In this document: positions 1 through 64,000 of the stretch, one piece after another
How the letters are laid out: each line of letters starts with the position of its first letter
Numbering within the stretch: position 1 is the stretch's first letter
Assembly (NCBI RefSeq): GCF_002804205.1
Contig: NZ_CP024962.1
Span: forward strand, 434,001-498,000
Reading direction: 5' to 3'
Origin: Entomoplasma freundtii
Lineage (GTDB): Bacteria; Bacillota_I; Bacilli_A; Mycoplasmatales; Mycoplasmataceae
Length of the DNA: 64,000 bases
Translations under genes and position numbers: made by a program
The notes under the pieces: generated by a model
What the model saw: the letters and a program-made list of their open reading frames with translations, nothing else
Database searches by the model: none
What the model was told of the DNA's origin: nothing

Positions 1-3000
1 AGATAAGTTAATTTGCTTAAATCATTTTTATTGACATAAACATCATCTTCGACATTACGAAGTTTAAACGTTAATAATTTGTCATCCCAAGGCCGGTAAC
101 CTTGGTTATCCCTAGTATTGACTCGTCCAGGTCCCTCAAATAAAGAAACTTGGGTTCCATAACTTCGGGCATTAGAGTAGCCCATCATCATATTCGCAAC
201 ATCAGAATCAATTAATAAAAGTTTACTTTCATAGGAAACTAAAGTTCCTACTGATTCGAAGTTAATTTGGAAATTTTGGGCTTGGTTTGGAGAACCATAG
301 TGAACTGGTGCATTCTGCATATAACTTAAGGCACCAGGACCAGTTTCACTATCAAAAGCATAACGTAACCAATAAGGATATTTTTTCCCGTTTGTTAAGC
401 GGTCTAGCCCTCCCGGTTCATTTTCACTATTATCGCCATAACTTAAGTCGTAAGGACGGATCATAAAGTAAGTCGTTTGGCTATCATTTTCTCTTCCTCA
501 AGCCTTTTTAACAGAGAAGGGAACTTCATCACCAGAAACATTTGTTTCGTAATATGAATTTTCACCAGGTCCCTTATTACTTGAATTAGTTGAGGAATGG
601 AAAAGATCTTCTTCATTAGCTAAATCACTTGGAATGAAAAGTTTAATATTTTTATATTGGAAGTAAGGTCGTAAATAAGATGAAACTAATTGACCATTGT
701 CGTTTCTAATGGCCAAATCACTAAATAGATAGGCGTTATTAACAAGATTTTGGTCTTGTGTATAAGGATTTTGGTAAGTGAACTTATTATTATCCATTCG
801 GTACATATCCATTCAACGGTCCGGGTTAGTGCCATCTTTTCAATTATCATCAAAACGGTTTTGACTATTTTTTCAAGAGTTTTGGTAATCTTGCGTATTA
901 ACTTTCCTTTGGGTTTTTAAAGTATCTTGAGGATTCGCTAATAATTGCGATTTAGCAAAATCTTGGTCATCATAAACTCAAGCATATTTAGGCAAAATGT
1001 CCCAAGGCACATCACCACGATTTGTTCGATAAGTTAATTGACGAGTTCTCGTTAAAGCATTCGTTAATGTTTTATTATGTTTTAACTTATAAGCCGCTTC
1101 TGCTTGACGGTTAGCAACCATTGGAATAGTTAATGTTTTAGTTGAAGCGTTTCAAACTTTTGTCTTGCCTCAATAAATATCATTTTGTGGCAATGGTTTG
1201 CCAGCAAAGATATCCGCAATTTTGTTTTTTGTTTGGAGGTCAAGATACATATTTTGCTTTTCAATATTAGTTAATGAATAAGCATCTTGTGATTGATCAA
1301 TTCCAGTAACATTAATTCCTTGATAATTATTAACATCAACTGGGAGATTTGTAATTAAGGTTTCGCGTTTAGGAATATAAGTTTCGGCATTAAATGAAAT
1401 TCCAAATTGTTCTAAACGTGAAGGGGATTTGTAAATAAAGCTTTTAATATATGGTGGAACCTGAGTCAGAATCGCATTAATGATACTTTCTTTTCAGTTG
1501 TCACCACCTTTGCCACCTGTTCCAGAAATTGAATTAATTACACTGTTAATAATGCTTGGTAAAGCGGCTGTTAAAGCCCTTGAAAAATTTTGAGCTAGTG
1601 CTTGCTTATTGGCATCTAATGTTAAATTATCGTCATAAGCCGACCCCATTAAAGCTTTAATTAAATCCGGTTGTCCGTTTAAAATAATGCCGTAGAATTG
1701 GTCAATAGTTCCGATATTGAAAGATTGGCCTAGAACGGTGAAAAAGTTATTTCCGAACGCTTCTCCGGCTAAACCTAAGAAAACTTCTGGAGTTTCAATA
1801 ACATAAGGGTAGGTATAAGTTAAGTTAGAAAATTCGTATTTATTATCGCTAGATGCTTGGCCATCATTTAATTCAGGGGCAAAAATATAGCGTGGAATTG
1901 GTGAAGATTGGCTAACTAAATCCATGTAACCGCTCGGTTCTTTGTAATAGCCATATTTTGTTCCAGAACTATCAAGTTCTAGCTGACTTGATACCCAATC
2001 TTTATCCCATTTTTCATTTCCTTGCCAATAATTAATGGCAGGTTTCGATAAAGGTGAATTCATCGTTGGAATCAAGTTACTATATGAATTGGCATAGTGC
2101 ACATTTTTATAGTACGAACGCACTGCATTATTAGCAATTGATGGTAAAGCTAAGGAACCAGAAATTAGTAAGGAAGCTAAACCAACTACCACAGTTAAAA
2201 GAATAATTGGTTTCTTTCCTGAACTGGCTAACGTCAAACTAAAACGAGTATTAAATGAAGCATTTTTGAAAGCCTTTAGTTTAACAAAATCTATAAAGCG
2301 TGAGTTTGATCAAGTAGTCGAAATTTTGATGATATCTAAAACCGATTGACGAGTAATCAATCACGCTGTGAAGATAGAGATAAACATAGCAATGATACCA
2401 AAGCCAAAGAAGGCAATCAAGAAAGCTTGTCAATTGAAATCAATTACATTCGTCCGAATACTAAAGTAATTTCCGAACATGTAGCCAAAAGGAATTTGAC
2501 AAAAGCTGGCAATAAATCAAGCAATCGGTACCACAATAAACATAATGACGATTCCATAAGCTAAATAAGTTACGGCAATCATCCATGGGTCAGTTCCCAT
2601 GGCCTTCAAAATTCCAATTTGTTTTGAATTGAAAGTAATAGTTTTCTTAATACAAATTACCAATGCGACTAGAGCAATGATAGCAATCACTGCTGAAGCA
2701 ATATAGGTGATGATTTTAAAAGTTTTTAAAACCATTGGTAATAAAGTTCAATTTAAGCGGAATAATGAGTCCTTATAATTAATTAATTTAAAGAAACCAA
2801 TACTTTCAGGTTCATCATCAGCAAAGGGTTGAGGAGCTAAAGTAGTAAAGGCAGATTTTACCACTAAACTCGAATTACCATTCGGGATTAAGGCTTTTAA
2901 AGCATTATAACTAACCGCCAAGTTCTTTCTTATATCTTGTTGTCAACTAGAAAATAATTGCTCTTTGTTATGAGCCGGAAAGAAACTTTCTTTTTTATTA

Positions 3001-4811
3001 TTGGTCAGGAAGAAATGGAAGTATCGTGGTGACATATCTTGGTTTCCAGCATTACCTCCAAAACCATGAACAGCATTATGAAGGGTTTCTTTTGAACCAT
3101 AAATATAAGCTTCAGTTTTTGCTTGTGGGATTGGTACATTTGGATCTACAGCTGGAAAGAAACTATAAGTATCCGTGGCAAAGCCAGAAATCAAAAGGGG
3201 AGCTTGGCCGATTTTTAAATAATCGCCAACTTTTAAATGATTTGCTTTCGCAAATTGTGGTGAAATAGCAATTTCGTTTTTTGCGGTGGGTCTTGTACCA
3301 CGGAGAATAGTAAAGTTAGCTTCTTCAGAGCCATTAATAAGAACAAACCTGAATTTACGCGAAGTAATATTATCAAAAAGGATTTGTTCCTTGCGGAATT
3401 GGATATCATAACCACTGGCTCAAGCTGTTAAAGACATATGGTATTGCCACATAGTGGCTGCCATACTATCGTCTTCTTTTGGGTTACCAAAATTCTTATT
3501 ATCTAATGGATGAGTCAAATAAAAGTTATCGTCTAAGGTTAACCGTTTCGTGAATGGGACTGTTGTTTCGCTATTTTGTAAAGTCAAGGCATTGTAGCGT
3601 TCTGTAAAAGTAACACTGCTAATAGTTGGGTTATCTTCGGTGGTTAAATTCACATTCATCGGACTCATCATGCCACGATAACCCTTTTTACTTAGAGCAT
3701 TAATAACACTAGTTTTATCGGTGGGACCACCAACAATTAAAAATTTATTATTAGCTTCGTCAGTAGTTAATGCTTCTCCAATTGTAGCTTCTAAAGCATA
3801 ACCTTGGCCAGTAGGCGGAATGAAATCGTAAGACCCATTATCTAAGGTTGTGGTTGTTGGCGATTCTCCCATCAAGAATTGATAAAAAATTTGAGCTTTT
3901 TCATCGCCAGTCCCAGTTGACCAAATTTCTCTAAATTTGGTGTTATCAGTTAAACCTTGGTCAGTGATTCAGAAGGCAATTTGACCAACAGTATCATATA
4001 GATAGTCAATAAATAATTTTTGTGGGGTTAAAAGGTTCTCAAAATCTTCAATTGGAAAACCATTCTTTAAAAAGGCAAAAAACTCTGGTTGTTGGCACAC
4101 AAAAAATCTTAAGGCTGAAGTTCGCAAATAATTAACTTGAGCTGGCAAAGCAAAATTTGAACTTTCTAAATTTGTCTGGTTTAAAGTTTGGTCGCGAATA
4201 ATAACAATGTCTTTAATCAAATTATCAGCTAACTTATTGCGAATATTAAAACGGTAATCAGCTAAGTTATCACCATTTGTTTCATCCTTATTAAACAAAA
4301 TTTTTGTTAGGGCATAAAACCCTTGATCCGTCGTATCTTTCATAAAACGGGTTAAAAATGTCGAGGCCGTCCCTACATCACGTTTATCTAATTGGTCTTT
4401 ATATAAAGAGTCATTTAAGACAAAGTTAAAATTAGAATTATGGGTGGTTTCGTTATGGGGGGTAATTGCACTTCCTTTCATAAATGAGGAAGGATTATTT
4501 ACCACGTCAACAAAAGTATTGTTGAGAAAATCAACTAAAGGAACTGGTTCTAAGGAACTTAATGGAGCTCCATCATTTCTGGTTGCAGTATTGTCTAATT
4601 GGGTAGTACCAACATAGTCAAAAGGATCGACACTCCCAACTATTTGGTCTCAATCTTGATGTAAACGGCGATTAGCACTCGCTGTGATTGTTAAAACAAA
4701 AGTAGCCAAAAAACTTAAGACTAAAATAATAATAAATTGAATTTTGAATTTGAAAATTCCCCTAAAGCCTTGTTTTAGTAAAAGGAGAAAATTTGGTGTT
4801 CTTTTGTGCAT
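1..4811 (-). CDS. Giant FtsX-family ABC transporter permease, 3' end cut by window
   Basis: One frame stays open over 1603 codons from an ATG at 4811 to the window edge when TGA is read as Trp, so the gene is partial at its C terminus. A short cytosolic start leads to an N-terminal membrane helix near residues 22-45 and a large extracytoplasmic domain of about 640 residues. An FtsX-type domain follows at about 690-850: a helix rich in Ile/Val/Ala, the motif KQIGILKAMGT, and two further helices. The second half repeats the plan, with a helix near 870-890 (KKPIILLTVVVG) and a second extracytoplasmic domain reaching the edge. The MacB/FtsX family works in lipoprotein or peptide export or in signalling with an ABC ATPase; no ATPase gene is in view. 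It starts 18 bases after the stop of the lipoprotein gene, with a GGAGG ribosome site, so the two are probably co-transcribed. Substrate unknown. Confidence 0.85.
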
Positions 4812-4829
4812 ATCTATTTCCTCCCTTTA

Positions 4830-7490
4830 TTATTTTCTATCAATTTTTTGGATATATCATGTGCCCAAAGTGTCTCAGGTGCCATCAGAACCACCATTGG
4901 CGGCTGTCCGCTTTAAAGTTACCTCATAAACTAAAGATTTTTTAGTATCAGGTTGACGATAATATAACTCATAAACGATTTCCGCTTCACTATACATTTC
5001 CTCTAAATTATTAAATCTAATTACAGAAGTTTTTCAGTTTTCTTTTGCAAAATAAGGCTTAAAGAACGTATCCACATAAAGTGGCACTGAAACTTTGTCA
5101 AACCAATTAACTAATTTAACAGCTTCTTGAATTATGATTTGCATTGTTGGACGGTTAATCAAAGCAATTTTGTCTGGAAGATCGGTATCATTACCATACA
5201 CTGCCGCTAAACTACCAAAAACAGATGTTTGTGCAAAAGTATAAACTGGTTGATTATCTTTAGAGAGAAAAGCACGAATTCCTAAAGTAAATAGTGGAGC
5301 CACTACTAGATTTTTTTGGTCACTTAACTTATCTGTTCCAATAATTACATCTTGAATGTTATTTCTATAACCAAAACCAATCAATGTCGCCATTACTACA
5401 TTCATTCCGTCAGGACTATTTAATCCATACTTTGTAACTGGCTCAGGTATAGTGCCATTGGTATAAGTTAGTGTCGCATTTTGGTTTAATGACCCAAATA
5501 ATTGACTAAATGAATAGTTATTTAGAAGGTATCTTTGTTGTTGGCTTATTCTAGCATTTCGTTGGACATCAAATTCTGTGGCCACAGTATTAATTAAATC
5601 GGTAATAGTTAATCCTTTAATTCCATAAAGAAACATTGGAAGGGTGCTAATATCTAAACCAAAACCTTTAAGTAAATCACCTATTTTTGTAGTAAGTAAC
5701 TTTGTGAGATTTTCTAAGTTATTCATAAGGTCTTTGGAAATATTTGCTACATTATTATCAACCAAAGCCTTTAAAACTATAGGAATTAATTGGTTACCAT
5801 AAATTCCTCAAATCGGGTTTCCTCAGTTTGATTCAAATAATGGCTTATTTTCCTTTTTCTCTACATCCATTAAGTTAACAAGTTGATAAAGAAGATTTTG
5901 GATGCTTGGATTCCCTTTTAAAAAGCCTGCTGCTGTATTTAGCAATTGTCTTAAGGAAAAGACTGCGGCTGGCCCACTATCCCAGGCTGGAGTACTATTT
6001 CCTAGAGTTGTTCTAAATGTAGCTAAGGCATAACCGATTATGAACGAAGGTATGTCTGGGAAACCAGGAATTAACGTTAACAATTTTGTTAATAATGGTT
6101 CAATAAGACCATCAAAAGGAAGGGTCATAACAGTAGTATCTTGACTTTTTCCATCGTCTTTAGTTGGAGCAGAAAAAATCAGTGAAAGGATTCTAGCAAA
6201 AGCATAACCATGAGGATCTTGTGGATCAAAACTGAAAATATTTTGGATGTAGCGAAGAAAACCTTGCAAGTTAAAAGTTTGATAATAACTATTATCACTT
6301 AATTGTACTCACTGTGTGATGCTTGCACTTTCTTGGCCTTCTTTAATTACTTGACTAGGATTTAAATAATTTACCTTTAAAGCCTTTGCTAAAAAGATAC
6401 CATTAGTCTCAGTCGTAGAAAAAAGATTATTATAATCTTCGTTAGCTTTAATGCTATTTACTGCCCGACTATTTTCATCGACATAGTTGAAAAAAACAGT
6501 CAAAGTTCTTAAAAACTTCAAAATATCAATAATCCCGTTAATTAAACGCGAGTTAAATACTACTTTAAAATCTTTAAAATCTTTAGAATAAATTGTTGCG
6601 TTTGCTACTGCCTCTGCATTTCGACCATCTGGCTTACTATTTTGTGCTTTAATGTTATCTAAATATTCGGTTCATGTTTTACCATTTGGTTTATCAACAC
6701 CACTATAAAGTATTTGGCCTAAGCCAGTTCAAGCATTAATATAGCGAACGGCAAAAACATCATTGAAGGTCATACTTTCAATATTTGGTAAATCATCTTC
6801 TTTTAAACTGTCAGAAAAGGTCTTAAAAATATAATCCCCTTGCGGAAATTCTTCGCCAGCATCTTTTAATCTTATAAAGTTCAAAACCTTGCCAATTAAA
6901 GCGCCATCATTTTCCGTCACTGCGTTCCCTACAACATCTAGGACTGCCCCTAAAGTATTATTAATGGCTGATGCTTGCATTTCGGCACTAAAATTATTAC
7001 CAAATAATAAAGAAACAACCCCACTGATTGGACCTAAGGTTTTAATAATACTATCTTGTGATTGTCGTCCTGTATCAACATTATCTTCTAAAGCTAGATT
7101 ACTTTCAAAAGGATCGCCCTCACGACCACTTTTAACAGTATAAACATCAGAATTACTTGAACCAAAATTAAACATTGATCCAAGCATTTCTCGGACCGTA
7201 TTATTTGCCCCACCAGTAGGCAATTCTGATTCAGTAAAATAATTTTTAATTGATTGACCATAAAGATATTGGGATGAGGCCTTTAACGATAATCCTTCAC
7301 CCCCCATAGCTTTTTGATCAGACCTTTGGCTTAAGACAGCTGATCTAGCCAATAACGAACTTATCGCTATATAGTTACGAACTTTGTTTTCAAGCGAAGA
7401 TTTTACCAATTTAGAATATTCGCAAGAAGTTACCGATGCGGTTGAGGCAACGACTGATAAAGCTCCTAAAATTGACAATAGTTTTTTCAT
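4830..7490 (-). CDS. Large lipoprotein paired with the FtsX permease
   Basis: This 886-residue protein begins MKKLLSILGALSVVAS and reaches a Cys in the context SVTSC at about residue 23, a typical mollicute lipoprotein signal. The mature protein should sit on the outer face of the cell membrane. The rest has no obvious membrane span and I recognise no domain; it is rich in Asn, Leu and Thr. Three in-frame TGA codons divide it in the standard code, but the frame is continuous from 7490 to a TAA at 4830-4832. The large permease starts 18 bases downstream, and lipoprotein plus FtsX-type permease pairs are common in Spiroplasma and Mycoplasma. A role as the permease's surface partner is inference. 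Confidence 0.82.
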
Positions 7491-7653
7491 GTAAACCTCT
7501 CCTCAATAACTAGTTTCTAGCACGATAAAAACAACGTAACAAATAAATGATAGCATAGAAGAAAACTAAAAAATAATGAATAATTTATGACAAAAAAGTT
7601 TTTAAATAGAAAAAAATTCTAATTTTTCATTTCGATTTTACTTTAAAGCAAAG

Positions 7654-7683
7654 AAAAAAGAAGCAAGAGACCGCTTCTTTTTT
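7654..7683. terminator. Bidirectional rho-independent terminator
   Basis: An 11-bp perfect stem (AAAAAAGAAGC / GCTTCTTTTTT) with an 8-base loop lies between the rarA stop at 7712 and the lipoprotein start at 7490. Read on the minus strand it ends the rarA transcript; A/T runs on both sides would let it work in either direction. Confidence 0.8.
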
Positions 7684-7711
7684 AAAAAATATAAATAGAT
7701 AACAAAAAGGC

Positions 7712-8947
7712 TTATTTTTTCATTTTTTCATAAAGTTCAATAACTTTTTTCTCATAGGCTGATGATGTTTTCGGAAGGTAATATTGAATATCCTTGCGTT
7801 CAGGAGGTAAATAGTTTTGTTTAACTCAATCATTAGGAAAATCGTGCGGATAAAGATACCCTTGACCATGATTAAGTTTTTTTGCTGATTTATAATGAGT
7901 ATCACGTAAGTGCTCTGGAATGGCGAAAACATGACCACTTTCGACATCAGCCATTGCTTTTTTGGTAGCAATATAAGCTGAATTGGATTTTTCACTTAAA
8001 GCCATTTCTACAATCGCCAAACCTAGAGGGATAATGCCTTCTGGCATTCCAATGTGGCGAAAGGCTTCACAAGCCGAATAGACTCTTGGTGGCACTTGCG
8101 GATTAGCTAAACCAATATCTTCGTAAGCCATTACGACCATGCGCCGCATTAAAGTTTCAAAATCGCCAATAGCAGCTAATCTTGCAAAATAATAAAGGCT
8201 GGCATCAACATCGCTTCCCCGAATTGACTTTTGCAAAGCTGACTTGAGGTCGGCCATATCATCACCATAATGAGCTCCTTTGACCTGGGCTAAAGGTAAT
8301 ACTTCAGTGACAAAATCCAAAGTAATTTTTTCTTTCGGATAAAGGTTTAAAAGGAGTTCTAAATTATTAAGGGCACTTCTTAAATCCCCAGCGGAAATCT
8401 GCGTTAAATAGTCTAAGGCTTCATCATCAATTTTGAGTTTAAACTCTGGTTTTTTTAATAATTTTTTAAAAAAACCAAACATTTCTTTATGGCTAATAGG
8501 CTCGACTTTCACAATGTGGGCACGAGAACGAATCGCTGGATTCATCACAAAAAATGGGTTTTCTGTGGTGGTAAAAAAGACAGTTAAATTTCCCTTTTCA
8601 AGATGCTCTAAGAGCAAATCTTGTTTATCTTTATTCATTCGGTGAATTTCATCAATAATCAAGACAAAGTGATCATGATTAAGACTTTCAGTCATGATTT
8701 TATTAAGTGTTTCTTTTTTATCCAAAGTTGCGTTAAATGAAGCATAAGGGAAACCAAGGTCTTTAGCCAAAGCCGTGGCAAAACTAGTTTTGCCAGTCCC
8801 TGGTGGTCCATAGAAAATTAAGGAAGTGGGGAATTTTTTTTCCACCATCCTTTTAATTAAACCTTGATCCCCTAAAACCCGTTGTTGTCCAATGATGTCC
8901 TTAGTGCTCTCCGGTCGGAGTAAAAAGGCTAATGGTTGTTTCGCCAC
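7712..8947 (-). CDS. rarA: Replication-associated recombination protein RarA (MgsA), AAA+ ATPase
   Basis: The product (411 aa) is an AAA+ ATPase related to clamp-loader subunits that acts at stalled replication forks. Visible motifs are Walker A GPPGTGKTSFA near residue 50, Walker B LIIDEIHR near 100, a sensor-1 segment FFTTTEN, and the C-terminal region with GSDVDASLYYFARL and MVVMAYEDIGLANP typical of RarA. In-frame TGA near the C terminus is read as Trp and the frame ends at TAA 7712-7714. An ATG at 8962 is in frame, but the GGAGG ribosome site overlaps it. The GTG at 8947 lies seven bases after that site and gives MAKQPLAFLLRPES, the usual family N terminus, so I chose it. It is close downstream of lon but behind lon's terminator. 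Confidence 0.93.
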
Positions 8948-8960
8948 TATCAATACCTCC

Positions 8961-8990
8961 ATAAAAAAAATAACTAGTTTCCTAGTTATT
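8961..8990 (-). terminator. Terminator of lon
   Basis: A 9-bp stem AATAACTAG / CTAGTTATT with a 4-base loop is followed, in the minus direction, by a run of eight T. It lies 18 bases after the lon stop and just before the rarA ribosome site. Confidence 0.7.
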
Positions 8991-9007
8991 TTATAGTTAT
9001 TTTAATT

Positions 9008-11347
9008 TTAATTATTCTCATTGACTTTTAAACCAAAAACTTCTTCAAAAGTTTGGTCAAAACGTTCAATCCCCTTGATTTCTAAGATTTTTTTGACTTC
9101 TTCAGGAACATCATCTAAATCTTTCAAGTTTTTCTTTGGAATTAAAATAGTTTTCAAACCACTTCGGGCTGCTGAAATTGATTTTTCACGAAGTCCACCA
9201 ATTGGTAGAACGAGACCACGAAGAGTGATTTCTCCAGTCATTCCAATATCTTTTGAAACTGGGCGACCAGATAAGGCACTAACAATCGCTGTGGTGATTG
9301 TTACTCCCGCACTTGGTCCATCTTTAGGCACCGCTCCTTCAGGAACATGGATATGAATATCATTAGTTTCAAAAGTTTCGCGCTTGATGCCAAATTTGTT
9401 ATAGTTCGAACGGACGTAGTCATAGGCGATTGAAGCCGATTCCTTCATCACATCTCCTAACTTTCCAGTCAAGATTAGGTTTCCTTTACCAGGGAAGTAG
9501 TTAACTTCGATTGGTAGAATGTCACCACCAAATTGGGTATAAGCTAAACCAGTAACAACTCCAACTTGAGATTTTTCTTGTTTATCAGTATGTTCGAAAA
9601 TTCGTTTTCCTAAATATTCATTAACGATTTCTGGAGTGACTGCCAAATGGTCAATTTCCTTATTAAGTAATTTAACGATAAATTTACGGGCAACCGATGA
9701 TAGCAAACGTTCTAATTGACGAACTCCTGCTTCACGAGTATAGTATTTAATCAATTCATCGATAGCAGCATCGCTGAAATTTAATTCTTCAGCAGTTAAG
9801 GCATGTTCTTTTAAAACCTTCGGTACTAGGTATTCCTTCGCAATTGACATTTTTTCAATCTCTGTATAACTTGAAAGGTTAATGATTTCCATACGGTCAT
9901 ACAAAGCCTCAGGAATATTTTCTAAGTAGTTAGCCGTAGCAATAAACATTACGTCGCTTAAATCGTAAGCTTCCTCAATGTAGTGATCACTAAATTCTGA
10001 GTTTTGTTCAGGATCTAGAACCTCAAGCATTGCTGACGCCGGATCGGCACGTTGGTCAGAAGACATTTTGTCAATTTCATCCAATAAGAATAAAGGGTTC
10101 TTTACTTTGGCACGTTTCATGGTTTGAATAATACGGCCTGGCATTGCCCCAACATAGGTTTTTCGGTGACCACGAATTTCCGCTTCATCTTTTACACCAC
10201 CTAGCGAAACTTTCACAAAGTTTCGGCCAACAGCTTCAGCAATTGAACGTGCTAATGAAGTCTTACCGACCCCTGGAGGGCCAACAAGTGTAATAATTTG
10301 TGCTTTAAGACTATTAGTTTTTTGCATTACGGCAAGGTATTCGACAATACGGTCTTTAACTTTTTTTAGACCATAGTGATGAACATCAAGCACTTCTTTG
10401 GCATGGACTAAATCTTTCAAGTCTTCTGTCGTTTCTCACCATGGAATTGACATCATTCAATCAATATAGTTACGTTCAACATTCGCTTCAGCACTAGCAC
10501 CTTGCATTGAATCTAACTTATTAATTGAAGCTAAGATTTTTTCCTTAACATTTTTGGGGAAAGGTTCTTTTTCTAAACGTTCACGGTATTTTTGAATGGC
10601 ATCAGAATCTGAGCCTTCACCTTCACCAAGTTCCTCTTTAATTGTGCGCATTTTTTCACGTAAATAATACTCACGTTGTTGTTGATCCATGCGGTCCTTG
10701 ATTTTACGAGAAATTTCCGTTTCCACTTCGCGGTCTTGTTTTTGTTTGTCACCACGAATATAACCCCCAACAAGGATTTCTAAACGAGCCACAGGGTCTA
10801 AAGTAGCTAAGAGTTGGACTTTTTGGTCGAGTGTCAATTGAGGAAGTTCTAAAGTTAGAATATCAACCGTTGCTCCTAATTGACCTAAAGTTGGCGCTGC
10901 CAAGAATTGGTCAACACTTTCAGGAACATCGCGTAATTCAGTTTTTAAAGCTTTGATTAATTCCACCGCTTGTTCAAGGTTAGCTTCTGTGTGATCAGTT
11001 TCAAGAATATCTACTTTTGCCATTGGCAAATTAGTTTCATCCAAACGTACCACATCGGTTTTGGCACGACTAATTCCAGTTAATGAAACTGTCAATGTAC
11101 CATCTTTTCAACGTTTTGTAATTTCAACAGTGGCGATTGTTCCATAAAGATAAACTTCATCGAGTTTTGGTTCTTCTTCAATCATTTTCTTTTGAGACAA
11201 AAGCAACACTTTACTATCATATTTTTTTAAGGCCGTTTCAATCACTTCTTTTGATTGATCACGACCGATTTCAATTGTCTCATGAAAGCCTGGGTAGACA
11301 ATCACGCCTCGACTAATTAAAACCGGGAGAGTTAGTTCTTGATTCAT
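9008..11347 (-). CDS. lon: Endopeptidase La, ATP-dependent Lon protease
   Basis: Lon (779 aa, usual family length) degrades misfolded and some regulatory proteins in the cytosol. The N-terminal substrate-binding domain starts NQELTLPVLISRGVIVYPG. A helical linker follows, then the AAA+ module with Walker A GPPGVGKTS near residue 355 and Walker B LFLLDEIDK near 417. The protease domain carries the Ser-Lys dyad: Ser in PKDGPSAGV (about 679) and Lys in GGLREKS (about 722). Two in-frame TGA codons are read as Trp. The start is an ATG behind AGAGGAGGA. A CIRCE operator 39-65 bases upstream predicts control by HrcA. It is a single gene closed by the hairpin at 8961-8990. Confidence 0.97.
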
Positions 11348-11385
11348 TTGAGTCCTCCTCTAACAAAATGAGAATATCATATTTT

Positions 11386-11412
11386 TTAGCACTTGTCTAT
11401 TGGAAGTGCTAA
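11386..11412. promoter_or_regulatory. CIRCE operator upstream of lon
   Basis: TTAGCACTT, nine bases, AAGTGCTAA: the consensus is TTAGCACTC-N9-GAGTGCTAA, so each arm matches eight of nine positions and the arms are perfect complements. The heat-shock repressor HrcA, encoded at 25153-26193, binds this element. Its place between the likely promoter and the lon ribosome site fits repression. Confidence 0.9.
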
Positions 11413-11546
11413 AAGTTTATGAGTTTAATTTTGATCGATATTTCGAAGTTAAAAACATGAAAAAATCGTTAGTTAAAATTAAAATAAAAGATTATTTTAT
11501 CTTAATTACTTACGATTCTTTTAATCATATAAATTTTACCTAATTT

Positions 11547-12830
11547 TTAACGGCCGTTGTTGTTAAATAAGAAATTAGTTAACATCTCACTTTCAAGCTC
11601 TTGCTTTACTTGTTCAGGATTAATGGCTGCTTTTAAGTTTTCGACTTCTAAACCAAATTGTTTTGCCAAATCAGCATATTTTTGGTTGATGTCGGCTTCG
11701 GTAGGTACAAATTTTTCAGCCTTTTTGATTTCGTTAACTACAAGGAAAGTAGCTAGACGGCTTTTGGCATCAGCTTCAATTTCGCGGTCAATATCGGCAT
11801 CAGTCATCTTGGTTAATTTTTTATAAGTTTTTAAGTCTAAACCTTGACGAGTGATTTCTTGCTCAAATTCCTTTTTCAAGTCTTTAATTTGTTGATTAAC
11901 AGCACTGGCAGGGATTTGAATATCAGAGGTTTTCACAATTTCGTCAAGGACATGATTTACGAAACGGTTTTTTTCTTCACGGTTTTTTTGGTCTTTAATG
12001 TCATTAGTGATCTTGGTTTTTAATTCTTGAAGGTTTTTAACACCCTTAAGGTTTAAATCTTTGACCAACTCGTTATCAATTTCTGGGAGTTTACGTTCTT
12101 TGATTTCTTTGATATTTAAAGCAAATTCAGTTTCTTTTCCACCAAGTTCAGCTGAATAGTTTTCTGGGAAAGTGACCTTAATTTTGTGTTCACCATGGCT
12201 TAAACCAGTCATTGATTCTTCAAAACCAGGAATAAATTGTCCTGAACCAATTACTAATTTGTAATCTTTGGCTTCGCCACCTTGAAAAGGTTTACCATCA
12301 ACAAAGCCTTTGAAATCGAAAATAACTTCGTCGCCTTTTTTAATAGTTTCCCCGTTTTCACGAGTTTTTTCCATGGCAAAACGGTCTTGATAACCTTTTA
12401 GAACTTGGTCAATTTCGTCATCAGTCACTTCAATAGGGGTTTTTTCTAAATTAGTTAACCCTTTATATTGGCCTAATTTAATTTCTGGTTGAATGTCAAA
12501 GATAAATTCAACCACCATTTCGTGATCATTAACTTTAGCCAATTTTGGTTCTGGTGTGGTTAAAGGACGTAGCTTTGGGTCTTGAGCTCAAGCAAATTCA
12601 TGAGCAGGTTGGATCGCTAAACGGAAAGCTTCGTTATAAACTCGGTTGGGAGTTAGATATTTTTTGATTTCACTTTCTGGGGCTTTACCTTTACGGAAAC
12701 CAGGGATTTCCAAATTAATTTTTAAACGGTTTTTTGCTCGTTTTAGAAAGTCTTGGTATTCTTCGCCGTCAAGAGTGATAATTCATTTTCCTTGACCTTC
12801 GTTTTTAATTTTTTCTTCTTTAAATTGCAT
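11547..12830 (-). CDS. tig: Trigger factor, ribosome-associated chaperone and prolyl isomerase
   Basis: Trigger factor (427 aa) binds nascent chains at the ribosome exit. The N-terminal ribosome-binding domain is present, with the signature GFRKGKAP near residue 46. The FKBP-type isomerase domain follows (about 150-240; GDEVIFDFKGFVDGKPFQGGEA and PGFEESMTGL), then the helical C-terminal domain. The ATG at 12830 gives MQFKEEKIKNEGQGKWIITL; in-frame TGA codons here and later are read as Trp. The ribosome site is GGAGAAAACAACATA. It lies 14 bases after the small gene at 12845 and is probably in one unit with it and efp. Confidence 0.96.
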
Positions 12831-12844
12831 TATGTTGTTTTCTC

Positions 12845-13147
12845 CTATTTCCGTTGGTAGGCAAGAGCAATGTTCTTTGGTTTAAAATCCAAAGTTTTCA
12901 TTACAATTGCTTCAATTTGGTGAATCATTTGCTTTTCATCAAAAGCAAATGACTTGGTTTCTGGTTTTAAAATAAATTTCACTAAGATGTAAAAATAATG
13001 ATCCATGTAAATTTCGCTAGTTACTTCGATATCCTTAATGTCAGAAGAACTATTATTATTTAAAATCATCATTTTTAAAAGCTTGTTGAACGCGCGATGT
13101 TTAATTTCTAAAGTTCCACGGGTGTTTTGTTCAATCAAAATATCCAT
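12845..13147 (-). CDS. Small conserved-looking protein between efp and tig, possibly Asp23-like
   Basis: The 100-residue product MDILIEQNTRGTLEIKHRAF.. has no signal peptide or membrane span. Its pattern (a strand with EVTSEIYMDHYFYILVKFIL, a helix HQIEAIVMKTLDF, a final strand KNIALAYQRK) resembles the alternating folds of Asp23/Gls24-type proteins. In Firmicutes an Asp23-like gene (yqhY) often follows efp, which supports that reading, but the similarity is only by pattern. It has a clear GGAGAAAAAGCA ribosome site. It sits between efp and tig on the same strand, so it is probably translated. Function unknown. Confidence 0.6.
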   Translation of the reverse strand: MDILIEQNTRGTLEIKHRAFNKLLKMMILNNNSSSDIKDIEVTSEIYMDHYFYILVKFILKPETKSFAFDEKQMIHQIEAIVMKTLDFKPKNIALAYQRK

Positions 13148-13245
13148 TGCTTTTTCTCCTTGGCTTCTAGTTAGCCTTTTGTCAAAGTCATTACCTTATC
13201 ACCACTTTTATTTTAAAAAGGCATCTATTTCTAATAAAAATTATT

Positions 13246-13809
13246 TTATTGAGCACGCCCAACATATTTACCATCGTTGGTATTAATAATGACTTTGGTC
13301 CCTTCATTTACAAATAAAGGCACTTGAATCTCATAGCCAGTTTCCAATTTGGCTTTTTTTTGTGCTCCGGAAGTGGTATCTCCCTTCACCGCTGCTTCGG
13401 CTTCGACAATTGTTAATTCCACTTTGTCGGGTAAAGTTACCCCTAAAATTTCACCGTCAAATTCAGTCATTTTTAACATTAATCCATCAGTTAAAAAATT
13501 CTTTTCTCAATCTAAGCTAGCCATGGGAATTTGAACTTGATCATAAGTTTCGGTGTCCATTAAATAGGCATTTTCACCATCATTGTAAAGATATTGCATA
13601 TCCTTACGGTCAATCATGGCCTTCTCAACTTTATCACCACCGGTGAAAGTCATTTCTGTACGTGATCCGGTACGCATATTTCTAATTTTAACGGTTACCT
13701 TACCTTGCTGACGACCAGTTTTAGAAAATGACTGTTCAATCACTACGTATACATTTCCATCCATTAGAAATGTTGAGCCAGGTCTTAAATCATTTACTTG
13801 CATGCTCAT
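13246..13809 (-). CDS. efp: Translation elongation factor P
   Basis: EF-P (187 aa, normal length) relieves ribosome stalling at polyproline stretches. The KOW-like N domain begins MQVNDLRPGSTFLMDGN and is followed by two OB domains; the last ends YVGRAQ, close to the family end. The loop that enters the peptidyl-transferase centre reads KTGRQQGKVTVKIRN. Aligned to Bacillus (KPGKGAAFVRSKLRN), the tip residue is Arg-33, not the Lys that is modified in many bacteria. No modification enzyme for it is visible in the window. One TGA is read as Trp. Either of the first two ATG codons (residues 1 and 3) could start it. Confidence 0.95.
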
Positions 13810-13924
13810 ACTAAACTCTCCTTTGATTTCTTCATTTAGCTATTTATTTTTTAAATCAATATTGATTATAACTAACTCTCTCGAAAAGCGAAATTACCCT
13901 TTTACTTTTAGGTGCCGAAAAAGT

Positions 13925-14740
13925 TTATTTTTTGCTTTTTTCATCGTCATTTGTTAAATCTTCCGGTTGGTCGCTTGGATGGAAAATTGTCGTATTAGTA
14001 ATTTCCTCAAATTCTACTCTAGAATCTAAATCCTGACTGGCAATGTTACTTTCGGTGAGAGTAATTTCTTCATCAATAATTATTGTCGATTTTTGGTTTG
14101 TTTGAGAATCATGATGCTTATAACCTGTCCCTTCCCTTCAACGGCGGAATGGTCTTTTGTAATTACCTACCCTATCTTTGGCCGCAGTTGGGGTAGCAGA
14201 CACTGGTTTTAAATAACTAAAATCAAATAAAACCCGCATTTTAGGACGGCGGAAAAGTGTTACTAGGAGCACACTCACCATTAACGAAATTCCATATTGG
14301 ATAACATCAACAATAAATTCCTTCAACATATAAGCGGTAGCTTGCTCTTTACCTAAAGATAAGTTGATTCCATAATTATAAGGTAAGTAGAAAAAAAGCA
14401 TTAACCCAGCAAAAGCCAAAGCTCCATAAACTGTTAAGGGTTTTTTAAATAATTTAATAACAGCAAACATTAAAACGCGCACCAAAATCGACATCGGAAT
14501 ATAAGCCATTCCTCCAGATGCCAAATCAAAAAAAGTTGGCCATAAAATACCATCAATTAACATCATTGGTCCGGGAATAACACAAATTAAGGCCATATAA
14601 AGTCCATCAGCAATTTGAAAAGAAGAGTCACCAATTTTAATAAAAATTGTTGGCAAAGCCATGATGAACAAAACGGCTAATAATACTGCAGTAGTTACTA
14701 AATAACGAGTGTTTCGAAAGTAGCTAAATGAACGCATCAT
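13925..14740 (-). CDS. Probable ECF transporter substrate-binding (S) component
   Basis: The protein (271 aa) has about six hydrophobic segments between residues 12 and 175 (for example YLVTTAVLLAVLFIMALPTIF, ADGLYMALICVIPGPMMLIDG). The pattern 'ADG.Y..L....PG..M.IDG......D...GG..YIP.SI' is that of energy-coupling-factor S components for vitamins. The energizing module (EcfA/EcfT) is not in the window. After residue 200 there is an unusual hydrophilic, acidic C-terminal tail of about 70 residues, exposed only when the TGA at 14138 is read as Trp. The ATG shares its first base with the fmt stop (TAATG), so translation is probably coupled. The substrate cannot be told. Confidence 0.65.
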
Positions 14741-15699
14741 TAGATAAATTTTCCTCCAATCTGGAAAGCATTTAAGCCAAAAATTCCGGCTGGTGTTGGG
14801 TTTTTGCCCGCTTTTTGAATAACTAAGATTTGTAATTGGCCATCTTGGGTGGCCACAGTAATACCCTTTTTATTGATTTCAAGAATAGTGCCTGGAATTA
14901 CCGTTTTGATTTTGTTCTTGCAGTTTTCTAGAGCGGTTGTTTTTAAAATTTTATAACGTTGCTCTTTATAAGTGGTCCAAGCTCCCGGTTGAGGGCTAAG
15001 AGCCCGGATTTGGTTATGTAAATTGCGTGTTGTATTATTTCAATTTAAATGCTCTTGTTCAGATTTTAGAATAGGAGCAAAAGTGACTAGACTTTCAATT
15101 TGATCTAGTGGGTCAATTTTTCCCTCAAAAATCATTTTCAAATTTTCTTTTAACAAGACACTTCCTAAATCAGCCATCTCGCTAAATAATTCTTCACTAT
15201 TGATGTCTGGTTTAATGGTTAGTTTAGCTTGAGCAAAATAAGGCCCTGCATCCATCCCTTTGACCATTCGCATTAATGACATCCCGGTCTCGGTATCACC
15301 ATTCCAAATCGCCATTTGAATGGGTGCTCCTCCTCGATAGGCCGGTAGAAGACTACCGTGTAAGTTTAATGGTTCTATTTGAGGAATTTGCAAAACCTTA
15401 GGCGGTAAAAATTGACCAAAAGCACAGGTAATCAAAAAATCTGGTTTCAGAGCAGTTAACTCTGGAATAATTGTAGCGACTTTCGTTGGTTGTAAAACGG
15501 GTAAACCATATTTTAGAGCCATCTCTTTAACAGGCGAACTTGTTAATCTAAGTTTTCGGCCTTCCTTCTTGTCTGGTTGGGTAACGACTAGTTGCACTTC
15601 CACCTCTGGATTAGTCACCAAACTTTCTAAAATTGTAGCCCCTATTTTTGGAGTCCCAAAAAAAATGACTTTCATTTTTGACTTAACTTTATTTTGCAT
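14740..15699 (-). CDS. fmt: Methionyl-tRNA formyltransferase
   Basis: Fmt formylates initiator Met-tRNA. The 319-aa product has the N-terminal transferase domain MKVIFFGTPKIG and the catalytic Asn/His/Asp set: LNLHGSLLPAYRGGAPIQ and KGMDAGPYF. The C-terminal OB-like domain is seen only when the TGA at 15040 is read as Trp; it ends FGLNAFQIGGKFI. Three in-frame ATGs are possible. A weak GGGAG lies just before the one at 15699, which overlaps the end of the upstream gene by 11 bases; the family start corresponds to the ATG at 15675. The stop overlaps the start of the ECF gene by one base. Confidence 0.93.
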
Positions 15700-17809
15700 T
15701 TTGCTCCCATTCTTGATAAATTTCCTTAACACGTTGGAGAATAACGACCATCGCTAAAGTATCCCGATTACAATAAGCTAGCAAATCAGGATAAATTCCT
15801 TCCTCCCAAACTGCTTGCGGAATTAAACCATCGATAAACTCTCGAAACACTTGTGAAGCTTTATCACCTTTATTAATCGTCAAATCAGTATAAGAAAAAT
15901 TAGGCTCCAAGGCAGGTTGCGTTTTTTTAATTGAGTAACTACCTTCAAAAAGTGGGTGATTAACCATAAATCAAGGATAAACACCTTTTTTACCTTTAAA
16001 AAAGGTCATCAAGTCGATGGTGTTTTGGACAATATAGAATAAAGGAATTTTGAGTTCCGGAAAAGCTCAAGCTGCATACTTAAGAACTGTTTTTTCAAAG
16101 GAGTCATTATAAGCAACATAAACTCCAGGCCCTTGACTAAAAATAGCTTTTAAAAATTCTCGTAAAAATTCAGGACGAGGATCAGCAATTTGGTTTGCAA
16201 GAAAATCATAATGTTTCATCGATTGTGGTTGGTTGTAATCATAATTATCGTCCATTAAAACATCAATCGAATATTGGAAGGGGATTTGTTGATAAGATTT
16301 AGAACGATGAAAGCGGGGAATAGCCCATTTAACTGTCTCAAAATCATACATATAGACGGGGTAGTGACTATATTGAACTAAATTTTGCTTCACATACCCT
16401 TGTTTACCATTAATTGCGTCAGTTATCCTGAATTTGTTAGTCTGATATTGATGAACTAGGTCAAGGTGTTCATGATGATAAGGAAGGAAAAAGTCGTCTC
16501 CTTTAAAAGTTAAGGAGGCTTCCAAACCCTTTAAAGATTTTATTTTTGTTAAATAAACTTGTTGTGTTTCTCAATAAACCTGCGCTTTCTTACTGTTAGC
16601 AAAATTACTTGACCCCGTTAATTGAAAAATATGCGGTTGTGACGTATCAAATCATGGCATTATGTGATAACAAAAAGTTTCTTTCGGAGCTCAAATTTTG
16701 GCACCTTTTTTTTGTTTTAAAGCAACGGGTCAACTGCAATTTGGTTGTTGAAAATAATAAGTCATAAGACTCAAAGGTTTATTTAGGTAAGTACTCAACT
16801 CATTAATTCAACTTTCCCATCGTCCTTGAGTTTCTAAATCACGATAAGCTTCCAATAAAGAATAGGGAGCAGTTTTGCTTCCTTGTTTTTTGAGTCAGGG
16901 GTCAAAGTCTAGGAAATAATCAAATTCATCTTCAATCATTTTAATTTCGCTATCTGGTTGCCAATTACTGTTTAAAACTTTTTCAAAAGCAGTTTTCGCT
17001 TCCGCAAAAGTGATTTGGGGAGTTTCTTCATAAAGAGTACTAGCCAAATCTTTTAGTGGCGAATCATCATAAGCAAAAGGCACTCCTAAAATGAAATTAT
17101 CACGTAAGTGACCTAAATAAACTTCATCAACAATCAAACCATTTTTTTCCAGAATAAAGATTTGGTAAGCTAAATCAAAAAAGTGTTCCGGCTTGATTTT
17201 TGAAGTGGCCTTTATTTCAATAATTTCAACATGATTATTACCGTTCAAACGTAGAATGTCACAACGGGTTTTTAAATTATTATTATCATAGCCAAACGCT
17301 GGTTCAAAAAGATAGTGATATTGGCTTTGTTCATTGTTTAGTAAGTCGGTTGTCTGTTTTTGAACTGCAACAAAATCTAGGTTACCAGAAAAATCCGCTA
17401 CCTTTAAATGGGGTGTTTTTTTAGCATTTTCCAGTGTTCAAAAAACCCGTGCTTTGTCTCCTACTTCATTACCATTTTCAATAGTTTCCCCTTGAAACTT
17501 TGTCAAGACAAAACCGTCCTCATCAGTTCAATTTTGGGAAAATTTTGTCAAACTTTCGTTATCTTGCTGATTATTATTATCTAATAATTGACAATAAACT
17601 TCATAAAGATCAATCGTAGAAGCATCGCTATGATAGTCATCTTCATTAGTAATTTTATCTTTACCTCAATAAATAAATTCTTTGGCATTTTGAGCATCAA
17701 GCATCTGCTTAAAATTCGCGAAACTATGTCATACCCAAGCTTTTTTTTCACACTCCACTAAAGCGGTTTTAAAATCTTCTTTTGATAAGGGCCCTTGGTA
17801 AATACTCAT
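15689..17809 (-). CDS. DUF2779-type protein with RecB/Cas4-like and RNase H-like nuclease domains
   Basis: A 706-residue protein, open only with TGA as Trp. The N half contains a probable PD-(D/E)XK nuclease core near residues 190-205: VEIIEIKATSKIK has the E-x-K motif, as in Cas4/RecB-like enzymes. The C half holds an RNase H-like DEDD exonuclease pattern: YDFET at about 489, VAYNDSFEKTVL near 565, and CNRDTLAMV near the end. DUF2779 proteins with this plan are widespread in mollicutes; their role is not established. The start ATG at 17809 gives MSIYQGPLSKEDFKTALVEC. It overlaps fmt by 11 bases, so it is co-transcribed with fmt. A DNA- or RNA-processing role is inference. Confidence 0.75.
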
Positions 17810-17881
17810 CTAAAATAATTCCTTTTCTACTTTCCTAATTGTAACAAAAACCGAAGCCTTCCATTAATTTGGTCTCGAACC

Positions 17882-17909
17882 AAAAGAAAACCTAACATTC
17901 AAAGTTAGG
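17882..17909 (-). terminator. Terminator of the 17929-18549 gene
   Basis: The stem CCTAAC / GTTAGG with a 7-base loop is followed on the minus strand by TTTTCTTTT. It lies 20 bases after the TAA of the coiled-coil protein gene and before the DUF2779 gene. Confidence 0.65.
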
Positions 17910-17928
17910 CTTCATTAATTTGGTAACG

Positions 17929-18549
17929 TTAATCGGTTTTTTTTCTAGTGGGAATAAATTTACCACTTACGTTTTGCGAGGGACGAACGATTGGAGTTGG
18001 CTCAGTCTTTTTCTTTTTGTGATCGATTTTGGCAGTTTTTAATTCTTCACGTTCTTTTGCTTTTAACTCTTTTTCACGAACCTTTTCTTCTTGACGAATA
18101 AGTTGTTTTTCGGATTTAGTTAACTTGATTTCTTTTTCAGCAATAGCAATTCTTCGTTTCGTTTCTTCTAATTCAAGAGCACCGTTAACTACTCAATCAG
18201 TTTTATAATTTTTTTTGTCAATTTTTGTCGTTAGACCTTCAATTTCATAAGCACGAACTTCTAAGACTTTATTAGTTTTTGGTTCGATTAGCTCAACGAT
18301 TACATCAAACACATCACGATATTTATATTCCGCTCCTTTACGAGCATAAACTTTTTCAAATTCGATGCGTAAGTTACGACGTTTTTCCACTGTGGCAATA
18401 TAATCTTTGATTTGGTTTCGAACTTCTTGATAACGCTTGGCTTTTTCTTTCTTAGACGCCTTGCGACCTGTAATGGTGGTCACAATTACAAAAATAATTA
18501 CAACCACAAGGACAACTAACAAGACAATTGTCATTGATGGGTTTCCCAT
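17929..18549 (-). CDS. Membrane-anchored, highly charged protein with C-terminal coiled coil
   Basis: I do not recognise this 206-residue protein. It starts MGNPSMTIVLLVVLVVVIIFV, a single membrane helix (residues 6-25), followed by a basic cytosolic region. Residues 85-118 may form a small beta-rich domain (YRDVFDVIVELIEP, VLEVRAYEIEGL). From about residue 120, after an in-frame TGA read as Trp, comes a long Lys/Glu-rich helix likely to form a coiled coil (EETKRRIAIAEKEIKLTKSEK). The basic tail ends PTRKKTD. It could be a membrane scaffold, but nothing proves this. It is a single gene with its own terminator, downstream of mnmA. Confidence 0.7.
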
Positions 18550-18578
18550 AAATATTAAACTCCCTTATTTTTCTTTAA

Positions 18579-19829
<1,251 letters not shown>

Positions 19830-19843
19830 ATTTTACCATTTTT

Positions 19844-21373
19844 TTAGACTTGGACGAAGGCGAGCGCCACGAAATAAATAATCATTAAAAGACTTAGAGG
19901 TCACATTAAGAGACTCATCTGTTTAACTTTTTTAGTCACTAACATCACAAAAGTATATGTGATAATCCCAAAAGCTACACCATTAATTAATGTATAGGTC
20001 GTCATGGCCATAATGATCGTCATTACTACAGCAAAGGCAAATTCCGGTTTTTTTCATTCAATTTGAGTAATAACCCCACTAATTAATAACCCAATGTAAA
20101 CACAGGCCGCTCCAGTGATGAAAGTCGGAATCATTTTAAAAATTGGGTAAAGCGGAATCGCTACCAAAAACATTAATGAAGCTACAATTGCTGCAAATCC
20201 AGTGCGGGCACCTTGTTGAATTCCTGTCGAAGATTCAATCGTACCACCAATTGTTGAAGTCCCGATGCAACCATTTAAAATTCCACAAGTGGCATCAATG
20301 GTTAATTCTTTTTTGATTAATTGTTGAGGATTCGGGCGATCTAATTGATGAGTTAAAGTTCCCATGGCCGAAACGCCATCAAAGAAGGCCATTAAAGTGA
20401 CGAGTAAAATAGAAATATAGAAAACTGGACTTAGCCAAATCTTCGAATCGCCGAAGGCTCGTCACCCTGTTTTAATGTTTCAAGTTCATCCACTTCAATC
20501 ATATTCTCAAGTAAAGCCATCGCGGAAGTTAGCTCCGGCAAAAGAACCTCCTTGACCCACTCATTGTGAATCGCGGGGAACCACATTTGCAATAATTAAC
20601 ACTAAAGCAAACCCAACAAGAAGAGAAATGGCAATTCCTCCAGGAACTTTTTTAAAATGAAATAAAAGCATTAAGCCTAAAGTTCCTAAACCTAATAAAA
20701 CCATTGGGTAAGTGTCTTTTAATTTACTTAACGAGGCAATCGGCAAACCATTAGTTAAACTAAATAGACCGATTTGTTGAAGACCAACATAAGCAATAAA
20801 GAAACCGATTGATAAAGTGAACCCTAAAGTCAAGGAACGAGGCAACGCTTTTAAGACTGTTTCCTTAATCGGAGTCACAGTCACGATAGTAAACAAAATG
20901 TTGGCAAAAATAATTGCTAACATTGCCCCTTCAAAACCAATCCCTTGTTGGGCAATGGAATATGTGAATAATGTGTTCATCCCCATAGTGGGTGTCAAAA
21001 CAATAGGTACATTCGCTACCAATCCCATGATAAAAGTAGTAAAAAACGCTGTAATTGCAGTAGATAGAAAAATTCCAAAATAATTCATATTGCCTTGGGA
21101 ACCGTCAATCGATGGAGCCCCTTGCAAGATTGCAGGGTTGACTGAAAGTATATAAACCAAAGCAAGGAACGTGGTGAGACCACCAATAATTTCTTTTTTG
21201 AGAGTCGTACCAAAAGTATCAAATTTAAAGTAACCGCCAAGAGTTTTTGGCCCTTTAATAGGTTTAAAATTACTTTTTGTTTTGAGTTGATGATTCTTCT
21301 TTATAGCTTGTTTTTTGTTACTTTTTGATGTATTTGCCATGCCGCCTTTCTTTTGTTCAACTAGTCCCAACAT
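19844..21373 (-). CDS. NCS2/AzgA-type purine (guanine/hypoxanthine/adenine) permease
   Basis: The 509-residue membrane protein has about 12 hydrophobic segments. Family marks are KKEIIGGLTTFLALVYILSVNPAIL, VPIVLTPTMGMNTLFTYS (the AzgA 'GMG.N..FTY' motif with small changes) and GTSTIGGTIESSTGIQQGARTG in the second half. These fit the AzgA/PbuG/PbuO subgroup that imports nucleobases, which a mollicute without purine synthesis needs. The exact base is not decided by sequence. Before the first helix lies a Lys-rich cytosolic extension of about 45 residues. The start is uncertain between ATG 21373 and ATG 21340; neither has a strong ribosome site. It starts 29 bases after dnaJ. No purine riboswitch fits in that gap. 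Confidence 0.88.
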
Positions 21374-21402
21374 TTGCCCTTTATGATAGTTAAAACGTGG
21401 GT

Positions 21403-22536
21403 TTAGTCAAGTTTATTAACAATTTTAAAAGTTGTATCTTGAGCAATTTCTTCCAAAATTTTGCGAGTTTTTCGATCAACCAGATTAGGAACCACAATAT
21501 TAATTAAAAGTTTTAAATCTCCGCGGTGATGCGAATTGATGTTCTTATAAAGACCACGATCACGGATAGTTATATATTCACCCGAATTAGTTCCTTGCGG
21601 AACTTTAATCCGAAGTGGTCCATCATAAGTTTCCACAATAATATCATGACCGAGAATAGCATCAAGATAACTAAGATTATATTTCATAATCAAATCATTG
21701 CCAGAAATTTTAAAAATTAATGATTCCTTAACATGGATATTTAAATAAATATTTCCTTTCGGTCCACCATATGGTGAATCGTGACCAGCACCAGAAATCA
21801 TCAATTGTTGACCGGGTCTTAACCCTTTCGGAATGTCTAAAGTAACATCACGACGAGTCACGTAATAACTATCACCATGACAACTATGACATTTATTGGT
21901 AAATATTTTTCCAGTGCCATGACATTCTGGACATGTTTGTTGGCTTTGGAAAGCAAATGGTCCTAATTGTTGGTCCATCACCACTTGACCAGCCCCATGA
22001 CATTCGGGACAAATCATGACATCTTTAGGATTTTCTGCTCCTTGGCCATGACAAGTTTGACATTTCGTTAATAAATCAAGACTAACTTGCTTCGTAGTTC
22101 CAAAAATTAGTTCTTTTCAAGTTAATTCGATATCCAAAACTAAATCTTCACCTGGAATGGGCCTTTGGTTCTGAAAACCACTACGATTAGATGGCCCTTC
22201 ACCGAACATTTCTCCAAAAATATCAGAGAAGGAAGAGCTACGTCCACCCATTCCTGACATATTTTTAAATAAATCTTCAAAGTTACCAAACCCTCCAAAG
22301 CCAGCTTGTCCTTCAACTCCAGCATGACCGAATCTGTCATAACGATCACGTTTTTTAGAATCAAGCAGGACTTCTGAAGCTTCATTGATTTCTTTGAATT
22401 TTTCCTCTGCATCAGGACTTTTGTTGACGTCAGGGTGGTATTTTTTGGCTAAAGCACGGTAAGCTTTTTTAATTTCTTGTTCCGTTGCAGTTTTTGGCAC
22501 ACCAAGAACTTCATAATAATCTCTTTTCGCTGCCAT
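21403..22536 (-). CDS. dnaJ: Chaperone DnaJ
   Basis: DnaJ (377 aa) delivers substrates to DnaK and stimulates its ATPase. The J domain (residues 1-70) carries HPD in [10 protein letters not shown] Gly/Phe-rich linker follows ([12 protein letters not shown], near 75-130). The zinc-binding domain with four CxxCxGxG motifs is then visible (for example [28 protein letters not shown]), and the C-terminal substrate-binding domain ends VNKLD. One in-frame TGA is read as Trp. It is the last gene of the hrcA-grpE-dnaK-dnaJ series, after a hairpin at 22556-22580. Confidence 0.97.
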
Positions 22537-22555
22537 AACTTCCTTTCTCGTAAAT

Positions 22556-22580
22556 AAAACTAACCTTATAAGTTAGTTTT
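22556..22580. terminator. Hairpin between dnaK and dnaJ
   Basis: The 9-bp perfect stem AAAACTAAC / GTTAGTTTT has a 7-base loop. On the minus strand it follows the dnaK stop by 28 bases and precedes dnaJ. It may be a partial terminator that lowers dnaJ expression, or it may stabilise the dnaK 3' end. Confidence 0.55.
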
Positions 22581-22607
22581 ATTTGTTTTTAATTTTTAAA
22601 TAAGTAA

Positions 22608-24467
<1,860 letters not shown>

Positions 24468-24491
24468 TTAGTTTATTTAATTTAAATATGT

Positions 24492-25163
24492 TTATTTAGC
24501 GACCTTTACGCTCGTATGTTTAATCACACGGTCATGTAACTTGTAGCCATGACTATTAATGACTGCAATTTTACCACTTGGGACATTTTCAGTTTCAATT
24601 ACTTCGGTGGCCTCATGTAGATGGGGATTAAAATCATCCCCAACCTTTACTTCAATTTGGTGAATACCATTGTTAGCTAAGACCTGGTCAAGTTGCTTCG
24701 CAATCATATCAAAGCCCATTAAATAGTTTTTTACTTCTTCATTTTTCACAGGCATTGTTAAAATCTTTTTGAATAAGTCTAAGGCTGGAATAATATCTTG
24801 GGCTAATTTAACCCCGCCATATTTCCGAGTTTGAACTTCTTCCTCACCATGACGACGAGCCATGGTTTGAATTTTGGCAATATTTTCTAAATTTTCTTCT
24901 TGCAATTGGCGAACAGTATTTGTTAAGTTTTTTAGTTCTGTTTCCACTACGTTTTGGTAATTGACAAAATTATTAGTTGGACAACTTGTTGAATTGTCTA
25001 GTGATTCTTCAGTTGGTGAAGTATTAGTGATTGGTTCTGGTTTGTAATCACCAAGAATGGCTAAGGCTTCCTTCAAAGCTTTTTTATGAGCATCATGTTT
25101 ATCTAGTTTTGCATTGTCTTTATTTAAGTTATTTTCATCATTATTATTGTGGTTATTTTTCAT
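24492..25163 (-). CDS. grpE: Nucleotide exchange factor GrpE
   Basis: GrpE (223 aa) releases ADP from DnaK. It has an Asn/Asp/Lys-rich, probably disordered start (about 70 residues), then a long helix (NVVETELKNLTNTVRQLQEEN), a segment ARRHGEEEVQTRKYGG and the beta domain with HEATEVIETENVPSGKI and the end VIKHTSVKVAK. Its ATG lies inside the end of hrcA (11-base overlap), behind TTAGGAGGC, so the two are translationally coupled. Confidence 0.94.
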   Translation of the reverse strand: MKNNHNNNDENNLNKDNAKLDKHDAHKKALKEALAILGDYKPEPITNTSPTEESLDNSTSCPTNNFVNYQNVVETELKNLTNTVRQLQEENLENIAKIQTMARRHGEEEVQTRKYGGVKLAQDIIPALDLFKKILTMPVKNEEVKNYLMGFDMIAKQLDQVLANNGIHQIEVKVGDDFNPHLHEATEVIETENVPSGKIAVINSHGYKLHDRVIKHTSVKVAK

Positions 25164-26193
25164 GCTTGCCTCCTAATTTTAAGCCGACTAAATCAATTAA
25201 TCACTCGACCAATTGGGTAGCCTGGTCATAATCCATTCGTTTCGGCCCCACCAAAGTAATCGCTGCCTTTTTTCCGTTAGAGGTAGCAAACTCGGTGCCA
25301 ACCATCCCAATATCAGCAAAATCACCATCGTTTTCTTCGCCAATTTTGGTAGCAATTTTATTTTTTTGTTTATTGGAAGAGTAACGAATATCATACCAAT
25401 CAAACGGTGACATATTTTCCATTAGTTGAATAACAGCCTTGAGTTTTTCTGTATTACTAAATTCTGGTTTTTCCAACATATATTTAATGCCATAAGTTTC
25501 TTTAGTTTCGTTATCATTTTCTAGGATGGTGTTCACAAAACTTTGGAGAATATATTCATAATTGCGGACGGCGATTTGTAACTCAGGTTGAATGACGGTT
25601 ACCGCTTGCTTCACGTAAGATAATTTTTGGTCAAGCAAGTTATCGGAAAAAAGTTTGATAGCAATAGCCAAATCATTAAGCGAAGCATTTTCTAGATTAA
25701 AAACCTTTTTATGAATATTACCATTGGAAAGGATGAAAATTACTGACGCTGTCGTTTGGGTTAACGGAATAAGATCAATTTTCTTCAACACATTTTCTTC
25801 CACCAAATCCTTCATGGAAACGATAGCTGTTAATTCGGTCATTTCGCTAATAATATTAGTTGCTTGATCAATAATTTTTTCAATATTATGAGTTCGAAAA
25901 TCCATCAGGTTTTCGAGTTGTTTTTTTAAATCGGCATTGTTAACAGTTTTATTTTTCATTAAATAGTCAACATAGTAACGGTAACCTTTGGTAGAAGGTA
26001 CCCGGCCTGAAGAAGTATGTTGTTTTTCTAAAAACCCGTATTCTTCTAAAGCAGATGCTTCATTTCTTACGGTGGCACTTGAAATTGGCATTTCAATTAG
26101 TTCCAAGATTCGTTTTGAACCGACTGGTTGAACCGTTTTGATAAATTCTTTAACAATGGCTTTTAAAATTTTTTCCTGGCGTTGTGAAAGCAT
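25153..26193 (-). CDS. hrcA: Heat-inducible transcription repressor HrcA
   Basis: HrcA (346 aa) represses heat-shock genes by binding CIRCE. The N-terminal winged helix reads LSQRQEKILKAIVKEFIKTVQPVGS and SSATVRNEASALEEYGFL. The GAF-like region follows, and the C-terminal part has the family pattern IGMVGTEFA..GKKAAITLVGPKRMDYDQATQLVE. The true end comes after the TGA at 25201 (Trp) and overlaps grpE. A CIRCE operator lies 25-51 bases upstream of its ATG, so it should control its own operon, and also lon and clpB, which carry the same element. Confidence 0.96.
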
Positions 26194-26217
26194 CGTACCA
26201 CCTACTTCATTCTACAA

Positions 26218-26244
26218 TTAGCACTATTCATTATCAAGTGCTAA
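26218..26244. promoter_or_regulatory. CIRCE operator of the hrcA-grpE-dnaK-dnaJ operon
   Basis: TTAGCACTA, nine bases, AAGTGCTAA. It overlaps the last codon of clpB (stop TAG at 26241-26243). On the minus strand the spacer holds GATAAT, a plausible -10 box, so HrcA bound here would block the promoter. Confidence 0.88.
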
Positions 26245-28385
26245 TTTAAGGATTTTACTCGTTTTAATTGATATTCACCTTTATCGTCTAAATCAATGAG
26301 ATATTTTGTTTCATCTTTTAGTTTGCCGCTAACGATTTCTTTGGCTAATAATGTTTCGACATTTTTTTCGATATAACGTTTAATTGGTCGGGCGCCAAAT
26401 TGGCGATCATAGCCATTTTTCAAAATGTCATCCTTTACTTTTTGACTAAAAGTTAAGTAGTAAGTGTTGTCTCTTTCTAAACGTTCCGCTAATTCTGTCA
26501 AAAGTTTTTCAATAATCTCACGCACCACTTCTTTAGAAAGTGGGTTAAAGGTCACGATACTATCAATTCGGTTCAAGAATTCCGGGCGGAAATGTTTATT
26601 TAATTCTGCTTTGACTAAGTCTTGATTAATGTCTTCTTGTTTTTCAGCGTTGAGCATATATTCACTACCCAGATTTGACGTCATGATAATAATAGTATTT
26701 TTAAAATCAATTGTTTTCCCAAGTGAATCAGTAATGCGACCTTCATCTAGAACTTGCAAGAGAATATTAAAGACATCAGGGTTCGCTTTTTCAACTTCAT
26801 CAAAAAGGACGATTGAATAAGGATTGCGACGCACTGCTTCTGTTAATCGACCACCCTCACTATAGCCAACATAACCTGGAGGCGCTCCAATTAGTTTCGA
26901 TACTGAATGTTTTTCCATATATTCCGACATGTCAAACCGAATCATTTTTTTAGCAGAATTAAACATGACTTCAGCTAATGATCGAGCGACTTCAGTTTTA
27001 CCAACTCCAGTTGGGCCTAAGAAAAGGAAACTTCCAATTGGTTTATCAGGGTCTTTAATACCAGCACGACTTCGTAAAATAGCATCACTAACTGCTTCGA
27101 TAGCTTCACGTTGACCCTTAACATTTTCTTCAAGAGTTTTTGGTAAAGTGATTAGTTTTGCTCGTTCACTTTCAACAAGTTTATCCATTGGAATATTAGT
27201 TCAACGGGCCACAATATCGGCAATTTCTTTTTCGGTGACATTTTCCGTTAAAATCGAATCTCTTGAGGCTAATTCTGCTTCGGTTAATTGTTTTTCCAAA
27301 GCGGGTAAAAGTGAATACTGAATTTCTCCGGCACGTTTATAATTACCTTCTGTTTGAGTAATTTCCAACTCTGTTCTTAGTTGCTCGATGGTGTTTTTCA
27401 AACCATTCATCTTATCAATTTTTGCTTTTTCGGTTTGTCATTTTTTTGTTAGCTCATCTTGTTTAGTTTTCAAATTAGCTAACTCGGTTTCAACTTCACC
27501 TAAACGGTCACGTGATTTCGTATCTTTTTCTTTAGATAAGGCCGCACGTTCAATTTCTAGTTGCATGACCTTACGATTCGTTTGGTCTAACTCAGCCGGT
27601 ACTGAGGCTAATTCAGTTTTGATAGTTGCACTAGCTTCATCCACCAAATCGATTGCTTTATCAGGCAAAAACCGATCAGTAATATAGCGGTTTGATAAGT
27701 CAGCTGCAGCGACAATGGCGTTATCATGAATTTTTACTCCATGATAGGCCTCAAAACGCTCCTTCAAACCTCGTAAAATGGAAATCGTTTCTTCAACAGT
27801 CGGTTCCTTGACCAAGACTTTTTGAAAACGACGTTCTAAGGCAGCATCTTTTTCGATATATTCACGATATTCGTTTAAAGTTGTTGCTCCAATAGCCTTT
27901 AAGCCACCACGAGCCAAAGCTGGTTTCAATAAGTTTGAGACATCCATCCCACCACCATTACCAGTTTTTCCCGCACCAACAATCAAGTGAAGTTCATCGA
28001 TAAACAGAACAATCTCTCCATTCGCTTTACCAATTTCATTAACAATTGCCTTTACGCGGGCTTCATAATCACCAAGATATGAAGCACCGGCCATCAGGCT
28101 CCCCATATCTAATTCTAAAATACGTTTATTTTTAAGCACCGAAGGAACGTCACCCTTCACAATTCGTTGAGCTAAGCCTTCAACAATGGCGGTTTTTCCG
28201 ACACCTGGTTCCCCAATCAAAACAGGATTATTTTTTGTTTTCCGACTTAAAATCCGGATAACACGAAGAACTTCATCTTCACGTCCAATCACAGGGTCAA
28301 TTTTTCCTTCACGAGCATCCTTGGTAAGATCACGTGTATATTTTGCCAAAGCATCATTAACTTGCCCTTTTTCTTGAAAGTCCAT
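26241..28385 (-). CDS. clpB: ClpB disaggregase without the N-terminal domain
   Basis: ClpB (714 aa) extracts proteins from aggregates together with DnaK. It starts [20 protein letters not shown] and reaches the first AAA+ domain at once ([11 protein letters not shown], Walker [10 protein letters not shown]), so the usual Clp_N repeats (about 140 residues) are missing. The middle coiled coil (about 315-430) is present, and the second AAA+ domain has Walker [10 protein letters not shown] and Walker [11 protein letters not shown]-domain-less ClpB is known in mycoplasmas and occurs as an alternative form in other bacteria. Two TGA codons are read as Trp. Control by CIRCE at 28426-28452; ribosome site AAGGAGG. 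Confidence 0.96.
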
Positions 28386-28410
28386 TTCCTTTTGCCTCCT
28401 TACTTTTTAT

Positions 28411-28416
28411 ATTATA
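28411..28416 (-). promoter_or_regulatory. clpB promoter -10 box
   Basis: A perfect TATAAT (in TGATATAATAT) lies 25 bases upstream of the clpB ATG on the minus strand. The matching -35 region falls inside the CIRCE element. Confidence 0.6.
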
Positions 28417-28425
28417 TCAATCTTA

Positions 28426-28452
28426 TTAGCAACTGCTACTGGAGAGTGCTAA
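28426..28452. promoter_or_regulatory. CIRCE operator of clpB, one arm degenerate
   Basis: TTAGCAACT, nine bases, GAGTGCTAA. The right arm is perfect; the left arm keeps TTAGCA but differs in its last three positions. It covers the likely -35 region of clpB. Confidence 0.8.
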
Positions 28453-28457
28453 AAAAT

Positions 28458-28482
28458 AAAAATCACCGGCGTGGTGATTTTT
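28458..28482 (-). terminator. Terminator before clpB
   Basis: The 10-bp stem AAAAATCACC / GGTGATTTTT with a 5-base loop overlaps the stop codon of the 28481-29467 gene and ends just before the clpB CIRCE. Confidence 0.75.
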
Positions 28483-29467
28483 AAACAAATGGAATAATTT
28501 TTTTACCTTTATTTTTACGTACAATCATTCATGGAATAATTACCGCAAAGAGCACAACTGAAAGCGCCGAGAAAAAGATGATTAGGCACCGACGGTTAGC
28601 TCGTTTTTTAATTGTCAACTCAACATCGGGGGGAACTAATTCGTAACCATAATAAGCACAAATCCGTCCTTTCCGAGCGCGTGTTTTGAATAATGAAACA
28701 ATCTGGATAACTAACATTAAAACTAAAATAGTCAACATGATAATAATCTCAGTGTTCATCGGAAGTTTATTTTTGCTTAACGTCCTAATAAGATAAAAAA
28801 CACCAATCGCAATCCCTCCCCAAAAATAGAGGTTAAAAGCAATTCAATTAAGATAAATTGGGCGACTTAATAAGGCCTTATAGTTACGCAAAATAAAGTA
28901 TGGCACCCGTTCATAGCCCATGAGGATATCACCTTTATAATTTTTAACATCAATTTTTAAATGGGTGAGATCAATGACGCCTCACAAAAAGAAAAGTAAA
29001 CCAAAAACCGCTAAGACAATCATTGGTGCTGGATGCGGAATAAATTGCTTTGGAATTTTTCAACGCATATCGTTTTCAATTGGCACCAAATAATAAAATA
29101 ATAAAAAGAATAAGCTAGTTGCCATAAAAATTGATCCCAGAGCAATTAAACCAGTTGTTCGTCACTTCTCACCACGAATTTCTTTGGAAATTTCGCGGGG
29201 CACTTCAACGGCCCTTAAATCAGTTTTAGAAAAATTGGGTTTTAATTTTCGAGGTTGGTTTTGGTTAGGACTTTGCTGCGGTAAAGGCAGAGGTTGTTGG
29301 TATTGGTGATGAGGATAGGGCGCCGCTTGTTGTTGAAATTCGGAATTGTAAAATTGTTGGTTGGGAGTTCAAGGAATATTACTATTATTGGTTTCCCTGT
29401 TTTCTAAACTTTCATCAGGAGATGGAGATGAAGGAAAATTAGAATCTGGTTTAAACACGTTTGCCAT
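28481..29467 (-). CDS. Unknown membrane protein with Pro/Gln-rich cytosolic N terminus
   Basis: I do not recognise this 328-residue protein. Several TGA codons break it in the standard code. The first ~110 residues are rich in Pro, Gln and Asn (for example PYPHHQYQQPLPLPQQSPNQ) and probably disordered. About five hydrophobic segments follow (LIALGSIFMATSLFFLLFYY, APMIVLAVFGLLFFLWG, NWIAFNLYFWGGIAIGVFYL, TEIIIMLTILVLMLVIQIV, CLIIFFSALSVVLFAVIIP). It ends GKKIIPFV. It overlaps the 86-residue membrane gene before it by 17 bases, so the two are coupled. Confidence 0.75.
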
Positions 29468-29711
29468 CCCCTTCCTTACGATTTTTTAAAATTGAGAGAA
29501 TTTCGTTATCGACATCATTTTGCGCTTTTTCTCGATCCCGTTTTTTAATTCAATCTGCATCATTTATCTTTTGTGCTTTTTTTGTAGAACGAAAAAGTAA
29601 ATTTAGTAAATAAATAATAAAACTAATTACTCCAACTCCGACAAAAATGTACAAAATTATACTTAAATCAATTTTTAAACCAAAGGCAATTAAATCTGCA
29701 AAGATAAACAT
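29451..29711 (-). CDS. Small single-span membrane protein
   Basis: The 86-residue product MFIFADLIAFGLKIDLSIIL.. has one clear membrane helix (about residues 17-38, IILYIFVGVGVISFIIYLL) and a charged cytosolic tail (KKRDREKAQNDVDNEILSIL). The frame needs one TGA as Trp and ends at TAA 29451-29453, inside the next gene. An in-frame ATG nine bases upstream is possible, but AAAGG is better placed for 29711. Function unknown; it is coupled to the 28481-29467 membrane protein. Confidence 0.65.
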
Positions 29712-29813
29712 CTTTCTCATCGCCTTTCTGTTTCACTTATTTAAATATATTTTACCGATTTTTCTAAGGTTCCTCTCTAAAAACCTGACAATTCGACAAG
29801 CTTAAGGAAGATG

Positions 29814-30587
29814 TTATTTATTTGTTAGACGCAAAAAAGGTTTTGGGTGTATAGCTAATTGGCGTTTATGTTCACTTTGGGTATGAAGTTTTTCGACACG
29901 TTCCTTTAAAGCTTTGTTTTTATTTTCGCCACGCAAATAATCATCAAGTTGGTCATAAGAAAAACCAAGCTCTTTTTCATCAGTTTGATCGTCTCATAAA
30001 CTAGCAGTAGGAGCCCGATTAATAATACTTGCTGGAACTCCTAGTAACCTTGCTGCTTCAAAAACTTCACCTTTTAAAAGGTGAACTAATGGAACTACAT
30101 CAACACCACCGTCACCATATTTTGTAAAGTATCCTAAGTATCACTCGTCAGCATTATCCGTTCCTAAAACTAAATAATTTTGACTTTGGCCTAAGCCATA
30201 TAAAGTTGTCATGCGCAAACGAGCCTTTGAGTTCGCTAAAGCAAGAGTTGACAATGAAGCCCCAGCCTCGGTTCAAGTTTTTGTCAAAATTTTAAATGTT
30301 GGTGCTAAATCGACATTTAAAACTTTTAAGTCGTGTTGTTCAACTAGTTCCGCAACACATTGATAATCTAAAGGACTAGAGTTTAAGGGCATTCAAACAG
30401 TTTGGTAGTTATTGGGAAAAGCTTTTTTGGCTAATAAAGCAACGACAGCTGAATCAACACCACCACTAACACCAACAATCACACCATCGGCATGGGCATT
30501 GGCAACCGATTTTTGAATAAACTTGACCAAATAATCTAAATACTCTACAAGCGCTGGAGTTGTTTTCTTTTTATCTATGACTGCCAT
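29814..30587 (-). CDS. nadE: NAD synthetase, ammonia-dependent type
   Basis: NadE (257 aa) makes NAD+ from deamido-NAD+, ATP and ammonia. The PP-loop is [20 protein letters not shown] at about residues 37-56. The second half has [35 protein letters not shown] and [21 protein letters not shown]. No glutaminase domain is present, so free ammonia is the likely donor. It starts three bases after the obg stop and is coupled to it. Two TGA codons are read as Trp. Confidence 0.95.
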
Positions 30588-30590
30588 TAT

Positions 30591-31898
30591 TTAACCCATC
30601 CATTCTAATTCATAGTCAAACACTTTTACTAAATCACCCTTTTTAGCTCCACGTTTGCGAAGTTCATTATAAACGCCAATTTTTTTCAATTTTTCATTAA
30701 ATAATAAAAGGTTATCATGAGTTGTAATGGGGTTTTTTTGGTAAATCTTGAAAACTGTTTCCCCAGTGACTTGTCAGCGGCCATTTCCAAGGTTGATAAC
30801 TTCGATATCTTCTTCAAGATCTTGGAAGGTATATAATTTGAATTCTTTATTGGCTGCCTTTTCCTTTTCCAATTCTCAAATTGGTAAAGCTTTCGGAGCT
30901 GTTTTTAATTCCTTAGCAATTTCGTTTAAAAGTTGTTGGGTATTTTCTTTTTTTAAACCAGAAACATAAATTACTTTTTTATTACTAAAATAGTTTTTAA
31001 TTACTTCTTCAAGATCATTAATTTGGGCCTCATCAAGATCCATTTTGTTGGCCACGATTATTTCTAAACGATCATCAAGGTTTAAATTGTAATTATGTAA
31101 TTCCTTACGAATCATTTCATAATTTTTAATAATATCTTCTTGGCCATAATTTCCTGACCAATCAATAACATGACAAATAATTCGGCAACGTTCAATATGT
31201 TTTAAGAACTGATGGCCAAGTCCCTTTCCAAGACTTGCTCCTTCGATTAAGCCAGGCAAATCAGCCACCACAAATGTATCTCCGTTTTGGGCTTTTGCGG
31301 TTCCTAATTGAGGATTAAGTGTTGTAAAAGCGTAATCTGCTACTTCAGGTTTAGAATTTGATATTGCTCTTAGAAGTGTCGACTTTCCAGCGTTGGGTAG
31401 ACCAATAAAACCAACATCAGCAAGCACTTTTAATTCGGCTTTTACTTCATAGTTTTCTCCAGGTTCACCCGCTTCAAAAATGGTTGGTGCTTTATTGCGA
31501 GAGTTCGCAAATCGAGCATTTCCTTTACCTCCCTTACCTCCTTTAGCTAAAATTACCATTTGTTTATCATGGTTAATATCCGCTAAGACGCTATTAGTTT
31601 TTTCATCAATTAAAACAGTTCCTAAGGGTACCTTGATAGTTCGATCATTCCCGTTCGCCCCATGCATATTTTTGATGCCGCCCTTTTCACCATCTTCAGC
31701 GGCATAAATTTTTTGGAGTTTCAAATCTAATAAGGAATGTTTCCCTGAGTCACCAATAAAAATGACACTTCCTCCATCGCCACCATCGCCACCATTTGGG
31801 CCTCCGTTGGCCACAAACAATTCATGCAGAAAACTGACAGCCCCATCGCCACCTTTTCCTGCTTTTACTTTAAATCTTGCAACATCAATAAATTTCAT
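30591..31898 (-). CDS. obg: Obg family GTPase (ribosome assembly)
   Basis: Obg (435 aa) is an essential GTPase bound to the 50S subunit. The glycine-rich Obg fold starts KFIDVARFKVKAGKGGDGAVSF. The G domain (about 158-335) has GLPNAGKSTLL, DLPGLIEGASLGKGLGHQFL and NKMDL. After the TGA at 30876 a C-terminal OCT-type domain follows (NLGNGRWQVTGETVFKIYQKN) and ends ELEWMG. It precedes nadE in one operon. Confidence 0.97.
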
Positions 31899-31957
31899 CT
31901 TTTTTCCTTTCCTCCATTATAACTAATTCTGACTTTATTAATTAGTTGAGGTTCTTG

Positions 31958-32716
31958 TTATTCAGTTATCTCAGAATGAACTAGAAATTTATCTAGTTCA
32001 ATTAATATTTTTTTAGCTTTGCTTTCGTTAAACTGGAATTGGGAATGTAAAATTTCTCAATTCCCACTCTCTCCCAAAAGGTTTAAGGCTTTATAATCAG
32101 TGGCTGCTGCTAAATCAGTCACAGAAAAATCTAAAGTCTTAGGAAAATAATTCAAAAGAAAAATTAAAGCCAATTTAATACTTAATGCTTCCCACGTGGT
32201 GTTTTTCAACCAATTATGATTCATAATGGTTAATTTTGTTTCGTGAAAAAAGTCCATTAATTCAGTCACTTTTAGTTCACTAGGAACAACTTTTAAAACT
32301 TGGTTATTTTTTCAAAGTTGTAGTAAATTAGGGATTTGTTGTTGGTGAAGAGTCATCAACAACATTGTCTTTAGATCATCGGGAATATTCTTGCGTAAGA
32401 GGAAAGTTTCTAATTCTTTTAAATGTGGACGCAAATTGTAATTCTCTAAATTAATTACCGCTCAAGTTTGATCAGTAAGTTTTGCACTTTCGAGTTTATT
32501 TAATAAAGCCTCAATTGTCAAACTAGTTTCTTCTAGCGAAGTGTTTTCACCCCTAGTTTTAAAGAAAATATCTTTTTGCATTTTCAAGAGAAAAGTTTCA
32601 AACTCTTGGGGGATATAGGGCATTTTTAGTTCTTCTTCAATCAACTTGGATGCTTCTTCTATTTCATTATTAGCAATTAAAGCCAAAATTTTTTTTTCTA
32701 AGTCCTTATAAAACAT
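31958..32716 (-). CDS. DUF3196-type mollicute protein
   Basis: The product (252 aa) is almost entirely helical: MFYKDLEKKILALIANNEIEEASKLIEEELKMPYIP.. This N-terminal pattern of short helical hairpins is that of the DUF3196 family of mycoplasmas (MPN330-like), whose function is not known; the fold resembles TPR-like solenoids. A GTG at 32722 is in frame, but AAGGAG is ten bases before the ATG at 32716, which I chose. Two TGA codons are read as Trp. It lies 59 bases before obg. Confidence 0.8.
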
Positions 32717-32772
32717 GGTCACTCCACTCCTTAAATAAAAATCACGCTTCTAGAAGCGTGATTGATTTCAGA

Positions 32773-32849
32773 TGGTGCCCACGAGAAGGCTCGAACTTCC
32801 GACCTCACGCTTAGAAGGCGCGTGCTCTATCCAACTGAGCTACATGGGC
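32773..32849 (-). tRNA. tRNA-Arg (anticodon UCU)
   Basis: A complete cloverleaf can be drawn. The acceptor stem is GCCCATG / CGTGGGC (7 bp, one G-U). The D arm is GCTC..GAGC and the anticodon stem CGCGC / GCGTG with loop CTTCTAA (anticodon TCT, which reads AGA and AGG). The T arm is GGAAG-TTCGAGC-CTTCT. CCA is encoded. Confidence 0.97.
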
Positions 32850-32971
32850 AAAACCGGTATTAAATACATATTTGAATATACCATATTTTTCCACTATAAT
32901 TAAGTCCTTTTCGCACAAACTAAATGATTAAATTTTGCTCTAGGAAAGAAAGAGGAAAATTTAATAAAATA

Positions 32972-33000
32972 AAAAAGTTGCTAATTAAAAGCAACTTTTT
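32972..33000 (-). terminator. Terminator of the ABC exporter operon
   Basis: The 10-bp stem AAAAAGTTGC / GCAACTTTTT has a 9-base loop and touches the stop codon of the downstream exporter gene (33000-33002). Confidence 0.75.
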
Positions 33001-34916
33001 TATTTTACATTTCCAGCATCGTAAAGACGTTTGAAGACACCTTCTTCATGAATCAATTCATGGAAAGTACCAACTTGAACAATTCCCTTACCCATTCCCA
33101 ACACAATGATTTGGTCAACATTTTTAATTGTTGAAAGACGGTGAGCAATCGTAATACTCATTTTCCCAACCACAAGTTCATCAAGTTGTGCTTGAATTTC
33201 TTTTTCCACAATATTGTCTAAAGCTGAAGTGGCTTCATCTAAAATAACTAAATCTGGATTTTTTAAGAATATTCGGGCAATAACTAAACGCTGTTTTTGA
33301 CCACCTGATAATAAGAAACCTCTTTGGCCTAAAATAGTGTCATAACCATCAGGCAAAGTCCGAATAAAGCTATCAAGTTTAGCTTTTTTGGCTGCTTCGA
33401 TAACTTGTTTGTCAGTGGCTCCAAAGAGACCATAACGGATGTTATCGTAGAAGTTTCCATAAAAAATTTGTGGATCTTGTTCAACATAACCAACATGGTC
33501 AAGGTAAGATGGTAAATTAACGTCATCAAGATTATATTTATCGTTAATCACAATATTTCCTTTTAAAGGTTCATAGTAACGTAATAACAACCGACCAATT
33601 GTTGATTTTCCTGACCCAGTTTCACCGACGAAGGCATACGATTTACCTTTTTCGAATGTAAAGTTCATCTTCGGAATGATAATCTTATCTGGTTTTTGAG
33701 GATAAGCGAAAACTAAATCCTTAAAATCAATACGGTCAATATGAGTGATTTTAGGACCATCTAAATTCGGTAAAATTGTTGGTTTTGGTGATGTTAACTC
33801 TTGAATACGTGTTGAGGCATTCGAGGCTCTTGAGGCAGCTCTTAATGTCGGCACTAACATAATAATTGAAAGCGCCATTGAAGCAACTAAAGGAAGACCT
33901 AAAGTTAAATCAGAGGCCATTGACAAGGTAGATGATTTTATTGCTTGAACAACAACTATAGTTGTCAAAATGGTGGTTAAGAAACTAATTGTTACCATCA
34001 ATCAAAAGTTTAAGAGTGATGATAGTAAGACCATTTTGTCACCTTTACGGTTATAAGTTTCATTCAAGTCAAATAAGCGGTCAATTTCGTAAAGTTCACT
34101 TCCACTTGATTTGATTAAGGTAATGTTATTAATTCGATCAGTCATATCCGCATCCACTTCACGTTTAATATCGTAAGCAGTAATTAAAGCGCGACGGTAG
34201 TAAATAAAGATAATCACAGCAATCGCTAAGACTACTAAAACATAAATCAAACCGAAAGCTGCAATGAAAGTTAATTTTTGTGCAAAAAGTACAATCACGG
34301 CAGTGACAAAACTAACAAAAAGATAAATAACATTAGAAATAAATTGTTGAATCCCTAAACTTAAAGCTTGTGTATCGGCCACAAATCTTGTCAAGATATT
34401 TCCAGAAACATGAGTAAAGAAAAAGTCGACATCTTGATTAACTAAAGAGACTAAGATTTTTTTACGTTGTTCAATTTCAATTTTGGCTGAAAAAAGCCCC
34501 GTTGCAAAGTTTGTTAAATATTCAAAGACAAACATGATAGCAAATACAATTAAACAAACATAAATTCAACTATATCAATGCATTGTAATACCCAAGAAGG
34601 ACTCAGTACCTTTATTTCCTTGGATTAATAACGAGGTCATTTTGGCAGCAAACAAAGGCAAAATAGTGGAAACAAAGGCATCAATGGTAACTGAAATAAT
34701 CATTACTGAAAAAATTAGAGGATTATTTTTGGCAGTTTCCCAGACGATTCCTAAAAAGTTAGTTAATTTTTTAGGACTAAAAGAAAATTCGCTTTTAAAT
34801 TTCTTTTTATCCTTTTTGCGATGAGGCAATCAAGATTTGTTGCCTGACTTGGAATTTTTTTTGCTTGGACCTTGTGATGAGGTAAGCGAATTTTGATTTT
34901 TGTTTTGATTAGACAT
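33000..34916 (-). CDS. ABC exporter half-transporter, second subunit
   Basis: This 638-residue protein joins a six-helix ABC transporter membrane domain (about 45-370) to an ATPase domain. The ATPase has Walker A VGETGSGKSTIGRLL, Q-loop VGYVEQDPQ, signature LLSGGQKQR, Walker B LVILDEATSALD and the H-loop IAHRLSTIK. Before the first helix is a Lys/Asn/Ser-rich extension. The true start is the ATG at 34916 (MSNQNKNQNSLTSSQ). Three TGA codons are read as Trp. It starts 17 bases after its paralogue, so the two form a heterodimeric exporter (BmrCD/LmrCD-like). The substrate (drug, lipid or peptide) cannot be told. Confidence 0.9.
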
Positions 34917-34933
34917 TAAAATCACTTACCTTT

Positions 34934-36835
34934 CTATTCGGTTTTTCCAGCTTCGTAAAGATTTTGGAAAAGCCCCGGTCTATTTTTTAATTCGTTAAAA
35001 GTACCTTTTTCGACAACTCCTTTTCCAGGAGCTAAAACTAAAATTAGGTTTGAGTTTTTAATCGTTGATAGACGGTGGGCAATAGTAATTGAAGTTCTTC
35101 CAACCATCAATTCATCGAGCTGTTCTTGGATTTCCTTTTCAACAATGTTATCAAGTGCCGAAGTGGCTTCATCTAAGATTAATAATTGTGGATCTTTTAA
35201 GAAAATACGAGCGATTACTAAACGTTGTTTTTGCCCTCCAGAAAGCATGAAACCTCGTTCACCAAGGATTGTATTATAGCCATCTGGTCAACTCATTACT
35301 AAATCATGGAGTTTTGCTTTTTTAGAGGCCGCAATAATTTGTGCATCAGTCGCATCCCGCTTAGCATAACGAATATTATCGTAAACTGTTCCAAGAATAA
35401 TAGCTGGTTCTTGTTCAACATAACCAACATGATCAAGGTAACTCGAAAGATTGACATCCTTTAAATTGATATTATTATTAATTAAAATTTCACCACGTGT
35501 TGGGTCATAAAACCTTAACAACAACTTCGATACAGTGGATTTACCAGACCCAGTTTCCCCAACAAAGGCATAAGATTTACCTTGTTCAAACGTGAAATTA
35601 AACTTTGGGAAAACAATTTGATGTGGTTTTTCAGGATAAGCAAATTCCACGTCCTTAAAAATAATATTCCCATATAAAGATTTAATATCAATTCCGTCTT
35701 GAGAACGATAACGGTTATTAAATAAAACAGGAGCAGTAAGAATTGCATGCATACGACGAGAGCTCGTTGATGCTTGAAGCACCCCAACCATTACCCTGAC
35801 TAAAGACATAATTGGGCCAATCAATATTTGAACAGAAACAATAAAGGTTGGAACTAAAACGGCTAGTTCCTTCGTATTATTTTGGTAAATTAAACCAGCC
35901 GCAATTGTGACAACTACTTGCACACTATTAATACCAACAAATAAAAAGGTAATTAGAAGCGCTTGGGCAAGATTGAAATCATATGCTTGATCATAGAACT
36001 TTTTATGCAATTGATTAAAACGCTCTTCTTCATATCTTTCGGTGCCGTTGGCTTTAATTAATTTAATAGTGTTGATACGGTCAATTACATCACCATTTAA
36101 TGAAGTAACTGTTCGACGCAATTTCATGTTTAGTTTTCTTAAAGGTGCAAAAGACAAACCCATTCCTAAGGCAACAATTGCAAAAACGGCAATGGTAATA
36201 AGTGTCAATCGTCATTCAACCACAAACATCATGATAAGGGAAATAATCAAAGTCATTACCGCATTAAGGAAAGTAACCGGAACTATAGCCACTTGGTCCC
36301 CAACAATTTGCGTATCAGATACTACTTTAGTTAAAATATCTCCGATTTTTTTATTTGAGTAATAAGACATATCCTCTTCGATTAATTTTTCCACCGCTTC
36401 GTTCCGCAAATCGATTTCAATTTGTTTTCCTAACATAGCGGCTAGATATTGAGAAATAAAGACAAAAACCGCGTCAACAACGGCAGCACCAATCGCTAGC
36501 CCAACCAATTGTTTCCAAGTCATACCTCAGGTACCAGTAGTAGTTGAACTTAAGTCCCCAGGTGGAAGTGGAGGTTGCCCAGGACCCACTGGAGGATCAA
36601 TAATATTTCCAGCCACTTTCATTAATTCCTGAGTGATGACTGGTGTGATTGCTACGGAGATTGCTGCAATAGTAATGGCAACAAGAATTACCACGGAACG
36701 AACTCAATATTTTTTCGCGTACCTTCAAATAAGGTCAACAAAAGAGCCTTCTTTCTCACGGCTCATATCTGCTTTAATTTCTGCTAGCTCATCTTGACTC
36801 AACTTACTCTCTGTATCGTATTTTTTTGCTTTCAT
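34934..36835 (-). CDS. ABC exporter half-transporter, first subunit
   Basis: The product (633 aa) has the same plan as the downstream gene: six membrane helices, then an ATPase with VGETGSGKSTVSKLLL, VGYVEQEPAI, MLSGGQKQR, LLILDEATSALD and IAHRLSTIK. The first extracellular loop holds a Pro/Gly-rich stretch (IDPPVGPGQPPLPPG). The ATG at 36835 gives MKAKKYDTESKLSQDELAEI, behind AGAAGGGAC. The upstream gene of a two-gene operon; both ATPase sites look intact, unlike many heterodimeric exporters in which one site is degenerate. Three TGA codons are read as Trp. Confidence 0.9.
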
Positions 36836-36960
36836 ATTCAAGTCCCTTCTGAGTCATTTAATTACAATAATATTAACATTTTAAAGGTTAAAAAAGTTAA
36901 TAAAAATCTAAGATTATTGAGTATTATATAGAGTTTTAAAAAAGAAACAATAAACACAAA

Positions 36961-36985
36961 AAATTTTATCTCTGGGATAAAATTT
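36961..36985. terminator. Terminator after the dprA-like gene
   Basis: The 10-bp stem AAATTTTATC / GATAAAATTT with a 5-base loop is flanked by short A and T runs. It lies just downstream of the dprA-like stop (37008) and before the exporter operon. Confidence 0.65.
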
Positions 36986-37007
36986 TTAATTAAAAACAAG
37001 ATATTTT

Positions 37008-37775
37008 TTAAATTTGGTTTAAAACTTCTTGCGCAGTTTCAACCAATTTGCCACCATCTTTAATCAACATATTATTGCCTTTAAATTTGGAATTAAGAGG
37101 TTCTGGAATGACAAAAACCTCCTTATTTTCTTGTCAGGCACACTTGCCCAATTCAAGACTAGTGCCATTGGTTGTATTTTGGACAAAAACGAAGGCTTTA
37201 CTTAATCCAACTTTTAAATTAAGATAATTTTCACCATTACTAACAAAAGTGGTCGCAGTTTCATAAGACTCAGAAATTATTAAGAAGTCGGGATAGTTGC
37301 TCAGTTTTTCGACAAAAATCGCTTCTTCAAATAGAAAATTTTGTAAGCCGCGATTAGTTATGATAATAAATTTTCCATTTTCCTGGATTACTTTTTTTCA
37401 TAAATGCCGATCTAAACCTTGGTTATCACCAAATAAAAGAACCCGGTTTTCGTTGATGAAATCCACCAAAAATCTTTCGCCGTTTTTTATTCCATCATCA
37501 TTATAAAGCTCATCACCAACCATACCAATAGTTTGGTGATAATTTTGGAGTAATTCTTTATTGCCTTGATAATAGATAACAAATGGAGGACGAGTAATAT
37601 TTTTTAAAGCTGCCGGATACTCATCACCAATAATTGTAAGAAACGGCTTTTCGATTTCTTGTCGAACTTTTTTTAGTAGTTTTAAATCAACTTTTTCTTT
37701 ATGATCGAGAGCACGATAAATTTCATTTCAATTTCCTTGGTATTTTAAGGAAAAAAATAACAAAACATTTTCCAT
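37008..37775 (-). CDS. DprA/Smf-like DNA-processing protein, divergent
   Basis: DprA loads RecA on single-stranded DNA. This 255-residue version is short and diverged. It has FLTIIGDEYPAALKNITRPPFVIYYQGN, which matches the DprA entry to the Rossmann fold, and a later TTNGTSLELGKCAWQENKEVFVIPEP, matching the 'SGSL.TA..A...GR.V.A.PG' segment. The usual GSR and SGGA.GID motifs are replaced by MVGDELY and LFGDNQGLD. Weak ribosome site; start ATG 37775. Two TGA codons are read as Trp. It lies downstream of an SSB-like gene, which fits a single-strand DNA role. Activity is uncertain. Confidence 0.75.
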
Positions 37776-37794
37776 AAATAAAATATTTGTCGAC

Positions 37795-38100
37795 CTAGTC
37801 TAAATAAAGAATTTTGGTGGCTATCACTTCGTTACTGTAATTTCGATAATCGCCATTTCCAAATGATTGGAGGCGACCTTCAACTCCGACATAAGCCTGA
37901 TCATGTAAATTATCTTCATCATCAATTTTTGATGATCAGCATTTGATATTAATAAAATCATCATGACGTTCACTCGCGCCCTTTTTAGGATAACGAGGTA
38001 CCTTTAAAACAAATTTGTAAAGTTTATGAGCTCCATCTTCTGTGGTGAAAGCCACTTTGGCATCACCTTCTATTTGGCCAATCATTGTCACATTATTCAT
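37795..38100 (-). CDS. Short single-stranded DNA-binding protein (SSB-like)
   Basis: The 101-residue product MNNVTMIGQIEGDAKVAFTT.. has the start and strand pattern of an SSB OB fold (MIGQIEGD.., YKFVLKVPR, DDFINIKCWSSK, AYVGVEGRLQSFGNGDY). It lacks the acidic flexible C-terminal tail of replicative SSB, so it is probably a second SSB. One TGA encodes Trp in the conserved 'I.CW' segment. Ribosome site AAAGGAGATAAACA; the stop TAG is 19 bases before the dprA-like gene. Confidence 0.8.
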
Positions 38101-38158
38101 TGTTTATCTCCTTTGGTCTCCCAAATAGATTCGGAAAAATTTTAAAAAGCGACAAAAA

Positions 38159-38827
38159 TTAAAAAATAAAATTCATTTGCTTGGCGATTGCTAATTGAAC
38201 TGGTTGATAAGTTTTTCGGTGAATTGGACATGGGCCGAATTCGTTAAGATTTGCTAAATGTTCAGCAGTCCCATAGCCTTTATTTTTTGCAAAATTATAA
38301 AGCGGATAACTCTCGTGATAAGCCATCATTATATGATCACGAGTTACTTTTGCTAAAACAGAAGCAGCCGCGATATGCAAAGATAAATCATCACCTTTGA
38401 TTAATGAGGCTGATTGAAAAGGCAATCCTGGAAGTTTTTCGGCATCAATAAGGCAATATTGTGGTTGAGGCACAAGAGTTTTTAAACATTTTATCATCCC
38501 TACTTTACTAGCCCCTTTAGGATTAAGTATCTCTACTTCACGATGGTCAATAATTTCAATTGTAAAGCTTAGAGATACCTCTTGAATTTCGTGAAAAAGA
38601 CGTTCACGTTGTAAAACTGTCATTTTTTTTGAATCACGCAATTCATGATTATCGTAGAAAGGTGGTAAAACCACTGCTGCCACAACAATTGGTCCAGCCA
38701 ACGCCCCACGCCCCGCTTCATCTGTTCCAGCCAAATAAAGAGGTTTGCCTAAGTCTAAAGTCAGATTTTGGCGATATTGGTGATCAAAAGACCAACGCTT
38801 AGAGAAAATAAATTCTTCTTTATTCAT
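38159..38827 (-). CDS. rnhB: Ribonuclease HII
   Basis: RNase HII (222 aa) removes ribonucleotides and RNA primers from DNA. The catalytic motif YLAGTDEAGRGALAGPIVVAA is at about residue 31, with further acidic residues in YCLIDAEKLPG, and KGDDLSLHIAAASVLAKVTRD and NKGYGTAEHL are typical. It has no TGA codon. Its ATG lies within the last codons of rbgA (8-base overlap). Confidence 0.97.
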   Translation of the reverse strand: MNKEEFIFSKRWSFDHQYRQNLTLDLGKPLYLAGTDEAGRGALAGPIVVAAVVLPPFYDNHELRDSKKMTVLQRERLFHEIQEVSLSFTIEIIDHREVEILNPKGASKVGMIKCLKTLVPQPQYCLIDAEKLPGLPFQSASLIKGDDLSLHIAAASVLAKVTRDHIMMAYHESYPLYNFAKNKGYGTAEHLANLNEFGPCPIHRKTYQPVQLAIAKQMNFIF

Positions 38828-39722
38828 GATTATTTTCCTTAGTAGCTACTTCGGTTCAACTCGTAGGAAACTCTAAGGAAATCGGTCATTCTCCATCTGC
38901 TACCTTCTTTAAAAATTGTTCCATCACTAATGTTGAACCTTGGTTTCGCAACTTTGCTTCTTTGGCAAAATAGTGATTTTCCGACGAAAGTTCGGCATCA
39001 CCCAAAAAAAGTTTGGGGTAATGCGTTTGAACAATAGTTAGAATAGCTTCAGCCACTTCTTCTACGGGATAAATATCTTTCCGAATAGTATTTAAACCAG
39101 CAAGAATATTTGCTTGTTTTGCCGACTGCAATTTCGCTGGTAAAACACCAGGACTATCGATTAGATTAATTTGAGAAGTTAGTTGTAACACTTGGAGCCC
39201 TCGTGTAACTCCAGGTTGATTCCCAACTTTCACTTTTTTGGTTTTGCTTAAATGATTAATGAAAGTTGACTTACCAACATTTGGAATTCCCACTACCAAG
39301 GCATTAATTTGCGGTTTTAAAAGACCACGTTCCTTTTGACGCGCTTGTTTATTAGCCATCGTTTTCTCAATTTCAGCTACTAATTTTTTTATAAAATTAG
39401 GCTGCTGATAATTAATAAAGGCAACTGGTTGATTATTCTTTTCAAAATCAGCCACTCAAGCGGCATTCACTTTTGGATCAGCCAAGTCGGCTTTAGTCAT
39501 TAAAAGTAAACGAGGCTTTTGGCCAAGAATCTTTTGAAAAGTGGGGTTTTGGGTACTAATGGGAGCACGAGAATCAACCAATTCAATAACCAAATCAATC
39601 ATTGGTCGTTTTGTTTCAATCGTCTTAAGGGTTTTATTCATATGCCCTGGAAACCAGTTAAAGCGCGAATTGGCATTATTATGTTCGTCGGTCTGTTGTT
39701 TATCTTTTTGGTTTTTTATCAC
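38820..39722 (-). CDS. rbgA: Ribosome biogenesis GTPase RbgA (YlqF)
   Basis: RbgA (300 aa) is a circularly permuted GTPase for late 50S assembly. It has FNWFPGHMNKTLKTIE at the start, then G4 TKADL, G1 GIPNVGKSTFIN and G3 DSPGVL in permuted order. A TTG at 39758 is in frame, but GGGAGG lies five bases before the GTG at 39722 (MIKNQKDKQQ), so I chose GTG. Two or three TGA codons are read as Trp. It overlaps rnhB, as in many Firmicutes (rbgA-rnhB). Confidence 0.94.
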
Positions 39723-39795
39723 GAAAACCTCCCACCATTTGGTACTTCTATCTTTCAATTATAACGAGAGAAAGGCTAGATAAAAACTTAGTAAC

Positions 39796-39826
39796 AAAAA
39801 AACCAAACTTGGAGTTTGGTTTTTTT
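39796..39826. terminator. Terminator of the rpsP-rimM-trmD-rplS operon
   Basis: A 14-bp stem (seven A and CCAAACT, paired with AGTTTGG and seven T) with a 3-base loop lies 27 bases after the rplS stop. The symmetry allows it to work both ways. Confidence 0.88.
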
Positions 39827-39852
39827 AGAAAGATTAAGTAATCTTTAACTGA

Positions 39853-40254
39853 TTATTTTTTGCCAGCGGCTTTTTTGTCAACTTTAGTTGGCAAAATTTC
39901 TTTAATACGAGCAGCTTTACCAGTCAATTTACGGATGTAGTAAATTCTTGAACGACGTACGCGTCCACGTTTCACTACTTCTACTTTATCAATAATTGGT
40001 GAGTGAAGAGGGAAGGTACGTTCCACAAAAGTTCCGTTTGACATTTTACGAACTACGACAGAATAACTAATTCCTGAACCTTGGGTTTTGATGACAACAC
40101 CTTCAAAGGTTTGAATACGGAATTTTTCACCTTCTTTAATTTTAACATCAACACGGATAGTATCCCCTGAAGTGAAATCAGGTAAATCTTGACGTAATTG
40201 ATTATTAACAACGGCGATTTTCGATGGCGTAATTTTTGTTAATTTTGAACTCAT
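39853..40254 (-). CDS. rplS: 50S ribosomal protein L19
   Basis: L19 (133 aa) sits at the subunit interface. The signature is [29 protein letters not shown], followed by [39 protein letters not shown]. It has a short Lys/Ala tail. The ATG is one base after the trmD stop and preceded by AAAGGAGCG. Last gene of the operon. Confidence 0.98.
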
Positions 40255-40255
40255 T

Positions 40256-40984
40256 TTATTTCGCTCCTTTCTTTTTTAATTTTTTTAATAAGACTACTTG
40301 GTTAGTAGTTAGTTTGGTTTCCACGATAAGATCGGGACGTTTTTGCCAAGTTTTCAAAAGTTGTTGTTCTTCACGAAACTTTTGAATTTCAGCATGATGG
40401 CCACTTAAGAGAACGGCTGGTACCTGGTCCCCACGAAAATCGACGGGCTTGGTATAAACCGGATAATCCAAAAGATGGTTTTGAAAACTTTCATTACTTA
40501 TTGATTCTGGATTAACTACATTCGGAATAAGGCGAGTAGTACTGTCAAGTACTACTAAGGATGCTAACTCACCACCAGTGAGTACATAATCCCCAACCGA
40601 AATTTCAAGATCAACATATTTAAGGAAGCGTTCATCGAATCCTTCATAATGACCACAGATAAGAATCAAGTGGTCAGTTTCGCCAATAATAGTTTGCGCT
40701 GCTTTTTGGTCTCAAGTTTTTCCTTGAGGAGTTAAGAGACAAACCTTAGCTTTTGGTGTTTTGACAGCTTCTAGTGCCTTGACCAATGGTTCAACCATCA
40801 AAACCATTCCAGCGCCCCCACCAAATTGATAATCATCGACTTGGTGATGAGATAAAGTAGTATAGTCACGTAAATCGACGACTTCGACTTCAATCAAATG
40901 ACGTTGAATGGCTCTTTTAATAATTGATTCTTCTAAATAAGCTGCAATAATTTTCGGGAACAGAGTAATAATTGTATATTTCAT
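40256..40984 (-). CDS. trmD: tRNA (guanine37-N1)-methyltransferase
   Basis: TrmD (242 aa) methylates G37 next to the anticodon with S-adenosylmethionine through a trefoil-knot fold. Visible: [27 protein letters not shown] near residue 40, [13 protein letters not shown], the knot segment [22 protein letters not shown] and [16 protein letters not shown]. One TGA is read as Trp. The ATG shares its A with the rimM stop (TAATG). Confidence 0.97.
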
Positions 40985-41484
40985 TATTCAAGTCCTTTCA
41001 AATCCAAAATCAATTCTTTACTTTCATCTTTTACTTCAACTAAATACGGAGGGATTAACGGGACTCAAAGTGGTTTAGTTAATTGCACTTTTACCAAATC
41101 ATAATGGCCGTTATTTCAAGTCTCTAAAATTAACTTGTTTTGGCCATCAACGATGGCTTGATAATCCGTTCATAAAGGTTGAATTTGAAAACTTAAGTCT
41201 GTTTTGAGTGCATAAAGTTTATATCCTATTAAAGAATTAGCCTTTGTCGCACTATCATAATTTTGAAATTTTAAAAGTAATGTAGTTTTTGTTTTTTGTG
41301 ATTTTTGGATTTGACTTACCACTAGTGGTTGTCAGGTACCTGCTTGTTTCACAAAAAGATAAATTGATGAGGCGGTTTTTATTTGAGGTTGGTAAATGAT
41401 GTGACTATCAAGAAGAAGCTTGACTTCACCTTGGAGGCCGCTTGTTTTTGCAATCGTGCCTAATTCTAAAAATTTATTGTCCAT
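40984..41484 (-). CDS. rimM: Ribosome maturation factor RimM
   Basis: RimM (166 aa) helps 30S maturation. It starts [25 protein letters not shown], the family entry (G.I.K..GL.GE...). The C-terminal PRC-barrel holds [26 protein letters not shown] and the end [23 protein letters not shown]. Three TGA codons encode Trp, which hides the gene in the standard code. It sits between rpsP and trmD, as is usual, and overlaps trmD by one base. Confidence 0.93.
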
Positions 41485-41501
41485 TAACAACCAAACCAAA
41501 A

Positions 41502-41795
41502 CTATTTTGCCACTTTAGTTTTGGCGTTTTTTTGTTTTTCAGTACGGATTTCATGATATTCTTTCATGATTCCAGTTTGTGAGAATAAATCGCGAACAGT
41601 ATCGGTTGGTTGAGCACCATTAGCCAATCATTTCAACACTAATTCTTTGTCAATTTTGACTTCGTCTTTTAAAGGGTCAAATGTTCCTACTAATTCAATA
41701 TACTTTCCATCACGATTAACACGTGAGTCAGCAGCTACAATTCGATAAAAAGGAGCTTGTTTTTTACCAATTCTTTTTAATCTTAATTTAACCAT
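41502..41795 (-). CDS. rpsP: 30S ribosomal protein S16
   Basis: S16 (97 aa): [41 protein letters not shown] and the segment [21 protein letters not shown], with TGA as Trp. First gene of rpsP-rimM-trmD-rplS, with ribosome site AAGGAGG. The tail is short and Lys-rich. Confidence 0.96.
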
Positions 41796-42297
41796 TTTTT
41801 ACCTCCTTATTTTTCTATTCAATATTGTTTTATTATAAACCAATATTATAAGGTGTCAAGTAAAATACCTTAACACCTTATCTTGAATAATAAATTATTG
41901 TTATTAATTTAAAAGTGTCTTAATCGTAGTATCATACAATTAAACAATTAGTTTAAAAGTTAGTAAATGACTACCGTCAAATTTGTATTAAATTATCTAG
42001 GTATAATTGATGATGTTTTTCAATTAATTTTAATAGCGGTTTTTCTAAAATAATATATTTAAAATTAGACTATTTTCTTGGTCTGTAAAATTGTTTTTTA
42101 AAAGCTAGTTATTAGTTCCTACTAGTTTATAGAAATTAAAAAATTGTCATTAAGTCAGTTCTTCAATAAATGAAAATTATATTGATTTATTAAAGAATTG
42201 ATGTTTTAAAACGACTTAAATAAATTTGTTGTTCACAAAAATAATCAGTTATTAGAATTAATTTTATAAAAATAGAAAAAAGGAAAAATAGTTTATT
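41796..42297. other. AT-rich divergent intergenic region
   Basis: This 502-base gap lies between rpsP (minus) and the unknown exported gene (plus). It has no coding frame that I can support. It holds an inverted repeat ATAAGGTGT / ACACCTTAT (41848-41856 and 41873-41881, 16-base spacer) close to the rpsP start. From about 42153 there is a longer imperfect fold (AAGTC, TTCTTCAATAAAT paired loosely with ATTTATTAAAGAA, GACTT). Promoters for both sides are expected here, but none is distinct. Confidence 0.5.
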
Positions 42298-43992
42298 ATG
42301 CATAAGATATTATTGGTATCATTTGCAGCAACACTATCAGCCCCAACAATTGCTAACCCTTCAAGCCAAATTGTCGTTTCAAAACAATACAAAAATCAAA
42401 TTGATAATCTTTTATTAAAATATGAAAAAGAAGTAGAAAAGAATAACACAATTTTTATTAATAAGACACATATCAATGGAAATGAAGAAAAATATTTATA
42501 CAATTTTTTTAATAATAAATCTATAAATGAAATTTCTATTAAAGCCAAAAGGGCCAATAGAGAAAGAAAAGTCAATAATAGCCCAATAAATATAAAAGAA
42601 GAAATAGATAACAATATAAAAAAATATGAAATAAATTATCAATTACATGACAATAGTTATACTGGAAGCATCAATATCTATGACAACGAGAAAATTAAAA
42701 TTATTATTCAAAGTTATATTTCAAAATTATTTAATAATTTTGAAATAACCAACTTAGAAAATGCGCAAGATGATTTTAAAATTATTAAAAACTATTTAAC
42801 TTTATTAAAAGAAGATTCCCCAGATGATTACATATATACCACTGAAGCAATTTCTAAAACCTTTAATGACAATATTGGTTATTTTGAAAATAATAAAACT
42901 TTGAACTATTTAAATACTAATGGGTGAAATTTAGTTAAAGGTGAATCTGAAAATGAAAATGAACCAGACTTCTTCTCACAATCATTTAATGGTTGAGAGA
43001 TTAACCGAAATTGAGATACGTTCAAAACAATTGTTGTAACTACAATTGTTTGAACAATAAAAAAATTGCTTAAAGAGCCACGCAAAATAACTACTATGAT
43101 TGTGGTTGAAACAATAAGCTCCTTATTAATAGGATCTGTTATATCTCCAATAATAACAGCAACCATTTTAACTTTGGTCAGCGTAATTATTAATATAGTT
43201 GCAAAATATGCAATTAAAAAAATTTCTAAAAATTTATCAGAAGAGGTTTACACTGCCGTTTTTGGAGAGAAACCTAAAAAATTAGAAAAAACAATAAAAG
43301 AAAATAAAGAAATTATTTCCAAAGTTTATGGTTCAAATTATGGCGATATTTTTGAAAATTATTTGAATCAAGGTTTCAATAATGGTTTTTGAAATAAAAT
43401 TAAAGGTGCCTTTGGTAAAGATAATATAAAAGATAGATCAATTTTTCTTTACAACAAGAGTGCCAATTCTAATTGGTTATTAAAAGAAATGAAAATTTAT
43501 TCTTTTGCAAAATATAGAAAATGGTTGCCTTGACAAACATACAATGTAGAAAATAGTAGAATTTCCCAAGAAAATTTAAACAACGAAATTGTTTTTTATT
43601 CAGCGACTAACGCAACGAAAGGGTCTTGGACAGGAACATATTTTGGGCCGATTGAAGATGCTAAAAAAAATTATTATGACCTTCATTGATCAAGAAACTT
43701 TTTAGAATGAACTTCATTATCAATTACTCCAAAATTTGCAAAAGTTTCTTCCGCTTTAATTCAATCTAGATTTGTAACGAGTAGTTACGAAATGTCTGAA
43801 AATATAGTCAATATATATAATGAACATGGTAAGGATATTAGCAAAGGTCTTGATAAAGAAACCAAGGAAATAGTTGAAAATTTAGCCAAAATTAAAAAGG
43901 ATGAAATAAATAAAAAACCAAGAGTTGAAGATGAAGACTTGAAAAATAAAGAAATGGAACTAATTAAATTATTTGGAGAAATTATTAATTAA
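42298..43992 (+). CDS. Unrecognised exported/membrane protein of 564 residues
   Basis: The frame is continuous from ATG 42298 to TAA 43990 when about 13 TGA codons are read as Trp. The start MHKILLVSFAATLSAPTIANP looks like a signal peptide without a lipobox Cys. Residues 24-235 are very rich in Asn, Lys, Ile and Glu. Hydrophobic segments follow at about 241-250 and 258-298 (TTMIVVETISSLLIGSVISP, ITATILTLVSVIINIVAKYA). The last ~260 residues are aromatic-rich (KYRKWLPWQTYNVEN, SWTGTYFGPIEDAKKNYYDLHW) and end in a charged helix. I recognise no family. It is more AT-rich than its neighbours and opposite in strand. AAAAGG is 12 bases before the ATG. The next gene starts three bases after the stop, so they form a pair. 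Confidence 0.7.
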
Positions 43993-43995
43993 TTA

Positions 43996-44730
43996 ATGAA
44001 AAAAATAAATAAAGAATTTGAAAAAAAGAACTTGTCACTAGATTTAAAGGATTATCTCACTTTAACACAGAAAAAAGTCTTGATTAGTTTGGTTGTAGCC
44101 TCACTAACTTTTGTAGTTACTGGAGTAATCTTAATTTATTTATTAACGATTAGTCTTAATTCTTCAAACGACTCCCTAATTAACAAAATTACAATTATTC
44201 AATGCCTTCTTATTCTTCCTTGTCTAATCTCTTTTAACTATTCGTTATGATTAATGTCATTATTTATCAATATTAATAAATTAAAAAATAATCTTTCTGA
44301 GATTCATCATTGATCATTACCTAAGAAAAAGAAATATTTTAGAACTTTTATATTAGTAGCCAAAATAAATTTTTCGCGACGCAATATCATCGCAGTTATT
44401 CAAGAAACTCAAACAATTTTTCAAAAATATATCCTTGACGAATCAAACCATTTATTTGATTACTCCACAACGAATTATGTTTTTGAACCGGTTGTAGAAA
44501 CCGCGACAATGTTTTTTAGTGATTTTTATATTTTTGATTTAATTGCCTTAGTTTTTTGACTCATCATTGGTTTTTTGCCAAAGACTTGAATTCGCCTAAA
44601 AAATGGTATCCATCTTAATTTTTTTAAAGCGAAAGCAAATGAAAATATCCAAAATAATTTTAGAACTATAAGCAGCAGTTTTCTCCAAACTTTAGGAATT
44701 AAAAAAGAAAGTGAAACGGTTAGTTATTAA
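43996..44730 (+). CDS. Unrecognised multi-span membrane protein, partner of the 42298 gene
   Basis: This 244-residue protein is read through six or so TGA codons as Trp. It begins with a charged segment MKKINKEFEKKNLSLDLKDY, then two helices (VLISLVVASLTFVVTGVILIYLL; IIQCLLILPCLISFNYSLWLMSLF). A soluble central part of about 90 residues follows, then a third helix (FDLIALVFWLIIGFLPKTWI) and a basic tail. No family is recognised. It follows the larger exported protein by three bases and ends before a strong two-way terminator, so the two genes form one transcription unit. An accessory or immunity role for it is conjecture. Confidence 0.68.
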
Positions 44731-44820
44731 CCATCTAGCCGAATATGCCTAAACCGGACTTAATCGAAGAAACCGGAATTAGTAACCTAAATGATTATTA
44801 ACCGAAAAATAGATAAAAAT

Positions 44821-44858
44821 AAAAAACCAACTAGCTTGAAGAAACTAGTTGGTTTTTT
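44821..44858. terminator. Bidirectional terminator between convergent genes
   Basis: A perfect 14-bp stem (AAAAAACCAACTAG / CTAGTTGGTTTTTT) with a 10-base loop separates the plus-strand membrane gene (stop 44730) from the minus-strand aminotransferase (stop 44875). Confidence 0.9.
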
Positions 44859-44874
44859 ATTTTTAAAACTTCTT

Positions 44875-46050
44875 TTATTTAAATATTTTTTTAAGTCCAT
44901 TTAATAATTTTTGCATAGTCTTGAGGTCGGTACTGATGATGATTCTAAATCAGAAGTTTTCATAATCATAGAAGTCATCTGAAAATTGCACAATAACGCC
45001 ATTATCTAAAAAAATTTTTTTTATTTTTGCTAAATCATCCGCAGACTTCACATTGAGCATTTTAATAGCCACACAAAAGCCTGTTTGGAGAGGAATTAAC
45101 TCTAATGGTAAATTCGCTTTGGCTAAATAGTCCTTTAAAAATCTATAATTTTTCTCATGATTAACTTCCATTTGACGAATTCATTTGGTACCTTTGGGAC
45201 TATAAACTGTTTTGACTAATTCTTGACTAAAAACATTAGGCGTCGTTAACCAAAGATTATGTAAATATTGGTGAAACTCAAGCTTTAGTTTTTCATCAGG
45301 AGTGATGACATAGTTAGAGTTTGTTCCTCCTAAATTAAAACCTTTTGATGGTGAAGAAATTACTATTAATCTATCTTGGTATTCTTTGTCAATCTTTAAG
45401 GCTGATTCAAAACCACTTCCCAACAAAGTCAGGTCAGAATGAACCTCATCAACAATAAAGTAAGTCTTATATTCATGGCAAAGTTTAGCAATAGCATTCA
45501 ATTCTGCTAAACTTCATAGTTTGCCAGTTGGGTTTAAGGGATTACAGAAAATATATACCTTAGGGCGATTCCTAGCAAACAAACTTTCGATTTTTGCTAA
45601 ATCTATAGTAAAGCCATTATCGGTTAAGGGAAGGTTGGCAAGAATTGCTGAACGGTTATTACTTTGACAAATTTTAACAAATGGTGAGTAAGCGGGCGTA
45701 TTAACTAAAACTTTATCATTTGGTTTTGTACCGAATTCTAAAAAGAGAGCCATCGAAAAAATAACTCCAAATGAATAAGAAATCATTGATTTATCAATAT
45801 TGGTGACCCCCTTAGTTTTGTCATATCACCAAATAATATTTTCAAAAAAGAGTGGATCCGGCAATCGGTAACTTAATGAGGGATTACGACTCAAAAATTT
45901 ACATAAATTCTGGTCTACAAAAAAGGGACTATCATAATCAAAATCAGCTATATGTGATGGCACCACTACTTTTTTTACCCCATAAATTTCTTTTAAACTT
46001 TTTATATTCCTACGACGATCTAATAAGTTACTCCGATTGACAACTTTCAT
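44875..46050 (-). CDS. PatB/MalY-type PLP-dependent aminotransferase or C-S lyase
   Basis: The 391-residue product matches fold-type I PLP enzymes of the PatB/MalY group (cystathionine beta-lyase-like). Visible: NRSNLLDRRRNIKSLKEIYG, VPSHIADFDYDSPFF (the 'W.ADMDF' equivalent), NPLNPTGKLW (cofactor binding Asn), VDEVHSDLTL (Asp) and VISSPSKGFNLGGTNSNYV with the PLP lysine. Five TGA codons are read as Trp. Such enzymes release thiols and ammonia from sulfur amino acids. It is a single gene, divergent from the small lipoprotein gene. Reaction is by family only. Confidence 0.85.
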
Positions 46051-46248
46051 AAGTTTCCTTTCACCTTTTTACTTATTTGAATTGTGATTATTCCACAATC
46101 ATTATAGTTATAAAGTGTCTCGGAGTTTAAAAAATCGGTTAATTTGGTTATAAAAGTGATAGTCATAACAATCTAATCGTGATTTATTTATTATTTAATT
46201 TTCCTTAACTTTCTTAAGTAAAATAATTAATAGAAAAGGATAAATAAT

Positions 46249-46803
46249 ATGAAAAAATTATTATCAATTTTAGGAGCTACCGGTTTAGTAGCTACCACAA
46301 GTGCCACAGTTGTTTCATGTGGCGAAAATAATCAAAAAACAGCTCTAGATGAAGCTCTAGATAATTTAGAAAATTTGATTAATAGTTATATGCAAATAAT
46401 TACTAATGATATGAAATCTGATGACTTAAAAAAGGAAGCTCTAAGTTATCTATTACTTATTTCCACAAAAACCGTAAATATTCCTGTTGGACAAGAGTTA
46501 AAATGAACTAACTTGCTTTCAAAAGCTCTTGACGCGAAAATGGCAGAAATAATCATGCAAGATGAAAATTGCTGAAAATCAGCCGATATTGAGGATCACA
46601 AAAAAGAATTTGGAAAATTTGATTTAGTATCCACAATTAGCTTAGGTTATGATACTTTGTTTGATTATAAACACGTTGATACTTTAGATTTAGAACAAGC
46701 CCTTGAAAAGGCTGCAAAAGATTTATCAGAAATTCACGATGATGATTATTATCATCACGAGGCCCAAGATTTACAACTTTTAATTAATGAATTGAGAAAC
46801 TAG
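46249..46803 (+). CDS. Small lipoprotein
   Basis: The 184-residue product starts MKKLLSILGATGLVATTSAT and has the lipobox VVSC with Cys at about residue 24. The mature part is acidic and helical, without repeats (DEALDNLENLINSYMQIITNDM, ALEKAAKDLSEIHDDDYYHHEAQDL). Two TGA codons are read as Trp. The signal peptide is nearly the same as that of the 4830-7490 lipoprotein. Ribosome site AAAAGGATAAATA. Closed by the hairpin at 46814. Function unknown. Confidence 0.8.
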
Positions 46804-46813
46804 GAAACTATAT

Positions 46814-46847
46814 AAATAAAAATCACCGTCAAAGGTGATTTTTATTT
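46814..46847. terminator. Two-way terminator overlapping the end of rlmH
   Basis: The 14-bp perfect stem AAATAAAAATCACC / GGTGATTTTTATTT with a 6-base loop serves the plus-strand lipoprotein and covers the last codons of the minus-strand rlmH (stop at 46842). Confidence 0.85.
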
Positions 46848-47309
46848 ATGATAATTTTCATTACCCAAAATCTTAAAACTTCGGTAAATTTGTTCAAGCA
46901 GAATAATTCGACATAACTGATGAGGTAAAGTAAGTCTACCAAAAGCAACCTTATTATAGTGAGACGGAATTAATTGCCGATTAAACCCATCACTAGGACC
47001 AATCACAAAAACCATTTTTCCTGTAGTTTGGTTTTGGACTTTGCCAATTTCATTGGCTAACTCATCACTGGTTAAACAAGTAGCTGATAAGTCTAAAAAC
47101 CAAACTTCATGACTACTATAAGCTTTTAGTTTATCGAGGCAAAGTTGTGTATTTAATTGTTGGTTTTTAGCCAAATTATATTTAGTTTCCTCTTTAAGTT
47201 CAATTGTTGTAATGTCGGCAAACCGGCTCAATCTTTTTAGGTATTCTTGCGCTGCTTCACGATAAAAACTTTGGTCAAGTTTGCCGAAAGCTAAAATAAC
47301 AATCTTCAT
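46842..47309 (-). CDS. rlmH: 23S rRNA pseudouridine1915 N3-methyltransferase RlmH
   Basis: RlmH (155 aa, family length) is a SPOUT methyltransferase. It has MKIVILAFGKLDQSFYREAAQEYLKR at the start, VFVIGPSDGFN (SAM-binding knot) and the end FGRLTLPHQLCRIILLEQIYRSFKILGNENYHK. It has no TGA codon. Its ATG shares one base with the ffh stop (TAATG). Confidence 0.97.
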   Translation of the reverse strand: MKIVILAFGKLDQSFYREAAQEYLKRLSRFADITTIELKEETKYNLAKNQQLNTQLCLDKLKAYSSHEVWFLDLSATCLTSDELANEIGKVQNQTTGKMVFVIGPSDGFNRQLIPSHYNKVAFGRLTLPHQLCRIILLEQIYRSFKILGNENYHK

Positions 47310-48667
47310 TAGAAACGATTAAAACCTTTACCCTTTAAAGCGTTTAAGTTAGGTAATCGACCACTCTTAACGCTTTTAGTCATTTCAATTACTTGCTTCT
47401 TCCCTTTTTCGAAACTGGTAATTAATTCATTAAATTCTTTTTCTGAACGTCCAGATCCCTTAATAATACGTTGTTTCCGGGTTAAAGCCTTTAAAAGACG
47501 TGGATCACGACGTTCTTTTAAGGTCATTGAATCCATTAAAATAGTAAAAATGGCTAGTTTTCGTTGTCCGTCAGCAATTTGTTGTTCGGAAATTTTATTA
47601 GCCCCGGGAATCATCTTTAGCAAACCACCGATGCTCCCCATCTTGGCCATTTGTGCCATTTGGTTACGTAAGTCTTCCATATCATATTGCCCCATAAACA
47701 TTCGGGTCATAGTTTTTTGGATTGAACGTTCATCAATATTTTCCATGGCACGTTCATAAAGAGTAGCAATGTCACCCATCCCCAGAAGACGATCTGCCAT
47801 TCTTTTTGGATAAAAAGCTGCTAACGCCTTTGGCCCTTCACCCTCACCAATAAATTTGATTGGTAAATTGGTTAGGTAACGAATTGATAGTGTTGCTCCC
47901 CCACGGGCATCACCATCTAATTTAGTAATGATGACACCAGTTAATTTTAATAGTTTGTTAAATTCATTGGTCACATTAATAATTTCTTGACCACTCATTC
48001 CATCAACGACCAAAAGGGTTTCGCTTGGACTAGTGATTTTTCGTAAATCATTTAGTTCTTCCATTAAAGGCTTATCAATTTGTAAACGCCCAGCCGTATC
48101 AAAAATAATTAAATCATGACCGTTTTTTTCAGCAAATGCTAAAGCTTGTTTGGCTGTTTTACGCGGATCTTGTGTTCCTTGTTCAAAAACCGGAATCCCA
48201 CTAGCAGCGCCTAATTCTTTTAATTGATCAATTGCTCCAGGACGGTAAATATCCAAACCAACTAGTAATGGTTTTTTCTTTTCTTTTTTCTTTAAGAGGT
48301 TTGCTAATTTATTAGCGGTAGTAGTTTTTCCTGATCCTTGCAAACCAACTAATAAAATAGTGGTTGGTTTTTTAGTAAGATCTATTGGTGATAAGCTTTC
48401 ACCTAAAATAGTTACAAGTTCATCATGAACCAATTTCACCATTTGTTGTTGCGCATTAACACCTTCATTAATATAGCCACCTAAAGCTTTTTCTTTAATC
48501 CGTTGGGTTAGCTCCTTGGCCACTTCCACATTAACATCGGCTTCTAGTAAAGTTAACCGAATTTCCTTTAAGGCCTCACGAATGTTTTCTTCAGTCATAG
48601 TAGACTTTTGCATGTTCTTTTCAATTGACCGTTTCATTCGCTTCGCGAAAAAGTCCCCAAAACTCAT
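47309..48667 (-). CDS. ffh: Signal recognition particle protein Ffh (SRP54)
   Basis: Ffh (452 aa) binds signal sequences and SRP RNA and directs proteins to the membrane. It has the N domain, the G domain with GLQGSGKTTTANKLA, DIYRPGAIDQL, DTAGRLQ and TKLDGDARGG, and the Met-rich M domain (MGSIGGLLKMIPGANK, GSGRSEKEFNELI). There is no TGA codon. A -10 box TATAAT lies at 48694-48699 and GGAGAG before the ATG. SRP RNA was not found in the window. Confidence 0.98.
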   Translation of the reverse strand: MSFGDFFAKRMKRSIEKNMQKSTMTEENIREALKEIRLTLLEADVNVEVAKELTQRIKEKALGGYINEGVNAQQQMVKLVHDELVTILGESLSPIDLTKKPTTILLVGLQGSGKTTTANKLANLLKKKEKKKPLLVGLDIYRPGAIDQLKELGAASGIPVFEQGTQDPRKTAKQALAFAEKNGHDLIIFDTAGRLQIDKPLMEELNDLRKITSPSETLLVVDGMSGQEIINVTNEFNKLLKLTGVIITKLDGDARGGATLSIRYLTNLPIKFIGEGEGPKALAAFYPKRMADRLLGMGDIATLYERAMENIDERSIQKTMTRMFMGQYDMEDLRNQMAQMAKMGSIGGLLKMIPGANKISEQQIADGQRKLAIFTILMDSMTLKERRDPRLLKALTRKQRIIKGSGRSEKEFNELITSFEKGKKQVIEMTKSVKSGRLPNLNALKGKGFNRF

Positions 48668-48719
48668 AGTTATTCTCTCCTTTTAATTTATTAATTATAC
48701 CATTTTTCTATTTTCACTT

Positions 48720-48733
48720 TTAAAGCGCTTTAA
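48720..48733. promoter_or_regulatory. Perfect 14-bp palindrome in the ffh / DUF488 divergent promoter region
   Basis: TTAAAGCGCTTTAA is a perfect palindrome. It is about where the -35 box of ffh should be (its -10 TATAAT is at 48694-48699) and upstream of the DUF488 gene. This is the position of an operator, but I know no regulator for it. Confidence 0.4.
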
Positions 48734-48794
48734 CACTTTTTTAGGACTATTAAGCGATAAAATTAAGTTATTAAAAGCCAGAGAAGGAGTCAAA

Positions 48795-49166
48795 ATGGGT
48801 ATTTTGCAAATTAAAAGAATTTACGATCCAGTTAGTCCTGATGATGGGAAAAGAATTTTAGTTGACCGTATGTGACCACGAGGAAAAACTCATGAAGAAG
48901 CGCATCTTGATTTATGAGCTGAAGACATTTCACCTTCTGCTCATATACGTGAAATTTATCATCACAATCCTGCCAAATACGATTGATTTGTCAAAGCCTA
49001 TACTGAAGAATTAGAAAATAATCCAAAATTCCCTCCATTTGTTAACCAAGTTTGTCAATGATTAAAAAAAGGTAATGTCACTTTGCTTTATGCCGTAATT
49101 ACTACTAATGAAAATAATGCGTTAGTTTTAGAACATGTTTTAAAAGAACATTTAAAAAATTGCTAA
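48795..49166 (+). CDS. DUF488 family protein (YeaO-like)
   Basis: The 123-residue product MGILQIKRIYDPVSPDDGKR.. carries the DUF488/YeaO pattern: 'RIYDP....DG.RILVDRMWPRG', 'L.LWAEDISPS...', 'W...Y..EL', and 'TLLYA'. Four or five TGA codons encode Trp, including the one in the conserved RMWPRG, so the gene is invisible in the standard code. The family's function is not established. Strong ribosome site AGAAGGAGTCAAA. One of the few plus-strand genes. Confidence 0.9.
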
Positions 49167-49167
49167 T

Positions 49168-49197
49168 AAAAAACTTAGACAAATGTCTAAGTTTTTT
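49168..49197. terminator. Two-way terminator between DUF488 and RNase Y genes
   Basis: The 13-bp stem AAAAAACTTAGAC / GTCTAAGTTTTTT with a 4-base loop touches the stop codons of both convergent genes. Confidence 0.88.
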
Positions 49198-50710
49198 ATT
49201 TTTTGATTACTTTCACCAATCGGCGTTCACGAATGATGGTGATGGTGATTTCACCAGGAATAATAATATTTTCTAAAAGCTTATGTTTTACTTCTTCAAT
49301 TAGGTTTTCTAACTCATGTTCACCCATCATATTTGGATCAACAATTACCCGAATTTGACGACCAGATTGAAAAGCATAAATTTTTTCAACTCCCGGAATC
49401 TCTTGGGCAATTTTTTCAATTTGGGTCATCCGGCGATAGAAATCGTCACTAGTATTATTACGAGCCCCCGGACGTGAAGCGCTGATACTATCAGCGATTG
49501 CCACAACGGCGGCAATCGTCGATTGTTTAGCCACGTCTTCATGATGGGCCTCAATAGCATTAATGACAATATCATCCTCGTTATATTGGCGGGCCAATTC
49601 GGCTCCCAAGGTTACATGACTTCCTTCTTCTTCAAAATCCACAGCTTTTCCGATGTCATGTAATAAGCCAGCACGAATGGCCGTTTGAATATCAAGACCT
49701 AATTCACTCGCAATTGCTCCCGAAATTTTCGCCACTTCCAAAGAGTGGTGAAGAGCGTTTTGTCCATAACTAGTACGATATTTTAAGCGGCCAACAAGTT
49801 TTACTAACGGAATCTCCATATCGAGAATCCCTAACTCCTGAAGTGCCTTTTGACCAGTTTCAAAAATGATACTTTCAATTTCCTTTTCTTGTTTTTTTAG
49901 TTCTGCTTCAATCCTTGCTGGTTGAATCCGACCATCGGCCACCAATTTTTCAAGAGCTTTAGTAGTAATTTCACGACGAATAGGATTAAAAGAAGAAACT
50001 GTTACAATTCCAGGAGTTTCATCAATTAAAATATCAACTCCTCCAAATTGCTCAAAGGTACGCATATTTCGGCCTTCACGACCAATCACACGACCCTTAA
50101 TTTCATCATTTGGTAATTTAACGATGTTGGTTGTTTTTTCATTGACAATCTCAGTAGCATAGCGTTCCATGGCATTAACAATGATGTTAGTGGCCATTTC
50201 TTTTGCTTGGGCATGAGTTTCTAATTCGGCATTTTTTAAATAGGAATTAAGTTCTTTTTTATGTCTTAACTCCATTTGTTTCATTAAATTTTTGCGCGCT
50301 TCTTCTCGACTCATTCCCGAAATACTCTCTAAAAGAGAAATCATTTTCGAAGTTTTTTTCTCGTATTCTTTACTTCTTTTTTCCAAAGCTAATTCATAGC
50401 CATCAAGACGTTCTTGACGCATTTCTAAGAAACGTTCCTTTTTGGCGAGAGCACTTTCTTCATTATGAAGTTTTTCTTTTTCAAGGTTTAGTTTGTGAGT
50501 TCGTTTATCGCACTCATGATCAAACTCCAGTTTTAGTTCATTGACCTCGCGATAGCCTTTAGTCACAATTTGCTTCTTAAGTTGTTTAGCTTCTTTTTCG
50601 GCTTTTTTGACTAATTGGCGGCGTGATTTGGCAAAAGCGAGCCAAATTGATAACAATCCTAGAAGTAAAACCGCCACTCCAAGGATGATTAAAAAGATAT
50701 TTTTAAGCAT
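49196..50710 (-). CDS. rny: Ribonuclease Y
   Basis: RNase Y (504 aa) is the membrane-bound endonuclease that starts mRNA decay. It has an N-terminal membrane helix (residues 4-25, FLIILGVAVLLLGLLSIWLAF), a long coiled coil (to about 190), a KH domain with IKGRVIGREGRNMRTFEQFGG, and an HD domain with AIRAGLLHDIGKAVDFEEEGSH. It has no TGA codon. It starts at ATG 50710, behind AGAAAGGATTAGAAA. Confidence 0.97.
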   Translation of the reverse strand: MLKNIFLIILGVAVLLLGLLSIWLAFAKSRRQLVKKAEKEAKQLKKQIVTKGYREVNELKLEFDHECDKRTHKLNLEKEKLHNEESALAKKERFLEMRQERLDGYELALEKRSKEYEKKTSKMISLLESISGMSREEARKNLMKQMELRHKKELNSYLKNAELETHAQAKEMATNIIVNAMERYATEIVNEKTTNIVKLPNDEIKGRVIGREGRNMRTFEQFGGVDILIDETPGIVTVSSFNPIRREITTKALEKLVADGRIQPARIEAELKKQEKEIESIIFETGQKALQELGILDMEIPLVKLVGRLKYRTSYGQNALHHSLEVAKISGAIASELGLDIQTAIRAGLLHDIGKAVDFEEEGSHVTLGAELARQYNEDDIVINAIEAHHEDVAKQSTIAAVVAIADSISASRPGARNNTSDDFYRRMTQIEKIAQEIPGVEKIYAFQSGRQIRVIVDPNMMGEHELENLIEEVKHKLLENIIIPGEITITIIRERRLVKVIKK

Positions 50711-50809
50711 TTTCTAATCCTTTCTGATTAGAAAAACTGTGGTTGTATTCGCTACTCTATTTATTATAAAGAAAACTACCCAAAAGAAAATGAAGGCTTT
50801 AGATAAAGA

Positions 50810-50839
50810 AAAAATACCAACGATGTAGTTGGTATTTTT
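50810..50839 (-). terminator. Terminator of the 50859-54242 lipoprotein gene
   Basis: The 12-bp stem AAAAATACCAAC / GTTGGTATTTTT with a 6-base loop lies 20 bases after the lipoprotein stop, upstream of rny. Confidence 0.85.
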
Positions 50840-50858
50840 ACAAATTATTTAGTTATTA

Positions 50859-53800
50859 TTAAATGTCGTTTTTTACATGAAATTCAATAAATGCGGTGAT
50901 GGTTTCTGTTTGTCCCTTTTCATTAGAGTAAACAAATGAAAGTTGATAATCAGTAGATTTATCATCGGAATCAGTTTTCACGAAATCTGTTCAATCTATA
51001 TTAGCTATATTAAAAACATAACCTTTAAATAAATTAGTCATAGCCTCTTCGACTTGTTCAATTGCTAAATTTTTTAAATTATCTTTATTGGTATCTTCGA
51101 CGTCGGATGGATTAAGGTCATTAACTTCTTCCCTGTTTTCCTCGTAATAATCACTCATCTTCTTCGACATTTCTTCTAAAGAAATAGTTTTATCCAGAGC
51201 ACTAATAGTAACTTTTACTGAACCAGTATATTTAACAACACCATCAGCAGGAATGATTGTTGCTGAACCAACTACTCCTTCGCTCGCTTTAACTAAATCA
51301 GTTACTTGTAAATCAGTTGTTTTAAGTCCTGACTCAGGGTTTAAATCTAAGATTTTAGTAAGAATTGAAGTTGCATCGTTGGCTTCGTTTCCATCAACAG
51401 TAAGTTCGGTAAGTTTATCTTTGATGTCAATTTGTGCTAGAGCACTAATGGTAACTTTTACTGAACCAGTATATTTAACAACACCATCAACAGGAATGAT
51501 TGTTGCTGAACCAACTACTCCTTCGCTCGCTTTAACTAAATCAGTTACTTGTAAATCAGTTGTTTTAAGTCCTGACTCAGGGTTTAAATCTAAGATTTTA
51601 GTAAGAATTGAAGTTGCATCGTTGGCTTCGTTTCCATCAACAGTAAGTTCGGTAAGTTTATCTTTGATGTCAATTTGTGCTAGAGCACTAATGGTAACTT
51701 TTACTGAACCAGTATATTTAACAACACCATCAGCAGGAATGATTGTTGCTGAACCAACTACTCCTTCGCTCGCTTTAACTAAATCAGTTACTTGTAAATC
51801 AGTTGGTTGAAGTCCTGACTCAGGGTTTAAATCTAAGATTTTAGTAATAATTGAAGTTGCATCGTTGGCTTCGTTTCCATCAACATTAAGTTCGGTAAGT
51901 TTATCTTTGATATCAATTTGTGCTAGAGCACTAATAGTAACTTTTACTGAACCAGTATATTTAACAACACCATCAGCAGGAATGATTGTTGCTGAACCAG
52001 CAACTCCTTCAGTCGCTTTAACTAAATCAGTTACTTGTAAATCAGTTGTTTTAAGTCCTGACTCAGGGTTTAAATCTAAGATTTTAGTAAGAATTGAAGT
52101 TGCATCGTTGGCTTCGTTTCCATCAACAGTAAGTTCGGTAAGTTTATCTTTGATGTCAATTTGTGCTAGAGCACTAATGGTAACTTTTACTGAACCAGTA
52201 TATTTAACAACACCATCAGCAGGCTTAATGGTTGCTGAACCAGCAACTCCTTCAGTCGCTTTAACTAAATCAGTTACTTGTAAATCAGTTGGTTGAAGTC
52301 CTGACTCAGGGTTTAAATCTAAGATTTTAGTAATAATTGAAGTTGCATCGTTGGCTTCACTACCATCAACATTAAGTTCGGTAAGTTTATCTTTGATGTC
52401 AATTTGTGCTAGAGCACTAATAGTAACTTTTACTGAACCAGTATATTTAACAACACCATCAGCAGGAATGATTGTTGCTGAACCAACTACTCCTTCAGTC
52501 GCTTTAACTAAATCAGTTACTTGTAAATCAGTTGGTTGAAGTCCTGACTCAGGGTTTAAATCTAAGATTTTAGTAATAATTGAAGTTGCATCGTTGGCTT
52601 CACTACCATCAACATTAAGTTCGGTAAGTTTATCTTTGATATCAATTTGTGCTAGAGCACTAATAGTAACTTTTACTGAACCAGTATATTTAACAACACC
52701 ATCAGCAGGAATGATTGTTGCTGAACCAGCAACTCCTTCAGTCGCTTTAACTAAATCAGTTACTTGTAAATCAGTTGTTTTAAGTCCTGACTCAGGGTTT
52801 AAATCTAAGATTTTAGTAAGAATTGAAGTTGCATCGTTGGCTTCACTACCATCAACAGTAAGTTCGGTAAGTTTATCTTTGATGTCAATTTGTGCTAGAG
52901 CACTAATGGTAACTTTTACTGAACCAGTATATTTAACAACACCATCAGCAGGCTTAATGGTTGCTGAACCAGCAACTCCTTCAGTCGCTTTAACTAAATC
53001 AGTTACTTGTAAATCAGTTGGTTGAAGTCCTGACTCAGGGTTTAAATCTAAGATTTTAGTAATAATTGAAGTTGCATCGTTGGCTTCACTACCATCAACA
53101 TTAAGTTCGGTAAGTTTATCTTTGATATCAATTTGTGCTAGAGCACTAATAGTAACTTTTACTGAACCAGTATATTTAACAACACCATCAGCAGGCTTAA
53201 TGGTTGCTGAACCAGCAACTCCTTCAGTCGCTTTAACTAAATCAGTTACTTGTAAATCAGTTGGTTGAAGTCCTGACTCAGGGTTTAAATCTAAGATTTT
53301 AGTAATAATTGAAGTTGCATCGTTGGCTTCACTACCATCAACATTAAGTTCGGTAAGAAGACTTTTTAGATCTTTTGTATTAATTTTATAATCAACAGCA
53401 ATGCTATCTCTATATTTTCCATTTGCATTAGCAGTAACAAGTGCACCTGTTGGTGTAATGTCCGAAATTGTAAGATAAATAGCCTTTAAATTAATATCGG
53501 GATTTACTTCATTTATTCTAACCACGATTTCATTAGAATTTGGCAAATCATCAAATGTGCCAAGGTCGGTAACTTGAACTAAATCTTTCAAGGAATCTTT
53601 AAGTACGCTAAAAGTTACAGCAACCGAGCTCTCCGAATATAAATTATTTGCTGAGACTATAGCTTGAACAGTAGCTCCTGTCAACGTAATATCCGTAATA
53701 GTTGCTTCGTTGTTTAAATGAGCATTAGGATTTAAGGATTCTATCTTTTGGATTATTTCATTTTCGGTCGGTTCGTCATTAAATATGCCTAACGAAGTTT

Positions 53801-54242
53801 CTTTTATCACCGATGATAATGGTGTATTATCATTAAACTTTAAAGTGACTTTAACACTTCCCTTTAAAATAGATGATTCTTTTTTGGCTGTAACAACTAA
53901 TTCAATTTCATTTGATTCACCAATTTTGATATTTCCAGATTCATCGATGAAGTCATCGATATTTGTTATAAAGTCATCGGTGTAATCGTTAAGTGCATAT
54001 TCTGAGTTTTTAGCATTAATTTGCTCGCTAACATTTCTCTCAATATCATTAACAATATCTTTTAATTGCTCTGCAGTGTATACCTTGCTTTGAGGAATAG
54101 GTAATTCAATTGCTTTTAATTGCAGTTTTTGCAAATCTTGTTTGTTATCAGACTTATTGTCATTTGATTTACATGCAACTACTGGAACTGCGGCAGTAGC
54201 TGTAAAGCCAACGGCCGCTAATAAAGATAGTAAACGTTTCAT
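50859..54242 (-). CDS. Repeat lipoprotein with nine near-identical 81-residue repeats
   Basis: The 1127-residue protein starts MKRLLSLLAAVGFTATAAVP with lipobox VVAC (Cys-24), so it should be anchored on the cell surface. A unique N domain (about 25-145) is homologous to that of the gene at 54554-59581. Two diverged repeats follow, then nine repeats of 81 residues (296-1014) that end VVKYTGSVKVTISAL. The C-terminal ~110 residues are unique, with a helical part and an end EFHVKNDI seen only after the single TGA at 50991 (Trp). The repeats resemble the 'lipoprotein associated domain' (PF04200-like) of mycoplasmas. Probable adhesin or size-variable surface antigen; this is inference. It has its own -10 box at 54271-54276. 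Confidence 0.85.
51198..53357 (-). repeat. Array of nine in-frame 243-bp tandem repeats
   Basis: The unit is 243 bp exactly (for example the same motif at 53098 and 53341) and keeps the reading frame. The copies are almost identical in DNA, including silent positions. Two linked variants alternate irregularly: ELNVDG..SIITK..LQPTDL and ELTVDG..SILTK..LKTTDL. A second set of variants (GVAGSATIKP, GVAGSATIIP, GVVGSATIIP) assorts partly independently. The last copy is slightly short. Confidence 0.95.
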
Positions 54243-54270
54243 GTGTTTCTCCTTTTTCTTTCAAGGTTAT

Positions 54271-54276
54271 ATTATA
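54271..54276 (-). promoter_or_regulatory. -10 box of the 50859-54242 lipoprotein
   Basis: TATAAT (in CTATAATATAACC) lies about 29 bases upstream of the ATG on the minus strand; the ribosome site AAAGAAAAAGGAGAAACAC follows. No clear -35 box. Confidence 0.55.
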
Positions 54277-54386
54277 GTAAAAAAATGATTATATAAATGG
54301 TATGAAAAAAAGTTTCAAAAAGTAAAAAAATATACGCCAGGAATGGTTTTTTTTAAATTTTTAAATTTAAAAATTAAGACCAATCT

Positions 54387-54442
54387 ATTTTCAAATCAAA
54401 AAATAAGAGTAAAATTTTACTCTTATTTTTTGATTTGAAAAT
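54387..54442. terminator. 56-bp perfect palindrome after the 1675-residue lipoprotein gene
   Basis: Two 28-base arms (54387-54414 and 54415-54442) are exact inverse complements with no spacer. The centre is AGAGTAAAATTTTACTCT, and the arms include TTTTTT, so the folded RNA can act as an intrinsic terminator about 110 bases after the stop at 54554. The outer arms contain CAAATCA / TGATTTG. Confidence 0.8.
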
Positions 54443-54553
54443 TTTTAACCATGTTTTAAATTTGCCAATCACGCAATTACTTAGATTGACTTAAATTGGA
54501 CTTTGTTTTAGGTTTTAACCAAGTTTAAAAGTGGTATCTAATAACGTCTGAAA

Positions 54554-57500
54554 CTAAAGGGTTTTAATCGTAAAAACAACGTTTACCGATCCTTGGTAAA
54601 TGCTCGATTTAGTAGCAGTTAAAGTGGCAAATGTATTGTTAGAGTTAACTACAATCGTAACATCACTAACATTTAAGTTAGCGTTGGGATTTTTAGCATT
54701 AACTGCAGCTATAATAGTGGCCGGATCAGTGTTATCAATCTCACCAAGCTCAAAATTAGTAATTACAGAATCTAGTTGTTCTCTAATGTTGAAAGTGACG
54801 TCTACCGAACCTTGATAATTACTGGTTTGTGTAGCAGTTAAAGTGGCATTATTTTCCCCTTTAACATCAATGGTAACATCCGTTTCCTTTAAGTTGACGT
54901 TGGGATTTTGTAGATTAACAGCCTCTAGAATAGTTGATAATTCATTGTTATTAATATATCCAAGGTTACGGTCAACAACTACTGTGTCCAAATCTTGTTT
55001 AATAGTGAACGTGACGTCTACCGACCCTTGATAGATGCTACTGGGATTGGCCGTTAGTGTAGCACCAGTCTTATCATTATTAACAACAATAGTAACTTCA
55101 TCACTTGTTAGTTGAAAATCTTTATTAACTGCATTAACGGCATTCAAAATTGTTTCATCATCAGTGTTATCTAAAATACCAAGTGCCGTTACTTTAACTA
55201 TCGAATCTAAAGTTGCCTTAATTGTAAAAGTGACGTTTACTGTACCTTCATAAGCACTTTCTTTAGTAGCCGTTAAGATTGCCTTATCCTGACTTCCGCC
55301 AATTTGAATTGTGACATCGGTGTCTTTTAAGTTGGCACTTGGGTTTTTAACATTAACAGCAGCTAAAATATTAGTAGAGTCTGCCTTATCTATAGGACCA
55401 AGATTTGTTACTTTAACTATCGAATCTAAAGTCGGTTTAATTGTAAAAGTGACAGTCACTGAGCCTTGATAGATACTAGATTGGGTGGCAGTTAAAGTAG
55501 CCTCATTATCTCCTATTATTTCAATATTAACATCAGAAGCTTTTAAGTTAGCGTTGGGGTTTTTAGCATTAACAGCAGCTAAAATAATGTCATCGGTTAA
55601 ATTGTCGATGGCCCCAAGATCGCGATTAGTAACTACAGAACTTAATTGGGTTCTGACAGTGAAAGTAACAGTCACTGAGCCTTGGTAGACACCTGTTGAA
55701 GTAGCGGTTAAAGTAGCCTCATTATCTCCTGTTATTTCGATATTAACGTCAGAAGCTTTTAAGTTAGCGTTGGGGTTTTTAGCATTAACAGCAGCTAAAA
55801 TAATGTCGTCGGTTAAATTGTCAATATCCCCAAGATCAAGGTTAGTAACTACTGAACTTAATTGAGTTCTGACAATGAAAGTGACATCAACTGAACCTTG
55901 ATAGTTACTAGTTTCAATAGCAGTTAAAGTGGCACTACTATTGCTATTAACTTTAATAGTGACATCAATAGTGGTTAGGTTTAAACCACTATTGACTTGG
56001 TTAACAGCAGCTAAAATAGTGTTATTGTCAGCGTCATTTAATTTGCCAAGGTCAGTCACTTTAACTACTGAATCTAAAGCTATTTTAATTGTGAAAGTAA
56101 CAGTCACTGAGCCTTGATAGAGGCTAGATTGTGTGGCAGTTAAAGTAGCACTATCATTTCCGATAATTTGAATATCAACATCTGAAGTAGTTAAACTAAT
56201 ACCATTGACTTGATTAACAGCAACTAAAATAGTTGTTGAGTCAGCTTTATTTATGGATCCAAGGTTTGTCTTTGACACTACTGAACTTAATTGGGTTCTG
56301 ACAATGAAAGTGACATCAACTGAACCTTGATAATTACTAGTTTCGGTGGCAGTTATGGTAGCACTACTATTGCTATTAACTTTAATAGTGACATCACTTG
56401 TGGTTAGGTTTAAACCACTATTAACTTGGTTAACAGCTGCTAAAATAGTGCTACTGTCAGTGTCATTTAACTTACCAAGGTCTGTGGCTTTAACTACTGA
56501 ATCTAAAGCTATTTTAATAGTAAAGGTAACAGTCACTAATCCTTGATAATTTCCATCAGGATTAGCAGTTAAAGTAGCACTTTTATTGTCATCATTAACT
56601 TTAATTGAAACATCAGCAGTGGTTAGTTTTAAACCGTTGGCTGCATTAACTGCATTTAAAATAGTTGCTTCGGAATTATTGTCAATATTACCAAGATTTA
56701 AGTTGGTAACTACAGAACTTAATTGAGTTCTAATATTGAAAGTAACAGATACCGAATCTTTATATATGCTAGTTTCGGTAGCGGTTAAATTAGCGCCATC
56801 TTGAGTCACATTGATGATGATAGTGACATCATTAGTAGTGAGGTTTAAACCTTTATTGGCTGCATTAACAGCAGCTAAGATAGTGGTGTTGTTAGCTTCA
56901 TTTAACTTACCAAGGTCAGTCACTTTAACTACTGAATCTAAAGCTATTTTAATTGTGAAAGTAACAGTCACTGAGCCTTGATAGATACTAGATGAAGTAC
57001 TAGTTAAAGTAGCACTCTTATTGTCAGTATCAATCGCAATCGTGACATCCGATGCTTTTAAACTAACATTAGTGTTTTTAGCATTCACTGCATCTAAAAT
57101 AGTTTCATCATTGACTGGGTCCAAATTACCAAGGTCAGTGACTTTAACTACTAATTCCAACGTAGCTTTGATAGTGAAGGTCACTTCAACAGAACCTTGA
57201 TAATTCCCATCAGGATTAGCAGTTAAAGTAGCACTCTTATCGTCGGGGTTAGTCACAACAGTTACATCATTGTTGGTTAGGTTTAAGTCGTTAACTGAGT
57301 TAACCTCAGCCAAGATAGTAGCTGAATCTGCCTTATCTATAGGACCAAGGTCAGTGACTTTAACTACTGAATCTAAAGCTATTTTAATAGTAAAGGTAAC
57401 AGTCACTGAGCCTTGATAGATGCTAGATGAGGTACTAGTTAAAGTAGCACTACTATTGTTGATATTTTGGATATCAACATCCGAGGCATTTAAATTAATG

Positions 57501-59581
57501 CTATTGACTTGGTTAACAGCATTTAAAATGGTTGTGGCGTCAGCTTTGATTATAGGTCCAAGGTTTGTTTTTGTAACTACAGAACTTAATTGAGTTCTAA
57601 CAATGAAAGTAACATTTACAAAACCTTTATAATTGCCATTCGGGGTTGCGGTTAATGTCGCACCATCTTTATTCTCATTAATAGCAATTGTGACATCATT
57701 ATTGGTTAGGTTTAAACCACTATTAACTTGGTTAACAGCATTTAAAATGGTGCTATTATCAGTGTCATTTAACTTACCAAGGTCAGTCACTTTAACTACT
57801 GAATCTAAAGCTATTTTAATTGTGAAAGTAACAGTCACTGAGCCTTGATAATTCCCATCAGGATTAGCAGTTAAAGTAGCACTTTTATTGTCATCATTAA
57901 CTTTAATTGAAACATCAGCAGTGGTTAGTTTTAATCCACTGTTTGCTTGATTGACAGCCGCTAAAATAGTGTCATCATCAGCATTATCTAAATTACCAAG
58001 CGCAGTAACTTTAACTACTGAATCTAAGGCTGTTTTTACAGTGAAAGTAACAGTCACTGAGCCTTTATAGAGGCTAGATGAGGTTGCAGTCAATGTCGCA
58101 CCATCTTTATTCTCATTAATAGCAATTGTGACATCATTATTGGTTAGGTTTAAACCACTATTGACTTGGTTAACAGCATTTAAAATAGTGTTATTATCAG
58201 TGTCATTCAACTTACCAAGGTCTGTGACTTTAACTACTGAATCTAAAGTTATTTTAATTGTGAAAGTAACAGTCACTGAGCCTTGATAATTCCCATCAGG
58301 ATTAGCAGTTAAAGTAGCACTTTTCTTGTCATCATTAACTTTAATTGAAACATCAGCAGTGGTTAGTTTTAATCCACTGTTTGCTTGATTGACAGCTGCT
58401 AAAATAGTGTCATCATCAGCATTATCTAAATTACCAAGCGCAGTAACTTTAACTACTGAATCTAAGGCTGTTTTTACAGTGAAAGTAACAGTCACTGAGC
58501 CTTGATAGAGGCTAGATTGGGTAGCAGTTAAAGTTGCGCCATTGTTATCGCTATTAACAGCGATCTGAACATCCGAAGTTTTTAAGTTCGCATCGGTGTT
58601 TTTCGCATTAACTGCCGCTAAGATAGTTGCATTGGCATTGTTATCAATATTACCAAGGTCAAGGTTAGTAACTACGGTACTTAATTGTTTTCTGATTGTG
58701 TAAGTAACGTCTATAGAACCTTGATAATTACTAGTTTCGGTGGCAGTTATGGTAGCACCATTATTGGCACTATTAGTAACAATCGTGACATCGGTTGTTT
58801 TTAAATTTGCTTCAGGGTTTAGTTGGTTAATGGCATTTAGAATAGTTTCATTAGTGGCGTCATTGACGAGTCCTAGTGAAGTATTAGTAATCACTTCACT
58901 TAATTGTTTTTTCCCCACAACTTTATAAGTAACATTTATTTGACCTTCATACAAACTATTATTAGAGTCAATAGCCTTAACTGTTGCCCCATTAAGATTG
59001 ATTGATGAAGCAAGAACTTCAACCTCATCCTCATCAATAAGTGCTTGTGGGTTTAAGGCTGATAAAGCTCCAATAATGTCGCTTGCTGTTGGCTCAGTTT
59101 GGAATTCGCCCAAATTAGTATTATTGATGACACTTGCTAATTGCGTGTTGGGATTAAATTTTATAGTTGCATTAGTTTTTCCTGTCAATATCTTCGAATT
59201 TTGGTTAGCGGAAATATTGATTTGGATTTCACCTGAACCATCGATTTTAACAGTTTCGTCTGGTTTGATAAAATCGGCAATATTCGTGGTGAAATCATCA
59301 GTATAGTCAATCATATCTTGATTTTGAATGTTATTTTTAAACTTGGTATCTTCGTTAATTTGGTCATTAATATTTTGGGTCATCATACTGATAACAAAAT
59401 TTGCTTGTTTGGAAGTGTAAGAGGTTGCCTTGGGTATAGGCAAATTGATTTGCCTTATTTGCAAAGTTCCTAAGTCTTTTATACCTGAATTATTTGTATT
59501 TGTTTTACAACAAGCCACGACGGGCACTGCGGTAGTGGTTGTAAAACCAATGGCCGTTAGTAACGTAAGTAAACGTTTCAT
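54554..59581 (-). CDS. Giant repeat lipoprotein with 21 diverged ~72-residue repeats
   Basis: This 1675-residue protein starts MKRLLTLLTAIGFTTTTAVP with lipobox VVACC (Cys-24/25). Residues 30-147 are a unique N domain homologous to that of the 50859-54242 protein (IDYTDDFTTNIADFI against LNDYTDDFITNIDDFI). From residue 148 to the end I count 21 repeats of about 72 residues, each starting 'L.SVV....LG.ID' and ending 'ATLTA..S.YQGSVTVTF.I'. They are of the mollicute lipoprotein-repeat type. No Trp (neither TGA nor TGG) is present in the whole protein, which fits a long beta-rich fibre. TAG stop at 54554. Own -10 box at 59609. A surface adhesin or antigen is the likely role, by inference. Confidence 0.87.
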   Translation of the reverse strand: MKRLLTLLTAIGFTTTTAVPVVACCKTNTNNSGIKDLGTLQIRQINLPIPKATSYTSKQANFVISMMTQNINDQINEDTKFKNNIQNQDMIDYTDDFTTNIADFIKPDETVKIDGSGEIQINISANQNSKILTGKTNATIKFNPNTQLASVINNTNLGEFQTEPTASDIIGALSALNPQALIDEDEVEVLASSINLNGATVKAIDSNNSLYEGQINVTYKVVGKKQLSEVITNTSLGLVNDATNETILNAINQLNPEANLKTTDVTIVTNSANNGATITATETSNYQGSIDVTYTIRKQLSTVVTNLDLGNIDNNANATILAAVNAKNTDANLKTSDVQIAVNSDNNGATLTATQSSLYQGSVTVTFTVKTALDSVVKVTALGNLDNADDDTILAAVNQANSGLKLTTADVSIKVNDDKKSATLTANPDGNYQGSVTVTFTIKITLDSVVKVTDLGKLNDTDNNTILNAVNQVNSGLNLTNNDVTIAINENKDGATLTATSSSLYKGSVTVTFTVKTALDSVVKVTALGNLDNADDDTILAAVNQANSGLKLTTADVSIKVNDDNKSATLTANPDGNYQGSVTVTFTIKIALDSVVKVTDLGKLNDTDNSTILNAVNQVNSGLNLTNNDVTIAINENKDGATLTATPNGNYKGFVNVTFIVRTQLSSVVTKTNLGPIIKADATTILNAVNQVNSINLNASDVDIQNINNSSATLTSTSSSIYQGSVTVTFTIKIALDSVVKVTDLGPIDKADSATILAEVNSVNDLNLTNNDVTVVTNPDDKSATLTANPDGNYQGSVEVTFTIKATLELVVKVTDLGNLDPVNDETILDAVNAKNTNVSLKASDVTIAIDTDNKSATLTSTSSSIYQGSVTVTFTIKIALDSVVKVTDLGKLNEANNTTILAAVNAANKGLNLTTNDVTIIINVTQDGANLTATETSIYKDSVSVTFNIRTQLSSVVTNLNLGNIDNNSEATILNAVNAANGLKLTTADVSIKVNDDNKSATLTANPDGNYQGLVTVTFTIKIALDSVVKATDLGKLNDTDSSTILAAVNQVNSGLNLTTSDVTIKVNSNSSATITATETSNYQGSVDVTFIVRTQLSSVVSKTNLGSINKADSTTILVAVNQVNGISLTTSDVDIQIIGNDSATLTATQSSLYQGSVTVTFTIKIALDSVVKVTDLGKLNDADNNTILAAVNQVNSGLNLTTIDVTIKVNSNSSATLTAIETSNYQGSVDVTFIVRTQLSSVVTNLDLGDIDNLTDDIILAAVNAKNPNANLKASDVNIEITGDNEATLTATSTGVYQGSVTVTFTVRTQLSSVVTNRDLGAIDNLTDDIILAAVNAKNPNANLKASDVNIEIIGDNEATLTATQSSIYQGSVTVTFTIKPTLDSIVKVTNLGPIDKADSTNILAAVNVKNPSANLKDTDVTIQIGGSQDKAILTATKESAYEGTVNVTFTIKATLDSIVKVTALGILDNTDDETILNAVNAVNKDFQLTSDEVTIVVNNDKTGATLTANPSSIYQGSVDVTFTIKQDLDTVVVDRNLGYINNNELSTILEAVNLQNPNVNLKETDVTIDVKGENNATLTATQTSNYQGSVDVTFNIREQLDSVITNFELGEIDNTDPATIIAAVNAKNPNANLNVSDVTIVVNSNNTFATLTATKSSIYQGSVNVVFTIKTL
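54557..59140 (-). repeat. 21 diverged tandem protein repeats
   Basis: Units vary from 70 to 78 residues and fall into subtypes by their opening: SVVKVT.LG, SVVTNLDLG and SVV(T/S)KTNLG. Two pairs are close copies: units 4-5 repeat as 6-7 (DNADDDTILAAVNQANSGLK then LNDTDN.TILNAVNQVNSGLN), and units 16 and 17 are nearly identical. This shows local duplication within an older array. Confidence 0.85.
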
Positions 59582-59608
59582 GGAGCTCCCTTTTTATTTT
59601 GAATTGGC

Positions 59609-59614
59609 ATTATA
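59609..59614 (-). promoter_or_regulatory. -10 box of the 1675-residue lipoprotein gene
   Basis: TATAAT lies 28 bases upstream of the ATG, the same spacing as in the paralogous gene at 54242. The ribosome site is AAAGGGAGCTCC. Confidence 0.55.
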
Positions 59615-59727
59615 TTAAAATATAAAAAATTATAAATAGTGAAATAGTTAAAACTTCCAAAAATTGAAAAAAAAAATCCAGAAAAATGGCTTTGAGAAAT
59701 ATAAAAAATAAAAATAAGGGCCGTTGG

Positions 59728-59781
59728 TTTCCAAACCCAAAAAAAAGAGTAAAATTTTACTCTTTTTTTTGGGTTTGGAAA
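59728..59781. terminator. 54-bp perfect palindrome at the end of recA
   Basis: Two 27-base arms (59728-59754 and 59755-59781) are exact inverse complements with no spacer. The centre AGAGTAAAATTTTACTCT is the same 18 bases as in the palindrome at 54387-54442, while the outer arms differ (CCAAACCC / GGGTTTGG). The recA stop codon (59757-59759) and its last eight codons lie inside the palindrome. It includes a run of eight T on either strand and should terminate recA. Confidence 0.85.
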
Positions 59782-60842
59782 TTCTGAAAAGTTTCTTTGA
59801 ATTTATCAATTAATTCAGGTTTATTTTCTAATCACTTTAAAGTTGCTTGTCGACCTTGACCAATTTTCTCGTTTTCATAAGAATATCAGGAACCAGATTT
59901 TTGGAGCAAGTTAGTTTCTAAAGCAAGATCCAAAATTTCTCCAAGCTTATCAATGCCTTCGTTGTATTTAATAGCAATAAGAGCTGTCTTGAAAGGTGGC
60001 GCAACTTTGTTTTTGGTGACCTTTACTTTAACCCGATTACCAATGATGTCCGTATTTTCAGTGATAGTCTCACCCTTACGTACCTCTAGTCGAATTGATG
60101 AATAAAAGCGAAGCGCTCTCCCGCCCGGAGTTACCTCGGGATTGCCAAAAATTACACCTACTTTTTCGCGGAGTTGGTTGGTAAAAATTACAATAGTGTT
60201 TGTTTTGGCAATAATACCGTTTAATTTACGAAGTGCCTTTGACATTAAACGGGCTTGAAGACCAATTGTTTGGTCACCCATATCGCCATCTAACTCTGCT
60301 TTAGGAGTTAAGGAAGCAACAGAGTCTAAAACAATAATGCCCACTAGATTGGATTTAACAAGCATCTCAAGAATATCTAACGCTTGTTCTCCATAATCTG
60401 GTTGTGACACCAAAAGATCCTTGAGATTAACGCCAAGATTTTGGGCGTAACGCGGGTCTAAAGAGTGTTCGACGTCAAGAAAAGCAGCAACACCGCCTTT
60501 TTTTTGGACTTCTGCAATTGCATGAAGACCCAAGGTTGTTTTTCCCGATGATTCTGGACCATAGATTTCGATAATCCGACCTTTAGGGTAGCCACCAACT
60601 CCTAAGATTTGGTCAATCAAAAAACTTCCTGATGAAACTGTCTCTACCCTTAAGTTTTCTTCAGCAGTATCAAGATGCATAATGGCATTTTTACCAAATT
60701 GTTTTTCAATATCCTTAATTACTTCATCTAGTAATTCTGGATTTCAAATCTTTTTTTCATTCAAGGATGTCGCCTCTCCTAAACTAGTATTGTTAATATT
60801 TATTTTAGCTTTCGTGTCTTTGTCTTTGACTTGAAGTTTCAT
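59757..60842 (-). CDS. recA: Recombinase RecA
   Basis: RecA (361 aa from ATG 60842) drives strand exchange. It has [14 protein letters not shown], Walker [18 protein letters not shown], the MAW region [13 protein letters not shown], Walker [19 protein letters not shown]2 [22 protein letters not shown], and a C-terminal domain that ends TQKKE. Two TGA codons are read as Trp, near residue 33 and in the C domain. Two starts compete: ATG 60842 (behind GAGG) gives a 26-residue extension of unusual length; TTG 60764, behind AGGAGAGG, gives 335 residues, closer to the family. RecA looks intact, whereas several spiroplasmas have a truncated recA. Confidence 0.95.
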
Positions 60843-60879
60843 GCTTTACCTCATCCTTCTATAAGAGATTAGGTAAGTT

Positions 60880-61353
60880 TTAGTTTTCTTGTAAAAAATC
60901 TCAAATTAAAAGCAAAGTTTCATCAATGATTTTTTCTTTAAAAGCTTTTCGAGATAAATTGGGATAAAAAAACTCTCAAACATGGGTTTTCCCTTGGAAT
61001 CAACAACCAACAAATGCTTGACCAACTTGACCATTATCTTGGGCAGTAGGACCGGCATTGCCAGTAAAGCTCACTATCAAGTCAGCATTGGTTTGGCGTT
61101 GAGTAGCTAGGGCCATCTCTAAAGCTGTTGCAGCTGCAACTAATCCATCTTTTTTAATGACTCGTTCCGCGACACCTAAGGCAATCTTAGCGGTTTTGGA
61201 ATAAGTGATATAACCACCCCAATAAACCTGACTTGCTCCAGGAATATTAGTAATGGCATTGGCAAAACCACCACCAGTGAAAGATTCACAAGTAGCTCAA
61301 GTTAAATCTTGTTTTTTTAAAAAAGCAATAATTTCTTGAATGGTTTTTTCCAT
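60880..61353 (-). CDS. CinA C-terminal-domain protein (nicotinamide-nucleotide amidase type)
   Basis: The 157-residue product matches the stand-alone CinA C domain (PncC type, which deamidates NMN). It has CESFTGGGFANAITNIPGASQVYWGGYITYS, TALEMALATQRQTNADLIVSFTGNAGPT and VGCWFQGKTHVWEFFYPNLSRKAFKEKI. The family's catalytic Ser is in CESFTGG. Four or five TGA codons encode Trp, so it is hidden in the standard code. Ribosome site GGAGA. It lies directly before recA, the usual cinA-recA order in Firmicutes. Confidence 0.92.
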
Positions 61354-61391
61354 GGTTTCTCCATATCACTTACCACAATTCAATAAAAAAA

Positions 61392-61765
61392 AGGGAGATC
61401 TCGTATAACCCACGTTCTGTTCCTTAACTATTGCTAATTAAGGGTCAATTATTTATCTATCGTTTGCTAACGCTCACGATCCCGTTGTCCATTCATTTCC
61501 GGACGCCAAGTTCCTCTACCAAAATTTGAGTTTCTTGCTTGTGGGGTTTACCGCGTTCCATTTCCAGGTTTCCCTTTACTCGTCTCTGTGGCACTTCAAA
61601 TTCACCATAGTTAATTACTTAACCGTAGGTTTCTTTTGCCGTCACCAATACCGGTGCTTGAACTTATTTTTTCGTTCAACACAAACACTACAATCATCGC
61701 AGATTGTGCAAGCGTGGAGTTTCCTCTATACCATTTTTCAGGTATAGCAATTGACACAAAATCTC
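61392..61765 (-). ncRNA. rnpB: RNase P RNA, Bacillus-like type
   Basis: On the minus strand the 3' end reads ACAGAACGTGGGTTATACGAG and then ATCTCCC and a T run (61385-61391), the typical end of M1/RNase P RNA with the P4 3' strand. The 5' part holds GAGGAAACTCC followed by CGCTTGCACAATC (the P4 5' region). The exact 5' end is estimated from the promoter. It cleaves tRNA 5' leaders. Any reading frame across it is spurious. Confidence 0.92.
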
Positions 61766-61772
61766 ATATATT

Positions 61773-61778
61773 ATTATA
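61773..61778 (-). promoter_or_regulatory. -10 box of rnpB
   Basis: TATAAT (in TGTTATAATAATAT) lies about eight bases before the estimated 5' end of RNase P RNA, with an extended TG one base off the usual place. Confidence 0.6.
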
Positions 61779-61783
61779 ACATA

Positions 61784-61816
61784 AACTTGCTTAAAAACTA
61801 GGTTTTTAAGCAAGTT
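61784..61816. repeat. Perfect 15-bp inverted repeat upstream of the rnpB promoter
   Basis: AACTTGCTTAAAAAC / GTTTTTAAGCAAGTT with a 3-base spacer covers the expected -35 region of rnpB. No gene ends here on the minus strand, so a terminator role is not obvious. Confidence 0.6.
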
Positions 61817-61961
61817 AAAGCCGTCTTTAAAATTTAATGACAAAGCAATGAAATTTTCAATTTTGCTTAGTCTATTAAAGTTTTGTTAGACCACTAAAGT
61901 TTATCTAATCAATAAGTCCTTCTCTTTTTGCTTTTTGGTAGACTAAATAGTTTTGCAGTCC

Positions 61962-61989
61962 TTATTAGTCAGCCAAGGCTAACTAATAA
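61962..61989. repeat. Hairpin in the rnpB / small secreted gene gap
   Basis: TTATTAGTCAGCC and GGCTAACTAATAA pair over 12 positions with one C-A mismatch and a tiny loop. The ~300-base gap 61766-62075 otherwise holds only AT-rich DNA, with short related words (TCTATTAAAG, CACTAAAG) near 61870-61905, and no coding frame I trust. Confidence 0.5.
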
Positions 61990-62075
61990 TTTGCTTTAAT
62001 ATTCAGAAATATTTTTATTAAAAATTTATTATTTTTGGGTTAAAAAGTTCATAATTGCTGGTGGAGGTGATTATT

Positions 62076-62636
62076 ATGATGAAATTATTGACTTTATTTG
62101 GAAGTGCTCTTGCCTTTTCTGGAGCAAGTATTAACCCTCTTCTCACAACTCATAACGTTACCAATACTAATCATAGCCTTAATGCTACGCAAGATGATTT
62201 TGCCGAATCAATTGACAAGATTAGCTACTCTTTAAGTCCTGGCGAAACTCAAGATTTTTCGCTACCTAATTTATTAAATTTAATCCAAGATTTAAATAAT
62301 ATTCATAAAGAAACAGGCAAAAAAGTTAATCTTTATGGGATTCCAACTTGAGGAGTAAATAATGCAGAAGGACTACCTTTGGCCTTCGGTTATATTAGTT
62401 CAATAGCTTTCACAAATTTAGGGATGCTTTTAAATGCTGATGAAGTCGTTTTTCAAGAAACTTCGTTACTTTTCACCGCTCGTGATAACCGAGATTTGCA
62501 AGCCGTTCTTCATTACCAAGTTTGTGGTCTATATCAACAAGTCGAATTATTCAAAGTCACTACTCCAAACATCCCTATTGAACAAGAAAATTTACAAATC
62601 TCTTTTTCTTTAAGCTACTTTGTAAGTGAAAAATAG
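62076..62636 (+). CDS. Small secreted protein of unknown function
   Basis: The 186-residue product starts MMKLLTLFGSALAFSGASIN, a signal peptide without a lipobox Cys, so it may be released or remain N-terminally anchored. The mature part looks beta-rich (ISYSLSPGETQDFSLPNLL, FGYISSIAFTNLGMLL, AVLHYQVCGLYQQVELFKV, LQISFSLSYFVSEK). I recognise no family. TTG 62055 is in frame, but GGAGG lies inside that extension and nine bases before the ATG pair, so ATG 62076 (or 62079) is the start. One TGA is read as Trp. Strong terminator downstream. Confidence 0.7.
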
Positions 62637-62645
62637 TTTTAAAGT

Positions 62646-62694
62646 AACCAATAAAAAACTTCTGGTAATTTCTTCCAGAAGTTTTTTATTGGTT
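62646..62694. terminator. Two-way terminator with a 20-bp perfect stem
   Basis: The arms (62646-62665 and 62675-62694; core AAAAAACTTCTGG / CCAGAAGTTTTTT) are exact complements with a 9-base loop. They separate the convergent secreted-protein gene and the dehydrogenase gene. Confidence 0.92.
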
Positions 62695-62730
62695 AAATCT
62701 AACAAACTTATTATTTTGACTTAATGTAGA

Positions 62731-63756
62731 CTAAGTCAATTGCATTACCGTACGACCAATGATTTCACCACTTTTCATTTTGTTGAAAATGTCATTAATA
62801 TTTTCTAATTTATCAAGAACATACTCTGCCTTCACTTTACCTTGGCCAGCAAGATCCAAAGCTTCTTGCAAATCTTTGCGGGTGCCTACGAGTGAACCAG
62901 TTATATGAATTTCTTTTAAAACAGTTTCAAAGATTGGTAATTCTATTGAGCCTTGTGGTAAGGCGACGGCCACTAGTGAACCGCCATTTTTGATAGCATC
63001 ATAAGCTTCTCGGAAGGAATTTTTAGAAACAGCCGTCACAATAGCTCCTTGCACACCACCCATTTGCGCTTTAATAAATTTGCCTGACTCTACTTTGGTA
63101 GAGTTAACTACCATGTCCGCCCCATACTTTTGGGCTAATTCAAGTTTCTTATCATCAATATCGACAGCTACCACTTTGAAGCCCATTGCTTTTGCATATT
63201 GCACAGCTAAATGGCCTAAGCCACCAATGCCATAAATTGCAACCCATTGACCCGGACTTGCCTTAGTTTGTTTTAAAGCTTTATAAGTTGTCACTCCTGC
63301 GCACATTATCGGAGCGGCAGCTTCATAACTTAGTGAAGCCGGAATTTTTCCAACGTATTTGGCATCAGCAACACAATACTCGGCATAACCACCATTTACG
63401 GAATAACCACCGTAAGTCGCCGTTTCACAAATTGTTTCACGTCCGGTTTGACAAAATTCACAAGTGCCACAAGAAGAAAATAACCAAGGGATGCCAACAC
63501 GATCGCCCACTTTAACATCACTAACACCAAGACCAACTTCAACTACTTCTCCTACGCCTTCATGACCTGGGATTAATGGTAAGATTGATTTAATCGGTCA
63601 GTCCCCGTTTACGGCATGTAAATCAGTATGACAAACTCCACTCGCTTTGATTTTAACTAAACATTGGCCAACTCCAACTTTGGGCACATTAACCATTTCT
63701 ATTACTAGAGGATCACCATATTTTTTGGCGACAGCTGCTTTCATTTGTTTTTCCAT
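62731..63756 (-). CDS. Zinc-dependent alcohol dehydrogenase
   Basis: The 341-residue enzyme is a medium-chain zinc alcohol dehydrogenase of the AdhP group. Catalytic zinc ligands are Cys-42 in [11 protein letters not shown], His in PGHEGVGEV and a Cys in IMCAGVT. The structural zinc site is [15 protein letters not shown]. The NAD-binding motif is [17 protein letters not shown] with Asp in [10 protein letters not shown], which favours NAD(H). It interconverts primary alcohols and aldehydes. ATG 63756 (MEKQ) or 63744 ([10 protein letters not shown], the usual family start). One or two TGA codons are read as Trp. Confidence 0.94.
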
Positions 63757-64000
63757 AGATATCTACTTTCCATTCCAAATTGCAATCATCATAACTACTT
63801 AAAGAACAATGTTTTTGCCAAATCAATTTTATTGAAGATTTTATTATCTTAATATTTTTATATCACCCTTGTTTTAAAGAACTTTGTACAAAGTTTTGAG
63901 TGCAATCTATAATTTGTTTCTTTGACAAAAAGACAGTTCACTAAGGTCCTAGTAAAAGACAAGCCCAAGTTTTAATTAAGGCTTTTGTCACTTGATTTTC
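63757..64000. other. AT-rich non-coding end of window
   Basis: I see no gene here. It should hold the dehydrogenase promoter. No convincing -10/-35 pair or terminator was found. Confidence 0.4.

What the first reader, a model, noticed from the sequence alone, without database searches (positions are those of the whole stretch)
42298..44730. Two-gene exported/membrane cassette with no recognisable family
The sequence shows two adjacent plus-strand genes three bases apart: a 564-residue protein with a signal peptide, an Asn/Lys-rich ectodomain, a hydrophobic middle and an aromatic-rich C half, and a 244-residue three-helix membrane protein. They are more AT-rich than the flanks, are opposite to the housekeeping genes, have a ~500-base leader and end in a strong terminator. 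The plan (large exported protein with a hydrophobic translocation-like segment, then a membrane partner) recalls toxin/immunity or effector/anchor pairs, but could also be a surface complex. This is the best candidate in the window for an undescribed system.
Basis: partly seen in the sequence, partly recalled or inferred. Interest (0 to 1): 0.75.

Follow-up and report, generated by a model that had tools for sequence, protein, structure and literature searches.

The report
Mollicute exported-protein plus membrane-partner gene pair
A beetle-associated wall-less bacterium carries an undescribed two-gene unit, a large exported protein followed by a small membrane protein, that recurs patchily in its relatives and behaves in evolution like a toxin with its antidote, although no function has been tested.

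Summary
Two plus-strand genes (42298-43992, 564 aa, "A"; 43996-44730, 244 aa, "B") are real, use TGA as Trp, and lie in an AT-rich island. The genome is most likely Entomoplasma freundtii, judged by size and G+C. No Pfam, NCBIfam, PHROG, PADLOC or PDB family fits. A has homologues in only five other species of its family (7 loci with the window), none seen elsewhere. In every one the next gene is a small multi-TM protein (decayed in one), against about 6% for other long genes. The partners have diverged far more than A. Extra B-like genes flank A in two genomes. B-like genes survive where A is broken (M. seiffertii) or absent (probably M. syrphidae). A-subtype and P0002-type partner co-occur. 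This fits a membrane-active exported toxin with a membrane immunity protein; S. aureus TspA/TsaI is the closest analogue in organisation, without homology. Against it: some B-like genes stand next to opp/pepO genes, no signal peptidase I was found, the structure model of A was poor, and no activity is shown. Toxin/immunity about 0.45, surface or host-interaction complex about 0.3.

The parts
41796..42297 (+). AT-rich 502-base leader between divergent rpsP and gene A
   Evidence: no Rfam family, promoter-like sites at chance level
42298..43992 (+). Gene A: 564-aa exported protein; signal sequence 1-19, Asn/Lys-rich N-domain about 30-225, hydrophobic segment about 233-310, conserved C-domain about 340-545
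   Evidence: ORF and translation; homologues; segment analysis; low-confidence model
43996..44730 (+). Gene B: 244-aa membrane protein, TM hairpin, cytoplasm-side loop by charge, third TM; proposed immunity protein
   Evidence: relatives in M. seiffertii and G206
44816..44863 (.). Symmetrical terminator hairpin shared by B and the convergent aminotransferase gene

Best explanation
A is a Sec-exported, surface-retained or released membrane-active toxin used against related wall-less bacteria, and B is its cognate membrane immunity protein. Shown: both genes are intact, adjacent and paired in all homologous loci; B-like genes multiply and outlive A. Inferred: A leaves the cell through its signal sequence. 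With no recognised signal peptidase I it may stay anchored by that helix and act on contact, or be freed by another protease. The conserved C-domain binds a target, the hydrophobic/amphipathic middle segment inserts into the target membrane, and B, sitting in the producer's own membrane, blocks insertion or the receptor.
For: Every A homologue is followed in the same direction by a small multi-TM gene (decayed in G153, cut by a contig end in one W. lucivorax copy), against 9 of 146 other long ORFs. Partners diverge faster than A: G159/G180 share 41% in A and hardly align in B. Extra B-like genes: two upstream of A in M. seiffertii, one beside A and several elsewhere in W. lucivorax, one ORF a fusion ending in a B domain. 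B-like genes intact where A has two frame breaks (M. seiffertii) or is absent at the same pepO-linked site (G206). A-subtype and P0002-type partner co-occur. Patchy distribution in one family only. Hydrophobic to cationic-amphipathic mid-segment in all A.
Against: No activity, expression or export data. Some B-like genes stand beside opp/pepO genes without A. P0002-type and other partners are not demonstrably homologous to each other. B decays together with A in G153 and G157. No signal peptidase I profile hit, which argues against simple secretion. No fold match, but the model is poor. The M. seiffertii frame breaks could be assembly errors.
Confidence: 0.45

Rival explanations
1. A and B form a surface complex (adhesin, host-interaction or scavenging): A is the ectodomain held at the membrane by its signal helix and hydrophobic segment, and B is its membrane anchor or assembly partner. 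Rapid divergence reflects host adaptation.
For: Obligate pairing, no signal peptidase I found, hydrophobic middle, AT-rich fast-evolving genes typical of mollicute surface proteins; the P60/P80 complex is a mollicute precedent (PMC539234).
Against: B-like genes occur without A and in excess of A, and the intact B-like genes next to a broken A are hard to explain for an anchor.
Confidence: 0.3
2. A is a toxin or effector aimed at the insect host, with B needed for its export or for self-protection.
For: All relatives with A are in a family of insect/plant-associated mollicutes; membrane-active segment.
Against: Extra and orphan B-like genes point to neighbours carrying A rather than to hosts; no effector family match.
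Confidence: 0.1
3. The B-like family is a general mollicute membrane family and its place after A is a side effect of operon habits; A works alone.
For: B-like genes also follow opp/pepO genes; partners of different loci are not significantly alike across types.
Against: Every A is followed by one, against a background of about 6%, in different chromosomal surroundings.
Confidence: 0.1

Closest known systems
TspA/TsaI, Staphylococcus aureus type VII toxin and membrane immunity proteins (PMC9484751)
   Same: Exported protein gene followed by polytopic membrane protein gene; multiple non-identical immunity paralogues; membrane as proposed target
   Different: TspA leaves by T7SS and TsaI is DUF443 with five TMs; here a Sec-type signal, three to four TMs, no DUF443 match and no detectable similarity; function untested
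Pore-forming colicins with membrane immunity proteins (recalled; not compared directly)
   Same: Large protein with hydrophobic segment plus small 3-4 TM protein encoded beside it
   Different: Colicins have no Sec signal and belong to Gram-negatives; no family match; the hydrophobic segment here is central, not C-terminal
P60/P80 membrane complex with HinT, Mycoplasma hominis (PMC539234)
   Same: Two-gene mollicute surface unit with a large exported protein on a type I signal sequence
   Different: The partner there is a lipoprotein and HinT is in the operon; here the partner is polytopic and no HinT gene lies next to it

Membership tests
TspA/TsaI (T7SS) | Immunity protein of the DUF443 family (PF04276) | tested here: not met
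   No Pfam match for P0002; DUF443 not among matches of the 9 partners; no DUF443 in the genome (the control list holds no staphylococcus and none passes the cut-off)
TspA/TsaI (T7SS) | Toxin exported by a T7SS | not tested
   A begins with a Sec-type signal sequence (by eye); T7SS genes were not searched
TspA/TsaI (T7SS) | Membrane depolarisation by the toxin, neutralised by the partner | not testable with these tools
   Needs experiment
Toxin/immunity pairs in general | Adjacent partner in all loci; partner genes also orphan or in excess | tested here: met
Toxin/immunity pairs in general | Toxicity rescued by partner | not testable with these tools
   Needs experiment
Pore-forming colicins | Colicin-type pore domain by profile | tested here: not met
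   No such match at E<=10 in Pfam or NCBIfam; fold comparison inconclusive
Lantibiotic ElxI1 (NF047829) | Score above curated cut-off | tested here: not met
   17.2 against 45 bits, 41 residues
P60/P80/HinT surface complex | Lipoprotein partner and HinT gene in the operon | tested here: not met
   P0002 has no N-terminal lipobox; the neighbours are rpsP and an aminotransferase gene. Sequence similarity to P60/P80 itself was not tested

The most novel reading that the evidence does not exclude
A new family of Sec-exported, possibly surface-retained membrane toxins with membrane immunity proteins, specific to wall-less insect- and plant-associated bacteria: a form of bacterial competition in mollicutes for which my literature searches found no described example.
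Probability: 0.4. Interest if true: 0.72.

Novelty: new variant of a known kind. Interest (0 to 1): 0.52.

Why it matters
Mollicutes have tiny genomes and no wall, and weapons against other bacteria are hardly described in them. A conserved exported-protein/membrane-protein pair with orphan partner genes would open interbacterial competition in insect mollicutes to direct test in tractable laboratory species such as Mesoplasma florum. If it is a surface complex instead, it is still an undescribed family that could bear on host association.

Tried and rejected
Profile searches in Pfam, NCBIfam, PHROGs, PADLOC, the PDB by sequence, and Rfam: nothing above chance. Weak hits to the A profile outside the family: three are ~520-aa ABC transporter ATPases and one an unrelated lipoprotein, so chance. 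Weak hits to residues 1-160 in other mollicutes fall mostly on lipoprotein loci. Viral contigs and plasmids: none. These do not show a new fold, since the C-domain was never folded alone. A phage or mobile-element origin is not supported: housekeeping flanks in the window; only the G180 locus lies about 3 kb from transposase genes. An aminotransferase-based empty-site comparison in congeners failed because the gene is not syntenic. Profile-profile comparison of the two partner types was not significant.

Full report
What is there. Under the mycoplasma code the window holds exactly the two genes described: A at 42298-43992 (564 aa) and B at 43996-44730 (244 aa), three bases apart, same strand, opposite to the ribosomal-protein cluster on one side and an aminotransferase gene on the other. 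Frame, codon-position composition and homologues show both are real genes. GC is 21-28% there, against about 33-38% in the housekeeping flanks. The 502-base leader carries no Rfam family and promoter-like sites do not exceed shuffles. The hairpin at 44816-44863 is symmetrical and can serve both converging genes.

Whose genome. The window is C1:434001-498000 of an 838,114-base genome. Entomoplasma freundtii CP024962 is listed with 838 kb and 34.6% GC (PMC6117150), and a relative of the same genus is Williamsoniiplasma lucivorax. I take it as E. freundtii; this is inference. G159 (847,966 bases) fits M. entomophilum, and G206 (908,214 bases) probably M. syrphidae, by size only.

Anatomy of A. 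A signal sequence (by eye); an Asn/Lys-rich N-domain; a conserved (S/T)(I/F)NG motif followed by a 70-90-residue hydrophobic segment that varies from TM-like to amphipathic and strongly cationic (13 basic, 2 acidic in M. seiffertii); then a C-domain that holds all 28 invariant columns (two of the seven rows are fragments that cover little else). The C half is not much richer in aromatics than the N-domain (12.8 against 11.6%). P0001 has no Cys. The AlphaFold model is of low confidence (pLDDT 49.6, only five permitted rows) but puts helices at 239-357 and strands at 377-482. B is a TM hairpin with long helices, a cytoplasm-side loop by charge, and a third TM.

Relatives. In 320 genomes of the order, A occurs in G000, G153, G159, G180, G205 (M. 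seiffertii) and G207 (W. lucivorax, two copies), all in one family. Hits elsewhere in the class are ABC transporters and a lipoprotein. In every locus a small multi-TM gene follows A in the same direction: G180 188 aa, G159 184 aa, W. lucivorax about 207 aa and a second one cut by the contig end, M. seiffertii 230 aa, and in G153 decayed remains. For other long ORFs of the same loci the figure is 9 of 146, three of them B-like themselves.

Behaviour in evolution. (1) The partners diverge faster than A: G159 and G180 share 41% in A but their B proteins hardly align. (2) M. seiffertii has, in order, two P0002-type genes, A with two frame breaks (in the signal sequence and at a run of eight T), and a B-type gene; all three membrane genes are open. 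(3) G206 keeps a P0002-type gene (46% identical to one of M. seiffertii's) in front of the same pepO gene, and no A. (4) W. lucivorax has two A but at least six B-like genes or fragments, including one ORF that ends in a B domain behind a second membrane domain, and one on the other strand beside the first pair. (5) G157 has the same flanking genes as G159 but only the tail of B between them (64-66% identical), so the pair was lost there. (6) The A tree joins E. freundtii and M. seiffertii (99.8 and 100) against all others, including E. freundtii's own congener, and P0002-type partners occur only in those two and G206. Subtypes of A and partner thus go together, with transfer or old paralogy likely.

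How it probably works. Points 1-4 are what an exported toxin with its immunity gene, and bystander immunity genes in non-producers, would leave behind. The analogue closest in organisation is S. aureus TspA/TsaI: a membrane-depolarising exported toxin followed by strings of variable polytopic immunity proteins (PMC9484751). This pair is not a member: no DUF443, a Sec-type signal, no similarity found. I infer that A uses its hydrophobic segment on a target membrane and that B protects the producer's membrane. Since neither signal peptidase I profile matched in these genomes while all 14 controls rang, A may remain on the surface and act by contact; mollicute proteins with uncleaved signal sequences are known (PMC539234). 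Shown: anatomy, pairing, distribution, orphans. Inferred: export, membrane insertion, immunity.

Doubts. Some B-like genes stand beside opp/pepO genes without A, the two partner types are not demonstrably homologous, B decays with A in G153 and G157, and no experiment exists. A surface or host-interaction complex remains a serious rival, at about 0.3 against 0.45.

Noticed in passing
window 41848-41881: A 13-pair inverted repeat overlaps the perfect TTGACA-16-TATAAT promoter of rpsP on the minus strand, as an operator would.
   Followed up: no
window 46249-46803 (+): A 184-aa lipoprotein of the common mollicute type lies next but one to the pair, on the same strand.
   Followed up: no
L010/L017, L043, L072: An M13-type peptidase (pepO-like) gene stands beside the pair or beside B-like genes in M. 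seiffertii, G206 and the W. luminosum-like genome G208.
   Followed up: partly
L070:5062-6546 (-): W. lucivorax ORF of 494 aa: an N-terminal membrane domain joined to a C-terminal B-like domain, without an A gene nearby.
   Followed up: partly
L017 about 7365-7400 and about 7999-8008: M. seiffertii A is broken in the signal sequence and at a run of eight T; phase variation or assembly error is not excluded.
   Followed up: partly
G000, G153, G159, G180, G205, G206, G207: No signal peptidase I by PF10502 in seven genomes, nor by TIGR02227 in the five of them searched, although all 14 control genomes ring; yet these genomes encode proteins with type I-like signal sequences.
   Followed up: partly

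Follow-up and report, generated by a model that had tools for sequence, protein, structure and literature searches.

The DNA analysed here, which we call the window, is a stretch of 64,000 nucleotides from contig NZ_CP024962.1 of Entomoplasma freundtii. Its GC content is 34.3%, and the source genome is a single contig of 838,114 bp; the published description gives 838 kb and 34.6% GC, and lists an insect host (PMC6117150). Two genes for paralogous lipoproteins, P0001 and P0002, are located between rny and recA, and P0001 carries an array of tandem repeats. The features are listed in Table 1. In the code 4 reading of P0001, one TGA codon is translated as Trp, and the frame stays open across the array in the list of open reading frames. 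Residues 1-24 matched the NCBIfam model LP_plasma (NF038029) with 31.2 bits against a cut-off of 24, and with this lipobox score the product is predicted to be anchored at the cell surface, as is characteristic of the Periscope Proteins discussed below. The following region, residues 25-141, gave a weak score against Spiralin when it was tested alone (16.8 bits; cut-off 25). The C-terminal 111 amino acids had no match in Pfam and no recognised binding domain, and the protein ends in ...ITAFIEFHVKNDI, where no hydrophobic helix is visible in the sequence. The terminator-like hairpin between the two genes suggests that P0001 and P0002 are probably separate transcription units. On the opposite strand of the array, an open frame of 712 aa (51253-53391, plus strand, code 4) is probably a by-product of the repeats. 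Elsewhere in the window, two adjacent genes for membrane or secreted proteins of unknown kind (42298-44730, plus strand) lie amid minus-strand genes.

Table 1. Features of the rny-recA region (window positions)
Feature	Position	Strand	Remarks
rny (ribonuclease Y)	49196..50710	-	brackets the lipoprotein pair together with recA
P0001, array-bearing lipoprotein gene	50859..54242	-	1127 aa, code 4; LP_plasma (NF038029) match
P0001 C-terminal part of 111 aa (residues 1017-1127), unique and predicted to be the distal tip	50862..51194	-
P0001 nine-unit array, 243 bp (81 aa) each	51196..53357	-	unit starts from 53357 (unit 1) to 51413 (unit 9), 243-bp spacing
P0001 two divergent domains of the array type, residues 142-216 and 218-290	53373..53819	-	home-built profile, 53-54 bits
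P0001 N-terminal region without repeats (residues 25-141), also conserved in P0002	53820..54170	-
P0001 signal peptide with lipobox (residues 1-24, ...AVPVVAC), predicted to carry the lipid anchor at the N terminus	54171..54242	-
Perfect hairpin and T-run between P0001 and P0002	54391..54438	.	terminator-like, consensus match only
P0002, paralogous lipoprotein, 1675 aa, 21 degenerate domains of ~73 aa	54554..59581	-
recA, intact 361-aa frame, candidate recombinase	59757..60842	-

The array was detected by TRF at 51196-53357 as 8.9 copies of a 243-bp unit with 97% match, 0% indels and a score of 3890, and it is the strongest repeat within the 64-kb window. A first-pass annotation of this DNA, made from the letters alone, had described nine near-identical units that keep the frame at 81 codons, and this was confirmed: the nine units are in register, each of exactly 81 codons. 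The pairwise DNA identity is 92.6-100% among units 1-8 and 87-100% among all of the array units, with no difference between units 2 and 5 in all 243 bp. The 7 residues usually found upstream are missing from the first unit, and the 8 that usually close a unit are missing from the last one; such edges are normal for an expanded array. The same annotation called the units almost identical even at silent sites. The near-identity is right, but it is not absolute, as the mean pS among the units is 0.069. The mean pN is 0.031, and the ratio of 0.45 indicates constraint on the unit sequence, not diversification.

The variants within the units are arranged in linked blocks. The left block reads N/I/QP in units 1, 2, 4, 5 and 7, and T/L/KT in units 3, 6, 8 and 9. 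The second block reads A-K in units 1, 2 and 5, V-I in units 4, 7, 8 and 9, and A-I in units 3 and 6. The shared core of the units contains 17 variable sites, 16 of them common to at least two units, and 49 of 120 site pairs failed the four-gamete test, with an Rm of 4. In all eight possible cases, the variant at column 206 of one unit agrees with the left block of the next unit. Therefore, one linked block spans the unit boundary, and the mosaic order claimed for these blocks is partly a matter of the register in which the units are cut. The blocks themselves are real, and Rm is still 3 in other registers, so that their differing combinations need at least 3-4 recombinations.

The identity between units declines with their distance in the array, from 97.1% at lag 1 to 93.1% at lag 8, and a peak of 97.5% stands at lag 3 (729 bp). 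In the lag-3 match, a run of 278 bp and another of 239 bp nearly adjoin, with three changes between them, and this points to a duplication of three units. The distance decay and the 729-bp higher-order repeat together fit unequal crossing-over. The whole pattern fits a history of repeated local duplication, including one three-unit event, with additional recombination or short conversion tracts. Gene conversion could also keep the units alike by concerted evolution while the copy number and the length stay stable, and the small clusters of linked changes at codons 8-9, 47-48 and 52-54, which interrupt stretches of identity, have the appearance of short conversion tracts. However, the higher-order repeat and the distance decay point to duplication, and the orthologous arrays of relatives differ in unit count, so that a stable number appears rather improbable to us.

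A further possibility is that the array is real and its copy number or order is partly a product of the assembly, short reads having been joined in one of several possible orders or lengths. The E. freundtii genome was assembled with Velvet from one MiSeq library with inserts of ~550 bp (PMC6117150), the region has exact repeats of up to 278 bp, which leave k-mers up to 271 still ambiguous, and tandem-repeat gaps were left unresolved in some M. florum strains in another study (PMC5893858). On the other hand, every exact repeat is shorter than the insert, and the types of 550-bp fragment with ends of 250 or 300 bases are never duplicated, so that the array is resolvable in principle; the coverage was ~880x (PMC6117150). 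We therefore regard an assembly effect on number or order as a minority possibility that deserves attention.

Comparative evidence for length change was obtained from Mesoplasma. The orthologous Mesoplasma lipoprotein ends in a chitinase-like GH18 domain (5.8e-16), and the number of its domains is ten in genomes G010 and G013, against seven in genomes G011, G012 and G014. The difference sits at domain 3, where G010 and G013 have four units and the other three genomes have one. The identity among units 4-6 is 93-99% inside one genome and about 79-84% between G010 and G013, which on these sequences is a pattern of concerted evolution. In the single unit of G014, the left sites are those of the first unit of G013, except for one site matching neither, and the right sites are all those of the last unit of G013, with one switch between them. 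No d4-type units were found elsewhere in the short-form genomes G011, G012 and G014. Both unit lineages are present in G010, which the flank identities place as the outgroup, and the one-unit form is therefore the derived state. An assembly collapse behind the one-unit state was considered and is unlikely, as the sequence shared at the junction measures ~78 bp in G013 and leftover units are absent. Judged from the alignment, the hybrid unit of G014 is the footprint of recombination between repeats. The earlier reading of the P0001 array as a product of recent unequal crossing-over or gene conversion is thus in agreement with the pattern in the array, and orthologues in close relatives have changed their length by homologous recombination between repeats.

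Each unit probably corresponds to a folded domain. A profile iterated from the P0002 domains found 21 domains in P0002 itself and 11 in P0001, of which nine are alike and two divergent. Its hits on the array units cover residues 292-370, 373-451 and so on to 940-1018, one domain per unit. In the structure model of two P0001 units (pLDDT 85.4), a beta-alpha-beta-beta-beta pattern is present in both units, and a model of a P0002 domain pair reached a pLDDT of 96.0 and a pTM of 0.80. From these models, each unit is predicted to be one alpha/beta domain of ~80 aa. The array unit and the P0002 domains are likely to be related, if remotely, as hhalign aligned them with an E value of 1.6e-4 and a probability of 51%. 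The fold matches were weak, with a best Z of 6.0 (InlK) for the P0001 model and 5.5 for the P0002 model. Domains of S-layer proteins and Siglec adhesins were among the solved structures matched, with Z of about 4-4.6, and so were Rib domains (8yke, Z 4.9, rmsd 3.4, 72 aligned; 6sx1, Z 4.3, rmsd 2.9, 73 aligned; 6s5y, Z 3.9). For P0002, the aRib model scored 16-18 bits against a cut-off of 27, and Rib matched the structure model with a Z of only 3.8, among tied unrelated entries. A Rib fold for the unit is suggestive at most, and we assign the unit to no fold family. Searching the solved structures by sequence found nothing, and neither did a search of viral contigs with the unit DNA. Matches of the whole P0001 to DUF945, CspH-like and similar models were rejected, because they are sums over the repeats and a single unit matches none of them.

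The neighbouring P0002 shares the signal and the N-terminal region of P0001, and by TRF its tandem repeats have 65-86% identity and a period of 438 bp, which corresponds to two domains. The P0002 array looks like an older, decayed expansion. Because the domain tolerates divergence in P0002, the near-identity of the units in P0001 reflects recent copying. In the E. freundtii genome, such domains were detected in these two proteins only. The recA gene close by is intact, as had been noted, with an open frame of 361 aa and 69% aligned identity to that of a congener. Its proximity carries no weight as a clue to the array: the recA-rny neighbourhood is conserved, and what lies between the two genes varies or is missing altogether. 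The gap between the two genes is about 200 bp in two congeners, and it holds unrelated genes in a third and in several other genera. On this comparison, the pair of P0001 and P0002 is lineage-specific at that place. Across the family, the junction (49196-60842 in the window; loci L113-L132) is empty or contains an ABC transporter, nagA/nagB-like genes or lipoproteins.

Related domains were found in many other genomes, as an alignment of two domains matched 54 of 60 genomes of the family and 80 of 298 of the order. Besides the window, arrays of whole domains with at least 90% identity were found at eleven loci (L133, L134, L135, L137, L141, L143, L144, L150, L185, L188 and L191), with periods of 219-252 bp, or 465 bp for two domains; these loci were chosen because they matched, and represent a selected sample, not a rate. 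In relatives, such arrays are followed by GH18 or DUF285, in a layout of stalk and then tip. Several loci have features of their own. At L133/L202 (G010), a lipoprotein has seven 252-bp units with 99% identity followed by DUF285 repeats, namely two repeat systems in one protein. At L188 (G081:C1:327000-330400), a two-domain unit of 465 bp is repeated 2.5 times at 99%, an expansion by domain pairs. At L205 (G017:C1:766500-769000), true spiralin domains form an array of 5.5 copies of a 294-bp unit at 97%, and the spiralin family thus has near-identical arrays as well. Massive expansions of spiralin domains were seen in G001 (54 matches), G002 (55) and G040 (at least 75); many of those in G040 are clustered near 1.13-1.16 Mb, and a series in G002 near 333-336 kb is spaced by exactly 531 bp.

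Taken together, P0001 is best explained, with reasonable though far from full confidence, as a lipid-anchored, periscope-like stalk that displays its C-terminal tip and whose length can be adjusted by recombination. The stalk would consist of the conserved N-terminal region, the two divergent domains and the nine near-identical domains of ~80 aa, with the unique C-terminal part at its tip. The near-identical units would serve as substrates for homologous recombination within the gene, and the array would expand and contract by whole domains in frame, a step for which the comparative evidence comes from Mesoplasma. The domain number may set the reach of the tip from the membrane. We infer surface exposure, a rod shape, dependence on RecA and length change in E. 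freundtii itself. By analogy with related proteins, the benefit would be an adjustable display of the tip toward the surfaces of the insect host. In related mollicutes, attachment to insects involves spiralin and VmpA, which are adhesins of the lipoprotein or membrane type (PMC4804543, PMC7135369), and an adhesion role for P0001 is plausible on this analogy. A broader proposal, for which we give slightly less than an even chance, is that lipid-anchored stalks are a general device of the Entomoplasmatales, in which one widespread family of small domains would be a spacer extendable by recombination, the tips (chitinase-like GH18, DUF285 or of unknown kind) would be interchangeable and the height would be tuned by the domain number.

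The expansion may also be neutral, with frequent tandem duplication tolerated in a spacer and length change bringing no benefit. The occurrence of arrays in many lipoproteins and the decay of the older P0002 array would suit such tolerance. The changes, however, are always of whole domains in frame, the pN/pS of 0.45 indicates purifying selection, and a folding cost has been suggested for adjacent domains of identical sequence (PMC8201768). Neutrality seems to us unlikely on balance, and the adjustable stalk is preferred. The main interest of the locus is the comparative evidence for recombinational length change. Stalks of variable length have been described mainly on walled pathogens. If wall-less symbionts or commensals of insects use a lipid-anchored version, length variation depends neither on a cell wall nor on the immunity of vertebrates, and the laboratory organism Mesoplasma florum, of which thirteen strains have been sequenced, would be a tractable system for the rate and the function of stalk change. 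For mollicute genomes assembled from short reads, the case is a warning that the lengths given for lipoproteins may not be reliable.

Among the known systems, the size-variable mycoplasma antigens had been named as a likeness, and this comparison was not sustained. P0001 resembles the Vsa/Vlp proteins in being a mollicute lipoprotein with repeats, and the repeat number of Vsa/Vlp changes, with size variation known for Vsa (PMC6080569). However, the Vsa repeats are short, 10-19 aa in the C-terminal part, and phase switching and silent copies of the genes are also described (PMC6080569). P0001 showed none of these features; its repeats are predicted to be folded domains of 81 aa, and a unique C-terminal part follows them. 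An antigen of the Vsa/Vlp type, varying in size under selection by adaptive immunity, is very improbable for P0001: P0002 is the only paralogue with the domain in the genome, E. freundtii is listed with an insect host, and the pN/pS of 0.45 speaks against diversifying selection among the units.

In known families, the 73-aa domains of P0002 match both the MAG1450 family (NF046007) and DUF7941 (PF25613) repeatedly, and the P0001 array units match neither. The score of P0002 was below the cut-off for NF046007 (347.8; cut-off 425) and above it for PF25613 (217.6; cut-off 27). P0001 and spiralin are both lipoproteins from one bacterial group. Against Spiralin (PF05215; cut-off 25), the complete P0001 scored 26.2 and a single unit 13.9, the unit covering nearly the whole model; Spiralin had no place in the genome at an E value of 1e-3, and hhalign of the unit against Spiralin gave a probability of 7%.

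The repeats of VmpA and VmpB of the flavescence doree phytoplasma are of 78 aa (234 bp), and the isolates have 2-4 copies in VmpA and 1-3 in VmpB; these repeats are recent duplications, the proteins are insect-associated, and VmpA is an adhesin (PMC7135369). P0001 is likewise a mollicute surface protein, by prediction, with repeats of domain size, a likeness in repeat size and layout. The phytoplasma proteins are anchored by N- and C-terminal transmembrane helices and have fewer copies, whereas P0001 has a lipobox and no visible hydrophobic helix at its C-terminal end.

The Periscope Proteins include SasG, Rib and Sgo_0707 (PMC8201768, PMC9704523). P0001 shares with them tandem, highly identical domains of more than 50 aa (here 81 aa, predicted to be folded), a predicted surface anchor, and a proposed stalk with a tip. 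Recombination changes the copy number in Periscope Proteins, and here the orthologous arrays vary between Mesoplasma species. Mollicutes are not mentioned in the two Periscope Protein papers (PMC8201768, PMC9704523), and a literature search combining periscope and mollicute terms returned only papers on other subjects. P0001 differs from the Periscope Proteins in its N-terminal lipid anchor, C-terminal tip, lack of a cell wall and domain family. In the best reading, Periscope Proteins and the phytoplasma VmpA, not the short-peptide Vsa/Vlp antigens, are the nearest analogues of P0001, which belongs to a kind already known from them, and the lipid anchor, the reversed polarity and the domain family are differences of detail.
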